From NCBI GenBank assembly GCA_002368155.1, contig AP018180.1:3536719-3600718 (forward strand): a stretch of DNA of 64,000 nucleotides, in the 5' to 3' direction. Position numbers and translations under genes: made by a program. The notes beneath the pieces were generated by a model. The model did not search any database. It was given only the letters and a program-made list of their open reading frames with translations, and had not been told where the DNA came from. This document shows positions 1 through 64,000 of the stretch, in pieces. How positions within the stretch are numbered: position 1 is the first letter of the stretch; the number at the start of each line of letters is the position of its first letter. Source of the DNA: Nostoc carneum NIES-2107 (GTDB lineage Bacteria > Cyanobacteriota > Cyanobacteriia > Cyanobacteriales > Nostocaceae).

Positions 1-65
1 GTCTTCACTGGGGATTTAACAAAAGTGAACTCAGCTTCAGCTGCTACTTGTAGTTAAAGGGAATA

Positions 66-92
66 GTTAACTGTTGACTGTTGACTGTTGAC
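66..92. repeat. Heptamer tandem repeat (TGTTGAC)
   Basis: Three consecutive TGTTGAC units preceded by a degenerate unit. This is a short tandemly repeated repetitive sequence of the kind scattered between genes in filamentous cyanobacteria. It lies about 70 bases before the first complete gene. Confidence 0.7.
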
Positions 93-161
93 AAATGACA
101 AACCGCATAATTTGATACTAAAATTTGGTCATCAATTAAGTATTTACCTATAAATAGGGTT

Positions 162-734
162 ATGCGGATGATATTCGGTTTAAGAAATTTCAGTGGTGCG
201 TTTGCCGCAATTTTGCTAGTCAGCAGCAGCTTATCAGGTTTAGCGATCGCATCTACCAATCCTCAGCCTCAGAAGATTGCCCAAAGTCAAGTCCAAACCG
301 TTGATTCTCAACCACATCCGGTTTTTAAGGCGATTTTACCAAGATTAAAACAAAAGATAAAAATTAGACTGTTATTACCTAAGTTTATTCCTGAGTCGGA
401 TGGAGCTAACCCAGTTTATGCCATTGTCGAAAACGCTACGCTGAGGAAATACGATATTTTACTAGGTTTTAGCCCCGATTGCACTGGTGGAACAGCTTGC
501 CGTTTAGGTGTTGTGACTGCGGAAGCTGTAACGCGTAGAACCCCTAAGTTGATTGGGAAACGAGTTGTATTAGCTAAGGGTATCACTGGCTATTTTGTAG
601 ATTCTACTTGTGGCGCTAATTGCTCAGATGCAACCTTGACTTGGCGACTTCAGGGTGTGCAATATACTGTAGGTTTGAAAGCAGGCGATCGCGCTTCGTT
701 GATCAAAATGGCTAATTCTGCGATCAATCCCTAA
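162..734 (+). CDS. Exported cysteine-containing protein of unknown function
   Basis: A 190-residue protein with a clear signal peptide: a short basic start followed by a hydrophobic stretch at residues 13-29, so it should be exported to the periplasm or beyond. A second ATG two codons in could equally be the start. The mature part begins with a Pro/Gln-rich linker and then a compact domain with four cysteines in two close pairs (CTGGTAC near residue 108 and CGANC near 150), suggesting disulfides. I recognise no catalytic motif. It has no same-strand partner close by; the next gene on this strand is a fragment. Function is unknown. Confidence 0.75.
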   Translation: MRMIFGLRNFSGAFAAILLVSSSLSGLAIASTNPQPQKIAQSQVQTVDSQPHPVFKAILPRLKQKIKIRLLLPKFIPESDGANPVYAIVENATLRKYDILLGFSPDCTGGTACRLGVVTAEAVTRRTPKLIGKRVVLAKGITGYFVDSTCGANCSDATLTWRLQGVQYTVGLKAGDRASLIKMANSAINP

Positions 735-812
735 AACATCGATCCAGTTGTGCAGTGGGTTGTTGGTGTAGATTTTAAGGATGAAGGAAAGCGATATGCA
801 ACGCAAAAATTT

Positions 813-935
813 ATGATTCAAGCCTTAGGTAAGCTGGTATTTGATGATTTTATCGCTTGGTATCCAGAGAACTCCCAACAACACTATGAACTGCATGACG
901 GAGTAATTTTTGAGATGACTCCACCTAGAGGATGA
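813..935 (+). pseudogene. Truncated Uma2-family (DUF820) endonuclease-like gene
   Basis: Forty codons resemble the N-terminus of the Uma2 family (PD-(D/E)XK-like proteins, about 190 residues, very abundant in cyanobacteria): a short helix, then a YELHDGVIFEM strand typical of the family just before the catalytic core. A TGA follows directly after the PPRG turn. The next 17 in-frame codons do not continue the family and then stop again, so the catalytic residues are missing. The frame stays open upstream to about 750, but the family normally starts near the ATG at 813. I read this as a gene remnant rather than a functional small protein. Confidence 0.55.
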
Positions 936-1211
936 GAATTTTCATCTGCCAGCATAGATGTACTTAATCATAACTAATTAGTCTTTTAAAGAAGCACCTA
1001 AATTCAGGATTAACCAGTAAAAAAATAACCAATGTAAATTGTTAGCTAGATGCTAATCATCACTTAAGTGTTAGCAATAACACGGATGAGATAGGGTAAT
1101 TATAAAACTAGAATAAATCTTTCAGAAAAGGTTAGACAAATTCAATAAAATTCAAATATCAATGAATTAATAGAGCAACTAATGTTTACTTCCTGGAAGT
1201 AATAAATTCCC

Positions 1212-2081
1212 ATGAGAAATCAACTGTTAACTTCTTTGCTGGCTGCTACTCTAGGAACTAGTATTCTATCTATAAGTACTGCTGCTAGTGCGTTTGATCT
1301 AAAAAGCAGAGACCAGGCTCCAAACGAATTTAAAAGTATTATCCAAGACTTTAGGGCTTTTGTTGGTGAAGAAGGTAAAACTTTAAGCCCTGAAACTATT
1401 CAAGCCAAACAAGTAGACCTGTCTAAATTACAACTGAAATTTGACCATGATGTAAACGTATTCTTTATCGGTGAAACTGCCGGAGGATACCGCAACCGAC
1501 TAGATTTTACAGCGACTAATGGTACCACAGTAACTTCAGGTAAAATCTTTGGTGATACTTCTTGTAGTACGAATCAAAGTATTGCCAATTTTAGTAAATT
1601 TTGCCCTAATCCTAACGATGCATTAGCCAGTGAGCTTACACCTACCGATAAGCCTTTAAATGTAGGTGACTGGACAAATATTGGCTCTATGAAAGCTGGT
1701 ACTAACTTGGACTTTTTATTGGTTGCCAATGATGTTAATGGTGGTATCAGTGGCCCAGATAAAGATGGAAAGACAGTCAAGGGCGTTTGGAGTTTAAATC
1801 AAGCTTTGAATCCAGACGGTTTACAACATGCCGTTTCTTATTATTACAAAGACTACTTAATACTAGGATTTGAAGATTTGTGGGGAGGTGGAGATAAAGA
1901 CTATAACGATGTAGTATTTGCCATTGATATTGGTGCAGAAAACGCTCGTTATGTTGCTGGTATTACTCCTATACCAGAACCTTCTGCAACTATGGCATTA
2001 TTTGGTATTGCTGGACTGGGCTTACTCAAAACTCGTCGTCGCCGTAGTACTTCACTTGTTAAAGTTGATTCTGGGCTTTGA
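1212..2081 (+). CDS. PEP-CTERM sorting domain protein with DUF4114
   Basis: A 289-residue exported protein. The signal peptide covers residues 1-27, ending in a small-residue cleavage site (AASA). The C-terminal half contains a DUF4114-type motif rich in Asp and Gly (GFEDLWGGGDKDYNDVVFAI, about residues 217-236), probably a calcium-binding beta-sandwich. The tail has the PEP motif near residue 255, a short hydrophobic helix and an Arg-rich end, the PEP-CTERM signal recognised by exosortase. It is therefore expected to be processed and anchored or released at the cell surface. No exosortase is visible in this window. The last 23 bases overlap the 3' end of the DUF58 gene on the other strand. 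Confidence 0.85.
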   Translation: MRNQLLTSLLAATLGTSILSISTAASAFDLKSRDQAPNEFKSIIQDFRAFVGEEGKTLSPETIQAKQVDLSKLQLKFDHDVNVFFIGETAGGYRNRLDFTATNGTTVTSGKIFGDTSCSTNQSIANFSKFCPNPNDALASELTPTDKPLNVGDWTNIGSMKAGTNLDFLLVANDVNGGISGPDKDGKTVKGVWSLNQALNPDGLQHAVSYYYKDYLILGFEDLWGGGDKDYNDVVFAIDIGAENARYVAGITPIPEPSATMALFGIAGLGLLKTRRRRSTSLVKVDSGL

Positions 2082-3381
2082 GTTGCAAGTATCGCTCAAC
2101 CAACTGATCTGTAATTTGGTGTGCTGGTGCATCGAGTACCAACACACCTTTTTGCTTTAATTGGGCAAATGCAACTTGTCGCTGTGCTAATAAATCTAAA
2201 GCGACTGCGCGAACATAAGTATTTGTCACATTTTCAGTGAAGGTATGCGCTAGACGATCAACTTGCGGATCGCGGAGTGTGACGCAAAATGGTAGGTAAC
2301 GAGGCGCTAGACGCGAAAGGGCGGCGAGAAGTTCGGTAGAAGCAGTGACATCAACTATATCGGTAATTAATACTACGAGTGCGCGCCGAGTCTGCCGTTG
2401 TACTACATTGGTTACAGCCCCTAAATAATCAGATTCCAGCAATACTGGTTGAATTGGTGTTAAGCGATCAATTAACTGGGGGAGATAATTTTGACCCCGT
2501 TCCGGTGGAATCCACGTATGCATTTGTCTGTCAAATACACCCACTCCGACGCGATCGCCTCGATGTAATCCGGCTAAAGCTAAGGATAAAGTTGCATTCA
2601 ATCCCCAGTCAAATCGCTGCAAACCTTGGACTTTGGCTGTCATTAATCTTCCGCGATCGAGCAAAATTATTAAAGTTTGCTCTTGTTCGGGTTCTAACAC
2701 CCTAACTAAAGGCGGTGTATTACCATAAGCCCCTACACGTCGGGCTGTGGCTTTCCAATCAACCAAGCGTAAATCGTCACCTGTGCGATAGTTTCGCAAT
2801 TCAGCGAACTCTGTACCAATACCCATGCGGCGTTGGCGGATTGATCCAGATGATTGCAATGCTAAACGAATGGAAAGCGATCGCAATCCCACTAAATCTG
2901 GATAAACTTTCACTCGCAGATTTTGCGGAATTTGCCAATCATCCCAAGCTAATCCCCACAATCCTAATTGTCTTACCTGAAGATTTCCCCAAGCAAATTC
3001 TCCTCGTTGTGTGGGGTGAACTGTGTATGACAATTCCTGAGTACTATTCATCCCTACAGTAGTGCTGAGTTCCGGTGTAGAAACACCAAAGCCTGTGGGG
3101 TAATAGTCACGAATTTTAATTACAGCATTGGTATTTGCCGATTTTATCGTTAGCACCACGGGGTTATCTCGACCAATTGATAAGCGTGACGGAATTTGGC
3201 GGCTAACTTCGACGCGATCGCGTCTGACTCGTAAACCATCCACCACCATTAATGCGAGGACGAAAATATCAAATAAAAGCGTAATACCGATACTTGTGGA
3301 AATACCGAAAAGCATCGCCAAAATAGGTGCGATCGCAATTCCTATAACTAATAATATATAAACTCTATCTGCTGGAACCAT
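2059..3381 (-). CDS. DUF58 domain protein
   Basis: A 440-residue membrane-anchored protein. Two hydrophobic segments lie at about residues 6-50, followed by a beta-rich region and then the DUF58 signature: RRMGIGTEFAELRNY, then a D-D-x-R-x-V-D-W stretch around residues 185-215. The C-terminal half has a von Willebrand A-like fold with ILLDRGR as the first strand. DUF58 proteins typically partner MoxR AAA ATPases and DUF4129/transglutaminase-like genes. Those partners are present just upstream (4653-7498), but an unrelated plus-strand gene now sits between them. The 3' end overlaps the PEP-CTERM gene convergently by 23 bp. Confidence 0.88.
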   Translation of the reverse strand: MVPADRVYILLVIGIAIAPILAMLFGISTSIGITLLFDIFVLALMVVDGLRVRRDRVEVSRQIPSRLSIGRDNPVVLTIKSANTNAVIKIRDYYPTGFGVSTPELSTTVGMNSTQELSYTVHPTQRGEFAWGNLQVRQLGLWGLAWDDWQIPQNLRVKVYPDLVGLRSLSIRLALQSSGSIRQRRMGIGTEFAELRNYRTGDDLRLVDWKATARRVGAYGNTPPLVRVLEPEQEQTLIILLDRGRLMTAKVQGLQRFDWGLNATLSLALAGLHRGDRVGVGVFDRQMHTWIPPERGQNYLPQLIDRLTPIQPVLLESDYLGAVTNVVQRQTRRALVVLITDIVDVTASTELLAALSRLAPRYLPFCVTLRDPQVDRLAHTFTENVTNTYVRAVALDLLAQRQVAFAQLKQKGVLVLDAPAHQITDQLVERYLQLKAQNQL

Positions 3382-3397
3382 TTTTAAAGGATGAAGG

Positions 3398-3526
3398 ATG
3401 GGTAAGAAAAGGGAAAAACCGTTAGATAATAGGGAATGCTCATTTGAGTATGGTTTACGAGCAATTAAACTATATCAATTTTTGCAAGATGATAAAGAGG
3501 ATGTATATCAAATTAGGGACTTCTAA
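3398..3526 (+). pseudogene. Possible fragment of a four-helix bundle (23S rRNA IVS-type) protein
   Basis: A 42-codon reading frame (ATG at 3398, TAA at 3524-3526) whose middle reads FEYGLRAIKLYQFLQ. This resembles the first helix of the small four-helix-bundle proteins related to 23S rRNA intervening-sequence proteins and the Avd accessory protein. The rest of the roughly 120-residue family is missing. It lies directly before the AbiEii-like gene and could be a relic carried in with it. The similarity is short, so the call is tentative. Confidence 0.3.
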
Positions 3527-3594
3527 GAAATAAAATATAAAGTAATTAAAATTATAATTATTACAGGGTAGCCGCAAATGCTCCCTAAGCTACT

Positions 3595-4494
3595 ATGCCT
3601 AGTCCGCAAAACCTGCCGTTCCTAGAGTCTGTCGGTTGGCAACTAAATAATGTCTATCAATTGACAGAGAAAGAAATGATCCAATTATATCAACGCAATT
3701 GGCATCACCAAAATACTTTCAATAATTTTCAGAAATCAGAAAAAGATTTTGTACATTATTTAGCTAAAAAATACAACTCTTGGATATTGCCAGATTTAGA
3801 AATGTTTCAACTAGAACATCATAATAAAATACTTAAAATCCTTAATACTTTTAATCCAGAAGTTCTGCAAAAAGCTAATGCACACTTTGCTGGTGGTACG
3901 CTCTTGGCATTAGAATATGATGAATTTAGACTGAGTAAAGATATTGATTTTCTCTTTCCCTACGGAACTGAAAATTACAGATATTTAAGAACATTGGTGT
4001 ACGATGAAGGAATTGCGGCATTATTTCAAAGCTCAACAGATATTCGATTAGGTGAAAGTACAATAAATCAATATGGCATCCGTTTTCCTGTTGCCGTCAA
4101 TGAAACAAATATTAAAGTAGAAATTGTAGCCAATGGAGGTTTTACCTTAGATCCCCCTGTTTATCCAAATTGGGCTAATATTCCTTGCCTAAGTATAGGT
4201 GATAGATTCACATCTAAACTTATGGCTAACGCCGATAGATGGAACGATTCCAGTACACAATCTAGAGATTTAATTGATTTAGCAATATTGCGCGTCAATC
4301 ATGAAATTCCTTTAAGGGCAATTGCTAAAGCCAAAGAAACTTACGAAGTAAAAAAGCCCCTACTCAAAGCAATCAACAATTTTATTGATCGAGAAGAGTA
4401 TAGAGATAAATGTTTTAAACAGTTGAATGTACCTGAAAACAAAATTCCAGTAATAATGAATGGAATAAATTTGCTTTTTGTTGATTTTAATTAG
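3595..4494 (+). CDS. AbiEii/AbiGii-like nucleotidyltransferase
   Basis: A 299-residue protein with the nucleotidyltransferase core of the AbiEii/AbiGii toxin family (DUF1814): a glycine turn followed by the paired acidic motif, FAGGTLLALEYDEFRLSKD-I-D-F, at about residues 98-120. Later there is a helical region with a WNDSSTQSRDLIDLA motif, as in family members (R-x-x-D-x-x-D-L). In abortive-infection and toxin-antitoxin pairs the enzyme modifies tRNA or other targets and is neutralised by a partner (AbiEi). No partner is seen here, so it may be an orphan or a housekeeping relative. A second ATG at 3676 (codon 28) with AGAGAAAGA before it is a possible alternative start. The gene separates DUF58 from MoxR on the opposite strand, which suggests insertion. 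Confidence 0.7.
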   Translation: MPSPQNLPFLESVGWQLNNVYQLTEKEMIQLYQRNWHHQNTFNNFQKSEKDFVHYLAKKYNSWILPDLEMFQLEHHNKILKILNTFNPEVLQKANAHFAGGTLLALEYDEFRLSKDIDFLFPYGTENYRYLRTLVYDEGIAALFQSSTDIRLGESTINQYGIRFPVAVNETNIKVEIVANGGFTLDPPVYPNWANIPCLSIGDRFTSKLMANADRWNDSSTQSRDLIDLAILRVNHEIPLRAIAKAKETYEVKKPLLKAINNFIDREEYRDKCFKQLNVPENKIPVIMNGINLLFVDFN

Positions 4495-4652
4495 AGGCTA
4501 TTTTAAAAGTTTTGAGTAGTCAAATTTTATGCTAATCGCTTCACGGTGATCAGGATCATGGGAAGGTAAATAAACGGTACCAGCCAACAGACAGTCGCTA
4601 AATTTATTTTTTATTCCCCAGGTGAAAGAAGATTAATTTCATCCTTTACCCT

Positions 4653-5603
4653 TTATCTTGGTACTGGTACTTGATTAATTACAGAAGCAATTACTGCATC
4701 AATTTGTAACCCATCAAGCATTGCTTCTGGTTTCAAAATTAAGCGATGACGCAATAAAGGTGAGGCGACAGATTTCACATCATCTGGTGTGACAAAATTC
4801 CTTCCTGCTAACCACGCAGATGCTTGGGATGTCTGCAACCAAGCACCAGCAGCGCGAGGTGATGCACCCAAAGCTAATTCGGGGTGTTGGCGTGAGGTTT
4901 TGACTAACGCTAGTAGATAATCAATTATTGATTCCGATACTTTAACTTCTTTAACTGCTTGCCTTGCCTGCAAAATTTCGCTTACTGTTGCTATAGTTTC
5001 AAGCCGATTAATATCTCCTCGTCTTGCTGCAAACCCTGCTTGACGATTGAGTAACATTTGCTTTTCTGCTGCTTGATCGGGGTAATCTACAGCTAACTTA
5101 AATAAAAATCTATCTAACTGCGCTTCTGGTAAAGGATAAGTACCCTCAAATTCTAGGGGGTTTTGTGTAGCAATTACCCAAAATAATTCTGGCAAAGGTA
5201 AACTTTCACCATCCAAAGTTACCTGCATTTCTTCCATTGCTTCTAACAACGCCGCTTGTGTTTTTGGCGGTGTGCGGTTAATTTCATCTGCTAATAGTAC
5301 TTCGGTAAAAACAGGCCCTTTTTTGAGAGTAAAACTGCGGCTATTCAAATCAAAAATATTTGTACCAGTGATATCTGATGGTAAGACATCTGGTGTTAAT
5401 TGAATCCGCCGAAAATCTGCTTGAATTAACTGCGCTAATACCTTAACTAAGAGTGTTTTACCAGTTCCAGGGACTCCTTCTAAAATTATATGTCCTCCAG
5501 CTAGCAGTCCTACTAGTAACTGTTGTACTAGGCTAGATTGTCCAACAATTATCTGGTTAAGTCCTTTACCCAGGCGAATTAAAACAGAATTTATTTCACT
5601 CAT
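4653..5603 (-). CDS. MoxR family AAA+ ATPase
   Basis: A 316-residue AAA+ ATPase. Walker A is GVPGTGKT at residues 43-50, Walker B is LLADEINR at 103-110, the sensor 1 motif is IATQNP around 144-149, and the MoxR-typical EGTYPLPEAQLDRF follows. Length matches the family. MoxR proteins act as chaperones that mature or regulate partner complexes, usually through VWA-type proteins. Here the DUF4350 gene lies 24 bases upstream on the same strand and DUF4129 before that. The expected DUF58 partner is downstream past an inserted gene. The substrate is unknown. Confidence 0.95.
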   Translation of the reverse strand: MSEINSVLIRLGKGLNQIIVGQSSLVQQLLVGLLAGGHIILEGVPGTGKTLLVKVLAQLIQADFRRIQLTPDVLPSDITGTNIFDLNSRSFTLKKGPVFTEVLLADEINRTPPKTQAALLEAMEEMQVTLDGESLPLPELFWVIATQNPLEFEGTYPLPEAQLDRFLFKLAVDYPDQAAEKQMLLNRQAGFAARRGDINRLETIATVSEILQARQAVKEVKVSESIIDYLLALVKTSRQHPELALGASPRAAGAWLQTSQASAWLAGRNFVTPDDVKSVASPLLRHRLILKPEAMLDGLQIDAVIASVINQVPVPR

Positions 5604-5627
5604 ATTAAACTAATTTATAATCCGTAA

Positions 5628-6716
5628 TTAGTAACTATTTTTGATTGTTCGCCATTGCCTCAACCAGCTTAACAGGTCTCGTTCACGCATGGGTCGTTTT
5701 TGGGATTGTAGCTTTAAGACTGTAGTTAGTTCAGCAGAACTTGCGCCTGTTTTCTCTAGCCAGACATCGATTAACGCTTGGGGTTCTAGTAAAATTGGCC
5801 CTAATCCTAAAGCCTTTTGCAGTTGTAGTTGTTCTTCTTTACCCACCATTTCAACCACAAAATCGCTGGATTCGGCTTTTTGTAAAACTCCTGCTAAAGC
5901 TTGGATATAAGCTGCGCTGTTATCTAAAACTGGTACAGTTAAAACTTCTGGCTTACCAAAGCGGCGATTTTGCGCCCAAATCAAGACTATTAATAAGATA
6001 CCTACCTGTAACAACGCCACAATCAAAGGCTGTTTAGCAAAATAACTCAATAAGTTACCTTTGCCTTCTTGTTCTCGCACATCAGCATCTTTATAACCGT
6101 GAATGTATTCATTCACAAAAATGGCGTTCTTTTGTTTGGTAACTAAATCTGCAAGAAATTTAAAATTACTTAAATAATCTTGATAAGCATTAGCTGCTAA
6201 ATAGGGAGTAGTGGAAAAAATCACTTTTCCCTTACCATACTCTTCTTCCCACACTACAGCACCGAAGCGATCGCCTAATTTAATTTCTTCTTTATCGGCT
6301 TTATCATGCCTTCTAGTTGTATCAATTTTCACATTTCCCAAAGGGGATTTTTGCATAGTGTGAAAATCAGCTGCAGTCACGGGGTAACGCACACCTAAAA
6401 TTATCAAGGTATTACCTTTTTGTAACCATTCCCGTTTTGCAGAATTGATAATTGGAGAACCGAGACTGCTATTTACCTCTAGCAATGTAATCGGTTTTTT
6501 TTGCGCTTCGATATCACTCCAAGGCTTTTGCCAACGCTTGATTATAGTTCCCTGCTGCTGCATATAAGCATACCAAGCACCATAGCCATCAGCAGCACGG
6601 TTGTAAGTTGAACCACTATTAATTGTGCTATTGCGGGGAGCTGCTATCAAGCTTAATACAATGATAATTGCCAGTGCAATCGCCCCCAGCCAAGCCAAGC
6701 GGTTTGAGCGCTTCAT
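5628..6716 (-). CDS. DUF4350 domain protein
   Basis: A 362-residue membrane protein. The N-terminal transmembrane helix is at residues 8-25. A soluble domain follows with the DUF4350 pattern: a region around YGAWYAYMQQQGT, then LEVNSSLGSPI. A second helix lies at about residues 231-248, before the cytoplasmic C-terminus. The gene lies between DUF4129 and moxR on the same strand, the usual order for this cluster, and is probably co-transcribed with moxR (24-base gap). Its biochemical role is not established. Cluster context suggests a membrane complex assembled by the MoxR ATPase. Confidence 0.85.
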   Translation of the reverse strand: MKRSNRLAWLGAIALAIIIVLSLIAAPRNSTINSGSTYNRAADGYGAWYAYMQQQGTIIKRWQKPWSDIEAQKKPITLLEVNSSLGSPIINSAKREWLQKGNTLIILGVRYPVTAADFHTMQKSPLGNVKIDTTRRHDKADKEEIKLGDRFGAVVWEEEYGKGKVIFSTTPYLAANAYQDYLSNFKFLADLVTKQKNAIFVNEYIHGYKDADVREQEGKGNLLSYFAKQPLIVALLQVGILLIVLIWAQNRRFGKPEVLTVPVLDNSAAYIQALAGVLQKAESSDFVVEMVGKEEQLQLQKALGLGPILLEPQALIDVWLEKTGASSAELTTVLKLQSQKRPMRERDLLSWLRQWRTIKNSY

Positions 6717-6784
6717 GTAATGTACAGCTTTATACTTAAATTATGGATATTGTAGATAGTAATGCAGTAATGGGGAATGGGTAT

Positions 6785-6885
6785 ATTGGTAATTGGTAAT
6801 TGGTAATTGGTAATAGTATTTGTCGTTTATTCTTTCTCCCTTATCTCCCTCATCCCCCGCATCTCCCTCATCTCCCTTATCCCCA
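6785..6885. repeat. Tandem heptamer and CTCCCTCAT-type repeats
   Basis: Two repeat tracts back to back: ATTGGTA heptamers at 6785-6814, then a pyrimidine-rich run of CTCCCTCATC-like units at about 6835-6885. They fill the gap between the DUF4129 stop and the DUF4350 start. Confidence 0.65.
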
Positions 6886-6889
6886 AATC

Positions 6890-7498
6890 CTACTCCCCCG
6901 CAATCTCCCGAAACGCCTGCTGGCAATGCTCATAATTTTCTGGCAGAATTTCCGCATCGCCAAAACACAATTGTTCGTGCGTCGTGATTAATGTTTCATA
7001 AGGCTGGATAGGAGTTATAGACGATCGCAATAATTGCAAATATTCGCCATCAGTGCGGCTGGGTTTGTGGCTAATAACGCTGCTATCATGCAAGCGCTGT
7101 AATATTGCCATATATAAGCAACGGCAAGCTTCTTGGTAATTACCCTGACGATAATATTCTTGCGATCGCGCTAACCATAAAGGCACAGATAACTCAGTAT
7201 CGCTGATATTTGTAACAGATCTATAACGATTACCTCTTCTATTCAACCAAGAATATATATAAGGGTTAAATTCTCGCCACAACAGCCAAAGCAACCAAAC
7301 TACAAATAAACCTAATATCAACCAAAATAGAAATTTTAACAGTTCACTTAACCAAGGACTAATTGACCATCCGGGGGGCAATTGTGGTAAAGCTGATTCT
7401 AAGCGGGAAAATTGGTACTCAATCCATTCTCCTACTTGTTGCTGTAACTGAGAAAGTTGCCAATCCCAGGTATTTTTTTCAAAAGATTCTGTCGGCAT
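6890..7498 (-). CDS. DUF4129 domain protein
   Basis: A 202-residue protein with one strong transmembrane helix at about residues 54-75 (rich in Leu, Phe and Trp) and a C-terminal DUF4129 domain: a helical SQEYYRQGNYQEACRCLYMA motif, then a DGEYLQLL segment. The frame stays open 17 codons further upstream, but that extension is only the translation of a GGGGACT heptamer tract, so I take the ATG at 7496-7498. DUF4129 proteins accompany DUF4350, MoxR and DUF58 and probably belong to one membrane-associated system. It is the first gene of that minus-strand group. Confidence 0.85.
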   Translation of the reverse strand: MPTESFEKNTWDWQLSQLQQQVGEWIEYQFSRLESALPQLPPGWSISPWLSELLKFLFWLILGLFVVWLLWLLWREFNPYIYSWLNRRGNRYRSVTNISDTELSVPLWLARSQEYYRQGNYQEACRCLYMAILQRLHDSSVISHKPSRTDGEYLQLLRSSITPIQPYETLITTHEQLCFGDAEILPENYEHCQQAFREIAGE

Positions 7499-7503
7499 AG
7501 GTA

Positions 7504-7541
7504 TTGGGGACTGGGGACTGGGGATTGGGGACTGGGGATTG
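7504..7541. repeat. Heptamer tandem repeat (GGGGACT/GGGGATT)
   Basis: Five heptamer units directly in front of the DUF4129 start codon. The same family recurs before rsmI, before DUF3611 and after sdhB in this window. Confidence 0.75.
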
Positions 7542-7592
7542 AGAGACAAGAAGATAAATTCCTATTACCAATTACCCAATGATAAACAGCTT

Positions 7593-7627
7593 TTGACTCT
7601 TGACTCTTGACTCTTGACTCTTGACTC
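7593..7627. repeat. Five exact TTGACTC heptamers
   Basis: Five perfect copies (35 bases) immediately downstream of the CysQ-like gene stop codon region, between it and the DUF4129 gene. Confidence 0.85.
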
Positions 7628-7633
7628 CAATAT

Positions 7634-8497
7634 TTAGCTATTAGAAAAACTCGCTAAAATCTTCTCAGATTGTTGGCACAACTTCTCATGATATAGACCA
7701 TTACTCGCTAATAAGCCACCCCATTGACTAATATCACCAGTGTTGTACTGTAATGGTGTACCATCAAAATGAGTGAACTTACCGCCTGCTTCGGTTAAAA
7801 TTAATTCTGGCGCTGCTATATCCCAATCTTTAGGCGCAGATGAGCCAGATAAAGAAATATAAATATCTGCCTTTTGTTCCAGAATAGTAACAATTTTACA
7901 ACCAACGCTACCAACAGATTTATGATTTTTACAGGGTAAATTTTCTAATAAATAATTTAATCTTTGGTTACGGTGAGAGCGACTGACTACTAAAGTTAAA
8001 TCTTCTACAGGCTTTGTATCTAAGTTTAAAGATATTTGTAAGGGAATAGAACTATTACGAGTTTCGACAAATGTACCGCCGCCCTTGGTAGCATAATATA
8101 ACTTTTCGGCTTCTGGTAATGCTACAACAGATAGTACTGGACGGTTTTCTTTTACTAAAGCAATGTGAATTGCATAATCTCCAGTTTTATCAATAAAATC
8201 TCGTGTCCCATCTAAGGGGTCAATAATCCATACATATTGAGAGTTATTTTTACCTTGTTGTGATTTATAAGTTTCCTCACTAATATAAGCAAAATCTGCG
8301 TTACCTAAAGCTGCTTGTAAATTGTCTAAAATATATTGACTAGTAGCGATATCTGCAGCAGTTACAGGTTCATTTTGTTTATATTCAATGTCTAAATTAG
8401 AGTCTTTAATAGTCCCGTGATAATAAGACTGTAATATATCTGCTGCTCCCCATCCTACCTGACGAGCGATCGCTAAAATTTCTTGTAAATCTTTCAT
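7634..8497 (-). CDS. cysQ: 3'(2'),5'-bisphosphate nucleotidase / inositol monophosphatase family (CysQ-like)
   Basis: A 287-residue magnesium-dependent phosphatase. The metal-binding motifs are all visible: EPVTAAD at 43-49, SEET at 73-76, DPLDGTRDF at 93-101, and WDIAAPELILTEAGG near the C-terminus. CysQ enzymes hydrolyse PAP, the by-product of sulfate assimilation, in the cytoplasm. The sequence is CysQ-like rather than SuhB-like because of the TRDF continuation and overall length, but substrate choice within the family is hard to fix by eye. It stands alone, flanked by heptamer repeats on one side and a MITE-like element on the other. Confidence 0.85.
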   Translation of the reverse strand: MKDLQEILAIARQVGWGAADILQSYYHGTIKDSNLDIEYKQNEPVTAADIATSQYILDNLQAALGNADFAYISEETYKSQQGKNNSQYVWIIDPLDGTRDFIDKTGDYAIHIALVKENRPVLSVVALPEAEKLYYATKGGGTFVETRNSSIPLQISLNLDTKPVEDLTLVVSRSHRNQRLNYLLENLPCKNHKSVGSVGCKIVTILEQKADIYISLSGSSAPKDWDIAAPELILTEAGGKFTHFDGTPLQYNTGDISQWGGLLASNGLYHEKLCQQSEKILASFSNS

Positions 8498-8543
8498 TCA
8501 TTTCGCCTTGTATTCAGTGACATTCTCTCGCCTCTAGTTTCTA

Positions 8544-8676
8544 GCTAAGTAAGTCGGTAATTGCACCAAACTATGTTAAGAAACGTAGATAGGCTTGAAA
8601 TCCTTACCAATAACAAATGACCAAAGACAAATGACAGCCTCAGCCAATTATCTTTACTTTCGCCGACTTACTTAGC
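8544..8676. mobile_element. MITE-like element with 14-bp terminal inverted repeats
   Basis: A perfect 14-base inverted repeat (GCTAAGTAAGTCGG at 8544-8557 and its complement at 8663-8676) bounds a 133-base AT-rich segment with no gene. A related, more degenerate copy of the left part lies at about 10525-10620. The right end lies inside the 3' end of the PfkB-type gene, and the stop codon of that gene is part of the inverted repeat. No transposase is present, so it would have moved in trans. Confidence 0.6.
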
Positions 8677-9528
8677 CTCCATCCAACGGCGTGTACCGAA
8701 AAATTGGCAAGCATTAGCGGCGACTTTCGCAGCCTGAGCCAGCGCATCAGTAAAACTTGCTTGTAAAATATAATGACAGAAAGCACCGTGAAAAATATCT
8801 CCAGCACCCAGTGTATCAACTGGTTGAATCTGTGGCACATTAACAACGCCACTATCGCCGCAACTTAAGTATTCAATTGGTTGTTCGCCGTGGGTAATGG
8901 CGATGTGGGGAATTTCAAAAGCACTAAGATAGGCGAAAACTTCTACGGCTGTGCGACAGTTGGGAGGATGAAAATTAGCAGAACAAATCGCGTAATCAAC
9001 AAAAGGTAAGAGTTCCTCAAATCCACTTTTCCAACTACCACCATCAATCACAATTGGGATATTCTGAGCCTTAGCCATTTGAGCAAGTTCAATACCCACA
9101 GCCATTTGATGCCCATCAATCAGCACTATATCAATGTTTTGTAAAATATCAGGCGGGATTGAGGAACTACTAGCTTGAGTTTTCACTGCATTAATAGAAA
9201 CTACTGCTCGTTCGCCTGTAGATTGGGTAACAATGATGGAAGATACAGGTATAGCAGCATTAGTGGTAGGGTAAAGATCCGCGATCGCTACTTTGTAAGT
9301 TGCCAAATCTGTACGAATTAACTGCGTCATCGGGTGAGACCCCACTATACCCAACACAGTAGCTTGATTACCTAAATGGCTAAATGTAACAGCCGCATTT
9401 GTAGCCGGGCCCCCTGCTGCCACAGTATAGTCAGTAGCAACAATTTTCTGATTATTCTGGGGAGGCGACTCAGCCAAGTAAATCAAATCCAAGGTTACTA
9501 AACCTACAAATAAGGCGTTATTTGTCAT
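8668..9528 (-). CDS. PfkB/ribokinase family sugar kinase
   Basis: A 286-residue carbohydrate kinase. The N-terminal substrate-binding glycine pair is in AAGGPATNAA (37-46). The C-terminal PfkB signature DTLGAGDIFHGAF at 238-250 carries the catalytic Asp and the anion hole. It phosphorylates a sugar or nucleoside with ATP; the substrate cannot be told from sequence. The start ATG sits inside a row of ATGACAA heptamers with no good ribosome-binding site. The last codons (Ala-Lys-stop) come from the terminal repeat of the neighbouring MITE-like element, so the native C-terminus may have been slightly altered. Confidence 0.88.
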   Translation of the reverse strand: MTNNALFVGLVTLDLIYLAESPPQNNQKIVATDYTVAAGGPATNAAVTFSHLGNQATVLGIVGSHPMTQLIRTDLATYKVAIADLYPTTNAAIPVSSIIVTQSTGERAVVSINAVKTQASSSSIPPDILQNIDIVLIDGHQMAVGIELAQMAKAQNIPIVIDGGSWKSGFEELLPFVDYAICSANFHPPNCRTAVEVFAYLSAFEIPHIAITHGEQPIEYLSCGDSGVVNVPQIQPVDTLGAGDIFHGAFCHYILQASFTDALAQAAKVAANACQFFGTRRWMEAK

Positions 9529-9617
9529 TTGTCATTTGTCATTAGGTAATTGGTAATTGGTAATAGGAATTTTTAATTTATTTTTCCCCCTGCACCCTGC
9601 TCTCCTGCTTTTTCCAA

Positions 9618-9658
9618 ATCCCCAGTCCCCAGTCCCCAATCCCCAATACCCAGTCCCC
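9618..9658. repeat. Heptamer tandem repeat (CCCCAGT/CCCCAAT)
   Basis: Five to six units of CCCCAGT-type heptamers ending directly at the start codon of rsmI. An ATTGGTA-type tract also lies at 9541-9565. Confidence 0.75.
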
Positions 9659-10516
9659 ATGCAGACAGATCCAAAACCAGGAACACTTTACGTTGTCGGT
9701 ACACCGATTGGCAATCTGGAAGATATCACCTTTCGGGCGGTGCGAATTTTACAAAATGTGGATTTAATTGCTGCTGAGGATACACGCCACACGGGGAAAC
9801 TTTTGCAGCATTTCCAAGTTCAGACTCCCCAAATTAGCTATCACGAACACAATCGTAGTAGCCGGATTCCAGAATTATTAGAGCATTTAGCTAATGGTAA
9901 AGCAATTGCTTTGGTGAGTGATGCGGGTATGCCAGGAATTTCCGATCCGGGATATGAACTGGTGAGAGCTTGTATAGAAGCGGGGATAACAGTAGTACCA
10001 ATTCCGGGGGCGAGTGCAGCAATTACAGCTTTAAGCGCATCTGGTTTACCTACTGATCGGTTTGTATTTGAAGGCTTTCTCGCCGCTAAAACTCAACAAC
10101 GCCGAGAATATTTAGAATCGTTGCAAACAGAATCTCGCACAATAATTTTCTACGAATCGCCCCATCGTTTACGCGATACGTTACAAGACTTAGGAGAAAT
10201 GTTAGGTAGCGATCGCCAAATTGTCCTCGCTAGGGAATTAACCAAATTTTACGAGGAGTTTTGGCGGGGAACTATTGCTGAAGCGATCGCCCACTACAAC
10301 CAACGCGAACCCCAAGGCGAATATACTCTTGTGGTAGCGGGAATCCCACCCAGTCAACCCCAACTGACAGAAGCTGAACTCAAAGCTGAACTAGAACAAT
10401 TAATCCGTCAGGGAATATCGCGATCACAAGCTAGCCGTCAATTAGCAAAATTCACTTCCCTATCCCGCCGTCAACTCTATCAGTTAGCCCTTTCTATCGA
10501 CATTAGCCCTGAATAA
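9659..10516 (+). CDS. rsmI: 16S rRNA (cytidine(1402)-2'-O)-methyltransferase
   Basis: A 285-residue tetrapyrrole-methylase-fold enzyme that 2'-O-methylates C1402 of 16S rRNA using SAM. The family hallmarks are GTPIGNLEDITFRA near the N-terminus, the AEDTRHTGKLL motif, LVSDAGMPGISDPG, and the glycine-rich PIPGASAAITALSASGLP. I choose the ATG at 9659: the frame is open 34 codons further, but that part translates a heptamer-repeat tract and lacks family similarity. It is not in an obvious operon. Confidence 0.95.
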   Translation: MQTDPKPGTLYVVGTPIGNLEDITFRAVRILQNVDLIAAEDTRHTGKLLQHFQVQTPQISYHEHNRSSRIPELLEHLANGKAIALVSDAGMPGISDPGYELVRACIEAGITVVPIPGASAAITALSASGLPTDRFVFEGFLAAKTQQRREYLESLQTESRTIIFYESPHRLRDTLQDLGEMLGSDRQIVLARELTKFYEEFWRGTIAEAIAHYNQREPQGEYTLVVAGIPPSQPQLTEAELKAELEQLIRQGISRSQASRQLAKFTSLSRRQLYQLALSIDISPE

Positions 10517-10524
10517 TCATCGTG

Positions 10525-10620
10525 GCTAAGTAAGACGGTGGAAATAAACCCCGCTATATTACGAAACGTCAATAAGCTTAAAACTCTTACCAATGACCAA
10601 TTACCAATTACCAATGACAA
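10525..10620. repeat. Degenerate copy of the GCTAAGTAAG element
   Basis: The sequence from GCTAAGTAAGACGGTG onward parallels the left part of the element at 8544-8676 (matching ACGAAACGT and CTTACCAAT blocks) and ends in CCAATTA-type repeats. No clean right inverted repeat is visible, so it is a partial or decayed copy. It occupies most of the 317-base gap after rsmI. Confidence 0.5.
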
Positions 10621-10833
10621 CCCTCTCCAGCTATCTTTAATTGCATCGCTCTGTATCTTTTTGTTTCTAAACCTTGACATGACTGCAAATTGCTTGGTTT
10701 GCTATGCCGTAGATTTACGTATTACAAATATGAAATTTAAATAAATTTAACTGCTTGTTTTGTAGGCATTGAAAAACTCAAGTATAATCATAATTAAAAT
10801 AATAATTGCAGCCATTAAAAATGCAAAAAAATT

Positions 10834-11178
10834 ATGAGTAGGCTGTTAATCAAACTAATAGGTTTAGTTCTAGTTTTTATAGGTATCTACTTTTTTGGAC
10901 AAAATATTATTTTTGTTAGTGGATACTATTCAATTTTCTCGCGCAACTTACCTGCTACCGCGTCAGTCTTAGCAATTATGGCAGGTTTAATCACCTTAAT
11001 GTTTTTCGGACGAGAAGCACGTAATTTGGGATGGGGTTTATTAGGTCTTGGGTTAGTGTTAGTTTTCTTAAGCGGTGGAGTATTTTTTAGAGCCACTAGC
11101 TTGTGGAATTTATTTGTTGCTTGTGCCGCTTTATTAGCTGGATATAAATTACTTAGTCAAGGAAGAATTAACTTTTAA
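10834..11178 (+). CDS. Small membrane protein of unknown function
   Basis: A 114-residue protein that is almost entirely hydrophobic, with four predicted transmembrane segments at about residues 5-30, 40-60, 68-87 and 90-108 and short polar loops. No family motif is recognised. It stands alone between rsmI and rpsU, with a purine-poor leader. Codon use looks ordinary. Function is unknown. Confidence 0.6.
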   Translation: MSRLLIKLIGLVLVFIGIYFFGQNIIFVSGYYSIFSRNLPATASVLAIMAGLITLMFFGREARNLGWGLLGLGLVLVFLSGGVFFRATSLWNLFVACAALLAGYKLLSQGRINF

Positions 11179-11594
11179 AATCTCTAAAAGCAGCAGTTTT
11201 AAGTAATAGTTAATAAAATTACTGGTTACAAATATTACCACGCTATATTATAGCGGGAAAACTGGTAGAGTGCGATCGCCAACCTTCAGTAGTCCCAAAG
11301 TCAGGAATTACTGAAGATTGGTATAGGCACAGAGAAACAACCTCTACAGGAGAGTTTCCTAGCTAAACCAGGCTTTCAAAACCCCGAATTTTCTGTTCGT
11401 TCCAGAAGGCTAAACACAGTTGGTATAGTCGCAAAACTATATCTACTTAATGCCAAAACCCAAGAGTTTACTGCTAATAGTGATTACATCAATTCAGAAA
11501 ATTATGTTTTTTACCGATTCTTAGCTTGGGGAGTTTTGCTAAGTTCGGGGCTGCTATTACAATGGAAACTGATCGATATGAGGATAAATCAAGA
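11179..11594 (+). other. Long leader before rpsU
   Basis: A 416-base stretch without a convincing gene. It holds a short palindrome (CGCTATATTATAGCG at 11241-11255), a HIP1 octamer and a region rich in short direct repeats. It may carry the rpsU promoter and a 5' leader. No known riboswitch was recognised. Confidence 0.35.
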
Positions 11595-11774
11595 ATGACC
11601 CAAGTGGTTTTAGGAGAGAACGAAGGAATAGATTCAGCACTGCGTCGTTTTAAACGCCAGGTTTCCAAAGCTGGAATATTAGCTGACGTTAAATACCATC
11701 GGCACTTTGAAACCCCATTAGAAAAGCGTAAACGTAAGGCAGTAGCAGCTAGACGTAAACGCCGTTTTAAATAA
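11595..11774 (+). CDS. rpsU: 30S ribosomal protein S21
   Basis: A 59-residue basic protein matching S21: an N-terminal [20 protein letters not shown] segment and a C-terminal [16 protein letters not shown] tail. It sits on the 30S platform and helps translation initiation. The reading frame is open 23 codons further upstream, but S21 proteins begin at this ATG. A GAGG sequence lies 12 bases before it. Confidence 0.95.
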
Positions 11775-12239
11775 ACTTATTACTGGTAGTGCTAAAGGCT
11801 GGCTTGTTTTAGATATTGCCTACCGTACTCACTAATTGATGTTACTGAAGGTGCGGAAAGTATCGAAGACAAAACAACCTGATAAGGAACAGAGATGGCT
11901 GCTAAAGTCTAGCCTGGAATCTCTTAAAGGTTGCAAGGCCTCCAGACGCTGTATCCAACTCATGGGATTTTGATCCATACATTTAGCAATGAATGTACCC
12001 CATAGAGCAACGGCGAGCGAGTTTTGCAGCTCCGACTTAGGCCTGTGGGCAAGTCGGAGTAGTACACGCAAGCAAAAAACACTTCCATGACTGTGAAAAA
12101 AAATCACATAGACTTACCGCACCCCTGATTGGGGTGTGATTTAGTCTATTTGTATAAATTTGCTGGGTTTGAATTGTCTGAGTATGGTTGGATGGAGTAG
12201 GCGACAATCGCTGCCCATCAACCAAATTAAAAAAATTAA
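11775..12239. other. Gap between rpsU and pth with two inverted repeats
   Basis: No supported gene. It contains a perfect 9-bp stem with a 12-base loop (CTCCGACTT ... AAGTCGGAG, 12030-12059) and a short GC hairpin (CACCCC-TGATT-GGGGTG, 12120-12136) that could end transcription. A 91-codon minus-strand frame overlaps it but shows no family features. Confidence 0.4.
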
Positions 12240-12881
12240 CTAAGATTCAGAAATCTCTATAGTGCGGCTGTTACAACGGTTCATGGCTTTTTCCACTCCT
12301 TGTTTGAGAGAGAGTTCTATACACTCAACTACAAACTGAAGTACAGCAGACATTGTTTGATTTTCAGCAGCAGTAAAACGTCCTAGCACATGGGAAACAG
12401 CCCCGGAATCATCGTTATTACCCGCACCTTTTGGTTTACCAATACCGATGCGTAACCTGGGGAAATTTTGTGAACTTAAATGAGCGATCGCACTTTTCAT
12501 TCCATTATGACCCCCAGCGGAACCAGATAAGCGCAAGCGGGTCTTTCCTAAAGGTAAATCCATCTCATCATAAACTACCAACACCGACTCCGGCGGTAAT
12601 TTATACCAACTAGTTACAGCTTGTATTGCTTGTCCTGAGCGATTCATGTAAGTTAATGGCTTCAGCAAGCGGATTTTACCCCCCACAGGCGCAACCCCTT
12701 CACCATACTGGCCTTGAAACTTTTTATTTTCTGCTAACGGAATTTGCCAAGCACGTGCAAGCGCATCAACAGCCGCAAAGCCAATATTGTGGCGCGTTTG
12801 ATCATATTTAGGCTCTGGATTCCCCAACCCGACAATTAGCTGAGGAATCACCAAAGCTGGTTTTGTAACAGCCTCTGTCAT
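12240..12881 (-). CDS. pth: Peptidyl-tRNA hydrolase
   Basis: A 213-residue enzyme that releases peptides from prematurely dropped peptidyl-tRNA. Motifs: VGLGNPEPKYDQTRHNIGF at about residues 18-36, containing the catalytic His; TYMNRSGQ in the middle; and the DEMDLPLG ... GSAGGHNGMKSAI region. The start is about ten residues longer than the E. coli protein, which is common. It lies upstream of the tatA-like and psbH genes, an arrangement seen in other cyanobacteria, with a 292-base gap. Confidence 0.95.
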   Translation of the reverse strand: MTEAVTKPALVIPQLIVGLGNPEPKYDQTRHNIGFAAVDALARAWQIPLAENKKFQGQYGEGVAPVGGKIRLLKPLTYMNRSGQAIQAVTSWYKLPPESVLVVYDEMDLPLGKTRLRLSGSAGGHNGMKSAIAHLSSQNFPRLRIGIGKPKGAGNNDDSGAVSHVLGRFTAAENQTMSAVLQFVVECIELSLKQGVEKAMNRCNSRTIEISES

Positions 12882-13173
12882 TTTGAATCTACTCTATCAA
12901 TTTTGGATTTTAGATTTTGGATTTGGGAATAATTCCATCAATAAATGGATGAAGTTTAAGGATTTGAGAATTGTTTTACCTACAAACTTGAGGTAAATGG
13001 TTCCACAAAGTTATGAATGTAGCGTCTCCTTGGGAGAAGACTTAACGCTGCATTCGCAATGACAAAGATATATTGAATTTTGCATCAGCACTTATGCTTC
13101 TCAAATCACAAAACAAGCTAAAATCGGCAATCTAAAATCTAAAATTGCCAGTCAATCTATATGCATCACCTTT

Positions 13174-13446
13174 CTAGCTTTTTGGTGAAGAATCAGCAGT
13201 GTCATGCTGTACTGGTGCTGCTTCGATTTGCTTGGGTTCAAGTTCAGCAGTAGTTTTCACAGCTTGTTCTATTTGTTCAGCTTCCCGCTTAAACTCATTT
13301 TGAAATTCATTTGAGGCTTCTTGAAAACCCCGAATTGCTTTACCTAAGCTACGCCCAACCTCTGGAAGCTTTTTTGGCCCAAAGATTAACAGTGCTACTA
13401 CAAAAATTACAGCCATTTCCGGCAGACCAATACCAAATATATTCAT
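13174..13446 (-). CDS. tatA: Twin-arginine translocase TatA/E family subunit
   Basis: A 90-residue protein of the Tat translocase: one N-terminal transmembrane helix at residues 4-21, the hinge FGPKKLPEVGRSLGKAIRGF, an amphipathic helix, and an acidic/glutamine-rich tail. It forms the pore that passes folded proteins across the thylakoid or plasma membrane. The frame is open 11 codons upstream, but the family starts at MNIFGIG, so 13446 is used. It could be TatA or TatE; TatB is less likely from the short length. It lies between pth and psbH on the minus strand. Confidence 0.92.
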   Translation of the reverse strand: MNIFGIGLPEMAVIFVVALLIFGPKKLPEVGRSLGKAIRGFQEASNEFQNEFKREAEQIEQAVKTTAELEPKQIEAAPVQHDTADSSPKS

Positions 13447-13554
13447 GGATTTTTCCGATAAATCTACAGGTGAAGCCAAACAACAGGAAGAACATCATCT
13501 TCCTACTTATATTATGTTGGCTTGTTTTCGACTAATTTTTTCACTATCAAATCA

Positions 13555-13578
13555 CAAAAAAACCCGGATGAGCCGGGT
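13555..13578 (-). terminator. Rho-independent terminator after psbH
   Basis: Read on the minus strand, a 6-bp GC stem (ACCCGG/CCGGGT, loop of five) is followed by a run of seven T. It lies about 45 bases after the psbH stop codon. Confidence 0.75.
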
Positions 13579-13619
13579 GTCGCTGCGCCTATTCTATAAA
13601 GTCAAGAGCTTTGTCAAGA

Positions 13620-13823
13620 TTAACGACCTAAAGAACGCCAATCTACAAATACATCTTGGATGAGGATGGTCTTGTTATAGACTTGTAGAATAATCAGCAG
13701 AAAAACGAAGAATAATAGCATAAAAACAGCCATTACAGGTGTTGTTCCCCAACCCGGAGCAACTTTACCATACTCAGAGTTCAGGGGTCTCAGTATATCT
13801 CCCAACCTTGTCCTTTGTGCCAT
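13620..13823 (-). CDS. psbH: Photosystem II reaction centre protein H
   Basis: A 67-residue PSII subunit: a conserved N-terminal stretch ([22 protein letters not shown]), one transmembrane helix at about residues 28-48 and a lumenal tail ending in DWRSLG. It stabilises PSII and bicarbonate binding near QB. It lacks the N-terminal phosphorylated extension of plants, as is normal in cyanobacteria. It is divergent from psbN and is followed by a terminator hairpin. Confidence 0.98.
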
Positions 13824-14266
13824 AGTTCACCTAAGATTACTTGCCAAAGCTTTTTCTTATCTTCTGTAATATTCTTTGACACTCACGTGATAAAAATCAA
13901 GTGATTCTTGGTTTCACAAGGTTGTTTACTTTAACAGGAAGTATCCAATTAAAATATATGCACCTTATTTACGCCAGTTGGTTTAACTTTGAAAACCAAA
14001 GTAACGCACTGACTACCAAGCATAAATTCCGACGTGTCCCGCCGTACTTGTACTAATGAGTTTTTGTGTTTGGTTTCGTAAGCTAACCAATCGTGAGATT
14101 GATTGCCGCAGTATTTCAACTATGAAACACTTTTTGCGTTGCTTACTTATTCTTGATTACATTACAATAACATAATAAAGACTCTTTAAAACCTGCTTAG
14201 ATTTTTGAGCAGAACACTTAATTCACAGTCTTTTCAAGGAATTTTCTGATAACATATTTTTTAATT
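13824..14266. promoter_or_regulatory. Divergent psbH/psbN control region
   Basis: A 443-base gap between the divergent starts of psbH (minus) and psbN (plus). It must hold both promoters. AT-rich, with no open frame of note. I cannot assign individual promoter boxes with confidence. Confidence 0.5.
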
Positions 14267-14398
14267 ATGGAACCATCTGTAGTTCTCATTATTTCTGTCG
14301 CGGCCGCTGTTATTGCCATCACTGGCTGGGGAATCTATATATCATTTGGGCCTCCTAGTAAAGAATTAGCAGACCCTTATGAAGACCATGAAGATTAA
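14267..14398 (+). CDS. psbN: PsbN, photosystem II assembly protein
   Basis: A 43-residue protein with one N-terminal transmembrane helix (residues 4-26) and the conserved tail FGPPSKELADPYEDHED. PsbN is not a stable PSII subunit but is needed for assembly and repair of the reaction centre. The position opposite psbH is conserved from cyanobacteria to plastids. Start at ATG 14267; TAA at 14396-14398. Confidence 0.97.
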   Translation: MEPSVVLIISVAAAVIAITGWGIYISFGPPSKELADPYEDHED

Positions 14399-14461
14399 AT
14401 CAAGGCTGAAGGGTAAAGGCTGAAAGCTGAAATTATCCTACCAATAAGAAGTTCAGAAAAA

Positions 14462-17400
14462 TCAGGGTTCAATCCCTGGTTTCACTTTAAAACTAGCAAT
14501 TTTCCAAGGCTGGATATTCAGGTTTTCCCGGCGAGATGAGACTTTCGTAGTTGTAGAACGCTCCAATAAATCTACGCTATCTCCTAAAATTAAACCGATA
14601 TCACTGTGTAACGATAACTGGGCTGCGTCTCCATGACATTCATAACAACGCAGAATTAATTGCTGGGAATCAGCTTCAGCTTGCTTGAGTGTCATCAAGA
14701 TTAAATTCTCAGCCGATAAATTTAGGAAACTCCTTATGGGAGGAGTGCTGAGTTCTGAGGAGCCAGTGCGTTGCGGAGGTTCCCTCCGTTGTAGCAACTG
14801 GCGTTGCTGAGTTCTGAGTGGGTTAATAATTACTTGGAGTGGGATGTTCAACTCATAGCCACGTTTGACAGTTTGGGCTGATTCCCAGCTACCAGCGTGA
14901 GGGTATAAAGCATAGGTAAATTCGTGAAAACCTCTGTCTGCTTGGGGATTTGGCCAGTTAGGGCTGCGTAATAGCGTTAGGCGTAATTGATTAGGTTGGC
15001 TGTCGTAACCGTATTTACAATCATTCAGCAAACTGACACCGTAATAATTTGGGTTTGGGGAATTTTCTGCTGTCGCTTCCTCAGTTAAATCAGCCCAACG
15101 CAAAGCCGGAACTTCCCACTTAGCTTTTTCTGCGGGGGTTTGCGGTTTGGTTGTGCGGCGAATTGCGCCACAGGGAATTTCATAAGTAGCAAAGTCTGCT
15201 TCGATATTGAGAGGGAAAGCTGCTTTTACCAATACATGATTTTCTTGCCAATTCACAGTTGTGGCAATTTTGAGTATGGCTTCTCCCACTGACAATATAT
15301 AATCTTGGCAAAATTCCGAGTTCCCCAACTGGCGCACCACTCGTAAGCGACTTTGTACCGCACCTTTTTCTAGCCACTCAATTGATTTGAGAATAGTTGG
15401 CGGTAGGGGATGTTGAGCATAATTGGGGTCGATATTCCAAGCATCCCAATATTGGCCGCTATCTTGAAAAGCTTGTAGTTGATTACCTGCACCACTTAAC
15501 ACTTCCCGTTGCTGAGTTTTATCAAATACGCTAGCTAAATCTCCAGTGTTGGGGTTCACAGTCACTCGCAGGAATTCATTTTCTAGTACCCAGTCAGATG
15601 GAAACTGCTGTGATGCGGGAAGGGAGGAAGTAGGAACCAGCCAAAATAGGCGATAGCCGACGGATGGAATATCGCTGGCGAAAAATAGTAGAGTAGATGA
15701 TTCACTAATTTGAGATGGTATTTCCTTACCAGCAACATCGTAAACTTGCCATTGTTGGTTAGCAGTTTCTGTTTTGGGTAAGCTGACAGAAACAACCTCA
15801 GAACGTTGCCAATTCAAGGAATTGAACACCACAACAGGCAAACTATCTGGTTGTGGTGGTTGTGGTAGGGTAATCTGAGATGCGATCGCTAATAATGATG
15901 CTTGTAATATCTTCGTTCCTACTTCTTCCACTTGCTGCCATTGCGGTAGAGCATCAATATACACTTGAGTAATGGAAGAACCAGGCAAAATATCGTGAAA
16001 TTGCTGAAATAATAGCTGCTTCCAAGCTGTTTCGATTTCTGCTTTCGGATATTCCACACCACAGCTAATATTTGCCAAACTCGCAAATAATTCTGCTTGG
16101 TAAAGTAAGCCTTCACAACGCCGATTCCAACGTTTTTGATCCCCGTGGGTAGTGTAACAACCGCGATGGAATTCTAAATAAAGTTCATCGTCCCAAACCG
16201 GGTGGTGGTTTTGACTGATAGTTTCTTTTATTTGCTGAAGATATTTTTCTGCGGTAGTAAATTCTAAATCTGGGAAGAAGGGTGAAGTTTGCCAGCGTTG
16301 GGCAGTTTCTAACATATCACGGGTAGGGCCGCCACCATGATCGCCGACACCGGGAAGCCAAAGAGCATCTTTTAACCCAGTTTTAGTTTCCCATTCATAG
16401 GCATAATTTGCCATCTTCACCGGGTCGATACCTTCACCAATAGCTGCAGACATCAGACTAAATACTTCACTACCGTCAGGCGATCGCCACCAAAAAGCCC
16501 CATAATCAAATTTAGTAGTATCGTTCCACTGCAACTTTTGGGTAACAAAATATTCCACCCCAGCGTTGACGAAAAACTGCGGTAAAGTTGCACAAAAACC
16601 AAAACTATCAGGAACCCAAACGATAGGCGACAGCTTACCAAACTTCTCTTCTATATAGCGCTGACCATACAATAGCTGACGCACAATGGATTCACCAGCA
16701 ATTAAATTTAAGTCTGGTTCCACCCATGTACCGCCGATAACTTCCCAACGTCCAGCCGCTACAGCTTGTTGAATTGCTTTAAATAAATCGGGGCGATGTT
16801 CTTCAATCCAAGCATACAGCGCTGGTGTGGAATGGCAGTAAATTAACTCTGGAAAATCTGCTTGTAACTTTAGCGCAGACTCAAAAGTTTGCTGTGCTGC
16901 ATTCCAAGTTTCACTGACAGGCCATAGCCATGCTAAATCTAAGTGAGCATGACCCAATAAGTAGATTTTAGATTTTAGGTCGCACCTTTGGTGCGCTTCC
17001 AGGGAAACTTGGATTTTGGATTGAACAATATTATTACGAATAGACGAGAGAAGTGTTTCCCAGTCTTCTTTTTCTTCCTTCGTGTCCTTTGTGACTTCGC
17101 GGTTCGTTATCTCCCCTACCAACCCCGTCAAAACCTCTAACTTTTCTGGCGCAAACCGTTCCAAATAAAGCTTTACCACAGCCAACTCATTAGCGACAAA
17201 ACCCGCATCCGGACGATTATAATCAGGAGATTCGTAAACAAGGAGCGATCGCACTAACGCACCATGATCATGTCCCGGACTCACTAGCCGCAAAGCCACA
17301 ATAAATTCTTCACCTGGTGTTACCCCCTGACTCAACAGCACTCTCGGCGAACAATCAAATAAATCTCCCTCCAGCACTAATTTCCCATTTACATAAATCT

Positions 17401-17794
17401 CAGCAGCATCTGCCCACCAAAGCAATGCTAACCGCAAAGATAACCCAGCCAAGGGATAACCCTGTAAATCTTGGGGAACTACCAACTTTTGCGCCAACCA
17501 CAAAACTTGCTTTCCGGTTGTCCAAGCAATATGGCCTTTAGCGTTTAGCTGCACGGGTGTCCATGTAGACAAATTTGATGCAGTAACCTCAGTAATATTG
17601 CAGTCAGATTCCTGGTATAGCCAGGTAAACTGAAGATTTACTTGACAACAAGAGCGTAATCGCTCAATTGCCTCTGAGATTAATTTAGTATGAGATTCAC
17701 TTACTGGAGGGGTCATATTTTGGCTAAGATCAGGAAACTGACTATAATTAACAGTTTGGCGTTTTGACTGTGCGGTGGGAGTCTCGTAACTCAA
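14462..17794 (-). CDS. Alpha-mannosidase, glycoside hydrolase family 38
   Basis: A 1110-residue enzyme. Residues about 275-600 form the GH38 catalytic domain: the metal-binding GHAHLDLAWLWP (281-292) and WVPDSFGF (393-400) with the nucleophile Asp396. An N-terminal beta-sandwich (1-270) and large C-terminal beta domains follow, as in bacterial alpha-mannosidases of this length. Substrate is probably an alpha-mannosidic oligosaccharide; no signal peptide is seen, so it is likely cytoplasmic. Two stretches look foreign: around residues 230-275 and around 1008-1040 (positions 14740-14820), where dispersed intergenic repeats are translated in frame. The 5' end lies 27 bases from a divergent gene at 17822. 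Confidence 0.92.
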   Translation of the reverse strand: MSYETPTAQSKRQTVNYSQFPDLSQNMTPPVSESHTKLISEAIERLRSCCQVNLQFTWLYQESDCNITEVTASNLSTWTPVQLNAKGHIAWTTGKQVLWLAQKLVVPQDLQGYPLAGLSLRLALLWWADAAEIYVNGKLVLEGDLFDCSPRVLLSQGVTPGEEFIVALRLVSPGHDHGALVRSLLVYESPDYNRPDAGFVANELAVVKLYLERFAPEKLEVLTGLVGEITNREVTKDTKEEKEDWETLLSSIRNNIVQSKIQVSLEAHQRCDLKSKIYLLGHAHLDLAWLWPVSETWNAAQQTFESALKLQADFPELIYCHSTPALYAWIEEHRPDLFKAIQQAVAAGRWEVIGGTWVEPDLNLIAGESIVRQLLYGQRYIEEKFGKLSPIVWVPDSFGFCATLPQFFVNAGVEYFVTQKLQWNDTTKFDYGAFWWRSPDGSEVFSLMSAAIGEGIDPVKMANYAYEWETKTGLKDALWLPGVGDHGGGPTRDMLETAQRWQTSPFFPDLEFTTAEKYLQQIKETISQNHHPVWDDELYLEFHRGCYTTHGDQKRWNRRCEGLLYQAELFASLANISCGVEYPKAEIETAWKQLLFQQFHDILPGSSITQVYIDALPQWQQVEEVGTKILQASLLAIASQITLPQPPQPDSLPVVVFNSLNWQRSEVVSVSLPKTETANQQWQVYDVAGKEIPSQISESSTLLFFASDIPSVGYRLFWLVPTSSLPASQQFPSDWVLENEFLRVTVNPNTGDLASVFDKTQQREVLSGAGNQLQAFQDSGQYWDAWNIDPNYAQHPLPPTILKSIEWLEKGAVQSRLRVVRQLGNSEFCQDYILSVGEAILKIATTVNWQENHVLVKAAFPLNIEADFATYEIPCGAIRRTTKPQTPAEKAKWEVPALRWADLTEEATAENSPNPNYYGVSLLNDCKYGYDSQPNQLRLTLLRSPNWPNPQADRGFHEFTYALYPHAGSWESAQTVKRGYELNIPLQVIINPLRTQQRQLLQRREPPQRTGSSELSTPPIRSFLNLSAENLILMTLKQAEADSQQLILRCYECHGDAAQLSLHSDIGLILGDSVDLLERSTTTKVSSRRENLNIQPWKIASFKVKPGIEP
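14747..14818. repeat. Repeat copy inserted within the mannosidase gene
   Basis: A GGAGCCAGT...ACTGGCGTTG element (14759-14805) flanked by a 13-base direct repeat (GCTGAGTTCTGAG at 14747-14759 and 14806-14818). Related copies are at 19578-19625 and 34761-34805. The host gene reads through it in frame. Confidence 0.65.
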
Positions 17795-17821
17795 TCAAGC
17801 TCTAACTAACAAATCACTACC

Positions 17822-19477
17822 ATGTCTTCCGGTTCCTCTGGTCGTTATCAAAGCAGAATTTTTAACTTCGTCCACCAGCAATCTCGGCGGTTGACAGAAC
17901 AGTTGGAACACACCATTAGGTATGTACAAGTTGCCACAAAATGGGGTGTTGAGTTAATACTTTACCCTATATACCTGCTATTGCAGCCAGATCAATCATC
18001 AGAGAGAACTCTGTCTAGTAAAGAACCGCCCAGAAGGTTACAGTTAGAAGCCGAAACTCCACCACCTGCTGACACCCCCATTCAGAATGTACTAGAGACT
18101 GTCAAAAATTTGCCATTTACGGAAACTACAACCACACCCTCAAACAGTATATCTACAGTTAAAAAACCTTTAGTTTTTTTAGAATCCTTGTGGTTGCAAT
18201 TTTTACCCACAGCACCAAGCAATAACTCTACTTCTTCTCAATCATTGACTATTTTAGATAATCCGGCTGGCAGTCTCAACCCCTCACCGCAATATGAAAT
18301 GGTGCAGGGAATTGCGACAAATTTAGAAAATCGCAATTTATTACTCATTACTGCCGATAATAAATCTCTTGATATCTTAACCCCTCAACAGCAAGCAAAA
18401 TTAGAAGAATTAATTATTAGTGAAGTTGCTAACTATTGGCGTGCTTGGCGTTTATTAGAAACCAAAAAACAAGCTAATTTGTTACCAGAAATTGAACGCT
18501 TATTAACCAAGCTGACTGGTGGGAATCCAGAAGAAATACCAGCCTTAGCGCCTGGCGATGTAATTGAAGAGGTAGTAGCACCAGAAGCTTTACCAATTGC
18601 TCCAAAAGCGTTAGCATTTTTAGATAAAGTTGTTGCCAATTGGGAATCAAATATAGTAGTACCAATGCAACAACGTAGCCAAGACATTATCCAAATCGCT
18701 CAAACTCAATTTAATATATTTCTTTACGGTAAAGAACAACTAGCAGCTAGAGGGCAATTAACAGTTCCGGCTGATAGTTTAGAAACTCAAATGCCAAATA
18801 TTCCGGCGTTGATAGCGGCGGCGATAAATTACTTTTTTGGTATTGGTAGCGATAAAAAATTAGGTAATAAAGAAACGAAAAATCAACTTCCAGGTAAAAA
18901 ATTACCCCATCTTCCTACTAAATCGCTTAAAAATAATCTAGTAGTAAATGAGGTTTCTACCCCAGACCCTTGGTTGACATGGGATGATTTATTTGGTGAG
19001 TCTGAAACTGCTGTAGTAGATCCTGCTAAAGCCTCTGCAGAAGCAAATCCTGCTTTACCCGCCAATCCATCAGCAATACCTGCTATACCAAAAAATTTAG
19101 TTAAGAGTTATCAAAACTTTTTACAACAACCACAAAAAGATGATGGGTTAGTACAACAGAAAAAACCTACCCGAAATCTTACTTCTACTCAGAAAAAATC
19201 TAGCAAAGTTACTGCTAGTAAGCGAACTTCTTCATCTATTTCTCAACCTAAAACTCAAACTAGCAGTGTTAGTCAAAAAGGCGAAATTTCTCAGCGTCAG
19301 CAAATAAACCAAGTTGAAGCACAGCCAGATTGGATAGAAACTAAAGCTACCCTAGTTGGATATGAAAAGCACATCTTAGAGCAAATTCTAGAATGGCTCG
19401 ATACTATTATGCTTTGGTTAGAAGAAATAGCTTTAAACCTGATTAGTTTTTTAAAAGGTTTATTGCGAATTAAATAA
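17822..19477 (+). CDS. Conserved-looking protein of unknown function (551 aa)
   Basis: A 551-residue protein I cannot place in a family. The N-terminus (to about residue 60) is basic with a membrane-leaning segment WGVELILYPIYLLLQP. Residues 60-150 are Pro/Thr/Ser-rich. The centre (150-330) is helical, with PxxxP-type loops. Residues 340-490 are low complexity and Lys/Ser-rich. The C-terminus (505-551) ends in an amphipathic, Trp/Leu-rich helix pair that could associate with a membrane. The gene starts 27 bases from the divergent mannosidase, with an ATG preceded by a weak ribosome site. Base use matches its neighbours. Confidence 0.75.
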   Translation: MSSGSSGRYQSRIFNFVHQQSRRLTEQLEHTIRYVQVATKWGVELILYPIYLLLQPDQSSERTLSSKEPPRRLQLEAETPPPADTPIQNVLETVKNLPFTETTTTPSNSISTVKKPLVFLESLWLQFLPTAPSNNSTSSQSLTILDNPAGSLNPSPQYEMVQGIATNLENRNLLLITADNKSLDILTPQQQAKLEELIISEVANYWRAWRLLETKKQANLLPEIERLLTKLTGGNPEEIPALAPGDVIEEVVAPEALPIAPKALAFLDKVVANWESNIVVPMQQRSQDIIQIAQTQFNIFLYGKEQLAARGQLTVPADSLETQMPNIPALIAAAINYFFGIGSDKKLGNKETKNQLPGKKLPHLPTKSLKNNLVVNEVSTPDPWLTWDDLFGESETAVVDPAKASAEANPALPANPSAIPAIPKNLVKSYQNFLQQPQKDDGLVQQKKPTRNLTSTQKKSSKVTASKRTSSSISQPKTQTSSVSQKGEISQRQQINQVEAQPDWIETKATLVGYEKHILEQILEWLDTIMLWLEEIALNLISFLKGLLRIK

Positions 19478-19577
19478 TAATTTCATCCTTTTTTACTCAG
19501 GAATTATGCAGCTGGCACACATATTTTCTACGGTAGCAGTCAAGATTCCAGAGTCAAGGGTCAAATATTGGACTTTT

Positions 19578-19625
19578 GAACGCCAGTTCACTCAACGGAG
19601 GGAACCTCCACACGTGACTGGCTCC
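19578..19625. repeat. Copy of the GGAGCCAGT repeat family
   Basis: Reads GAACGCCAGT...GACTGGCTCC on the plus strand, the reverse orientation of the copies at 14759 and 34761. Intergenic. A half MITE end (TTGCGTAAGTCC) follows at about 19664. Confidence 0.6.
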
Positions 19626-19684
19626 TCTTGACTCTGGACAACCACTGTGCGAAAAATATAACACTTGCGTAAGTCCTATTACTA

Positions 19685-20216
19685 TTAAACTTGCTTGAGT
19701 AATTTCTGGACTAATTCAACAGCGAGAGTTTTGTACCCGAATTTTTCAAATAGAACCACCATTTTATCTGCTTCATAGCGCATTACTTGCCCTTTACCAT
19801 AGCTAGTATGAATTACATAGCTATTAATCGGAAAAGGTTGAAAAGTATCTGTCTCAACAGTAATTCCCGCTTGGCAGTTGTCGCAAAAACTACATTTATT
19901 TTCTACAGGTTCGCCAAAGTTGAGAATTAGAAATCGTCGAGTTAACCGCAGCAGCTCTTGCTATATTTTGTTCTTTGATTGCTTCTACTTGGTCACGTTG
20001 GAGAGCCAACAAGGGAGAAATAACTATTGTCATACCAGGAATTAATAGCGCTGCAATTTGATAAATTGCCGATTTACCTGAACCCGTAGGCATTACAGCT
20101 AAAGTATCTCGACACTCAAGAACTGCTTTGATCACTTCTTGCTGTGCAGGACGTAAGCGATCGTAGCCAAAGGTTTGTTGAGCAATCTGGTGAAGATTTT
20201 GTCGCTGTTTAGCCAT
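19685..20216 (-). pseudogene. recQ: recQ helicase relic with internal deletion
   Basis: The 5' part (20216 down to about 19915) encodes the RecQ N-terminus: a TFGYDRLRPAQQEVI motif 0, the Walker A MPTGSGKSAIYQ and motif Ia ISPLLALQRDQVEAI. After about 95 residues the frame runs out. In another frame, positions about 19930-19685 encode the typical RecQ zinc/tail region: NFGEPVENKCSFCDNCQAG, then GKGQVMRYEADKMVVLFEKFGYKTLAVELV. The helicase core of several hundred residues between them is gone, and the two ends are out of frame with each other. It cannot make a working helicase. Confidence 0.85.
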
Positions 20217-20390
20217 AGGTTATTGCTACCACTTGTAAGGTTCCCCATCACTACTAACTGCGATTTTATTCCCCCAGATTTTGAGGTGTTTCTGTCTATG
20301 GATGGGGGTCTGAAATAGCTAGGTAGAAATATTCTTAGTGATTGGGGGATGGGATCACCTAACAAAAGACAACAATTGTTTTCTCAACCC

Positions 20391-20430
20391 TAATCCCCAG
20401 TTCCCAATCCCCAGTCCCTAGTCCCTAGCT
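20391..20430. repeat. Heptamer tandem repeat before DUF3611 gene
   Basis: CCCCAGT/CCCTAGT units ending three bases before the start codon of the next gene. Confidence 0.7.
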
Positions 20431-20433
20431 CAA

Positions 20434-21015
20434 ATGGCAAGTAATATGCAAACCGAAACAGAAGCGCGATCGCTCGCACCAGCAGTTCAAGGAATCGCTA
20501 ATACTCTTCGTCTCACAGGCTGGATTACCTTCTGGGTACAGTTGGGATTAGCTGTGGTTTCTGGCTTATCTTTGCTGTTTGCGGCGACTGGCCGAGGTTT
20601 TAGCGATCAGCCGAATGCAGGCCTTGGGGTGGGCATATTTTGGGCTGCATCTGGAATTATTGTGTTGTTATTCAGCATTTATTGGAATTTCCGTTACACG
20701 CGTCTAGGTAAACGTTTAGCAAATCCTAATCCGGCTCTACATCCCAGCAAAGCAGATACAGTGAGTGCAATTCGCCTGGGAATTATCGCCGCTTTAATCG
20801 GCATACTTTTAACTCTTTTGGGTGCTGGTTCAACGCTGGGTGTATTAGTAGCAAAATCTATCTCCCAACCTCCCGGAGTTGCAATTACTGACCCTTATAA
20901 AATTATTCGCGCCCTTGATGTCTTTGTAGCAGTAGCGAACATCAACGGAATTGCGGCTCACTTTGTTGGTACTGTCGCTTCGCTATGGCTATTAGAACGG
21001 GTACATCAACACTAG
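20434..21015 (+). CDS. DUF3611 family membrane protein (Tic21-like)
   Basis: A 193-residue membrane protein with four hydrophobic segments at about residues 30-50, 65-86, 110-140 and 160-190. The N-terminal RLTGWITFWVQLGLAVVSG stretch is typical of DUF3611. The family is cyanobacterial and plastid, and includes the chloroplast envelope protein TIC21/PIC1, implicated in protein import or iron transport. Cyanobacterial function is not settled. The start is placed at the ATG directly after a heptamer tract; a second ATG four codons later is also possible. Confidence 0.85.
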   Translation: MASNMQTETEARSLAPAVQGIANTLRLTGWITFWVQLGLAVVSGLSLLFAATGRGFSDQPNAGLGVGIFWAASGIIVLLFSIYWNFRYTRLGKRLANPNPALHPSKADTVSAIRLGIIAALIGILLTLLGAGSTLGVLVAKSISQPPGVAITDPYKIIRALDVFVAVANINGIAAHFVGTVASLWLLERVHQH

Positions 21016-21173
21016 AACAAGAAGGTTGAAGTATTAAGTATGAAGTATCAAATAAAACTATAGCTACGAAAGGTCATTACTATCAGATGCCTATAATACT
21101 TGCCCAGAAAGCCTTTTATGGATGAATAGGCAATATTATAGGGTATAAAGAATTACATAGATGTTTCTTCAAT

Positions 21174-21300
21174 AAGACTTACGCAACGCCGATAATGTCA
21201 TTGCGACCGCAACGAAGTGTAGGGAAGCAATCCCAGCGTCAGGGAGATTACTACGCTATCCCTCGTAATGACGGAGTTACGTTATTTTTGTGTAAGTCCT
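21174..21300. mobile_element. MITE-like repeat with TAAGTC ends
   Basis: Imperfect terminal inverted repeats (AAGACTTACGCAA at 21174-21186; complement-like TGTGTAAGTCCT at the right end) enclose a nested pair GTCATTGCGA ... TCGTAATGAC and a segment GCAACGAAGTGTAGGGAAGC. This matches a repeat type common between genes in Nostoc-like genomes. It fills most of the 315-base gap between DUF3611 and the phosphatase gene. Confidence 0.6.
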
Positions 21301-21330
21301 GTTCAATTTTGAATTCCCCCAAGGGGTTGA

Positions 21331-22722
21331 CTATTCTATTTGTAAAACAACCAAAGTCATGTCATCGGTATTTTGTTTTTCATCACCAATGAATTGTTGA
21401 ACTTGGTCAAACAAGTAATCAACTATTTCTTCTGGCCCATCACAATACCGACAAGCAGCGCTGAAGGAAGCAACGAAGTTTTCTTCATCAAAGCGATCGC
21501 CTCCAGCAGCGGCGGCATCTGTTAAGCCATCTGTATAGTAAATAATCGTATCCCCAGGTTCTAGTTGTGCCTGGGCATCTTCATATTGGCTGTTGGCATC
21601 TAAACCAATCAGCATTCCCAAGGTATCTAACCGAGATACAGTTTTTGTGGCTGCGTGCCACCATAAAGGCGGATTATGTGCAGCATTACTATAAGATAAA
21701 ATTCGGGTTTCGGGATTATATTCTGAATAAAATAGCGTCACGAATCGGTGCGAATTTTCTAAATCCGCATACATAACTCGATTTAAATTTTGCAAAATCC
21801 GCGATGGCGAATTACCATGCAATACTTCTCCCCGCAGCATTCCTCGCATCATGGTCATAATCAGTCCAGCGGGAACTCCTTTACCCATCACATCCCCAAT
21901 CACCAAACCCCAAGAACCAGTTTCTAAACCACTTTTATTATTGGAATTAATTTGATTTTGATTGGTAGCAATAAAGTCGTAGTAATCTCCGCCGACACGA
22001 TTAGCAGGTTTACAACGTGCAGCTAAGGCAGCACCAGGAATTGCAGGACATTGGCGTGGTAGCAATCGGCGTTGAATTTCTGCGCCAATTTCTAATTCTT
22101 GATCTAAACGTTCTTTCTTTCTTAGTTCTACTGCTAGTTCATCGTTTTCGATTGCCACAGCAGTTTGATCTGCAACTAGCCGGACTAATTTTTGTCTAGT
22201 TTCTGTCCAGCTATATTCAGGGTCACGGCTTAAAACATATAGCCATCCCCGTTCTGTATGCTTCACTAAAATAGCAGTGCCAAATATTTGTACATCTGGC
22301 CCCAAATAACGATGCATCTGATCGTCTAAAATTCCCGTGGCGGTTGCTAGTGGGGCGCTATTTTGTAAAAGTGTAATTTGACTAGTAGCTGTTTCTAAAG
22401 CTTTACGAATATTCCGACGCTGACCGCTGTCTTGCCAGTGTAGTTGTTCTAGTCTGACTTGACCATTTGGCTTGTAAAGAAATAGGGCGCTGCCATCCCC
22501 ATCTGTAACTCTGGTTGCCATCAGCGGTATCAATTCCAAAAATTGATTCAAATTATTAAAACTTCTGAGGGCAAATCCTAAAGAACTTAACAAATCCTGA
22601 ATTTTGTTCTGTTCTCGGTGCAGCCTTGCCACGAGTTCTTTCAATGCAACAACTGGAGTGACATCCGTTGTAGCACCATTATTACTATCAGTGGGTTGAG
22701 AGGGCAGTTGAGACACAATCAC
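21331..22722 (-). CDS. GAF/SpoIIE-type PP2C serine phosphatase
   Basis: A 463-residue signalling protein. A short N-terminal coiled region is followed by a GAF-like sensor (about 40-195, ending TRQKLVRLVADQTAVAIEN), a linker helix (EIGAEIQRRLLP, typical of RsbU-type phosphatases) and a SpoIIE/PP2C domain (about 225-462). Metal-binding motifs GGDYYDF, GLVIGDVMGKGVPAGL and YYTDGLTDA are intact. It should dephosphorylate an anti-sigma antagonist (STAS protein) in the cytoplasm. No partner kinase or STAS gene is adjacent. Confidence 0.92.
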   Translation of the reverse strand: MIVSQLPSQPTDSNNGATTDVTPVVALKELVARLHREQNKIQDLLSSLGFALRSFNNLNQFLELIPLMATRVTDGDGSALFLYKPNGQVRLEQLHWQDSGQRRNIRKALETATSQITLLQNSAPLATATGILDDQMHRYLGPDVQIFGTAILVKHTERGWLYVLSRDPEYSWTETRQKLVRLVADQTAVAIENDELAVELRKKERLDQELEIGAEIQRRLLPRQCPAIPGAALAARCKPANRVGGDYYDFIATNQNQINSNNKSGLETGSWGLVIGDVMGKGVPAGLIMTMMRGMLRGEVLHGNSPSRILQNLNRVMYADLENSHRFVTLFYSEYNPETRILSYSNAAHNPPLWWHAATKTVSRLDTLGMLIGLDANSQYEDAQAQLEPGDTIIYYTDGLTDAAAAGGDRFDEENFVASFSAACRYCDGPEEIVDYLFDQVQQFIGDEKQNTDDMTLVVLQIE

Positions 22723-23933
22723 AGGTATTATTACATTTTAATAAAGGCAAACTTTTAGATTACTGAATCAATCCTTTGGTTTGAGCATTGCTAAACCATA
22801 TTGGGGCAAGATTTGTTATTTTAGCAAGAGTAGAAAGACGTAAGCCATTAATTATATTAAGTATTGCATTTGCTGATTATATTTCTTGTGAAAGAGAGTA
22901 ATTATAACTAATGTGTTTTTCTTCATAAACTACAACGTTAAGCTCCGCAATTTCCGGCAGACACTAGCAAAATTGTAATTTTTTCATAAGCTAATTACTC
23001 GGTAGTATGTCTGACAACAGAAAAATTCTTTTTGACGAAAATAATATATTACGTTGCCAGTAGGATTTTTAGGGGTGAGGGGTCTGAGGTCTGGGGGGTA
23101 TGAGGGTCTATCGGGAGGTTGAGAACCATGAAAATGGTACCTATCTCCAAGTTAAAAATATGTAAATAAATTGTGCTGGAAGTCAGTACTAAAAGCAATA
23201 TTCCTGGGCGATCGCACACCTTTGAGAATATCAGCCCTCAAATTTTCAGCCTAAAGGCTGAGACAGAATTTTGTATTTTTATAAACATATTTTACACCTT
23301 TAAATTTTGAGCAGAGAATAATTGTGGACTTCATAAAAAGTAGAGACTGATAATACCCTTAAGAGTTTCTACTGATTGCTGACAACAATGTACTGTTGAC
23401 GGAGCAATTATGCAAAGGGTTCTGGGTACCCACTTTGCGTAAAAAAGAGCCTAACTTTACACAGGAATGCCTAAAACTTTCTTCTGGTGAGGGTTTAAGG
23501 ACATCTCAATCTTAAAATTCCAAAACCTCTACACCCTGATACCCTAAAATTTTTTTTTCATGTACCTGTAAAGTCAAGAAAACTTGTCAGGCTGTAATTA
23601 GCTTGGTAGCTAACCTCAGGTATAGCAGCCTGTCACCTCTGGAAAAGGTGACAGAGTTTTCTCTGCGGCAAGTAACTATCGTCATGCTACTAGTAACTTC
23701 ATCATGAGGAAGTTTAAAACGCAGCATTAGAGTAGAATTCTAGCAAAGGTTGCACAAATGTGGGAAAAAACAATTTTTTTCAGATTTACGCAATAGATCA
23801 GAATTTGTTCAGACTGAGAATTCAGTCTGAATATATAGGGGCACAAAATTTTGTGCCCCTACCTTTGTACTTCATACACCTGAAATACGCTGTATGAGTT
23901 TTTCAAGAGAAATCCTAAATGACATATGATCAA
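22723..23933. other. 1.2-kb gene-free region with stacked inverted repeats
   Basis: No supported protein gene. Visible structure: two close stem-loops at 23598-23613 (TTAGCT/AGCTAA) and 23630-23654 (CTGTCACCT/AGGTGACAG, 9-bp perfect stem) followed by TTTTCTC; a 10-bp repeat at 23808-23831; and a perfect 24-base palindrome at 23837-23860. The left part should hold the promoter of the SpoIIE-type phosphatase gene. The right part is downstream of ftsY. A small RNA is possible but not shown. Confidence 0.4.
23837..23860. repeat. Perfect 24-base palindrome
   Basis: AGGGGCACAAAA followed by its exact complement, 74 bases after the ftsY stop codon. It could act as a bidirectional hairpin but lacks a T-run. 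Similar palindromes with other cores occur elsewhere in the window. Confidence 0.7.
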
Positions 23934-25616
23934 TCAGCCATTCAGAAGTGCTTCGACAAACTCGTAGCTAGAAAAGGGACGTAAATCTTCAATACCTTCC
24001 CCAGCACCAATAAAGCGAATCGGTAAACCTAACTGCTGCACCACAGCCAGCGCCACGCCACCTTTTGCAGTACCATCCAGTTTGGTTAACACCACACCAC
24101 TCAGTTGGGCTGCTTGAGAGAAGACCTCAGCTTGTCGCAAGCCATTTTGACCTAAAGTAGAGTCGAGAACTAGCAGTGATTCGACTTTGGCATTAGGCGC
24201 TTTTTTGTCGATAATGCGGCGAATTTTACTGAGTTCATCCATTAAATTCTTCTTGTTTTGCAATCGCCCGGCGGTATCAACCAGCAGTAATTCAGTGTCC
24301 CTAGCTTGGGCTGCGGCGATCGCATCAAACACCACGGCGGCTGGATCTGTATTTTTCCCTGGGTTGGAAATCACTTCTACGCCGCTTCTGGTACCCCAAA
24401 CCTTCACCTGTTCTACAGCCGCAGCCCGGAAGGTATCAGCAGCACCAATTAAGCATTTATAACCAGATTTTTGGGCGAGGTGGGCGATTTTACCGATAGT
24501 CGTAGTTTTACCGGCACCATTCACACCTGTAATTAACCAAATATTTAAGGTGTCTTTTTCTGGCGCAAAGCTGGGTTTGTAGTTTTTCTGAACGGGATTA
24601 TCCAACATATCCCGGATAATTTCTTTCAGATAAGCGATCGCTTGTTCTGGAGGAGTAACTTCTTCGCGTAATTTTTTCTGTAGCGCACTGATAATTAAAT
24701 CTGTCGCTTCCACGCCCACATCAGCTTGCAGGAGTAATGCTTCAATTTCCCCTACAGCCGCTTGGTTTAGTGGCCCTTGACCAACGATCGCCTTCAGTTG
24801 GTTTAATATATTGCGCCGGGTTTTATCTAATCCTTGGCGTAACTTTTTCAACCAAGTAATTTCTTCTAGCGAAATATCCTCTGCCCGTCTACCTTGAGCT
24901 GCTAAGATTTCTGCTGACCAGACAAAACCTTCATCAAATTCCAGTCCAGGAATTTCTGCTGTGGTTTCGGAAGAGGGGGTTGTTGATGTTATCGCCGCTG
25001 GCTGTACTATCTCCGGTTCTGGTACCTCAATCGCGCTGGCGATTAATCTTTCCTGCTTTGCTTGTCGTTCCGCCGCCGCCCGTTCTAAGAAGGATAAGTT
25101 TGCTGCTGGCTGTGCTGTTTCTGGGGTAGTCACAGATTCTTCGGTGGTTGTTGTTTCTACCGCACTCACTGTTAATTCTTCTGGGCTAGCAACATCTGGC
25201 ATTGCAGCAAATTCTTCTATAGAAGTCGCTACAGTTTCTGGTTCGTTAGTAGATACTTCGTCAACAGTTTCTAAGGGTTGCGTAGTTTCCGCAACTGCCG
25301 CAGGTTCCTCTGTAATTGTCTCACTTACAGTGGCATCTAATTCACCTGGTGCTGTTTCTGCAACTGCTGCTGGTGCAGTTTCTACTTCAGCCTCAGCAGC
25401 AGGTGCAGTTTCAGCCTCTGGAGATTGCTGTTTTTGCTGAATATTTTTATAAGCGGCTTTCGCAAAAGCTAACAAATCTGCCGCTGTATCTGGTGTAGTT
25501 GACGTTTCTGCTGGTTCTGGTTGGGGTTCTAAAACAGCAGGGGTTTCTTCCTGCTGTTGTTGGGAGGGAACATCAGAGGAATCGTTATGTTGACGGCGGA
25601 ACCAATTAAAAACCAT
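23934..25616 (-). CDS. ftsY: Signal recognition particle receptor FtsY
   Basis: A 560-residue SRP receptor GTPase that docks ribosome-SRP complexes at the membrane. The N domain begins at about residue 260, and the G domain has P-loop GVNGAGKT (364-371), DTAGR (447-451) and TKLD (511-514), then GAGEGIEDLRPF at the end. Residues 1-240 form a long acidic Ala/Glu/Thr/Pro-rich A region with internally repeated ETAPAA-like units. It follows nusB and DUF502 on the same strand, a common cyanobacterial order. Confidence 0.97.
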   Translation of the reverse strand: MVFNWFRRQHNDSSDVPSQQQQEETPAVLEPQPEPAETSTTPDTAADLLAFAKAAYKNIQQKQQSPEAETAPAAEAEVETAPAAVAETAPGELDATVSETITEEPAAVAETTQPLETVDEVSTNEPETVATSIEEFAAMPDVASPEELTVSAVETTTTEESVTTPETAQPAANLSFLERAAAERQAKQERLIASAIEVPEPEIVQPAAITSTTPSSETTAEIPGLEFDEGFVWSAEILAAQGRRAEDISLEEITWLKKLRQGLDKTRRNILNQLKAIVGQGPLNQAAVGEIEALLLQADVGVEATDLIISALQKKLREEVTPPEQAIAYLKEIIRDMLDNPVQKNYKPSFAPEKDTLNIWLITGVNGAGKTTTIGKIAHLAQKSGYKCLIGAADTFRAAAVEQVKVWGTRSGVEVISNPGKNTDPAAVVFDAIAAAQARDTELLLVDTAGRLQNKKNLMDELSKIRRIIDKKAPNAKVESLLVLDSTLGQNGLRQAEVFSQAAQLSGVVLTKLDGTAKGGVALAVVQQLGLPIRFIGAGEGIEDLRPFSSYEFVEALLNG

Positions 25617-25765
25617 TGCAGCTAGTGATATTAGTTGTAATTTCAGTAAGAGTTATTAAGTTATGAGTGTAATTGAATTCCTGACTGTTTCTTGGTGGGA
25701 AAACCGCCTAGAGTAATCACTACTCATATCTCACCCTTAACTCAAAACTTAACACTAATAAAACG

Positions 25766-26395
25766 TTATGCAGTCTTTTTCTGCTCTGTGAATCGGCGCA
25801 GTACACCATTAATAAACCGATGACCATCGTCTCCACTGTAGCGTTTTGCTAATTCCACAGCTTCATTGATAGCTACACTATCGGGTAAGCCTAAAAACAG
25901 CATTTCTGCAACAGCAATTCTCAAAATATCTCGATCAATTTGAGCTAGGCGAGTAACTTGCCAATCTACGAGTGCAGTCGCAATATGTTCGTCGATAGTA
26001 CTGCGTTCCTCGGTCACTGTCTTAACTACTTCGATAGCGTATCTGCTAACTTTCTTATCTTGATTGGCGAGTTGAATCAGTTCGGGAAACTCTACGGCTG
26101 CACCCAATTGATTGATCGCGGTTTGGGTAGCTGCGATCGCTTCTTGTAACATTGTCCGCGCAGTATTCAAGTCAGAGGCACGGGTTTGACTAGTTAAAAT
26201 GCGATCGTGACTGCGTTGCAGTTCACCAGCTGCATTATCCAAATTATCTTGGACTTCCGATCTCAGGGTACGTACTGCCGCTAATACTAACTTAGGCAGT
26301 TGTTCTTCTGTGAGTTTCTTCGGGTTAACAGGCAACTGACTGAGGCTTAACAGCGCTAGTTCACGCGCCAGCTGCTGCGGTTTACGGTCTTGCAT
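25766..26395 (-). CDS. nusB: Transcription antitermination factor NusB
   Basis: A 209-residue all-helical protein. The C-terminal 140 residues carry NusB features: a [15 protein letters not shown] motif, then [26 protein letters not shown]. NusB binds boxA RNA with S10 in rRNA antitermination complexes. The N-terminal extension of about 60 residues relative to E. coli is usual in cyanobacteria. It lies upstream of ftsY by 149 bases and downstream of the DUF502 gene by about 95 bases. Confidence 0.95.
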
Positions 26396-26489
26396 ATAAA
26401 GTAAGTTGGAGTTAGTTAAGACTGAATAAAAGTAGGGAGAACGGAATCAGGAGTCTATAGATTTTGCTATAGTCAGACAACCATATTAT

Positions 26490-27299
26490 CTATTTGTTGG
26501 TAACTTTCTCCGAATGATGAGAATTTTCTGCCAAGGGAATCATTTGTGACTTTGTTTCTAGGGCTGTTACGTCCTCTTGAGAAATAGCTATCAGTGTATT
26601 AGGGGCAACAATGCCACCAGAAACCACTATTTTAAAAGCATCTTCTATGGACATGGACAGGGTTATCACCTCATCTTCCGGAACAACCGCATACCATCCA
26701 GTAGTGGGGTTGGGAGTAGTGGGGATAAATACACTCAACATCGGACGCGACATTTGAGCTTGAATCTCATTGCTGATGATACCCGTCACAAAAGCGATCG
26801 CCCATATTCCTCGCCGAGGATACTCTAGCAAAACTACACGCCGAAATTTGCCAGGAGAATCTTTGAGCAGCGTTTCCAAAAGCTGTTTCAGGGTTTTATA
26901 TACCTGTCCCGCTAAAGGAATCGCTTGTAAAAGCTGTTCACCAAAATCTAGTAACCACCGCCCCACAATATTGCGCGCCATCAAGCCAATTAACAGAATA
27001 CTCAGCAGTGGTACAGCTAACCCAACTCCCAAATTCAGTATATTTACTAGTATAGGATGCAATCCCTCAAACGGGTTGAGTTGTTTGGGAATTTGGGTAA
27101 GAAAGTTAATGACCCAACTAGCAATGGTAATAGTTAGCCAGATTGTAGTTGCTAGGGGAATTACTACTAACAACCCAGCAATCAGGTCATTTTTTAAGTC
27201 CTGTTTTAGGCGATTCATTACCAAGTCCCGATTCTCCTTGCTTAGGCTAGTGGAACTTTTGCGATCGGTCTTGTTACCAACCGACTTATTCAAGCGCAT
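26490..27299 (-). CDS. DUF502 family membrane protein
   Basis: A 269-residue membrane protein. The hydrophilic N-terminus of about 35 residues is followed by two hydrophobic segments (about 38-66 and 83-113) and then the DUF502 core: a QAIPLAGQVYKTLKQLLETL stretch, then VVLLEYPRRGIWAIAFVTG. The family is widespread, and related proteins occur in plant endomembranes. Function in bacteria is unknown. An internal ATG at 27218 (codon 28, MNRLKQDL) could be the true start. It is the first gene of the DUF502-nusB-ftsY set. Confidence 0.88.
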   Translation of the reverse strand: MRLNKSVGNKTDRKSSTSLSKENRDLVMNRLKQDLKNDLIAGLLVVIPLATTIWLTITIASWVINFLTQIPKQLNPFEGLHPILVNILNLGVGLAVPLLSILLIGLMARNIVGRWLLDFGEQLLQAIPLAGQVYKTLKQLLETLLKDSPGKFRRVVLLEYPRRGIWAIAFVTGIISNEIQAQMSRPMLSVFIPTTPNPTTGWYAVVPEDEVITLSMSIEDAFKIVVSGGIVAPNTLIAISQEDVTALETKSQMIPLAENSHHSEKVTNK

Positions 27300-27667
27300 A
27301 GATATAACTTGAGGTACAAGCTACCACAAGCAAATCTGGCAACCGCTTTTAATTGCATAATAGATCGCTACGAAGTACTATCGCGGCTCGTTTGGCTGAG
27401 AAAATGTTACTTTTCTTTATCAGACTTGTAAATTATTATTGCAAGTTTCTTAAGTTCTCATCAGACTAGCGTGCCTAATGAAATGCTGCTAATACCTTTG
27501 AAAGTACGAGCAGAACGTGGAAAAAATGTGTTTTCGGTTAAATATGTTTTGGACAGACAAGAGAAAGTTTTCTAAAAAAATTATATAAAAAAATATTAAT
27601 TGCTCATAATCGAGATTGGGGATTAGGAAGATGAGGCAGACAAGTCTTGACTCTTGTACAGACACGA
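27300..27667. other. Gap between DUF502 gene and the hps-region glycosyltransferase
   Basis: No gene seen in 368 bases. It includes the likely promoter of the DUF502 operon on the right side of that gene and, at the other end, repeat DNA (GACTCTTG units and the left half of a CGATTAATCG palindrome). Confidence 0.4.
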
Positions 27668-27681
27668 TTAATCGCGTCTCT
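27660..27681. repeat. AGACGCGATTAATCGCGTCT-type palindrome
   Basis: An almost perfect copy of the palindrome seen exactly at 58935-58954. It contains the stop codon of the adjoining glycosyltransferase gene. Confidence 0.65.
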
Positions 27682-28582
27682 CCAACTCTTGACTCTCAAC
27701 TCCAAATAACACTACATCATCTGGTGTACTTGTTTGTGAAACAGATACTTTTGTCTCTAAGCTAGGGACGGGCATATGCCTCATTTCCCAGACTTTCAGC
27801 AAAATTAGGTATTCGTAGAATGCCTGTAATGTACACCAAGCCATGCCAGCGCGTCCATCCAGACAACCGCCCAATAAAAAATACATATAAAAGAAGCGTA
27901 CCAGTGGTCTAGCAGGTAATCGCAAAGATAAATCTTTTAAGGCGCGCCGTTTTTCTACCTCTGACTTACCAAACAACAAATCTCGCCATTTAACATCACC
28001 TTGTTCTAGTTGATGCAAGGTCTCTATAGCTTCATCAGTAGAATAACGGTTATGCTTTTCAATCCAACGGCTCAAACCCTTGCTACAAGTATAGTGAGGA
28101 TAAGTTTCTTTTAAAAAGCTGGTTGCACCATTACAAACTTCACGTTCAGTATGACCGTAATCTGTAAACCACACTTTACCATGACGGAACAGACGTAGTT
28201 GATAACGCGGATATTGGGTACTGTAGCGAATCCAACGATTCATAAACATCACACGTTCTGCAACGTAGTAACCAATGTAGTCTGGATTTTGTGTTGCTTG
28301 TTCGCATTCTGCAAACAGTTCCGGTGTCATACGTTCATCAGCTTCTAGAATGTACACCCATTCATGCTTGGGCATGATAGACTCTAGCATCCAAGTACGC
28401 TGTCGCCCGTGGCTTTCAAAAGGGTGTTCAAAGACGCGAACTGGATAGCGATGGGCAATTTCTAAAGTGCGATCGCTGCTGCATGAATCCACAACAATAA
28501 TGTCATCAGATAACATTGCTGACTCTATACAAGCAGCAATATCTAATTCTTCGTTATAAGTCAGTATATAAATAGAAAACAT
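27668..28582 (-). CDS. Glycosyltransferase family 2 (WaaE/KdtX-like)
   Basis: A 304-residue GT-A fold transferase. N-terminal FSIYILTYNEELDIAACIES, then DDIIVVDSCSSDRT as the nucleotide-binding Asp region, and EADER as a DxD-like motif around residue 100. The WaaE-like signature continues with FRHGKVWFTDYGHTE. It is cytoplasmic with a membrane-leaning C-terminal segment. It is the last gene of the hps region on this strand, so a role in hormogonium polysaccharide is likely by context. The final eleven residues (GVESQELERRD) are encoded by intergenic repeat DNA, suggesting the native stop was lost. Confidence 0.88.
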   Translation of the reverse strand: MFSIYILTYNEELDIAACIESAMLSDDIIVVDSCSSDRTLEIAHRYPVRVFEHPFESHGRQRTWMLESIMPKHEWVYILEADERMTPELFAECEQATQNPDYIGYYVAERVMFMNRWIRYSTQYPRYQLRLFRHGKVWFTDYGHTEREVCNGATSFLKETYPHYTCSKGLSRWIEKHNRYSTDEAIETLHQLEQGDVKWRDLLFGKSEVEKRRALKDLSLRLPARPLVRFFYMYFLLGGCLDGRAGMAWCTLQAFYEYLILLKVWEMRHMPVPSLETKVSVSQTSTPDDVVLFGVESQELERRD

Positions 28583-28964
28583 TCTCTACTCTTAGTAAAA
28601 ATATTTATACCCAATCAAGCTACATAGTAGTTAATTTCATCCCAGTTCCCCACAGTAAAAACCCAGAATCAAGGCATGAAAATCCCTCTTATCTGGTCTC
28701 TAGTTTTCATGATTTTAGACATTAATGTAATAAATTACACTTTTTATAGCACAGCACGGCGTAAGTAAGCCACCCAGTCTTCAACAACGAAACCCTGACG
28801 CTGTATACCTGCTTGAATTTTGCATTCACGGCGGTACTAGCCCCTTTTTATGAGAAAAGGGTAAAGGTATTTCCCCTTTCCCTTTTACCCTTTAACCTTT
28901 TCCCTGCTTAAGGCTGCTTATCAATACTGGGTTTTTCATTTTGAATCAGCAAATTTTGCATTGC
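28583..28964. other. Gap between glycosyltransferase and hpsJ-like genes
   Basis: A 382-base stretch with no gene. It contains a low-complexity tract built from repeated CCCTTT-like units (28875-28915) resembling the one near 30005-30040. Confidence 0.4.
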
Positions 28965-29807
28965 TTAACGAGGTGCAGGAGTTTTGCGTCCACTACTTTG
29001 GAAAGTTCCCATACCTTTTAATCCTGTCCAGCCGATAATGATATAACCAAGAGACAACAGCAAACTGCTAATACCAGTGCGGATTCCAGATTTCCAAGCA
29101 TTGTCTCTAGCTTGTTTCTCGGCTTCTTCCTTACGCTGACGCACTTGGCTGAGTTGTTGATTGCGTAAAGCCTGAACATCTGTTTGTTCTTGAATAGCCT
29201 TATCAAGTACTTTCGGATCTGCCTTAGCTTTCTTGAGTAAATCTTTAACAGCTGGGGGAACTTGAGGACTTTCTAGCGCTTGCTTATATTTTTGCTCGTC
29301 TTTCAGTATTTCAGTTAACTGAGTTTTAGTTTGATTCCGCAGTTGTTCTAGCTGTGCTTTTCCTTGATCAGTATTCAGTTGTGCTTGCAATTGCGATAAG
29401 CGATTATTAAGTTGATTTTCTGCCTGATCTGCATCTTGGTTAATTTGATTAACTGCTTGAGTCTTAGCTTGATTTACATTATTGAGATGCAGGGGGAAAA
29501 TTAACAAAAACATTAAGCCTAAGATACTTGATAGAACGAAGGCAGGAAATCTTAAATCGAGACTAGGGGTGCGATCGCTATCACCATCAGTCTCTATCCA
29601 ATAAGCCGCAAACAGTATCCCAAAGCCTACCAATGGTACAATCCCCCGATCCACAAGAGCTGTAGCCAAATTAATTTGCCATGTGCGATCGGTTGGTTGG
29701 AAGGGTAACAACAGAATCGCAAAGTCTAGCAAAAAGGACAAAATGAGGACAATGCCCACCACCTTTAATGTCAGGGCAGTGTTTACGGTAGTAAAACGTT
29801 TCACCAT
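28965..29807 (-). CDS. hpsJ: HpsJ-like membrane protein with coiled coil
   Basis: A 280-residue protein: three N-terminal transmembrane segments (about 11-34, 52-72, 88-109), a long Gln/Lys-rich coiled coil (115-235) and a final transmembrane segment (242-268). This layout and the VDRGIVPLVGFGILFAAYWIE segment fit HpsJ of the Nostoc hps locus, which is required for hormogonium polysaccharide and motility. The gene symbol is given by similarity and context; HpsJ has paralogues in many cyanobacteria. Its exact biochemical role is unknown. Confidence 0.7.
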   Translation of the reverse strand: MVKRFTTVNTALTLKVVGIVLILSFLLDFAILLLPFQPTDRTWQINLATALVDRGIVPLVGFGILFAAYWIETDGDSDRTPSLDLRFPAFVLSSILGLMFLLIFPLHLNNVNQAKTQAVNQINQDADQAENQLNNRLSQLQAQLNTDQGKAQLEQLRNQTKTQLTEILKDEQKYKQALESPQVPPAVKDLLKKAKADPKVLDKAIQEQTDVQALRNQQLSQVRQRKEEAEKQARDNAWKSGIRTGISSLLLSLGYIIIGWTGLKGMGTFQSSGRKTPAPR

Positions 29808-30294
29808 AGTTTTTTAGTCTTTGAGTAAATCAGAGTGATTGTCCTATATAAAGTTACTGGAATATTGCTCCCATAACCGTACTTGTTATATGGCAACAAA
29901 AGGTTGATGTCACACAATTAGATCATGTCGGTACTCGATGGCTGAAAGCCGAGTCCCAATACTTGTCGGTTAAGAGCAAAAGGGGAAGGGGAAAAGGGGC
30001 AAGAAAAAACCTTTAACCCTTACCCTTTAACCTTTTCCCCAAACCAAATTCCGAGTTGAAAATCCTTAACCGAGCAGTATTGAGCCGAGTCCCACAATCA
30101 ATTATCAATAGTTACTACTTTTGACCATTGACTAATCAACGCCAAATCTTACCCTTAATCGGAAATAAGCATAGAGATTTTGGGTCTCTTGCAATGAAAC
30201 TACACCAAAGTAGCACTTGTCATCATAAGTGTCCTCAGAAGTTACCTAGTGTTTTGCAACACTTTTAGTAAATTTCTCCATATTTCTTCACTCA
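29808..30294. other. Gap upstream of hpsJ-like gene
   Basis: A 487-base stretch without a gene. It has a pair of related segments (GCCGAGTCCCAATACT at about 29949 and GAGCCGAGTCCCACAAT near 30082) and between them CCCTTT-type low-complexity DNA. It probably contains the hpsJ promoter. Confidence 0.4.
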
Positions 30295-30930
30295 TCACTG
30301 AGTTTTGTCAGCAACTTCTCTAGCAATAGTTTGTTCCCAAATTGGCAGATCTTCAGGACGGTCAACATCAGCCAAGATAGGTAAGTCAGTGTGTGATAAA
30401 TTAAGCTGCTGAGCGATGTCTACAGTTTGTGAGAATACTTGAGAAGTTCCCCAGTCGATATTAGCGAATAATTGCGGAATTGATTGCCGTAACCCAATTA
30501 AGTAGTATCCCCCGTCCATTGCAGGGCCTAGAACTAGGTCAAAATTATCTAGTTGCTCAAACGCCATTGCTAGCAACTGAGAATTTACCCCTGGACAATC
30601 TATACCAATGATTATGACTTGTTGTTTACCATATGCAACAGCATCCGCAAGCGATCGCATCATGCGATCGCCTAAATCACCTTCACCTTGAGGCTGGTAA
30701 ACTAAATCAGACCCCAACCAATCCTGCATAAGTTGTAAATTTCCGCCTGCAAACCGCACTTCAAAAGAAATAGCAAGCGTTTTTTGCAATGCTTGAACTT
30801 GCAATATCGTATATTCAGTCATCTGCTTTTGCAGATTAGCAGCACCCAATTCACCTAAAGCAGGTATTAACCGGGTTTTGGTCTTCCCTGGTTCTGGATA
30901 ACGAGTAAATATAATTAGGTGCTTGAAAAT
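30295..30930 (-). CDS. TIGR04282-type glycosyltransferase (DUF2064)
   Basis: A small GT-A fold transferase, about 211 residues. The N-terminal HLIIFTRYPEPGKTKTRLIPALG motif binds the nucleotide sugar; GIDCPGVN and GPAMDGGYYLIGL follow, with DVDRPEDL at the end. The conserved N-terminus lies upstream of the first standard start (TTG at 30849), and the frame there contains no ATG, GTG or TTG before a stop at 30967. I extended it to an ATT at 30928-30930; CTG at 30943-30945 is another choice. TIGR04282 members are named for arsenosugar biosynthesis, but here the gene lies inside the hps region. Confidence 0.75.
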   Translation of the reverse strand: MFKHLIIFTRYPEPGKTKTRLIPALGELGAANLQKQMTEYTILQVQALQKTLAISFEVRFAGGNLQLMQDWLGSDLVYQPQGEGDLGDRMMRSLADAVAYGKQQVIIIGIDCPGVNSQLLAMAFEQLDNFDLVLGPAMDGGYYLIGLRQSIPQLFANIDWGTSQVFSQTVDIAQQLNLSHTDLPILADVDRPEDLPIWEQTIAREVADKTQ

Positions 30931-30981
30931 ATCTAGTGATTTCAGAACGGAATACCTTACTTGTAATCAATAAAAATTATT

Positions 30982-31653
30982 TTAATAGCAATACTTGCCA
31001 CTTTGATTTGCTTTTAGGTGTTCTTTTCCAGTTCGCATTGCTCCTAACACTGTAGAAACATAGATACAACGCTTTGTCTGAGAAGTATGCTGACTATAAA
31101 AAGTTATCTGCCCTAACGTTCTGAGAGAAGTTTTGGTACACTCATCACCAATTGCGTAAACAGGGCAACCTTGGTAGTTAAACATCACTTTCCACATTTG
31201 GGGGGAAGTTGTTTTTGCTAAAGTTGTCTCGTAATTACCCTTATTGTTTTTTTCTTTGAAAATCTGAATATTTGGGTGAAGACTGTACCAAAGATTATCG
31301 TTGTTTTTAACAGCATCAGGAATAAATTTGCTAGTTTCTGCTGGATGAACAGTCCATTGCACGATACCATTGTTTTCGCGCAAGCTAACTTGCCAAGTCA
31401 GTTTATGGTTGATCGCTTGGCTTTGAGCTTGGCGTAAGGCTTGATGAACTTCTTCTTGAGCATTATTAAGACGACGAACTTCTACAAAACCTAGCCAACT
31501 GGGTATTGTAATAGCCGCTAATATACCAACTACTAAAATCACAACTAACATCTCTAGTAAAGTGAAGCCGCTACTAGAGGGATTTTTCAAAAAAAATTTG
31601 AGATTAACTAACCTTAGGAAATTCACAAAAATATTTTGAACAACTTTAAGCAA
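30982..31653 (-). CDS. FimT/GspH-type pseudopilin, second HpsD-like copy
   Basis: A 223-residue pseudopilin. After a 27-residue basic leader comes the prepilin peptidase site SGFTLLEMLVVILVVGILAA with Glu5 of the mature helix. The globular domain has the GspH/FimT pattern (RRLNNAQEEVHQALRQAQSQA) and cysteines near the end. Its C-terminal LGAMRTGK motif matches the LGSIKTGK of the pseudopilin at 32792-33496, so the two are paralogues. It should enter the type IV pilus-like machine that exports the polysaccharide. It follows hpsE by 58 bases. Confidence 0.85.
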   Translation of the reverse strand: MLKVVQNIFVNFLRLVNLKFFLKNPSSSGFTLLEMLVVILVVGILAAITIPSWLGFVEVRRLNNAQEEVHQALRQAQSQAINHKLTWQVSLRENNGIVQWTVHPAETSKFIPDAVKNNDNLWYSLHPNIQIFKEKNNKGNYETTLAKTTSPQMWKVMFNYQGCPVYAIGDECTKTSLRTLGQITFYSQHTSQTKRCIYVSTVLGAMRTGKEHLKANQSGKYCY

Positions 31654-31711
31654 CTGATATGTTAGTCATTACATTAACCAATGTCTACTCTGTATTTGTA
31701 AACATCAATGA

Positions 31712-32665
31712 CTATTTATCAAGATATCCATGTTGCCAAAGATAAAAAGGACTGATAAAACTACTCATAAATAGTTGCATTTCACAAGATGCAACTAATT
31801 CATTTTTAACTTGTGAACGATATTTCAATAAGTGCAAAATTATTTTACGTAAATCATTGATGAGGTAAGCGAAAAATGCTATTGGCTTAGCGCAAGGTTT
31901 TACACCTAGCATTCTAGTGACATAACGGCTAAGTCCAATTCCTGTAAAAAAGGGTATTAAATAATCTTTTTGTAACCGCCAACTTGGTATTTCATGAAAA
32001 ATTTTCATGTTGGGATTGTACCAAATCTCCCACCCAGATTCTTGAAGATAAGATAACATTTCCAAGTCTTCGCTGGTGAGCATATTACCTTTGACTCTAC
32101 CAGTTAAAATAACTTTATTGGGTACACTTTCTAACCAAGCTTGTCTACGCACAACAAGTCCAGCCGAAGGAGGTAATAATTTATTAGATGCTTTATAAAG
32201 CAAAGGTACATCACCACGCTTTGTAATTGCCAAAAAAGGCTCAATTCGCTGAAAATTTTCTGGGGGTTCAACTTCCCATTGAGCATGAATTTGACTAGCA
32301 TAAGCTCCAGCTTGAGGATGGTTTTGTCCAAAAGTATAAGCTGCGGCTACCCAGTTTGGTTCTGGATAATTATCATCATCTAAGAAACCAATTAATTCGC
32401 CTTTAGCCTCTTGCACGGCTCGCTTTCTAGCGTATGCTGCTCCTTGTCTAGCTTCAAAACAATATTTTAGAGGGTAAGGACATTGCCAATTTTCTTGATA
32501 GCTTTGAATAACTTCTGCTGTGTTATCAGTGCTGTTGTTGTCTACAACAATAATTTCCCAAGAAAAATTTTCAGTATCAAGTTGATTTTGCAACTTTTCC
32601 AGTAATTTAGGCAATCTACTTGCACCGTTAAAAGTTGGGATAGCAACAGTAAATTCAATATTCAT
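31712..32665 (-). CDS. hpsE: Hormogonium polysaccharide glycosyltransferase HpsE
   Basis: A 317-residue family 2 glycosyltransferase: FTVAIPTFNGASRLPKLLEK at the N-terminus, VVDNNSTDNT, the DxD-type FLDDDNYPEPNW around residue 95-106, and the acceptor-side LTSEDLEM motif near 205. A C-terminal amphipathic region may bind the membrane. The position directly after the pseudopilin genes of the hps locus matches hpsE. It is about as long as, and clearly similar along its whole length to, the gene at 50010-50975. Confidence 0.85.
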   Translation of the reverse strand: MNIEFTVAIPTFNGASRLPKLLEKLQNQLDTENFSWEIIVVDNNSTDNTAEVIQSYQENWQCPYPLKYCFEARQGAAYARKRAVQEAKGELIGFLDDDNYPEPNWVAAAYTFGQNHPQAGAYASQIHAQWEVEPPENFQRIEPFLAITKRGDVPLLYKASNKLLPPSAGLVVRRQAWLESVPNKVILTGRVKGNMLTSEDLEMLSYLQESGWEIWYNPNMKIFHEIPSWRLQKDYLIPFFTGIGLSRYVTRMLGVKPCAKPIAFFAYLINDLRKIILHLLKYRSQVKNELVASCEMQLFMSSFISPFYLWQHGYLDK

Positions 32666-32791
32666 AGCTCTCTACTGATTATCAAAACCTACCTTATAAA
32701 TCAATTGTTAACTTGCGGTACTGTTTTGATGTTCAGTTGATATACTGAATTAATTAACAATTTCTGTTAAACCCGCTTAATTTGCCAGTTT

Positions 32792-33496
32792 TTAATTACA
32801 TTCAGTATCTTTTCCTGTTTTGATAGAACCTAATAAAGTTTTGACAATCACACAGCGCTTAACACCTGTAGGCTCAGTAGGATTACCTGATTTTGCTAAA
32901 CTTATAGCTATAATCAAGCCTTTATCACCAATTTTATTGTTTTGTACAGATGTTAAACTGTTAGTGTTAGTAGTTATTGGATTATCAAAAACTAAAGCAC
33001 CTGTGTAGTCAAAAGTAATTGTTTTTGCGGTAGTAGAGGCATAGGATACAGTACTACTGCTAGTAGTGGTGTTTGTATCAGTCAGGTTTGTTCCTAGTAC
33101 TATTAACCCTGATTGAATTCCTAAACCTTCACCTAAAACGCGCCAATAACCATCAGCAACATCTTTTGTAGGATAGACAGCTATTTTGGGAATGTTATTG
33201 TCAGTGATAAAACTGACATTATAACTAACTTTTCGCCTTTTGGCTTCTCCCTGAGCTTCTTGAATTGCTGACACAATCACATCGTTAGCTTTATTTATCG
33301 TTTGTCTTTTACTAAAACTCAGCCAACTAGGAGCTGCGATCGCAGATAATATCCCAATCATCACTACTACAACTACAACCTCTAATAGACTAAACCCAGA
33401 ACTCTCTGAGGGAATAGTGGGAGAGTCTTTTAGTTTTTGAAAGAGAAATTTAAGTTGATAGTTATGTATTTTTTCTTTTAACGCTAAACTATACAT
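32792..33496 (-). CDS. hpsD: FimT/GspH-type pseudopilin (HpsD-like)
   Basis: A 234-residue pseudopilin with leader of about 35 residues, cleavage site SGFSLLEVVVVVVMIGILSA and a GspH-like globular domain (INKANDVIVSAIQEAQGEAKRR). The C-terminus carries the KTLLGSIKTGK motif. Position after hpsC in the hps locus supports the HpsD name, though the symbol is by context. It should assemble into a pilus-like fibre needed for polysaccharide export. The next gene, hpsE, is 126 bases downstream. Confidence 0.75.
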   Translation of the reverse strand: MYSLALKEKIHNYQLKFLFQKLKDSPTIPSESSGFSLLEVVVVVVMIGILSAIAAPSWLSFSKRQTINKANDVIVSAIQEAQGEAKRRKVSYNVSFITDNNIPKIAVYPTKDVADGYWRVLGEGLGIQSGLIVLGTNLTDTNTTTSSSTVSYASTTAKTITFDYTGALVFDNPITTNTNSLTSVQNNKIGDKGLIIAISLAKSGNPTEPTGVKRCVIVKTLLGSIKTGKDTECN

Positions 33497-33625
33497 AGCA
33501 GGCTGACCTCAATGAGTTGAATAAATGTAGTGTAGACCCCAAGTATATGAGTGAAAATTGCTAATTGCCTAACTATCATTAACGCAGAGCTATTAGCATT
33601 ATTAGAAATTAATCATTATGACTTA

Positions 33626-34567
33626 TTATTTGGTGAATACGAATCCTCGTCCTTGTACTCTGGCGCTAGCTTGTGGAAAATAAATTTTTCTGCTTTCACT
33701 ACTTTGATCAAAATTCAAATTCGTATTTTGAGCACGAGCAAGAGCATTACCACGTAAATAGATGTCTGCTACAGTTTTACTCGAGTCTACACATACGTAA
33801 AAACCACGTGTTTTAACATTATCTGTAGCAACATCATCTCCGCTACCAGAGAATTGTGGAACCATTTGACCAGTAGAGCAAGAAGGCGCTGGGTTAGCTG
33901 TAGTAGCTGTAGTTGTTTGATCAATATAATCAACAAGAGTCAAAACTTGTTGATTATAGCTTTCGTCACTTTTTGTCCATTGATTCATTTTGGTTTCCAG
34001 GTCTCCTTCACCGTCTAAACTAAACATCTTAAAACCAGCATCCCTAGTGCTGCTTATATCTGTATCAGTTTGACCATAACCATTACTAATTTGAAATCTA
34101 CCAATCCGAGCAGCATTAGACCATGTAGAATCATTATCTTTAATTACATAGTAAGCAACTAAAGAGTAGACAAAGGTATCATTAGCACCACCTTCAACAG
34201 TTAGTCCACCTGCAATATACTGTCGCTTCCAAAAGACAAGCACAGGAAAATATTTATCTTTTTGATCATACTTAGGTAATTGGCTTCTAATCGCAGCTAT
34301 GCCATCAGCATCATAGATATAAACTGCTTGCTGCATATCTCTGTTAATGTAGTCAAGTGCTGATCTCATTTCTTGTTCGGTAGTTGCCTTTGCTTGTTCT
34401 TTACGATCATTCTCAAGAATACTGATCATAAATCCCAACAAAGGCGTAATGATTAGGGCAGCTAAGATTAGACCAACAAGTAGCTCAATTAAGGTAAACC
34501 CATTGACTTTTTGTTTGAATCCAACCTTTTTTATATAATTACTCGAAAAATATTTATAAAAACTCAT
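33626..34567 (-). CDS. hpsC: Hormogonium polysaccharide secretion pseudopilin HpsC
   Basis: A 313-residue PilW-like pseudopilin. The type III leader ends in NGFTLIELLVGLILAALIIT, with the conserved Glu5. The long globular domain begins with a DRKEQAKATTEQEMRSALDYI helix and a DMQQAVYIYDADG segment typical of PilW-type minor pilins. Two cysteines in the C-terminal third are placed for a disulfide. It belongs to the hps pseudopilin set, but a 515-base gap containing repeat DNA separates it from hpsB. Confidence 0.85.
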   Translation of the reverse strand: MSFYKYFSSNYIKKVGFKQKVNGFTLIELLVGLILAALIITPLLGFMISILENDRKEQAKATTEQEMRSALDYINRDMQQAVYIYDADGIAAIRSQLPKYDQKDKYFPVLVFWKRQYIAGGLTVEGGANDTFVYSLVAYYVIKDNDSTWSNAARIGRFQISNGYGQTDTDISSTRDAGFKMFSLDGEGDLETKMNQWTKSDESYNQQVLTLVDYIDQTTTATTANPAPSCSTGQMVPQFSGSGDDVATDNVKTRGFYVCVDSSKTVADIYLRGNALARAQNTNLNFDQSSESRKIYFPQASARVQGRGFVFTK

Positions 34568-35082
34568 AATGCTATGTTTTCTCCCTAAAATTGCAGATAT
34601 TTAGCATTGAGATTGATGAATCAACTCAGTCTATTTTAGAAACAGAAGCTTACTAAAAAATTTGATTGGCTTAGAGCTTAATTTATCAAATGCACACTAA
34701 TGATAAAAAAGGTATGGTTCCCAGAGATTATTTATAAAGGAAAAATAAATTGCTATAGGGGGAGCCAGTCGCGTAGGTGGGTTTCCTGACTTGGGCAAAC
34801 TAGCATTGTTTAGGCACATATCTTCGATATGATTTGTGACTAAAAAACCCTAGCGCTTAATGCATTGCCACATAATATGGTGCTTTACGGCTCAATTTTA
34901 TAGTCTCTAAGTCTCAATTTTTTCATAGCCGTAAAACACCTACTTAAGATTTACTTTATAAATGGTCTTTCAAGGTATAGCTATTTTCTAGCTAGTTATT
35001 CATGCCAGGTTTTGGCACAAACCTTGCCACGAAAATCTGTCTTTCCCATGCCCCATACTTTATGACCATTTTCAAGTTAGAA
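34568..35082. other. 515-base gap between hpsB and hpsC
   Basis: No gene. It holds a GGAGCCAGT-family repeat (34761-34805) and a stretch with a GTTTTACGGC/GCTTTACGGC inverted pair around 34882-34932. Large for a gap within an operon, so it may split transcription or carry a secondary promoter for hpsC. Confidence 0.45.
34761..34805. repeat. Copy of the GGAGCCAGT repeat family
   Basis: GGAGCCAGTCGCGT ... TTGGGCAAACTAGC, same family and orientation as the copy inside the mannosidase gene. Confidence 0.6.
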
Positions 35083-35772
35083 CTAAGAACATGTAGATTG
35101 CGGATTAGTTTGTTGTAAACGCTGGCAAAAATCACTAAATGTTACTCCTTTTGTAATTTCTGTTGTCATTTCTACTAATGGCGTTTTGCGATCACCCAAT
35201 CCCCCAGTAAAAGTTGCTTGTTTATTAGGTGCTTTTTTCAAGTCCCCGCCGTCGCTACTAAAACCATTTGCTCTGTAAACACGTATACCTAACTGGTAGC
35301 CCTGATCAGCGCTGGCGGTGGAAACTTTGTTATAGCGAAAGGCTTGAATCACAAAATTGTTGGCATTAGTGGTGGTACAGTCATTATCATCAACAGAGAC
35401 ACAGTATAAATTAGTTGCAGGGACAGTACAGGGACTACTTTTAGTACCACAGGTTAAACTCCCCGTGGCAGGAACAGGTTGACAAGCAATTACGGCTGTT
35501 GGGTCATTCTTGCTAGGACAATCTGCTGGGGGAGTAGAAATCTCAGGAGGAGCGGTAATTACTCCAGATCGGACACCATCGATGTAGCTTTTGGCAGCGT
35601 CAGTTGCAGACTCAATCCGCTTTGCTTGTACTCTGGTTGCTACAGATAAGATAATCACAGGCGCGATCGCTGCCATTAGAAGAGAAACAACTACCATAGC
35701 CACCAAAGACTCAATGATGGTAAACCCTGATTGATTAGAAGTAGATATTTGTTGCTGTTTGTAATGAATCAT
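35083..35772 (-). CDS. hpsB: Hormogonium polysaccharide secretion pseudopilin HpsB
   Basis: A 229-residue pseudopilin: short leader, cleavage site SGFTIIESLVAMVVVSLLMA, then a helix with TRVQAKRIESATDAAKSYID and a cysteine-rich globular domain with about eight cysteines, implying several disulfides. Resembles PilV/GspI-type minor pilins. It starts 25 bases after the hpsA stop codon, so the two are almost certainly co-transcribed. Confidence 0.87.
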   Translation of the reverse strand: MIHYKQQQISTSNQSGFTIIESLVAMVVVSLLMAAIAPVIILSVATRVQAKRIESATDAAKSYIDGVRSGVITAPPEISTPPADCPSKNDPTAVIACQPVPATGSLTCGTKSSPCTVPATNLYCVSVDDNDCTTTNANNFVIQAFRYNKVSTASADQGYQLGIRVYRANGFSSDGGDLKKAPNKQATFTGGLGDRKTPLVEMTTEITKGVTFSDFCQRLQQTNPQSTCS

Positions 35773-35797
35773 AATTCAGCAATTGAGGTAGGTTATA

Positions 35798-38700
35798 TCA
35801 AGGGCAGCTAGGACGTTGGTCTGAGCTAATGGCATACTTGAAATCATCGCCATACTTAGTAGAATCAGCTTCTTCGTAGCCACCAGTACTGTCATCTTGA
35901 GCAGCACATAACAAAGTTTTTACCCAAGTATCGTCTCTACCCACTTCCCTGTAAAACTCATTAGGAGGGTTAAGTGTTGGTGCTGTAAAGCGCTGAGAGA
36001 ACAAATCAGGTAACTGAGTTAGCAAGGCGACATCGTAACCCCAAGAACGGCTAGATGGTGTGTAGAAAGGAGCAGTACCTACGGTGTTACTGCCATTAGT
36101 ATCTTTATTCACAGTAGATGTATAACCTTGGGTGTATCCAAAATTTGTACTACCGCCGCTAGAAGAAGTAATCACTTGCCAAGGCGCTGTGGCATAAGAA
36201 CTACGCTTAAATTCAATAAAAGAGCCACTAGCTTCATGAGTTCTATAATTACCTGCACTTGTTTCCCAACGTTCTAAATAACGTACAAAGTTCTCTAAAC
36301 CACCACCAAATTCATTCGGACGGCTTGGGGTATCACCTTGGGCGAATACTAGATTTGTTTCTGTGTTTGTGGCATCTGGTAACCAATTAGTAGTAGATGC
36401 ATTTCTTACATCATTACCATTACCTGTTTCGAGAGGATAATTTGTAGTTGTTGTAGTTGTTGGATAGTGAATTTGTAATACTGGTACTAACAGAGGTTGT
36501 TCTGTTGCTCTATTTCCTTGGAGAGTACCAAAATCTGCTGTTACCGTATTTCCTTTGAGACTACTAACATTCAGAATCGACAGAGGATACTGGGGATTAT
36601 AACTGTCTTCTCCTGCATTATTAGTTCTAAACCATAGAGTATTGTTGCTTAGTCTGTCAGGTCTTTGAGCTGCACCTGTATCTGTTGTATCGTATTTATC
36701 GTAGTCAACAGTGTTAATAGTGAAGGTATTAGAGTAGGGTAAATACTTCACTGCACCACCAACAATTCCCAAAGGAATTGGTGTTTTGTCGTTGTCTAAT
36801 ACTAATTTATTATCTATCGGCGCTGATGGAACATTAGTTAAGGTGGTACCATCCTGCCTGGCAACGTTTGCAACTGGAAGATTAGTTGTATCGTATCTTA
36901 AGAATGCAACTCTTCTTGGGTAAAGTTGGATTAAAGGATCACTAGAATCGGTTGCTGGTCTTGCTGTAGTACCTGCCCATAGCTTAGTCTTATCGAATGA
37001 TGTAATAGCAACTAATTCATTTGCTTTAATTGCTTTATCAGCAGCACTAAATCCAGCTGTTCCATCGCCGTCATAACCAACGACCCAATCACTTGGTGTA
37101 CAAGCTGTTACCGTTAACTTGGGGCAAATTTCCATGACATACTCAGAAAATTCCACCCGACGCTGAATTGGGGTTACAAAGTTGTTGAAGTACGAACTAT
37201 CTGTGGGATTTGATGTATTAGCAGAGTATTGAGCATCTTCAAAGTTGTGGCTAGTGACAAAGTTGTTATCCCAAAAGCCATTTAATCTCGCTGCCACAGT
37301 TGCGGTAATGTTGCTTTCGATAATTTCATCATCAGTACTGCTAATTGTACCGTCACCATTGATATCAAACTGAAAATCTGATTCCTTTAGCTTATTTGGT
37401 TCTGTGGCGGATACTGCTGTCTCAATAGTGCCATTATTATTCAGGTCATAACCCACAGGATAATTACCATAATTATCTCTCAAGGCATAGTCGCCTTCAT
37501 TCCGATAGCCTTCTTGGAAATTACCAGACAAAATAGTAATCGCATCAGCCAGAACTGTTGCTGGTCGCCAAGTTTCACCTGTAGTGCAAGTAGTAAACTG
37601 ATCTTTACGGCACGCAAAGTTCGGATCTAGATCATCACGAGTATAAAAGTTATCCCATAAATGATCGGGGTCTGGATTTAAAGCCTGTTCAAATTCTTCT
37701 TTGGTGTGGACATTGAAATTACCTTTAATATACACAGGCAGGTTAGACACCAAAATTAAACCTTTCTCTTCTGCCTTATAAGTAGCGTTACGACTCAAGT
37801 TGCTGCCATTAGTTAGCATAATGCCGTTAGGTCGTCGCGTAGGATCTAACTTAAAGTCCTTGGAACTTGTATCTAAATCCGCACTAGTGGCTGTATTTGG
37901 GGTGCTAGTACTGCTTAAATCTGGTAGTGCATCATCACGAGTTGCATAAATAATGCCACTATTTGGAAATAAGAACTCTCCATCATTTTTAGCTTTTGTT
38001 CGTAGCAAATTCAGATCCAAAACAGTGGTACGAATTTCTAAAGGCTGACGCAGTTCCACATCTAAGTCATAGTTTGTTGAGCTTGTAACTTTATCTATTG
38101 CTTTAATCTGTCTAGCATCAAGAAAAGTCTTTTCATAAATAGCACCATGAGGAACTGCAGTATTTGCTGGCGCACCAATACTACCATCTAAGATTTTTAA
38201 GGCACACATTGCTGAATCAACTGCTGACTGCTGTGCAAGTGTAAGATTCCCTGCATTATTTAATGCATCTCTAAGAGGTTGATTTACCCAACGTCCATTG
38301 GGATATTTCAGGTCTTTTTGGTAGTTCAACTCTGGCATATAGTCGTCTTTTTCTAGGGAAGAAGCTGAGTAGACAATACCGTTAAGGGATTTGTTCTCTG
38401 CATTCCCATTAGTATCAATAGCGCCTATTCCTGTTAAACCTGTCAGATCATTCGGTGTAGCTGCAAAGTCTTCACTTCTGTTATGTGCTGTATTTTCGTT
38501 AGTAGGGTCGTAATAAGTGGCGACACAAGCTATTGGTGTTTGAAGGGTTGCTGGTTGAGTTGGATCGTATGCTGAATCTTGATAGTGATAAACCGCCGTA
38601 GCTCGCATTTGCAAGTAGGGAGTGTTGTCATCAGGTAAACCCTTTGCTGCAGTATCCACACCCATAGCCATCGTATCTGGCCAGACTATTTGTTGGGTAT

Positions 38701-40723
38701 TAGTAAAGGTGTGGCCAGCAGGATTGTAATTTTTAGGTAAGTAAATTCCTGCACCTGTTACCACTCGTAAGCCACCAACAACATCTAAAGGGCCTGTGGG
38801 TTCTTGAGTTGCTGCTTTTTCCCAAAATCCATCCCTGTCTGTAACCCCTAAGTCATCTAATAAACTAGCTTGGGTGAAGCGTTGACGAGTATTGGTGGTG
38901 TCATCCCATTGTTTATCAACAATATCTTGTCCTGTATTTGAACTAACAAATGCGGAATTTTTGTACCAATATTGAGGTAAGCCATTACCAACCAGAATGC
39001 GATCGCCAATCCTTAATTCTTCTTGTACACTTTGAGCTTTCAAAGTATTTGGATCGGTGGCTGCTAGCTGAATCTTATCTGCATTACCCTGTGTATGAAT
39101 TGCTATCCCAGCATAATTAGTTTCAGTTGTCCCGTCAGTAGGTTGCAATGGAAAAGCCCATTCATCTATCGGTCTGAGAGAGTTACCTGAGTTACCACCT
39201 GTCTCAAATGGGCTATTGGTTGAATAGTCAGTACCATTAGTTGTCAGTGCAACAGTACTACTACTATTTGCAGATACCTCTGTATAAGGAACACGCCTTG
39301 TCCGCTTTCTGAAGTAAATCCTTAACTGTTGCTCTTGTGCTTTGGATGCTGTGAGAGTTGCATCATTTGCCATAGCATTCTTAATTCCCTCTTTTACCTC
39401 ATCCGGAAGAGAAGAATTTGGAGGATTTGAGGCTGGATAAAGAGCAGTTGTGGCTTCTACTAAGCGGGCAATTCTTTGAGCATAAGCCTCATCGTTATAA
39501 GCTGCTGCACTTCCATAAACGTTCGTAGGTACAGTTTTATTTGTGTTGTTAATAGAAGCAGTTGTAACAGTATAAGGACGCTCATCTTTAAACAAATGTA
39601 TTTTTACGCCATTTTCCTTATAATCTGATGGTTGTGAATTTTCATTTACACGGCTATCAATCACATTACCAGCAACAATAATTTTGCTATTTTCCTGTGT
39701 GTAGTAGCATGAGTAGGGACTGCTGACTTGATAGAACAAAATACCATCGTCATACTTTTGCATTCTTGTCAGCAAATTGCCATTTGTAAATACACGTCCG
39801 TTCAGATATAAACCGGCTCCAGGTGTAATTTCTAAATCGTTCTCGTAGATTACTGCATTATTTGTTAGTGGAAGTCGCTCTCGGTCTTGCTGATATTCTA
39901 AAGATGTAAAGCCTTTGTTTCCTGTAAATGTCTCATATTTAGTATTATCTAAATCTGTTAAATTTGTGATAGGTACTGTAGTGGTATAAACAAAAAGGCT
40001 TCTTTTTAACTTACTACCGACTTTATACCAGCCTTGACTACCTACCAAGTCAGCGCTAGTCGCAACATTACTTTCACATTTACCTGCTGTAGCGCCTTCA
40101 TCCATTGGTTGCGCTCTTGCTTCTAGAGGACTTCTTGGTCTATTACTAGTAGGTGTCCGAAAATAAATTCCGTAGAGAGTAAAGCTATCAAACTTACCAT
40201 CATTATCTGTATCAACAGGATATTTCCAGGCTGATTTTAGAGTCTCTTCATCTTCTTGAATACCTGTTGTATCATTAAAGTCTTTCACTAACTTTAATTG
40301 TGTCTCATCACCAAAAGTATATTCAGCAATATTGCTCTCAATAACTTGTCGCAATGAGAAGTCGGAGGGAGTTGAGCGTGGTAATCTTGGGTCTTGAAAG
40401 AGTTTATCTAATTTTGATTTTGCGCGATCTAGCGCTGGTGCAGCAGATCTGAGAACAATTTCATTGACTCGAACATTACTAGCATTTTTAGATCTTTCAA
40501 ATGAGCGGAATAAAATTGCAGTCGTCAGTAGGACAACTACTAACGCTACCATTGCCACCGTTGGTAATACAAAACCAGCATTGACAGATCCGCGTTTTCT
40601 CCTGGTAGTAAAAATAGCCCGAAGCAACCAAATAATTTGCTTTTTGGTTTTAGATAAACACTTGCGGGTAAAATTTTTAAGGAGTTTTGTTATTGCCTTA
40701 ACTATCTGGCGTTTTCGACTCAT
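35798..40723 (-). CDS. hpsA: Hormogonium polysaccharide biosynthesis protein HpsA
   Basis: A very large 1641-residue surface-associated protein. A basic N-terminus (residues 1-45) precedes one transmembrane helix (about 49-72, NAGFVLPTVAMVALVVVLL), resembling a PilX-type pilin-like start, and then a long Asn/Thr/Asp-rich extracellular part. EF-hand-like loops occur (for example DTDNDGKFDS and DINGDGTISSTDD), suggesting calcium binding. Cysteines are few. In Nostoc punctiforme HpsA is needed for hormogonium polysaccharide secretion and motility. It is the first gene of the locus, with about 700 bases of upstream space for regulation. Confidence 0.9.
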   Translation of the reverse strand: MSRKRQIVKAITKLLKNFTRKCLSKTKKQIIWLLRAIFTTRRKRGSVNAGFVLPTVAMVALVVVLLTTAILFRSFERSKNASNVRVNEIVLRSAAPALDRAKSKLDKLFQDPRLPRSTPSDFSLRQVIESNIAEYTFGDETQLKLVKDFNDTTGIQEDEETLKSAWKYPVDTDNDGKFDSFTLYGIYFRTPTSNRPRSPLEARAQPMDEGATAGKCESNVATSADLVGSQGWYKVGSKLKRSLFVYTTTVPITNLTDLDNTKYETFTGNKGFTSLEYQQDRERLPLTNNAVIYENDLEITPGAGLYLNGRVFTNGNLLTRMQKYDDGILFYQVSSPYSCYYTQENSKIIVAGNVIDSRVNENSQPSDYKENGVKIHLFKDERPYTVTTASINNTNKTVPTNVYGSAAAYNDEAYAQRIARLVEATTALYPASNPPNSSLPDEVKEGIKNAMANDATLTASKAQEQQLRIYFRKRTRRVPYTEVSANSSSTVALTTNGTDYSTNSPFETGGNSGNSLRPIDEWAFPLQPTDGTTETNYAGIAIHTQGNADKIQLAATDPNTLKAQSVQEELRIGDRILVGNGLPQYWYKNSAFVSSNTGQDIVDKQWDDTTNTRQRFTQASLLDDLGVTDRDGFWEKAATQEPTGPLDVVGGLRVVTGAGIYLPKNYNPAGHTFTNTQQIVWPDTMAMGVDTAAKGLPDDNTPYLQMRATAVYHYQDSAYDPTQPATLQTPIACVATYYDPTNENTAHNRSEDFAATPNDLTGLTGIGAIDTNGNAENKSLNGIVYSASSLEKDDYMPELNYQKDLKYPNGRWVNQPLRDALNNAGNLTLAQQSAVDSAMCALKILDGSIGAPANTAVPHGAIYEKTFLDARQIKAIDKVTSSTNYDLDVELRQPLEIRTTVLDLNLLRTKAKNDGEFLFPNSGIIYATRDDALPDLSSTSTPNTATSADLDTSSKDFKLDPTRRPNGIMLTNGSNLSRNATYKAEEKGLILVSNLPVYIKGNFNVHTKEEFEQALNPDPDHLWDNFYTRDDLDPNFACRKDQFTTCTTGETWRPATVLADAITILSGNFQEGYRNEGDYALRDNYGNYPVGYDLNNNGTIETAVSATEPNKLKESDFQFDINGDGTISSTDDEIIESNITATVAARLNGFWDNNFVTSHNFEDAQYSANTSNPTDSSYFNNFVTPIQRRVEFSEYVMEICPKLTVTACTPSDWVVGYDGDGTAGFSAADKAIKANELVAITSFDKTKLWAGTTARPATDSSDPLIQLYPRRVAFLRYDTTNLPVANVARQDGTTLTNVPSAPIDNKLVLDNDKTPIPLGIVGGAVKYLPYSNTFTINTVDYDKYDTTDTGAAQRPDRLSNNTLWFRTNNAGEDSYNPQYPLSILNVSSLKGNTVTADFGTLQGNRATEQPLLVPVLQIHYPTTTTTTNYPLETGNGNDVRNASTTNWLPDATNTETNLVFAQGDTPSRPNEFGGGLENFVRYLERWETSAGNYRTHEASGSFIEFKRSSYATAPWQVITSSSGGSTNFGYTQGYTSTVNKDTNGSNTVGTAPFYTPSSRSWGYDVALLTQLPDLFSQRFTAPTLNPPNEFYREVGRDDTWVKTLLCAAQDDSTGGYEEADSTKYGDDFKYAISSDQRPSCP

Positions 40724-41420
40724 AACTGCTTTCCTGCCCAGTGATTTTACGGTGGTATTAAATTTTTAGCTATTGCTAACTAGATTTTGATAAGTTATGT
40801 TGAGAAAAATAGAAATTTTATTTATGTAGTTAGTCACCATATTTTTGCCAATACAAAATACAGTGGCGCTGCCATAAATATGATCAATTTGGATTGATTT
40901 GATTTTTATATCATGGGTAAAGTTTGCTTTATTAATCGGAAAATACGGATTTTTCCAAAATTATTTAATTCAGTTCAGTTTATAGAAAGTAAAGCTGTAA
41001 CTTCACATTAACTTTGTAAAAATCTAGTCATCTGCAAGCAACTTCATGAAGATAGTGTTAGGAGAGTAAGCTTATATTACCCACCTAATAACGGAAAAAT
41101 ATCAGTCAGGCGCTAAAAATATTAAGCAATTAAAAACCTCCCCAATTTGGGGAGGTAGTAGAGCCAGTATTCTCAGAATTAGCTATAACCTTGGCATTAA
41201 CCTTGAACACCAATCTTTTTTTCAGAAGCTGATACCATTTCGCTTTTTGATTAAGACTTGGCGTTGCTGAATGCAAGCTACAAAACAAAAGTCATTTTTG
41301 GCATTTAATCCACTAGTGTGGATGTTGTTAGTTTAGCCCCAGACTTATAGCCTGCAAGCGATAAGACTTGAGTGTATCAGGCAGCTTTGAGGATATTTAG
41401 CCTATTTCAAAAAATTGATG
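40724..41420. promoter_or_regulatory. Upstream region of hpsA
   Basis: About 700 bases with no gene between the hpsA start and the rpmB stop. It should hold the hpsA promoter; developmental sigma factors are expected in hormogonia but I cannot point to boxes. The rpmB terminator lies at 41131-41156. Confidence 0.45.
41131..41156 (-). terminator. Rho-independent terminator downstream of rpmB
   Basis: On the minus strand a perfect 9-bp stem ACCTCCCCA/TGGGGAGGT with a 3-base loop is followed by TTTTTAATT. It lies about 265 bases after the rpmB stop. Confidence 0.75.
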
Positions 41421-41657
41421 TTAGTAATGATTCAAGTTAATCCCAGCTTCTTTGGCCATTGCTTCCAAGCCCTTGATTTCTAAGGTTTTGATTGCTTTGG
41501 TGGACAGCTTCAGTTTCACCCAACGATTTCCACTAGGCCACCAAACACGCTTGGTTTGCAAATTTGCTTGCTGAAGGCGCTTGGTACGGCGATGAGAGTG
41601 AGAAATCGCAAAGGCGTTGTTTGCCTTCTTTCCAGTTAATTCACAGCGACGAGACAT
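41421..41657 (-). CDS. rpmB: 50S ribosomal protein L28
   Basis: A 78-residue basic protein with the L28 signature: [20 protein letters not shown] at the start, then [18 protein letters not shown]. It binds 23S rRNA on the large subunit. The frame is open five codons upstream, but the family begins at MSRRC, so 41657 is used. It follows htpG on the same strand, separated by a hairpin. Confidence 0.96.
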
Positions 41658-41741
41658 GGCAACTATCTCCAAACTACATATTTCAAGACAACCTTTCTAT
41701 TGTATGAGCTTTGGCGTAAAGAATGGGTAACACCCCAAATT

Positions 41742-41771
41742 TAGGATGCGTTACTTTCCTAGCGCATCCTA
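41742..41771. repeat. GGATGCG inverted repeat
   Basis: TAGGATGCG ... CGCATCCTA, a 9-bp stem with a 12-base loop, between the htpG stop and the rpmB start. The same GGATGCGTTA unit appears at 44193-44226. It may end htpG transcription but lacks a clear T-run. Confidence 0.55.
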
Positions 41772-41787
41772 CAGGAATTGTGATGAT

Positions 41788-43770
41788 TTAATGATTTACT
41801 TGTTCTGTTAGCTTGGTTAACACCTCATTTGAGCGCTCAACAAAGGATTTCATTCCTTCACCGTCAAAGCCTTTCTGAGACATTAACGCTAAATCGTAGA
41901 CATGTTGGCAAATCATGTTCACCAATTGCGCTGTTGGGGATAAACCATCACCTTGGATAATACTACCTTGACTGAGATTAGCCAGATTTTGAATTAAGGG
42001 ATGAGCAGTATTAACTAGTAAAATATGGTCTTCAGGAAACTCTGTAGTTTGCTGCTGCATCATGGCGTTCATTTCTCGCAGACGACGGAGAATTTCTGGT
42101 AGTAGTACCATTGCAGGTGGAGTTCCTTGCGGGTTATCCGATTTTAATGCTTCAGTGCGGATATTGACTTTGGGTTTGTTGAGGGCTTTTTCAAATAATT
42201 CTTTGATCACTTCACTCTTGGTTTTGTTGGTTGTGGGGTCTACAATTTCCCCAGATTTATCATCCAACAGGGTGTTATCTAAGTCTGAGTCTACCCGTGT
42301 GAATTTTACATCGTTATATTCCCGTTCCAGGAAGTTGATGAAGTGGGTATCAATGAAGGAGTCCATAAATAGGACTTCCAAGCCCTGATTTTTATGTAAT
42401 TCTACGTAGGTAGCTTGTGATGCTTCATCAGTGCAGTAGAAAACTTTGTTTTCGTGGCGTTCTTTGTTGCGTTCTAAGTATTCCTTGAGAGTGGTGTAGG
42501 GAGTGCTAGTTGCTGAACCCTCAGTGCTGGGTGCATTTGGGGTAACATCTTGCCAAACATCTCCTTCTTGGGACTGGACTTCAACTGCGGGAGTTGACGC
42601 AGGTTTGTCGGCAATTTTAGCAGTGCTGCGGAAGATAATAATATCTTCCACTTGTTTTTTGAATTTATCATCATTGAGCACACCAAACTTCACAAAAGTG
42701 CCGAGGTCTTTCCATGCACTGATATATTGTTCGCGGCTATCGCGGTAAAGTTCTTTTAAGCGATCGCCTACTTTCTTAGCAATGTAGTCACCGATTTTGC
42801 GAACAGTGCGATCGCCTTGCAGGGCACTACGTGATACGTTTAAAGGAATGTCAGTACTATCAATTACACCCCGCATGGGCATGAGAAATTGGGGAATAAT
42901 TTCTTCGCAGTTGTCGCTGACAAAAACTTGATTGCAAAATAGCTTGATTTGTCCCTTAGTTACATCCACATCAGGTCTCATTTTGGGGAAATACAGAATT
43001 CCGTTGATAATAAACGGATAGTCTGTATTTAGATGTACCCACAGCAGAGGTTCTTCTTGAAAAGGATAGAGATAGCGGTAAAACTCTAAATAATCTTCCT
43101 TGCTGAGATTATTGGGAGATTCTCGCCAAGGTGCTTTTTGCTGATTTAAAACTTCACCTTCCAGTTTGATTGGCACTGGCATGAAGTCGCAATATGTCTT
43201 AACAAGAGTTTTAATGCGTGCTGATTCTAAATATTCTTCTTCTTCAGGTTGCAGAGTCAGGGTGATGGTAGTACCGCGAGTTGTCCGGGATGATTCTTCT
43301 AAAGTAAACTCTGGTGAACCATCACAAGACCAATGTACTGCTTGCGCGTCTTGGTAGGAGAGGGTATCAATTTCGACTTTTTGCGCCACCATAAAGGAAG
43401 AATAAAAGCCAAGACCGAAATGACCGATAATTGGTTGGTCTGATTTGCCTTGATACTTGTGAATAAATTCTTCAGCACTAGAGAAAGCAACTTGGTTGAT
43501 GTATTTCTTGACTTCCTCTGCGGTCATTCCGATACCGTTATCGGAGATAGAGATGGTCTTGTTATTTTTATCTATGGCTATTTCAATTTCTGGTTCGCCA
43601 ATCTCCCCAGTATATTCTCCCGCACGGGATACCATCTTTAGTTTTTGAATAGCATCTACAGCGTTAGATACTAATTCCCGCAAGAAGATTTGGTGGTCTG
43701 AGTAGAGAGACTTCTTAATAATGGGGAAAATATTCTCAGTATGAATACTGATAGTGCCTTGTTCTATCAT
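41788..43770 (-). CDS. htpG: Molecular chaperone HtpG (Hsp90)
   Basis: A 660-residue Hsp90. The N-terminal ATPase shows FLRELVSNAVDAIQKLK, DNGIGMT and GHFGLGFYSSFMVA of the GHKL fold. The middle domain includes DIPLNVSRSALQGDR, and the C-terminal dimerisation domain is complete. An Ala/Ser/Thr-rich insert lies at about residues 400-425, common in cyanobacterial HtpG. It helps fold clients under heat and oxidative stress. Confidence 0.97.
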   Translation of the reverse strand: MIEQGTISIHTENIFPIIKKSLYSDHQIFLRELVSNAVDAIQKLKMVSRAGEYTGEIGEPEIEIAIDKNNKTISISDNGIGMTAEEVKKYINQVAFSSAEEFIHKYQGKSDQPIIGHFGLGFYSSFMVAQKVEIDTLSYQDAQAVHWSCDGSPEFTLEESSRTTRGTTITLTLQPEEEEYLESARIKTLVKTYCDFMPVPIKLEGEVLNQQKAPWRESPNNLSKEDYLEFYRYLYPFQEEPLLWVHLNTDYPFIINGILYFPKMRPDVDVTKGQIKLFCNQVFVSDNCEEIIPQFLMPMRGVIDSTDIPLNVSRSALQGDRTVRKIGDYIAKKVGDRLKELYRDSREQYISAWKDLGTFVKFGVLNDDKFKKQVEDIIIFRSTAKIADKPASTPAVEVQSQEGDVWQDVTPNAPSTEGSATSTPYTTLKEYLERNKERHENKVFYCTDEASQATYVELHKNQGLEVLFMDSFIDTHFINFLEREYNDVKFTRVDSDLDNTLLDDKSGEIVDPTTNKTKSEVIKELFEKALNKPKVNIRTEALKSDNPQGTPPAMVLLPEILRRLREMNAMMQQQTTEFPEDHILLVNTAHPLIQNLANLSQGSIIQGDGLSPTAQLVNMICQHVYDLALMSQKGFDGEGMKSFVERSNEVLTKLTEQVNH

Positions 43771-44342
43771 AACCTAATTTTAGATAAAAGTCGCTTGTTG
43801 AGGATTCTAAGGGTATAGTTTAGTGCGATCGCACTAGTTGAGAGGATTGTTTACCCCCATTCCGAAATGCGGATTTCCCTACTTCTTTTATCTGGTTACA
43901 CAACTTAAACAATATAAAAAAATCGTCTTTAGTGTCCGCTTCAAACAAACTATGCTTGCTATTTCTTATCCAGCACCTGTGTAACTTTCTATAGCAGGCT
44001 AGGCGTACAGAAATTTCTCAAATATTTCATAGATATGACAGACTTGTAAAAAAGTTAACATTTATTGCTAAACTCAACTTACTAGCGATTGTAAATTTTT
44101 AACTCAAATAATAGGTCACCAACTTTAATTATGCTGCTAGCATTATCTGTATCAATGAGATGATATGGTACCCATATTTGATTTTGAATTTCACGTAGGA
44201 TGCGTTAGCGATAGCGTAACGCATCAATGTTCTTTTCGTGCGTTACTGCTTACGCCTAACGCACGCTACATGAATGAGATTTTTTCATAAATCAAATCGA
44301 ATTCCTACATAACCTATTTTATAATTTTTGATATTCTGATTT
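43771..44342. other. Gap between htpG and the second sugar cluster
   Basis: 572 bases with no gene. It includes the htpG promoter and, at 44193-44271, two linked inverted repeats (GGATGCGTTA...TAACGCATC and GTGCGTTACT...AACGCACGC), a typical cyanobacterial palindromic repeat block. Confidence 0.5.
44193..44271. repeat. Palindromic GGATGCGTTA / GTGCGTTA repeat block
   Basis: Two adjacent imperfect palindromes built on GCGTTA/TAACGC. Related to the hairpin at 41742-41771. Confidence 0.6.
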
Positions 44343-45416
44343 TTATTCTAAAAAAAGAAGTAGCTCTTCAGTATATTTTTTTATATTAAATGAGCGTTCA
44401 AATAATTGAATACAGTTACATGAATATTCCTGATAACTATTTTGGATTTTATGTATTGCTGGAATTAACTCATCAATATCTTCTATAGCCACTCCTATTT
44501 TATTTTCTTCTACATATTGCTGCAAATTAGTTTTAGTTTTTACAATTACTGGCTTGCCACATCTAATAAACTCTACAAGTTGTCCTGATGCTTTTGATAT
44601 GTAGTAATGGTTTACATCTGCTATAGCATAACCAATAAAACCAATATCACATAACTGAATTATTTCAGATAATTTATCTGGAGATACTCTAGAAGAGTTA
44701 ATATGCGGAGAATTTTCTAAACTTTTAAGTAATATTTCTATATCTGGAGTTAAAAAACCTTGAATAAATAAATTAAATTTCTCTAAATTCTGCTGATGAC
44801 ATATTATTAATTCATTGCTAAATCGCCAATTGGCAATAGTACCACTTTGCATAATCACAGGGAGTTGAGATTCACAACTGTATTTATTTTGCAATTTTAT
44901 TGGTGGTAATGATACTGGTAAAAAGAAAACACTATTGGGCATTCCATCGTAACTAATACTTTTTAATAATGCCTCTAATCTTTCTGAATCCTGAATTATT
45001 ATTTTCTGATTTTTATGCAGAGTCTTTCTGGTTATTAAAGCAATATTTTTTTGTACTAACTGCTGATTCTTTTTCTCATCATAACCAACAAAATCATGGC
45101 TCCACAAAATTGTTTTCTTTTGAAAAATTAAATAAGAAATATTATACAAAAAATTATCGATAGCTAATACAAATTTATAATTTTGATTTTTTTTTGTATA
45201 CAAAGCTATTAAGTCTTTTAAAATATTTATTACTGGCTTATAATTACCTTCTTTAAGTTTGTTATTAAATTGTTCTGTCCAAATCCCACGTTCATGTCCA
45301 TAAAAGTAATCAATGTCATAATCAACAGACAGTTCATTAATCAAATATCTGACATGAGGGTATAAATCATCATCATTAGGAAATGGGCTTACTAGTAATA
45401 TCTTTTTCTTGTTCAT
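44343..45416 (-). CDS. Glycosyltransferase-like protein, low-GC
   Basis: A 357-residue protein with a GT-B layout: an N-terminal KILLVSPFPNDDD-like motif and a C-terminal domain with GKPVIVKTKTNLQQYVEENKIGVAI and an EL-type loop (KASGQLVEFIRCGKPV), as in family 4 transferases. The sequence is strongly AT-rich and Lys/Asn/Ile-rich compared with its neighbours, as often seen in variable polysaccharide clusters acquired by transfer. It is the last gene of the minus-strand cluster that runs down from 50975. The donor sugar is unknown. Confidence 0.72.
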   Translation of the reverse strand: MNKKKILLVSPFPNDDDLYPHVRYLINELSVDYDIDYFYGHERGIWTEQFNNKLKEGNYKPVINILKDLIALYTKKNQNYKFVLAIDNFLYNISYLIFQKKTILWSHDFVGYDEKKNQQLVQKNIALITRKTLHKNQKIIIQDSERLEALLKSISYDGMPNSVFFLPVSLPPIKLQNKYSCESQLPVIMQSGTIANWRFSNELIICHQQNLEKFNLFIQGFLTPDIEILLKSLENSPHINSSRVSPDKLSEIIQLCDIGFIGYAIADVNHYYISKASGQLVEFIRCGKPVIVKTKTNLQQYVEENKIGVAIEDIDELIPAIHKIQNSYQEYSCNCIQLFERSFNIKKYTEELLLFLE

Positions 45417-45444
45417 GGGTTTTTAACTAATAATAAACATATTA

Positions 45445-46215
45445 TTAAAATAATTTGACAATAAAGACGCTACCCCATGTATTGAAGTTTAGTGGTTTAC
45501 CTGACATCCATTCCATATGATCAATTATTTTTAAACCCATATTATTTAACAAAAATTCTAGTTCTGGTTTAAACAAGTAGCGCATTTGATGAGTTTCTCG
45601 AACTTCTTTAATAGCATCGCTATTTTTATCTTGAATAAAGATTTGATAGTTAACATCTACCAAATTTTCATTAGGATACATCTTAGGTTCAGCAATTCTA
45701 GTAACATAAATTTCTGAATCTTCTAGTCGTTTGACCCGAACCTCTGGTGGTTCACTTAATACAGCTGGCCCATACCAAATATCAAAAATGAAAATTCCTC
45801 CGGGTTTTAGATGTTCTTTGACTGTAGCAAAAGTTGCTAGTAAATCCTCATTTTTCGTTTGGTAGCTGATGACATGAAATAAAGATAAAACTACATCAAA
45901 ACTTTTATGCAATCTAATTTGGCGAATATCCCCGTGGAAAACTTGCAATTTAGAAGCTGAATTTTTTGGTAGCTCACAAATACGACTTTTAGCTTTTAGT
46001 AACATTTCCTCACTAAAATCTACTCCGTCAATTTGATAACCTTCTGCAGCTAAAAGTGCTGCATGTTTAGCTGTACCACACCCTAGTTCTAAGATAGTTT
46101 GTGCTTCTCGTGAATAAGTTTTAATGAGTCTATGAATAAACTCAACTTCTCCTGCATAGTCTTTATCGCGGTAGAGTAAGTCATAGTAGCGGGCATAGTT
46201 AGCAAATATAGTCAT
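45445..46215 (-). CDS. SAM-dependent methyltransferase
   Basis: A 256-residue class I methyltransferase. Motif I is ELGCGT at residues 43-48, followed by a DGVDFSEEML acidic loop (motif II) and LSLFHVISY at motif IV. The N-terminal NYARYYDLLYRDKDY stretch is frequent in sugar-cluster methyltransferases. It probably methylates a sugar nucleotide or glycan. It is placed directly downstream of the aminotransferase, 67 bases away, in the same minus-strand cluster. Confidence 0.85.
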   Translation of the reverse strand: MTIFANYARYYDLLYRDKDYAGEVEFIHRLIKTYSREAQTILELGCGTAKHAALLAAEGYQIDGVDFSEEMLLKAKSRICELPKNSASKLQVFHGDIRQIRLHKSFDVVLSLFHVISYQTKNEDLLATFATVKEHLKPGGIFIFDIWYGPAVLSEPPEVRVKRLEDSEIYVTRIAEPKMYPNENLVDVNYQIFIQDKNSDAIKEVRETHQMRYLFKPELEFLLNNMGLKIIDHMEWMSGKPLNFNTWGSVFIVKLF

Positions 46216-46282
46216 AATCTTCAGTTTTAAATTTGCAACATATTCCAGAATTATTTAGAACTCATTTGTACTAATATTATCT

Positions 46283-47398
46283 TCATTTAAGAATATCTCT
46301 AATTGTTATTGCTACTTGCTCAATCTGCTCATCAGTCAACGCCATTCCACTCGGAATATAAAAACCACGGCGAGCGATTCTCTCTGCTACAGGACATAAT
46401 ACATCTTTAAATAAACCCATATTTTGGAAAACAGGTTGTTCATGCATACACCAGAAAAATGGTCTGGTACCAATTTGATAACTACTCAAGCGATGCATCA
46501 TATATTCTGCATCAAAAGGTACACTATCATTCAATACAAGGCCATACACCCAATAAATATTTTCGGCATAGTCAGTTTGGCATATAGGTAACTGTAACCC
46601 AGGAATATCAACTAACAGTTCTGTATATCTCCTTCCAATATGACGTTTGCGAGCTACAAACTCATCAAGGCGTTCTAACTGTGCAATCCCAATAGCGGCT
46701 TGTAAATTCGTCATCCGAAAATTCCAACCTAATTCTTCATGGACAAACCGTTTTTGAGGTTTAAAACACAAATTACGTAAACTACTGCATCTGTCGGCTA
46801 ATTTTTGATCATTGGTGAGTACCATTCCACCCTCACCAGTTGTGATGTGTTTATTGGGATAAAAACTAAAAGTACTGATAGTTCCAAAACTGCCACATGG
46901 TTGTCCTCGATACATCTGACCATGCATCTCGGCAGCATCTTCAATAATATGCAGTCCATATTTTTCAGCTAGTATCAGTACTGCTTCCATGTCTACAGGT
47001 AATCCATATATATGGACTACCATAATAGCTTTGGTTCTTGGTGTAATTTTCGCCTCAATCTGACTGACATCTAAATTCCAAGTTTGAGGGTCACAATCTA
47101 CAACTACAGGTATAGCACCGGCGCGAACTATGGCAGATGCACAGGAAATGATTGTAAACGTAGGAAGAATTACTTCATCTCCAAAACCAATATTTAATGC
47201 TGCAACTGCCACATCCAAAGCTACAGAACCGTTACTAACAGCAATCCCATATTTGCGGTTAACTCTTGTAGCAAATTGCTCTTCAAATTGTTTGACAAAT
47301 GGCCCTTCTGAAGAAATCCAGCCACTATCAATACACTCTAATAAATATCGTTTCTCGTTACCGTTGAGTAATGGCTCATTTACCGGAATAGGATTCAT
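46283..47398 (-). CDS. DegT/DnrJ/EryC1/StrS aminotransferase
   Basis: A 371-residue PLP enzyme that converts a keto-sugar nucleotide to an amino sugar. The family landmarks are SNGSVALDVAVAAL near residue 55, EDAAEMHG around 153-160, and the PLP lysine K183 in FSFYPNKHITTGEGG. Length is standard. Its ATG shares a base with the TAA of the cupin gene (TAATG), so translation is probably coupled. Substrate is unknown; a perosamine-type or similar amino sugar is possible. Confidence 0.92.
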   Translation of the reverse strand: MNPIPVNEPLLNGNEKRYLLECIDSGWISSEGPFVKQFEEQFATRVNRKYGIAVSNGSVALDVAVAALNIGFGDEVILPTFTIISCASAIVRAGAIPVVVDCDPQTWNLDVSQIEAKITPRTKAIMVVHIYGLPVDMEAVLILAEKYGLHIIEDAAEMHGQMYRGQPCGSFGTISTFSFYPNKHITTGEGGMVLTNDQKLADRCSSLRNLCFKPQKRFVHEELGWNFRMTNLQAAIGIAQLERLDEFVARKRHIGRRYTELLVDIPGLQLPICQTDYAENIYWVYGLVLNDSVPFDAEYMMHRLSSYQIGTRPFFWCMHEQPVFQNMGLFKDVLCPVAERIARRGFYIPSGMALTDEQIEQVAITIRDILK

Positions 47399-47838
47399 TA
47401 GTTACTCCCTTTAACTACTTTAGTTTGAGCGGCAGTAACACCTACAAATCGGGTTTTATCCTGCTCCCCGACATAAGGGCCTTGCTTTACTTCCAGCATC
47501 TCAATTTCTTCTAGGACTTCAAAGCCATGTCCTCCTGTTACTAAAAGTATGGTGTCGCCTGTTTCCAAAATTCTACTTTCTAGATATTGCTTTTCGTTGT
47601 TGTAAAAGTCTACACGCAGCTTACCCTTTTTAATAAACAAAACTTCTTGAGTGTATTGTACGTTTCTAGCTACAGGGTTATGAACATGGGGTTGAATAAT
47701 TGTTTTCACCGGATGGTGCATGTAGGCCAATTGTTGAGAAAGGTCGTTGGTCGTAAAAAAGTGAATACCCATTTCATCAAAATGCCTGGGAACAATTATA
47801 GCTAAAATTTGACCTTGATAGAGAACTTGTTGAATCAC
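47398..47838 (-). CDS. Cupin-fold protein, sugar-cluster associated
   Basis: A 146-residue single-domain cupin: HVHNPVARNVQYTQEVLFI and then GDTILLVTGGHGFEVLE. Such proteins in sugar clusters can be isomerases, epimerases or binding proteins. Here the two-His motif is partly kept (H-x-H near residue 50, His near 108), so metal binding is possible. Its stop codon overlaps the aminotransferase start by one base. Specific function is not recognised. Confidence 0.72.
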   Translation of the reverse strand: MIQQVLYQGQILAIIVPRHFDEMGIHFFTTNDLSQQLAYMHHPVKTIIQPHVHNPVARNVQYTQEVLFIKKGKLRVDFYNNEKQYLESRILETGDTILLVTGGHGFEVLEEIEMLEVKQGPYVGEQDKTRFVGVTAAQTKVVKGSN

Positions 47839-47935
47839 TTTGGTTATTCCTTAAATGATAAATCTGTGGTTTTGGTATTCATTACCTAATAGATTTAATG
47901 ATTGGTCATTAATTTGCAAATAAATTTTGAATCTA

Positions 47936-48898
47936 CTAGAAAGCACCTCTTTTGTTGCGTTTTAAATAAAAATATAAAAAGGGAAATAATATTCTAAAAA
48001 TAGCTATAAATATAATTTTTTTCTGTTTGAAAAATCCAGGATTATATTGCAAGGTTTTCCAGAGAAATACTGTAGATATCCAACGGTCTACTTTATCTGG
48101 ATTTACTTCTAAAGATTTAAAAGTCAAGTATATATAAATGTTAGATATTGTGTATTTTTTTAAATGACCTAATGATTCGGCTCTGGGAGTAGAAAAAGCT
48201 TTGTTAATTACCGTTAGGCAAGTCCTTTCTTGCCTTTTAAGATTGGCAGACATTGAATTCATAGAAAGTCTATATAATATTTGTACTTCTGGAACTACTA
48301 CAAATTCATATCTAGCTGCTAAACGCAACCACATATCCCAATCTTCAGCTGCGCTAAGTGACTCATCAAAACCACCAACTATAGCAAAAACTTCTTTACG
48401 CACTAAGGGGTTAGAACCATTTTCTAGGAAATTACAAAGTAACAGTTTTTGATAAACATCACCTGTGTCTGTGGTATGTCTACCAGATTTTACAAACTTA
48501 CCATCTGCATCAATATAATCTGTCCAACTATAGGCTACGAAAGCCTTTGGATTATCTTGCAGCGCAGTTAACTGAGACTTCAATTTATTAGATGTCCAGA
48601 GATCATCAGCATCAATAAAAGATATATACTCACCTAAGGACAATGCTATACCTCTGTTACGGCTAGCAGCAAGACCAGCATTTGGATAAGAAAATATGCG
48701 TAATCGAGGTTCAGCAGATTCAAATTTTTGAATGATGTCTAAAGTGGAGTCTTGAGAACCATCATTAATTATGATTAGCTCCCAATTATCAAAAGTTTGA
48801 TTCAAAATAGATTGAACAGTTTCAAAAATTGTTTTCTCCCCATTGAAGACTGGAAGCACAACGGAAATTAAAGGTTGCTCAAGATTGTTAATTAACAT
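47936..48898 (-). CDS. Glycosyltransferase family 2
   Basis: A 320-residue GT-A transferase. Motifs: PLISVVLPVFNGEKTIFETV, NDGSQDST, FIDADDLW (DxD-type, near residue 92) and AAEDWDMWLRLA. A C-terminal basic, aromatic-rich segment may bind the membrane. The ATG at 48898 is preferred over one nine codons upstream, because that segment would run into the neighbouring gene's stop. It is a close paralogue of the gene at 48900-49898 (shared FNGEKTI, FSYPxAxxAxxRNRGI, FxDADDLW and ILYRxSxxSMSA blocks), so a tandem duplication. Confidence 0.88.
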   Translation of the reverse strand: MLINNLEQPLISVVLPVFNGEKTIFETVQSILNQTFDNWELIIINDGSQDSTLDIIQKFESAEPRLRIFSYPNAGLAASRNRGIALSLGEYISFIDADDLWTSNKLKSQLTALQDNPKAFVAYSWTDYIDADGKFVKSGRHTTDTGDVYQKLLLCNFLENGSNPLVRKEVFAIVGGFDESLSAAEDWDMWLRLAARYEFVVVPEVQILYRLSMNSMSANLKRQERTCLTVINKAFSTPRAESLGHLKKYTISNIYIYLTFKSLEVNPDKVDRWISTVFLWKTLQYNPGFFKQKKIIFIAIFRILFPFLYFYLKRNKRGAF

Positions 48899-48899
48899 A

Positions 48900-49898
48900 C
48901 TAATTTGGGGGTAAAAATGGATCACTTTTTAGATATCCCAGCAAAGTACTTGTGTTACTAATATAAGGAATTTTGGTTAACCAAAAATTAGCACATTTAC
49001 TTGGTAATGCAATAATTACAGCAATTTTAATTAATGCTTTAAAAATAACTTTTGTAAAAATTATAGAAGGGTCAGTTTTAATAACCTGAGCCAGAAATTT
49101 AGCAGCTATCCAACCTTTATTACGTGCTGGTTGTCCTTCAAGTGTTCTGTAAAGCAAACTTTTATAAGTGTTAGCAATTGAATATGGTTTTAGATATTGT
49201 AGTGATGTAGGGGTTTGATTAAAAGTACGTTCAATTACTTGCAAACATGATTTTTCCATATTATGAACATCAGCGGACATTGAAGTAGCTGATATGCGAT
49301 ATAAAATTTGTACTTTTGGTACTAATGCAAATTGATAATATGCAGCTAATCTTAACCATAAATCTGAGTCTTGAGCATTAGTTAGTAATTCATCAAATCC
49401 GCCAATTTTAATTAACTCCTGTTTCCGAATCATGACATTGGAGCCACTACCAATGAAATCATCTAATAAAAGATATGGATATACATTACCTGTTAATTCT
49501 ACTTTTCTGCATGAACGTAAAAATTTACCTGTTTCATCTATGCAATTAGTCCAACTGTAAGCTAAAACAGCGTTAGGATTTTCAATTAATGCTTGATATT
49601 GTGCTTCTAATTTATCAGTCGTCCATAGATCATCAGCATCTAAGAAACTAATAAATTCGCCGACAGAGTGAGAAATACCCCGATTGCGATTTACAGCTAC
49701 ATTGGCTTTAGGATAAGAAAATATTTTAAGGCGAGAATCTTTAATTTTAGAGATAACTTCTAAAGTCTTGTCTGTAGAACTAGCATTAATTACTATTAGT
49801 TCAAATTGTAAGAATGTTTGATTAAGAACTGAGTTAATAGTTTCATTAATGGTTTTTTCTCCATTAAATACTGGAATAACTACAGATATAGTAGTCAT
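48900..49898 (-). CDS. Glycosyltransferase family 2, tandem paralogue
   Basis: A 332-residue transferase like its downstream neighbour: SVVIPVFNGEKTINETINSV, a serine where NDGS is usual (NASSTDKT), FLDADDLW and AQDSDLWLRLA. The acidic DxD-like motif is intact. Its stop lies one base from the start of the next gene, so the pair is co-transcribed and translationally close. The replacement of Asp-Gly by Ala-Ser in the first motif may alter nucleotide-sugar binding. Confidence 0.87.
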   Translation of the reverse strand: MTTISVVIPVFNGEKTINETINSVLNQTFLQFELIVINASSTDKTLEVISKIKDSRLKIFSYPKANVAVNRNRGISHSVGEFISFLDADDLWTTDKLEAQYQALIENPNAVLAYSWTNCIDETGKFLRSCRKVELTGNVYPYLLLDDFIGSGSNVMIRKQELIKIGGFDELLTNAQDSDLWLRLAAYYQFALVPKVQILYRISATSMSADVHNMEKSCLQVIERTFNQTPTSLQYLKPYSIANTYKSLLYRTLEGQPARNKGWIAAKFLAQVIKTDPSIIFTKVIFKALIKIAVIIALPSKCANFWLTKIPYISNTSTLLGYLKSDPFLPPN

Positions 49899-50009
49899 AT
49901 TTTATGGTCGATAGATAAGCTATTTTAAAAGATAATTTCTATATTAACCTACTTTGTATAACAGCATCATCAGTATATTTTCAGTATTTAATTTCGCATT
50001 CAAGCCTCA

Positions 50010-50975
50010 CTATAAAGTGACTTTTAAAAATCTACGAATTTTTACATGAAATACATAAAAAGGACTTACTAATGTAGCCACAAGCCGCTCCATCTCACAA
50101 GCAGCAACAATATCACTATTAATTATTTTGTGATAAATAATAAAGTGCAATATGACTTTCACCATATCATTGAAAAAATATATAAAAAAAGCTAAAGGAC
50201 GTTGCCAATTTTGAATAAGTAACATCCGCAAATGAAAACGAGCTAAACCAACTCCACGCATTAGAGAAAGTAAATAAGCTTTTTCTAATCTACATGCAGG
50301 AATCAGGTGATCTACTTCCATGCGTGGGTTATACCAAATTTCCCACCCAGCTTTTTGAATATAAAATAATGCTTCAGCATCTTCACCACCTAACATAGAT
50401 GTTCCGATTCTACCAACCAAAAAAGGAATTTCTGGAACATTGTCTTTCCATGCTTGACGACGAACAACTAAACCAGCTGTAGGAGGAAATCCATGACGAG
50501 GCAAATATAAATGTGGAATTTCGCCTCTTTCGGTAATTGCTAAATAGAATAGAAGTGGCCGAATATTATCTGGTGGTTCTACTTCAAAAACACCATGAAC
50601 TTTACTGGCATAAGCTCCCACTTTGGGATTATCCAAAGCAAATTTATAAGCTTCTAGAATCCAATTAGGTGCAGGCAAATTATCGTCATCTAGGAAGCCG
50701 ATAATTTCACTTTTTGCTTCCTGAATCGCTTTACTTCTAGCAAAGGCTGCTCCTTGCCGAGTTTCCAAGAAATATTTTAAAGTAAATGGCGCATTCCATT
50801 GCAATTGGTATTCTTGAATAAGTTTTGCAACGCCATCTGTACTATTATTATCAACTACCAAAATTTCCCAATTCAGGTTTTCTATACCAGTTTGGGCTCG
50901 TAATTTTTCAAGTACTCTGGGTAAACGCTTTTCGCCATTGTAGGTGGGGATGGCTACAGTAAAGTCAACGTACAT
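50010..50975 (-). CDS. HpsE-like glycosyltransferase
   Basis: A 321-residue family 2 transferase. Along nearly its full length it matches hpsE at 31712-32665: FTVAIPTYNGEKRLPRVLEKL, VVDNNSTDG, GFLDDDNLPAPNW, PPTAGLVVRRQAW and GWEIWYNPRM. It is the first gene of the cluster that continues to 44343. The similarity suggests the two clusters act on related polysaccharides or that one arose from the other. Confidence 0.87.
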   Translation of the reverse strand: MYVDFTVAIPTYNGEKRLPRVLEKLRAQTGIENLNWEILVVDNNSTDGVAKLIQEYQLQWNAPFTLKYFLETRQGAAFARSKAIQEAKSEIIGFLDDDNLPAPNWILEAYKFALDNPKVGAYASKVHGVFEVEPPDNIRPLLFYLAITERGEIPHLYLPRHGFPPTAGLVVRRQAWKDNVPEIPFLVGRIGTSMLGGEDAEALFYIQKAGWEIWYNPRMEVDHLIPACRLEKAYLLSLMRGVGLARFHLRMLLIQNWQRPLAFFIYFFNDMVKVILHFIIYHKIINSDIVAACEMERLVATLVSPFYVFHVKIRRFLKVTL

Positions 50976-51315
50976 GATGAACTATACATATATCTGAATA
51001 TATTTGATAGTTTTATTGTTCCCAGTTAGTACTCTAGAAATTCAAAATAAATTACTTGGTAGTGGATTAATATTTGTTCACAATTACCTATTCTCTCAGA
51101 ACGTCTATCGACCAGCCTACTCTTTATAGAATGCATCTAGCGATTCAGGAGTAAGCTAATCGGCGTTGAGGTCACATGATCAAGGCAGGTAAGATACCCA
51201 CCTCAGCATATTTTGATGAAATGGCAATATGCAAATTAGATGTGTTTTAACTAACTAGGTGCTGTAATCACCAATGCGAGTATCTTGAGGCTCTTACTGT
51301 TTTTTGTAGTGTAAC
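50976..51315. other. Gap before the second sugar cluster
   Basis: A 340-base gap, AT-rich, with no gene. It should contain the promoter of the minus-strand cluster beginning at 50975. Confidence 0.4.
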
Positions 51316-52170
51316 TTACTCAATCAATAACCAAAGAATCCCCCCAGCTACCAATACACATACAATTCCAGTTAAACCGGCTAGAGGTTTTTTGTTCTTA
51401 CCAGTCAACCATTCCGATACTTTATCTGTGTAAGTAATTAATCCTACTGTATCTATAGTCGCGATCGCCCATACCCATCCGGCGTGAAGTCCCCAAGCTA
51501 TACCCAAATTACCGCGATCAGCAAATCTGGCTAAGACTAGTACCATTCCCATCAGCCACAATCCAGGGAGTTGGGGGATGGTTTCTCGTTGTTCCCAGAC
51601 TAAGTGCAGCAGGGCAAAAATTAAGCTAGAAATAATCGCTGCTAGCCAAATTGGGTATTCTCTTGCTAATTCAGTGAAGAGGAAGCCGCGAAAAACTAAC
51701 TCTTCTATGGCACCAACTAATAACGCTATCAACAAAATTGGTAGTAAGTTGGGTAAAATCAATTGGAAATTTGATTCTTGCCATTTACACCAACCCAACC
51801 AAAATTGACAGATAAATACAATAGTTAAGCTCATCACTCCTAAGCCAAAGCCTAAAAGCAAAGAGCTGAAAATTGAAATATTAGCAACCAAGCCGTAATC
51901 AGAAAGCGATCGCAATCCTAGCGAACTCATTCCCCAGATAATTAGCGGGGCTAATAGATAAAGGGGTATTAATAAGGGCAACTTTTGTTCTGGCTGTAAG
52001 GCTTTTTGAGGTTGCCATTTGAGCACCATCGCAATTACTGCTGCTATGGGTAACCAACATCCTACCCAAGCTATAAAAAAAGCCATCACTACAAATACTA
52101 CTGGTGCATTTTGAAAAAATGCTAGTAGGTTGTCGGCTGATGGCGTTATCAATGTGATTAAAATAGGCAT
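51316..52170 (-). CDS. CPBP family intramembrane glutamic protease
   Basis: A multi-pass membrane protein of 284 residues with about seven hydrophobic segments. The CPBP motifs are GAIEELVFRGFLF (motif 1, paired Glu and Arg) and FALLHLVW (motif 2, His), plus a third His-containing motif in WGLHAGW. Members cleave proteins or peptides within the membrane, or act in bacteriocin immunity. The frame begins 17 codons earlier with a TTG at 52221, but the ATG at 52170 starts the hydrophobic N-terminus and is preferred. It stands alone. Confidence 0.88.
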   Translation of the reverse strand: MPILITLITPSADNLLAFFQNAPVVFVVMAFFIAWVGCWLPIAAVIAMVLKWQPQKALQPEQKLPLLIPLYLLAPLIIWGMSSLGLRSLSDYGLVANISIFSSLLLGFGLGVMSLTIVFICQFWLGWCKWQESNFQLILPNLLPILLIALLVGAIEELVFRGFLFTELAREYPIWLAAIISSLIFALLHLVWEQRETIPQLPGLWLMGMVLVLARFADRGNLGIAWGLHAGWVWAIATIDTVGLITYTDKVSEWLTGKNKKPLAGLTGIVCVLVAGGILWLLIE

Positions 52171-52221
52171 GAAAAACACGACTAACTTTTTGCAACAATA
52201 GATTTCTTGGTGATTATTCAA

Positions 52222-52573
52222 GACTCTACTAAAGTTAGTGACTTATGCAAGAGGTCAAATCGTATTTTTATCGATGACAGAATTGTCAATCAATTTTGAT
52301 TTTTAGATTTTAGATTGGCCCCATACCATCGAGATTGGGCTAGACGAAGCGATGAGCAATTTTAGATTGGCTGCACTTAGCTTACTACTCGCCAAGCGTG
52401 TATAAGTACGTTTGCTTATACCATAATTCAACTTTGGATGCGAATTTTAAATTCTAATTTCCAAAATTTCAAATCTAAAATTATGCGATTAAACTACAGC
52501 CGCGAGTTGGCTGTAGTTGTAGAGATAAGTTATCCAGAATTTACTTTCAACCTACCTCTATTATTAGCACCGC
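52222..52573. other. Gap between cyAbrB and the CPBP protease gene
   Basis: 352 bases. Contains TTTTAGATT-type direct repeats (about 52295-52370) and the terminator hairpin of the abrB gene at 52488-52518. Confidence 0.4.
52488..52518 (-). terminator. Terminator-like hairpin after cyAbrB
   Basis: A perfect 10-bp stem (AACTACAGCC/GGCTGTAGTT) with a 7-base loop, followed on the minus strand by TTAAT. It is about 55 bases after the gene's stop codon. Confidence 0.6.
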
Positions 52574-53020
52574 TTATTCTTCGTCTTCGTCTTCTAAATC
52601 TTCTTCTTCTAAGTCATCAACATCCAAATCATCCTGGGTTAATTTTTTGTCGCTTTCACCAAGTTGAATCAAGTGAATATGCTTGTAACCCAGTCTAATT
52701 TCAAATTCATCGCCTGGCTTTAAGCCCATTGCTTTGGTGTATGTAGCACCAATCACAATTTGACCATTTTGATGAACGCTAACACGGTATGTCGGTTCGC
52801 GGCCTCTTCCATCTTTGGGTGCTTCTGGGCTGAGTGGAATTCCTCTAGCTGATAGCAAAGCATCATAAAAATCAGTGAGATTTACACGAACCTGATTATT
52901 CTTAGTAACAGTGTAGTAGCCGCACTGCTTTGCTCTTTCTCGACGTGGTAAATTGGAAAGCTCTTTTACTTTAGCAAGCAATGCTTTTCCGGTTAATGGT
53001 GCGGTTGCAGTTTCAGTCAT
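52574..53020 (-). CDS. Cyanobacterial AbrB-type transcription regulator (cyAbrB)
   Basis: A 148-residue DNA-binding protein of the cyAbrB family (CalA/cyAbrB1 and cyAbrB2), with LTGKALLAKVKELSNLPRRE at the N-terminus and a C-terminal AbrB domain (VSVHQNGQIVIGATYTKAMG, then LKPGDEFEIRL). It ends in an acidic tail with a run of Glu and Asp. These proteins regulate carbon and nitrogen metabolism and heterocyst-related genes. Whether this is cyAbrB1 or cyAbrB2 cannot be decided safely. The start at 53020 is chosen because the frame above it has no family similarity. Confidence 0.9.
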   Translation of the reverse strand: MTETATAPLTGKALLAKVKELSNLPRRERAKQCGYYTVTKNNQVRVNLTDFYDALLSARGIPLSPEAPKDGRGREPTYRVSVHQNGQIVIGATYTKAMGLKPGDEFEIRLGYKHIHLIQLGESDKKLTQDDLDVDDLEEEDLEDEDEE

Positions 53021-54631
53021 TATGCTCAAAATTTCCTTACTTTCTCCAAACTGATAAACGATATTGTCTTGTGCCAGCATTTAGCTTTTTAGCATCTGCA
53101 CAGAGCAACTCTTGACCCTTAAGGTGAGGGTACATTCCTGCTTATAGGGGGAAGCTATAGCGCCTCTATTATGGTTATCCACAACAGATGAGGTTTCATG
53201 GTAATCACAGGTATTAATTTCGGTGATTTTACGTCAGTTTTAACCATGATCCGCCAAGGAAAATGAAATTATTTTTTCTTTTGGCGCTACTTTAGCGGCT
53301 TAACTTTCAGCCACCTTTACAAATTATGTGAGTCCTACGGCCAATAAGTCGTAGACCAAGAAATTGCAGGTTTTCCACTTTCAGTGCTTGCTTTTTTGCT
53401 CTTGAGTTATAGGGTTTACCCTAATATTACTCCAGAGCTTTTAACAGCATTGGATTTGAATATGGTCATACAGGCCTACACCCTTTAGTCCTGCTAGTAG
53501 AGACATGAAATTTCTTGTCTCTACATTACAAAATAAACAAAGCAGCAGTAGCCGCGCTTGTACGGCTATTGATACTGGTTTTGTTACTTCTGTAATTTTA
53601 TATTAAATACTAGCATGGACTAATAATAGCAAAATAGTTGTTTTATTTTGAATTAAATTTAACTGGTAAACTTTTATTTAAATGTACTAGCTTGGGGAAG
53701 TAAAAAACGCTGATGATTTTTCTAGGGTTTGATAGCAGTGGTGAGTATTGCTATGGTGCTTTGATCAAAATTCCTCTAATTTAGACTGCCAGATTTGACA
53801 CCTGAGTTAAATCTAAGATTTGCTTGATTGAGACGAGTAAAAAATCCCTGAGGATTTTCGTCCCATTGATAGCCAACAGATAAAAAGCAGATAGAGGATT
53901 CTCTAGGTCTATCTGTGGGGAGAATGAATTTTTCTACATCTGTCTAGTGCATTATTGCCACTACTTGACTTCATTAGCGCTTTAACACTTCTATATAAAC
54001 AAAAGGTGCCATTTGAGAAGCATTTGAGGTCTTCTCCCAGCTAGGACTTGATGCTGTGAACATCAGGATGTAGTGCTACCCTAAGGTAGATTTAATTTAT
54101 CTATTTTTCCTTTCGAGCCAACTTCCATGTGTCCTGATCTGGCTAACCATTTTTTACCTATACTGCCCAACAGGCCAATTAAATGTAAAGTAGCAATTAC
54201 GTTTTTTGATGTTAGGTCAAGAGTCGGACACAAATGTAGCCTGCTGTGCGTCTAGGGCTAAAATTTTAATGCTAATCCTGAAACTACTACTACGCGGAAT
54301 TTTAAATTTATCTGGAAAAGTCTACTTGGTCAAGCAGAGTTAGCAACGTCAGTTAAAATCTGGGAAGCTTACCCAAGATAGTGGCTCATTATCAAAACTT
54401 TTGACGCAATTCAACTTCCAAAAACTTTACATCATGTAGCTTAAGAGTAGTTTTTGGGTGGTACTCTATTTTGCATCTGTGTACTAGAATTATTAAGTTT
54501 TCAATCATCAGTCTATTAACAGCTAGCCGGGAATCAAGAGCCAAAAGAGTATAGCTCATTTTTTAGAGTAACCAGCCTGTAGTGATGAGTTTTCAGGCAA
54601 GTAGATAATTTCAAAATTTTGGTTGGTAATA
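53021..54631. other. 1.6-kb gene-free region before sdhB
   Basis: No convincing protein or RNA gene. Visible: a hairpin GTAGAGACA...TGTCTCTAC at 53497-53524 (9-bp stem, 10-base loop), a GTGAGTCCTA half-repeat at about 53328, and long AT-rich spacer. It holds the cyAbrB promoter on one side and the sdhB promoter on the other. Confidence 0.4.
53497..53524. repeat. GTAGAGACA hairpin
   Basis: Perfect 9-bp inverted repeat, of a palindrome type (GTAGAGAC...GTCTCTAC) that recurs in cyanobacterial intergenic DNA. Confidence 0.6.
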
Positions 54632-55639
54632 ATGGAAATTCTATTTAAGGTCATTCGACAAGAACAAAATTCCTCCCCTGTTGTAAAAACTTACCTGTTA
54701 GAGGTAGAACCTGGCAATACAATCTTGGATTGTCTCAATCGCATTAAGTGGGAACAAGATGGAACTTTAGCATTCCGCAAAAATTGTCGCAATACAATTT
54801 GTGGTAGTTGCGCTATGCGAATCAATGGCCGTTCGGCTTTAGCTTGTAAGGAAAATGTTGGCAGCGAAATAGCTAGATTAGCAAAAATTCCATCCCCAGG
54901 AAGGGAAGCAAATGGAATTCCAGAAATCACGATCGCACCACTTGGTAATATGCCTGTGATTAAGGATTTAGTAGTGGATATGGGCAGTTTTTGGAATAAC
55001 TTAGAAGCAGTAACTCCCTATGTGAGTACCGCAGCCAGACAAGTTCCAGAAAGAGAATTTTTGCAAACGCCACAAGAGCGATCGCTCCTCGATCAAACAG
55101 GTAATTGTATTATGTGTGGAGCTTGCTACTCAGAATGCAATGCTCGTGAAGTTAATCCCGATTTTGTTGGCCCCCATGCCCTAGCCAAAGCTTACCGCAT
55201 GGTCGCAGACTCACGCGACCAAACAACCGAAACTCGCTTAGAAAATTACAACGAAGGTACTAAAGGAGTGTGGGGTTGTACCCGTTGTTTGTATTGTGAT
55301 GCAGTTTGCCCAATGGAAGTAGCACCATTAGAGCAAATCACTAAAATTAAACAAGAAATACTCACTCGTAAACAAGCCGATGCTAGCCGTTCAATTCGCC
55401 ACCGCAAAGTCTTAATTGACTTAGTAAAAGCAGGTGGCTGGATTGATGAACGTCAATTTGGTATACAAGTCGTCGGTAATTATTTTCGCGATCTGCGAGG
55501 ATTGCTCAGTTTAGCACCCCTCGGTTTGCGGATGATTGCTAGAGGTAAATTCCCCCTTTCCTTTGAATCTTCTGAAGGTACCCAACAAGTGCGATCGCTA
55601 ATTGAATCTGTGCAAGAGGAGGTAGGGGCTAGGGATTAG
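54632..55639 (+). CDS. sdhB: Succinate dehydrogenase/fumarate reductase iron-sulfur subunit
   Basis: A 335-residue iron-sulfur subunit. The 2Fe-2S ligands are C52, C57, C60 and C72; the ferredoxin-type clusters use C159, C162, C165, C169 and C216, C219, C222, C226. It transfers electrons from the flavoprotein to the quinone pool at the thylakoid or plasma membrane. It is about 100 residues longer at the C-terminus than E. coli SdhB, as usual in cyanobacteria. Start at the ATG 54632 rather than three codons earlier. The last residues (GARD) come from the start of a heptamer tract. No sdhA is adjacent. Confidence 0.93.
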   Translation: MEILFKVIRQEQNSSPVVKTYLLEVEPGNTILDCLNRIKWEQDGTLAFRKNCRNTICGSCAMRINGRSALACKENVGSEIARLAKIPSPGREANGIPEITIAPLGNMPVIKDLVVDMGSFWNNLEAVTPYVSTAARQVPEREFLQTPQERSLLDQTGNCIMCGACYSECNAREVNPDFVGPHALAKAYRMVADSRDQTTETRLENYNEGTKGVWGCTRCLYCDAVCPMEVAPLEQITKIKQEILTRKQADASRSIRHRKVLIDLVKAGGWIDERQFGIQVVGNYFRDLRGLLSLAPLGLRMIARGKFPLSFESSEGTQQVRSLIESVQEEVGARD

Positions 55640-55693
55640 GGACTGGGGATTGGGGATTGGGTGATTGGGGACTGGGGACTGGGGACTGGGGAG
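55624..55693. repeat. GGGGACT heptamer tract after sdhB
   Basis: About nine degenerate heptamers that begin inside the last codons of sdhB. Confidence 0.7.
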
Positions 55694-55737
55694 ATGATGG
55701 AGATAAGGGAAAATAACAAACACCAAACACCACACCC

Positions 55738-55792
55738 AATTACCAATTACCAATTACCAATTACCAATTACCAATTACAAATGACAAATGAC
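55738..55792. repeat. CAATTAC heptamer tract
   Basis: Six CAATTAC units followed by ACAAATG units, between sdhB and the TolB-like gene. Confidence 0.75.
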
Positions 55793-55808
55793 ACCCCTAC
55801 CCATTTAC

Positions 55809-56333
55809 TTACCTTGGATCTTGCGGTATATTTAGCGGCTGTCCAAAACGGTCATAGACTAAAATATCCCATTGCCCATTATTACTAGATTCAAAAGCAA
55901 TCCTAGTACCATCAGCGCTAATTGTGGGATTGCGGACTTCTGCTTGCAGATTTGTAGTTAAATTCCGCAATTGGCGTGTTTCCCGGTCGTAAAGTACAAT
56001 AGCCGATCGCCCTTGACGACTGGCCCCAAAAACTACATAACGGCCATCCTCAGAAACACTGGGGTGAGAAGCAATAGTATCTAAAGAATTTAAACCTGGT
56101 AAATCTACTAAATTGCCAGTTATCCGATCAAATAAGTAAACATCTTGACTGCCCCTTCTGTCAGAAGTAAACACAATATATCTGCCAGCAATTTGAGGAT
56201 TTAATTCTGAGGCTAAACTGTTGAGACTGCGACCCCCAGGATCAAACGGATAACTCAAAAGGCGTGGATAGCCAAAACAACCAGTCAATAGACTGGAGCA
56301 AGCAAATATTGAGATAAATATAGAGCGTTTCAT
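55809..56333 (-). CDS. TolB-like lipoprotein with PD40 beta-propeller repeats
   Basis: A 174-residue lipoprotein: signal peptide with lipobox SLLTGC (Cys19), then three PD40/WD40-like blades, each with a G-R-Y-x-x-F-type strand and a D-x-x-x-L-D-R loop (RYIVFTSDRRGSQDVYLFDR, RYVVFGASRQGRSAIVLYDR, RIAFESSNNGQWDILVYDR). Three blades are too few for a closed propeller, so it may dimerise. It is a clear paralogue of the gene just upstream on the same strand. Confidence 0.82.
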   Translation of the reverse strand: MKRSIFISIFACSSLLTGCFGYPRLLSYPFDPGGRSLNSLASELNPQIAGRYIVFTSDRRGSQDVYLFDRITGNLVDLPGLNSLDTIASHPSVSEDGRYVVFGASRQGRSAIVLYDRETRQLRNLTTNLQAEVRNPTISADGTRIAFESSNNGQWDILVYDRFGQPLNIPQDPR

Positions 56334-56468
56334 AATATTTAATTGTGCGGCTGGGGCTAGCCAAAAAATATTCTTGAACCCCCTTGATGATTTTAAAGAA
56401 GCTAGTCAAAAAATTACAGACTAATTTTGAAGCGTTAAAAGTCTGCGATCGCTTTTTCTAGCTTTACC

Positions 56469-57035
56469 CTATTGAGAATTAGGCGGTGCAACTGTTGCAC
56501 CATTGGGAATATCTAATTCAATATTTGGCCCCCGGTCTAGGACTTCAACATCCCACTGACCTCGGCTAGCTGTTTCAAATACCACATAGCGCCCGTCGGG
56601 GCTGATCCCTGGTTTTCTCACCCAGCCGCGATAGACTGGGGTGAGGATTTGTGATTGTTGAGTAGCGCGATCGTAAAGCGCTACTACTGGTCTGCCTTGG
56701 TCGCTAGTTAGATATACAATGTAGCGCCCTGTGTAGCTCAAGCTAGGACTTTCGGCAATAGTTTCCGGTCGGTTTAAGCCTGGAGTGCGAATAAAACTTT
56801 GGTTCTGTAAGTCGTAAATTAAAATTTGGTGACTACCGTTACGATTGGATACAAACGCTAAAAAGCGCCCATTTCCACTCAAAGTCGGTTGCTCCTCTGT
56901 ATAACGACTGTTGAGGGACGTAGGCCCAAGTGGAATATCACTAGAACTACAAGAGACAAGCACACTTGCCAAGCTAAAAACTAGGCTCCAATGAATCGGT
57001 CGTTGGAGCCAAAATCCCGGTGTAAATTTTTTCAC
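56469..57035 (-). CDS. TolB-like lipoprotein, paralogue
   Basis: A 188-residue lipoprotein with lipobox VLVSC near residue 29 and three PD40 blades (FLAFVSNRNGSHQILIYD, RYIVYLTSDQGRPVVALYDR, RYVVFETASRGQWDVEVLDR). It aligns blade for blade with the gene at 55809-56333. The tail is Pro/Asn-rich. It may be in one transcript with Ycf66, whose stop codon lies 29 bases away upstream on the same strand. Role is unknown; TolB relatives act at the periplasmic face of the envelope. Confidence 0.82.
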   Translation of the reverse strand: MKKFTPGFWLQRPIHWSLVFSLASVLVSCSSSDIPLGPTSLNSRYTEEQPTLSGNGRFLAFVSNRNGSHQILIYDLQNQSFIRTPGLNRPETIAESPSLSYTGRYIVYLTSDQGRPVVALYDRATQQSQILTPVYRGWVRKPGISPDGRYVVFETASRGQWDVEVLDRGPNIELDIPNGATVAPPNSQ

Positions 57036-57064
57036 CTCAACTATTTTCCATCGCCCTGACTATT

Positions 57065-57979
57065 TTAGATATCATCAAAATTGGTTGAATTATCAGAATC
57101 ATCATCTGTTCTTCCAATTGGTTTGTATTCTACATAATCAGTTGGTATAGCCTCATCATCTTCACGCTCTCTGCGAGCTGGTGAATCATTAACTGGACGA
57201 CGCTTCCTAGTTCTGGGGGTGACATCTTCATCACGAATTTCTGGACGCTGCGGTGTGTTATTACCACGGCGAGAAGGTTTTCTAGCTTCACTTCCCGAAC
57301 TTTCCCAATCATCAACTTCTCTAGAAGCAGAACCCCAACTTTCCTCATCCAATCTATCTGCAGGACGGTTCCCAGAACGCCCGCCGGAACTGCGGCGACG
57401 GCTTCTTTCCCCTGAGTCCTGTCTTTCATTACTACTGCTGGGACGTTCTGAACGACGGGGAGATTGATCTGTATAATAATCATCACGAGAAGAGCGATCG
57501 TCTCTGCTAGCACGAATTCGAGGACGTACAGGGCGTTCCTCTTCCTCATAAGGCAAGGGATCTAAATCATCATCCACCTCAGCCTGATAATCCCGTCGCC
57601 GTCTGTTATAAGAATATTTGTTGCTAACCTCGCGTTCTTCATCCACAATTGGAGTATTACGCTTGGCTTGCTGGGTCGCGATACTACGTAAGCGAATACT
57701 TTCTACTGCAAAAAATACAGTTGTGCCCACTAAAAGTAGCTGACCAAATTGCAAAATTGGGTCTAATCGCCAACCTTGGAAGATTAAAATAAAGCCACAA
57801 AGTAAGCCTACCGCTGCAAAAAAGATATCTTGATCTCGTGACAGTTCGGGACGCACAGTCCGCAGAAAATACAGTGCTGCCCCAGCCACAGCCAGGAAAA
57901 TTCCTAGAATACTGGCTGAGTTTGTCCCAAAATTAACCTGAGCCAGAATACTGGCTGAGTTCAGCCCAAAATTTATCAT
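57065..57979 (-). CDS. ycf66: Ycf66 family membrane protein
   Basis: A 304-residue protein. The Ycf66 core is residues 24-100: GIFLAVAGAALYFLRTVRPELSR, then three hydrophobic segments with GWRLDPILQFGQLLLVG. The remainder (about 110-304) is a highly charged, Arg/Asp/Ser-rich tail of low complexity. The N-terminus carries a tandem duplication: NFG(L/T)NSASIL occurs twice, 13 residues apart. Ycf66 is present in plastids of some algae and mosses; its function is unknown. psbX lies upstream, a usual neighbour. Confidence 0.9.
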   Translation of the reverse strand: MINFGLNSASILAQVNFGTNSASILGIFLAVAGAALYFLRTVRPELSRDQDIFFAAVGLLCGFILIFQGWRLDPILQFGQLLLVGTTVFFAVESIRLRSIATQQAKRNTPIVDEEREVSNKYSYNRRRRDYQAEVDDDLDPLPYEEEERPVRPRIRASRDDRSSRDDYYTDQSPRRSERPSSSNERQDSGERSRRRSSGGRSGNRPADRLDEESWGSASREVDDWESSGSEARKPSRRGNNTPQRPEIRDEDVTPRTRKRRPVNDSPARREREDDEAIPTDYVEYKPIGRTDDDSDNSTNFDDI

Positions 57980-58231
57980 TGCTATTTTTCCAATATCAAA
58001 TCTATGTTAGCGAGTCACAATTAAAATCACTACTCTAATCAAGCACAATATATTTAAGCTTCAAAGCCACTGGTAAAGAAGCTTTGAAGCTATCCACCGA
58101 AAGCTAAAAAATTTTTTGTCTGTCAGCTAAGTATACCTTGTCCTTTGTAAGAGGAATTGCTGCTCTTGGTGCAATCAGGTAAATAGCCAACAGACAAAGG
58201 TTTATGAGAGTCAAGCTGACCCCCGCCAAGA

Positions 58232-58351
58232 TTATGAACGTTGGATTTTATCTTTTTGGCTAATGAAAATCAAACCAACTGTCGCAGGGATAACGACAAT
58301 TAGAGTACCCCACAACAGACTCCAAAGAAAATTTGCTAAAGCAGGTGTCAT
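58232..58351 (-). CDS. psbX: Photosystem II protein X
   Basis: A 39-residue PSII subunit with one transmembrane helix: MTPALANFLWSLLWGTL followed by IVVIPATVGLIFISQKDK. The sequence matches cyanobacterial PsbX throughout. A GAG ribosome-site core lies a few bases before the ATG. PsbX sits at the edge of PSII near cytochrome b559 and affects QB turnover. It precedes ycf66 on the same strand with a 252-base gap. Confidence 0.96.
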   Translation of the reverse strand: MTPALANFLWSLLWGTLIVVIPATVGLIFISQKDKIQRS

Positions 58352-58609
58352 AGTTCTCAACCTTTTTTTACACACTTCATCATAATTCTAATAGTGTATT
58401 ACTTCCTTGAGAAGCCTCACAATCATCAGCTACAAAAGGACAACGGCCCTGATAAATAATTAAGTTAAGGGCTGCTGGATATTTGCTTTTCCATCTCTAA
58501 GAGCAGGTAACAGCATTTGGTTAAAATTATAGAGAGTGGTTTACAAAGCTTAAAATTTTAGCAATCTTGCCTAGGTTGTTTCTGCATTCACAGATAGTAC
58601 TTCAAACTA

Positions 58610-58903
58610 ATGACTGTTGTTAACCTAACTACTTGGATTCTCAACCCTTTATTGGGATTGATGATATTTTTGTTCATTTTTCGCATCATTCTCACTTGGT
58701 ATCCGCAAGTGGATCTAAATCGGTTCCCTACTAATCTCATAGCTTGGCCCACTGAACCTTTTTTAGCTTTGTTGCGAAAACTAGTCCCACCCATCGGTGG
58801 AGTAGATATTACACCTATTCTTTGGGTTGGTATTTTCAGTTTGCTACGAGAAATTCTACTTGGTCAGCAAGGATTACTGACCATGATTTCTCATCTAAGT
58901 TAG
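58610..58903 (+). CDS. YggT family membrane protein
   Basis: A 97-residue protein with two transmembrane segments (about 10-30 and 70-90) and the YggT centre LTWYPQVDLNRFPTNLIAWPTEPFLALLRKLVPP. Related to plastid Ycf19. YggT proteins are linked to membrane organisation, cell shape and thylakoid biogenesis in plants and cyanobacteria. Plus-strand, divergent from psbX. Confidence 0.9.
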   Translation: MTVVNLTTWILNPLLGLMIFLFIFRIILTWYPQVDLNRFPTNLIAWPTEPFLALLRKLVPPIGGVDITPILWVGIFSLLREILLGQQGLLTMISHLS

Positions 58904-58934
58904 GGCATGGGGCATTGGGAGTGCTGAGTTGCAG

Positions 58935-58954
58935 AGACGCGATTAATCGCGTCT
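58935..58954. repeat. Perfect 20-base palindrome AGACGCGATT/AATCGCGTCT
   Basis: Exact inverted repeat between the YggT gene and accC. A nearly identical copy lies at 27660-27681. Confidence 0.75.
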
Positions 58955-58997
58955 GTACAAGAGTCCTGTAGTATAGATTAATTTTGCAGTTCTTCTC

Positions 58998-59031
58998 CAA
59001 TCCCCAGTCCCCAGTCCCTAGTCCCCAACCC
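58998..59031. repeat. CCCCAGT heptamer tract
   Basis: Four to five units that end at the accC stop codon. Confidence 0.65.
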
Positions 59032-59032
59032 C

Positions 59033-60376
59033 TTACCCGTTTAACTCCTGCACGAAATTGGTGTAAACATTACCCTGCAAGAACTGTGGGGTTTCCATAA
59101 TTTTTTGATGAAACCCAATAGTGGTAGGCAATCCCGTAATGGCGCATTCCCGTAATGCCCGTTTCATGCGGGTAATGGCAGTGGGACGGTCTGGCCCCCA
59201 AACAATTAACTTGCCAATTAGCGAGTCGTAATAGGGGGGAATTTGGTAATCGGTGTAAACATGGGAATCAATCCGTACACCAGGGCCCCCGGGGGGAAGA
59301 TAGCCGCTAATACGTCCAGGTGAAGGGCGGAAGTCGTGGTCAGGATCTTCGGCGTTAATTCGGCATTCAATTGCATGACCCTTTAAAACTACTTGGTCTT
59401 GAGTCAGCTTCAGCCTTTCGCCTTGAGCAATCCGGATTTGTTCGACAACTAAGTCTACTCCAGTAATCATCTCTGTTACAGGATGTTCCACCTGAATCCG
59501 GGTGTTCATTTCCATAAAGTAAAATTTACCGGATCTATCCAAAAGAAATTCGATAGTACCAGCCCCGGTATAGTTAATAAACTGGGCAGCTTTCACAGCA
59601 GCCTGACCCATTTTATCGCGCAGGTCGGAATCGAGTGCGGGGCTGGGGGCTTCTTCTAAAAGCTTTTGATTTCGGCGTTGAATCGAGCAATCCCGTTCAC
59701 CTAAGTGGATAACGTTGCCGTAATTATCCGCCAAAATTTGAAACTCAATGTGGCGTGGACGCTCAATAAATTTTTCTATATAAACGCCAGAATTACCAAA
59801 AGCTGCACCCGCTTCACCTTGAGCAGCCAAGAAAAGTTTAACGAATTCGCTTTCAGAACGTACTAAACGCATACCCCGGCCACCACCGCCTGCTGTGGCT
59901 TTAATCATGACTGGATAGCCAATGTCTTTGGCAAGTGCTAATCCTTCTTGCTCAGATTCGACTAAGCCATCACTACCAGGTACTGTAGGTACCCCAGCTT
60001 TGTACATCGTTTCTTTGGCAGTAGATTTATCCCCCATTAAGCGTATCGCTTCAGGAGTCGGGCCAATAAAGGCAATGTGATGGTCAGCACAAATTTCTGC
60101 AAACCGGGCATTTTCTGCTAGAAAGCCATATCCAGGATGAATGGCGCTGGCATTACGTGTTAAGGCGGCAGCAATAATATTGGGGATATTCAAATAACTT
60201 TTACTGCTGGCGGGTTCGCCAATGCAAACCGCTTCATCGGCAAGTTGGACATGTAAAGCGTTACGATCAACAGTGGAGTGAACCGCAACTGTCGCAATTC
60301 CCATTTCTTCACAGGCGCGGAGAATGCGAAGGGCGATTTCTCCCCGATTAGCAATTAATATTTTGTCAAACTTCAT
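59033..60376 (-). CDS. accC: Acetyl-CoA carboxylase biotin carboxylase subunit
   Basis: A 447-residue ATP-grasp enzyme that carboxylates biotin on AccB with bicarbonate. Visible motifs: [20 protein letters not shown] at the start, the glycine-rich ATP loop [11 protein letters not shown] near residue 160, the catalytic [14 protein letters not shown], and the C-terminal [15 protein letters not shown]. Length is standard. Stands alone, with accB not in this window. Confidence 0.97.
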
Positions 60377-60749
60377 TTTCTAGTTTCGAGATCAGTACCA
60401 GTAGATTGACATTCTCTCCCATTCAACTTGCAACAATGCTTTCCGCCTCATTTCAAATTATGACAGGAGATTTCCCAACCTCCTCCAAGAAGAGTCTATC
60501 AGCCCTTGGGTAGTCTCCCAAAGGCTAGGATTTGGCTGAGAATGCCTACGGGGGTTTAACTAGATTAACAATATTTCTATTGTTAGTCTCCTGCTGCATT
60601 TACCCGAATTAGGTTTGTACAAGCGTACTTTGTACCCCACGTTGGCATACCCCTTTTAATATCTCTCGGGAAGTGACTATATTTCTGTCAGTCTAGTATC
60701 CACCAGCAGAAAATTTATGCTATATTCTATTTTCAGTGATAAAAACCGT
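60377..60749. other. Gap between accC and tRNA-Leu
   Basis: 373 bases with no gene. Probably contains promoters of accC (minus) and of the tRNA (plus). No clear hairpins. Confidence 0.4.
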
Positions 60750-60830
60750 GCGGATGTGGCGGAATTGGTATACGCGCACGCTTGAGGTGCGTGTGGCTTT
60801 GCCTTGCGAGTTCGAGTCTCGCCATCCGCA
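60750..60830 (+). tRNA. tRNA-Leu (anticodon GAG)
   Basis: An 81-nt tRNA. Acceptor stem GCGGATG pairs with CATCCGC and discriminator A. The anticodon stem CACGC/GCGTG encloses the loop TTGAGGT, giving anticodon GAG with U33 in place. The T arm reads GCGAG-TTCGAGT-CTCGC. A long variable arm is present, as expected for leucine. CCA is not encoded. A T-run follows and could end the transcript. Confidence 0.95.
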
Positions 60831-61214
60831 TTTTTTAGTCGATAGTAAAAAGTCAAAGGTCAATAGTCAAGAGTCAAAAACTTGAGGCTGTTGACCTTTA
60901 ACTATGGGAGCGAAATCCAGAGTAAGGGGAAAATGGCTAGGGGCTACGGGAGAAATAAAGGTTCCTGGGTCAAATACTAAATACAATGTGGCTAAAATCA
61001 ATCTGAAATTTCAAACTGTTCAAAAATCACTGACAATTAAACCAATTCAAATAATGTTGGCGACAGATCAATCATTTGGAGGGAAAGGCGTTGCCTTTCC
61101 CCTATGGTCTGTCACATTCTTTTCTCAAATTGGTATTAGCTTTTGAAATTTTGCCCGTAGCGTATTTTGAATTCCGCGTAGCGGTACTAGTTTTTTATGC
61201 TTTCATAGAAATAG
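60831..61214. other. Spacer between tRNA-Leu and the chorismate lyase gene
   Basis: 384 bases with no supported gene. An 80-codon plus-strand frame here has no family features. Contains GTCAA-type repeats and a perfect hairpin at 61081-61101. Confidence 0.4.
61081..61101. repeat. GGGAAAGGC hairpin
   Basis: Perfect 9-bp inverted repeat GGGAAAGGC-GTT-GCCTTTCCC, of a type common in cyanobacterial spacers. Confidence 0.65.
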
Positions 61215-61862
61215 GTGAACTTTTGTAAAGAAAGAAGAACATTGACTGCAACTTTTAGTCCGACAAACAACTTAACACTGCCAGCAGCATGGCATCGCCT
61301 GAATCCAATTTGGCAAGGTGGAGAGGACGTAATTAGGAAAAGTTTGCCCCACTCTCAGCTAGCACCAGCTTGGCAATTGCTGCTTTTAGGCGATGGCTCA
61401 CCTACACGCCATTTAGAGTTACTGACAGGCGAGCCAACGGAAGTTGATGTAATTGATATGTCGTTAATTGGTATGGACTCAGATGCAGCTCCCGATTTAA
61501 TTCAAGTTGTACCTGGCCCCAGGCTGCGGCGACAGGTTTGGTTACGTACTGCGTCTGGTCAGCGATTGGCGTATGCTACTTCTTGGTGGGAAGCCAGCCA
61601 TGTAGATGAGTATTTACAAAACCGTTCTTTACCGATTTGGGCAAGTTTAGCTCGTCTCCGTACAGAGTTGTATCGAGATGTTCAAGGGGTCTACTATGGT
61701 TACTCACCTGCTTTAGAGTCTGGTTTTGAGGTGGATGGGCCTTTTTGGGGTCGTCACTATTTGTTTTGGCACCACGGACAACCTCTCACATTAATTTACG
61801 AAGTTTTTTCGCCTTATTTAACTAAATACTTGGGCCCGATGCAGTTGAATTCTAGAGATTAG
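61215..61862 (+). CDS. Chorismate lyase (DUF98/Ycf21 type)
   Basis: A protein of 215 residues from a GTG at 61215, or 206 from a TTG at 61242, which has AAAGAAAG before it. Both lack ATG. The DUF98 fold is visible: WQLLLLGDGSPTRHLELLTGEP, then RRQVWLRTASGQRLAYATSWW, and GRHYLFWHHGQPLTLIYEVFSP at the end. These enzymes convert chorismate to 4-hydroxybenzoate, the precursor of plastoquinone in cyanobacteria. Equivalent to the plastid gene ycf21. Plus-strand and alone. Confidence 0.88.
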   Translation: MNFCKERRTLTATFSPTNNLTLPAAWHRLNPIWQGGEDVIRKSLPHSQLAPAWQLLLLGDGSPTRHLELLTGEPTEVDVIDMSLIGMDSDAAPDLIQVVPGPRLRRQVWLRTASGQRLAYATSWWEASHVDEYLQNRSLPIWASLARLRTELYRDVQGVYYGYSPALESGFEVDGPFWGRHYLFWHHGQPLTLIYEVFSPYLTKYLGPMQLNSRD

Positions 61863-62912
61863 AAAAAGCTCAAATTAAATTTGATTTCTTGCCAAGTTTT
61901 GCTGGGAAGTCTGAAAGCAGAGTTCACCAGATTCAGTATGTCTATAGAGTGAAAAAATCTCAATAGTCGCCTGGTAAAGAACATCACTCATCGATATATA
62001 CTTAACATTTTTAATTTTCCTTTCTCCAGGTAAATAATTCAGTATGCAAACTCAATCAGCCTGTAATGATGGCTGATAATTTTATTTGTACCTACTTTGT
62101 CACATAACAGGTTATCTAAAACCTTCTGAGTAACTGCTGGGATCAAGCCTGTTTGAAGATTTATTTAAAGTCAGTATAGGTGGATTATGAACAATGGCGC
62201 GTGTTAGTTCTAGTCTTTGGCTTTGCTTTGTTCAGCAGAAATATTAGCTCCACATTCCGCATAATTTGGTTTGGGGAAAAGGGTAAAGAGGAAGGGTGAA
62301 AGATATCGTCTTTCTTTTCTACTCTCCCTTTATCCCTGAAATGTAAAGGTACGAGCACCCTTAGCCTTCTCCTTTTTTTATATTTATATTTTTGAGGTTA
62401 CTAGTATAAAATTCAGGATATTTTTATACTTGTCATCAGGTGTTTAATATCAAGCTACACTGGTAAAATTTAAAATTTTGCTGAAGAGTAAATCATCAAT
62501 CTCCAATGGTGATATGCTTTCTTCACTTCTATATAAAATAACTATTTCATAATAATGAATCATGTGCTTTTGATGCTGAAAACAGGATATTTGATATATC
62601 AGCACTATTGTACTATCCCTAAAGTGTGTGTCAAAAGTTAGTTAAATTTTATTTTTAAAAGCCTTAGCTGTATGTTTAAATAAATTACTAGTAAGCTCCA
62701 AAAGTAGACAATAAAATTTGAGATAATACTTTCTTAGATAGAAACTTTGCCTAAATGAGGATACTAAAAATATTTAAACAAGGCTAATACTATAGAGTAG
62801 GAGTTAAGCTTTGCCATGTTGATGTAATGATTGGCAAGTCTCATATTTATAGAAATTTCAAAAAATACAATTACATATTGGCTAGCAAAATATTTCTTGA
62901 ACAAACAAATAT
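61863..62912. other. 1-kb gene-free region upstream of the REC-HlyD gene
   Basis: AT-rich and without open frames of note. No clear RNA gene. A CCCTTT/CCTTTA low-complexity stretch lies at about 62310-62345. It probably carries the promoter of the downstream gene. Confidence 0.4.
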
Positions 62913-64000
62913 ATGATTAGAGTTCTGCTAGTAGATGACCAAGAAACTATTCGAGAATATTTAAGGTCATTGATTGAAAAAGAAACAGATTTAGAAGTAG
63001 TAGGAGTTGCAGAGAATGGAAAAGCTGCAATTATCAAAGTCGCTAACTTACATCCAGATGTCGTGCTCATCGACATGGAAATGCCTGAGATGGATGGTAT
63101 TAATGCGACAAGGATTATTAGTGAAAGATTTCCGAAGACGAAAATTTTGGTATTAAGTGGTTATGACAAGCATCAATATATTAACGCATCTCTCAATGCA
63201 GGAGCCTGTGGTTATATATTAAAAGACGCATCCCCAGAAGAACTAAGAGACTCGATTCGCCTGGTTGAGAAAGGCTATACTCAGTTAGCGCCTGGTTTAA
63301 TTAATAAAATTATTCCTCAGCAGCAACTATCTAGTTCGGAAATTTTTGATTTTCAAAAAAGTGCTGCATTACCGAAGCCAGGAATGCTACTCCAAGAAGA
63401 TACTCCGCTTTTATTAGATGTAATTCAAACAGACGAAGTTTTACCTCATACAACTCGTTGGGTAAAAGTAGGAGGGAAGTTTTTAATTGGATCTGTTGCC
63501 ACAGCAGTTATTTTATCTGCAGTTATTCAATATCAAGTAACTGTCAAGGCACCTGCGACTGTTCGTCCTGCTGGAGAAATGCGTTTAGTCCAATCAGCAT
63601 CAGAAGGAACTGTAAGAAGAATTCTGGTGAGAGAAAATCAGGTGGTAAATAAAGGAGATATTATTGCCACTATTGATGATAGCGAAATCCAAATTAAAAA
63701 AAGTCAAGTTCTAGCGAATATCCAGCAGAATGAAATGCAACTAATACAATTGGATGCTCAAATTCGTGCTGTAGATAGACAAATAAGTGCAGAAACAGAG
63801 CGAAATAAAAAGGCGATCGCAGGTGCAACGGCACAATTGCAGCATACAGAAAGAGAATATCAGCAAACTAAAGTTTCATTTAGCGGTCAACTAGACGAAG
63901 TTAGGGCAAATATTAAAATTGCCCAAAATGAATTACAAAAAGCAGAATTTGATTTGAAATCAATGCACGCGAATATGAAAGCGACAGAAGCAGCATGGAA
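62913..64000 (+). CDS. Response-regulator receiver fused to HlyD-type membrane fusion protein (partial)
   Basis: An open frame that runs off the right edge; 362 codons are visible. Residues 1-125 are a NarL-type receiver domain: acidic pocket D8/D9, phospho-acceptor D54 (LIDMEMP), S82 (LSGY) and K104 (LKDASPEELR). A linker follows (125-185), then a transmembrane helix (about 190-206). After that comes a typical HlyD/MFP N-terminal half: a lipoyl-like hairpin (EMRLVQSASEGTVRRILVRENQ, then VVNKGDIIATIDDSEI) and a long coiled coil beginning at about 262. No helix-turn-helix domain is present between receiver and membrane. The receiver should be cytoplasmic and the rest periplasmic. The start ATG is followed directly by the receiver, so the fusion is by translation. 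Confidence 0.85.
   Translation, partial: MIRVLLVDDQETIREYLRSLIEKETDLEVVGVAENGKAAIIKVANLHPDVVLIDMEMPEMDGINATRIISERFPKTKILVLSGYDKHQYINASLNAGACGYILKDASPEELRDSIRLVEKGYTQLAPGLINKIIPQQQLSSSEIFDFQKSAALPKPGMLLQEDTPLLLDVIQTDEVLPHTTRWVKVGGKFLIGSVATAVILSAVIQYQVTVKAPATVRPAGEMRLVQSASEGTVRRILVRENQVVNKGDIIATIDDSEIQIKKSQVLANIQQNEMQLIQLDAQIRAVDRQISAETERNKKAIAGATAQLQHTEREYQQTKVSFSGQLDEVRANIKIAQNELQKAEFDLKSMHANMKATEAAW

Follow-up and report, generated by a model that had tools for sequence, protein, structure and literature searches.

A NarL-type receiver fused in frame to an HlyD-type export adaptor in Nostoc carneum, with similar fusions on other cyanobacterial export adaptors

The right-hand end of the window (the whole stretch of 64,000 nucleotides analysed here, from contig AP018180.1 of Nostoc carneum NIES-2107) carries the first part of a gene that joins a NarL-type receiver to a complete HlyD-type adaptor in one frame. 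On balance we favour the reading that the protein is the inner-membrane adaptor of a peptidase-containing ABC exporter (PCAT), with the receiver placed before the usual short cytosolic tail, and that phosphorylation of the receiver would control the exporter at its cytoplasmic face. The features of the window on which this reading draws are the following.

62913..64000, plus strand: first 1088 bases (5' part) of the fusion gene, which encodes 658 aa in all and ends past the window at G000:C1:3601607
62913..63266, plus strand: NarL-type receiver, residues 1-118, with D8, D9, D54, S82 and K104 (Pfam, alignment)
63267..63458, plus strand: linker, residues 119-182; its final stretch, starting near residue 158, matches the short N-terminal segment of unfused adaptors
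63459..63524, plus strand: single predicted transmembrane helix, residues 183-204 (AlphaFold model, hydrophobicity)
63525..64000, plus strand: start of the periplasmic HlyD part, with a half-lipoyl domain at 226-255 and the first arm of the coiled coil from 257
61948..62260, minus strand: degraded 3' end of a gene for a C39-peptidase ABC exporter, with stops and frame breaks, corresponding to about residues 612-714 of the exporter of a related genome (G001)

The fusion frame opens with the ATG at 62913, four codons from an in-frame TGA upstream, and runs without a stop to the end of the window; in the whole genome (G000) the gene occupies G000:C1:3599631-3601604 plus the stop. A first-pass annotation of the window had described one uninterrupted frame with an intact NarL-type receiver, a linker, a transmembrane helix and an HlyD part, and this is borne out by the domain matches and the active-site set (D8, D9, D54, S82 and K104), all of which is present. 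Pfam places Response_reg at 4-115 (E 1.4e-28), Biotin_lipoyl_2 at 226-255 and HlyD_3 at 500-630, all above cut-off. The last of these was read by extending the sequence to the right, as that annotation had proposed, and the adaptor is complete, with a transmembrane helix, half-lipoyl domain, coiled coil, second half-lipoyl domain and barrel as in HlyD, EmrA and MacA adaptors. The NCBIfam model TIGR01843 (type_I_hlyD) gives 155.7 bits in two stretches, the cut-off being 208.65. There is one strong hydrophobic peak, at residues ~186-209, and the short N-terminus of the unfused adaptors is taken to be cytosolic. Pfam recognises neither a LuxR-type helix-turn-helix output or other DNA-binding domain nor a PilZ domain in the fusion, cNMP, C39 and ABC domains are likewise absent from the protein itself, and in its best matches the likeness to free regulators stops near residue 136. 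The solved structures nearest in sequence to the receiver include VraR, DesR and NarL, and those nearest to the adaptor half are 8dck, 7sgr and LipC (5nen). Because the AlphaFold model is only modest (mean pLDDT 71.9, pTM 0.40, receiver blocks 39-52, low confidence over the ~64 linker residues), the receiver assignment rests on sequence; the model carries no information on the adaptor ring.

Six of the eight genomes of the genus (own included) share this domain order in a single frame, and the other five proteins are 79-96% identical to that of the window; G005 and G007 are the two genomes without it. This agreement rules out an assembly or frameshift artefact or a chance juxtaposition, and in none of the six did we find a frameshift, or a stop codon or separate start between receiver and HlyD part, the signs of two separate genes that the first-pass annotation had named. 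Among the 98 genomes searched (own, genus, family and order), full-length matches occur in six, all within the genus; the remaining matches cover the HlyD part at no more than 56% identity, save for one fragment of 183 residues at 62%, and the few that extend further left do so mostly across stop codons. In a draw of 388 genomes from the order, with a cut-off of E 1e-110, only G000 and G006 have a full-length match; at E 1e-60 or 1e-110, queries with the fusion protein are blind to fusions on other adaptor subfamilies. Named records with the fusion are those of Nostoc linckia FACHB-104, Calothrix membranacea FACHB-236 and Calothrix brevissima NIES-22, and a scan for related loci returned six, of which three are fusions. 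Across the 15 pairs of the six fused genomes, dN/dS is 0.00-0.16 in the receiver and 0.19-0.39 in the HlyD part. The fusion is under purifying selection, and the receiver most strongly.

The most divergent of the fused genomes, G001, still has an intact peptidase-containing ABC exporter beside the fusion. Its island, lying between the flanking genes, consists of the fusion and, both on the minus strand, a 715-aa C39 ABC exporter (with ABC_membrane, ABC_tran and C39 domains by Pfam) and a GG-leader ORF. The GG-leader ORF (L041 7506-7751, minus strand), between exporter and fusion, encodes 81 aa with a repeated Pro/Cys-rich C-terminus and has no convincing relative in the seven other genus genomes (best E 0.003). 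In the other five fused genomes the fusion is intact, and the exporter was found only as a 3' scrap with stops or frame breaks, upstream of it. The left and right flank genes, which we take to be chorismate-lyase-like and DUF3352-like, adjoin in G005, G007, G008 and G018 (~0.8, 0.8, 0.3 and 1.1 kb apart, respectively); tblastn found no exporter in these four gaps and only two weak matches to the fusion, with E 0.017 (within the frame of the right neighbour) and 0.91. Most simply, these patterns suggest that the island with its exporter was gained, that the exporter was lost later and that the fusion was retained. An exporter did adjoin the fusion, on the left, where its remnant remains at 61948-62260. 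The expectation that the partner exporter and kinase would lie just beyond the window was not borne out on the right, where inspection by eye of the ORFs within 20 kb in G000 showed neither a C39 exporter nor a kinase. The ABC genes on that side are a 574-aa half-exporter ~12 kb away and a SufC-like gene, neither of the PCAT kind.

Among the unfused relatives, a PCAT of the same type is present in 25 of the 28 loci read with an adaptor of the fusion's subfamily, the other three being L048, with 20 kb to look in, and L051 and L078, both on short contigs. Several of these loci also carry a seemingly LanM-like enzyme (by eye; Pfam for L056 only). The TIGR01843 scan scored five candidates per genome among the matches listed and is no census. 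The adaptor gene of L048 (G000:C1:7526093-7527415; 447 aa), with no PCAT in the 20 kb read, is shorter than most of its relatives. At L070 (7040-9181), a PCAT adaptor has a different N-terminal extension of ~200 residues, with no Pfam match there, which is perhaps another cytosolic regulatory domain. A paralogous cluster in G000 (L047, G000:C1:4951000-4970900) comprises genes for a CHASE2 protein, a 228-aa protein with a partial receiver, an HlyD protein and a C39 exporter, and a 115-aa GG ORF. We had considered its CHASE2 protein as a kinase and the neighbour as a NarL-type regulator; this was rejected, since Pfam shows CHASE2 alone in the one and a partial receiver alone in the other, and no output domain was recognised in the 228-aa protein. 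L072 has a similar gene order, with no CHASE2 gene recognised.

The architecture extends past the genus. If the window's fusion is called class A, NarL-type receivers are found in cyanobacteria on six dissimilar HlyD-type adaptors (classes A-F), whose adaptor halves share at most ~27% identity or have no significant match to each other (class E and its subtype E2 share 35%). The receivers of the other classes are ~50-56% identical to that of the window. Pfam gives both the receiver and HlyD_3 above cut-off in the one member scanned per class B-F, both E subtypes included. Classes B and C-G were found via large open frames in receiver searches, and are therefore examples and not a census. The D/D/D/S/K set is kept in 32 of the 33 fusions tabulated, a table that leaves out two class B members missed by the motif (L224 and L225).

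Class B is a 760-aa receiver-HlyD protein on another adaptor subfamily (22% identical to class A in the HlyD part and 53% in the receiver), and is present at full length in all 13 genomes of genus g70. Its receiver was found in 14 further genomes of the family of g70, extending into the HlyD part in 13 and ending at a contig edge in L199; among the matches listed, no genome of that family is without the class B receiver, and 54 genomes without a match stand outside that list. Median dN is 0.089 for the class B receiver against 0.164 for the HlyD part (66 pairs, with dS partly saturated). In L177 and L179 the gene order is a SurA-like gene (by eye), a C39 exporter of ~1000 aa and then an unfused class B orthologue; the orthologous pair (exporter 58-65% identical) occurs in the three fused class B genomes read, with no adjoining HlyD gene recognised. 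The exporter of L175, in a class B genome, has cNMP, C39 and ABC domains by Pfam. Downstream of the class B fusion of G102 lies a chemotaxis-type-like cluster (L163 8483-18775; by eye).

In class C (L210, L211 and L212) the fusion ORF shares 14 bases with the ORF that follows it at all three loci, and this following ORF is a C39 exporter by Pfam in L210, the one scanned; plasmid relatives of the class C adaptor are partly annotated as NHLP bacteriocin system secretion protein. The class D fusion (L222 7413-9416) follows a cNMP-C39 exporter and has G in place of the phosphorylated D, which makes it a predicted pseudo-receiver. The remaining classes lie among genes of a polysaccharide type. Class E (five loci) is followed by a glycosyltransferase-like gene at all four loci with a visible downstream side (Pfam for L214 only), and class F (L220) by a sugar-nucleotide-dehydrogenase-like gene (by eye). 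In class G (L213, L216, L219 and L223) a NarL-type receiver precedes a Wzz-like protein (by eye), with glycosyltransferase-like genes around; Pfam is weakly supportive here, with GNVR under cut-off in two of the three scanned and no match in L216.

To place these receivers, we used a tree of 53 sequences that took in E. coli NarL and UvrY, paralogues from G000 and 22 of the 33 tabulated fusions (L234 and L235, missed by the motif, were left out). All 22 fused receivers group together with L243 in one clade (support 98/93). A single change between the tethered and the DNA-binding state is needed on the tree; with the longest branches and also class D removed, the split has support of 96/86. Constraining the 22 fused receivers to group without L243 is not rejected (AU p 0.49). 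L243 (270-1004) encodes a 244-aa protein with a receiver, a helical stretch and a C-terminal membrane helix, and no helix-turn-helix was recognised in it. Because the close DNA-binding receivers were chosen as best matches to classes A and B, and L243 was recoded after the tree had been seen, we regard the single tethered clade as suggestive. In an earlier receiver tree of 24 rows, with L023 a bad outlier, lineages A and B were not firmly joined (72/78). In raw identity the window's receiver does not favour fused receivers of other classes (up to 56%) over free ones (up to 59%). At D+2, a position that tunes phosphate turnover, 22 of the 23 tethered receivers have E and 18 of the 20 nearest DNA-binding ones have R, with mostly other residues in the 10 more distant free receivers; the tethered exception is V, in the class A receiver of G001, where the exporter is intact. 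The D+2 residue supports the putative split between tethered and DNA-binding receivers. Tentatively, and short of calling it probable, we suggest that the tethered receivers are a family split from DNA-binding NarL regulators in which the helix-turn-helix was exchanged for trans-envelope export adaptors, forming in cyanobacteria a phosphorylation switch that plugs into peptide exporters (PCAT and NHLP type) and polysaccharide export adaptors.

For the window's fusion, we envisage that D54 would be phosphorylated by a histidine kinase, possibly one of the HisKA_3 type; such a kinase is a likely partner because free relatives of the receiver (L006, L092 and L093) adjoin kinase-like genes that resemble this type (by eye). 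NarL-type receivers often pair on phosphorylation, and the phosphorylated receiver would then pair differently with the receivers next to it in the adaptor ring, beside the C39 and ATPase domains of the exporter. Receivers around the exporter could pair or part with phosphorylation, pushing on the C39 or ATPase domains, and the changed pairing would switch the assembly or activity of the export complex. Phosphorylation, dimerisation, gating and a peptide substrate are what we infer for this system. Since the neighbouring exporter has decayed, the fusion in G000 would need another one, for example one of the three intact short PCATs found elsewhere in that genome; two of these have an HlyD gene adjoining, and for the third no HlyD gene was recognised in the 19 kb read. 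The cytosolic tail of E. coli HlyD is described as having ~60 residues, of which residues 35-50 touch the C39-like domain of HlyB, a contact that secretion requires, with two HlyD per HlyB dimer (PMC10386944, citing Zhao et al. 2022), and the receiver of the fusion stands ahead of the segment that corresponds to this tail. We count in favour of phosphorylation control the conservation in six of eight genus genomes, the intact residues, the receiver dN/dS, the past PCAT neighbourhood with a GG-leader ORF in G001, the PCATs near most unfused adaptors, the overlap with the following ORF in class C, the tail contact known from E. coli HlyD and the recurrence of receivers on other adaptors. Against it count the loss of the local exporter in five of the six fused genomes, the somewhat higher dN/dS in several pairs of these five than against G001, the G of class D, the V at D+2 in G001, the low model confidence for receiver and linker, and the fact that inspection by eye of the ORFs beside the fusion gene in G000 revealed no kinase.

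The signal could also run in reverse, with the adaptor informing the two-component network of what state the exporter is in and the membrane-bound receiver acting as a phosphate sink or kinase tether at export sites. We consider this unlikely: it would agree with a fusion in which no DNA-binding domain was found, with L243 of the same clade being just receiver, helical stretch and membrane helix, and with the E-versus-R difference at D+2, but a sink needs no adaptor, and the pairing of receivers with six dissimilar adaptors, one of them overlapping an exporter gene, fits export control better.

It also seems improbable that the role of the receiver is to select the PCAT which the adaptor joins, or to direct assembly of the complex, and not to gate transport. 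A fusion that outlives its local exporter in five genomes must act in trans if at all, and both this and the three intact short PCATs of G000, one of them with no HlyD gene recognised in the stretch read, would suit partner choice, whereas in class C the exporter is encoded directly behind the fusion.

That the fusion in G000 is a decaying leftover of the lost exporter island is very unlikely. The exporter has decayed in five genomes, and among these the dN/dS of the HlyD part is 0.21-0.39, compared with 0.19-0.21 against G001 (whole protein 0.17-0.35 and 0.20-0.22, respectively), so that the higher values in several pairs may reflect a slight relaxation; however, the frame is intact in all five and dN/dS remains well below 1, in the receiver above all. 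A second product, a free HlyD protein from an inner start near residue 158, is scarcely credible and was rejected: this residue is M in the window's fusion and aligns with the start of several unfused orthologues, but it is T or I in the other five fused genomes.

Cytosolic add-on domains on exporters are already known from Alg44 and HetC, and the phosphorylation-controlled exporter that we favour would differ from both in its input. Alg44 of alginate synthesis (PilZ-HlyD; PMC4594306) likewise joins a signal-binding domain to an HlyD-type part, and its binding of c-di-GMP is described as required for polymerisation and export, but its input is c-di-GMP via PilZ and not the putative receiver phosphorylation of the fusion; among the cyanobacteria analysed in that source, no sequence is reported with both PilZ and HlyD_3. 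HetC of Nostoc PCC 7120, a cNMP-C39-ABC exporter, has an added cytosolic regulatory domain that is described as required in vivo, but this domain is on the ABC subunit and binds ppGpp (PMC10986499), whereas the fusion has a receiver on the adaptor. The cyanobacterial bacteriocin clusters of PMC3140520 similarly combine a C39 ABC transporter with HlyD and precursor peptides, and with LanM in some, but their HlyD is described as single-domain, and the text of that source mentions no response regulator, histidine kinase or two-component system. The HlyD of type I secretion shares with our adaptor a cytosolic N-terminus, one transmembrane helix and a large periplasmic part, although the cytosolic part of the E. 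coli protein is too short for a receiver (PMC10386944). NarL/FixJ regulators such as VraR and DesR have the same receiver fold and active site, but the output of the fusion is a transport adaptor in place of a DNA-binding domain. We found no report of a receiver-HlyD fusion among open-licence full texts, which is not proof of absence.

Two-component control of secretion is normally transcriptional. Receiver fusions recur on exporters of several kinds, an indication that cells can turn secretion on or off directly and not only via gene expression. If this is true, a receiver within the adaptor of an exporter would give an output that is immediate and local, as in Alg44 and HetC but driven by phosphorylation, and two-component signalling would have secretion itself as its output. 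An E at D+2 without a helix-turn-helix offers a simple sequence mark with which to find more tethered receivers. In Synechococcus elongatus, small GG-leader EbfG proteins are described as enabling biofilms (PMC9260433). Because C39 exporters handle GG-leader peptides, bacteriocin-like or of the EbfG kind, and other fused adaptors sit among polysaccharide-type genes, such receivers would link sensory kinases to communication and matrix production in cyanobacteria.
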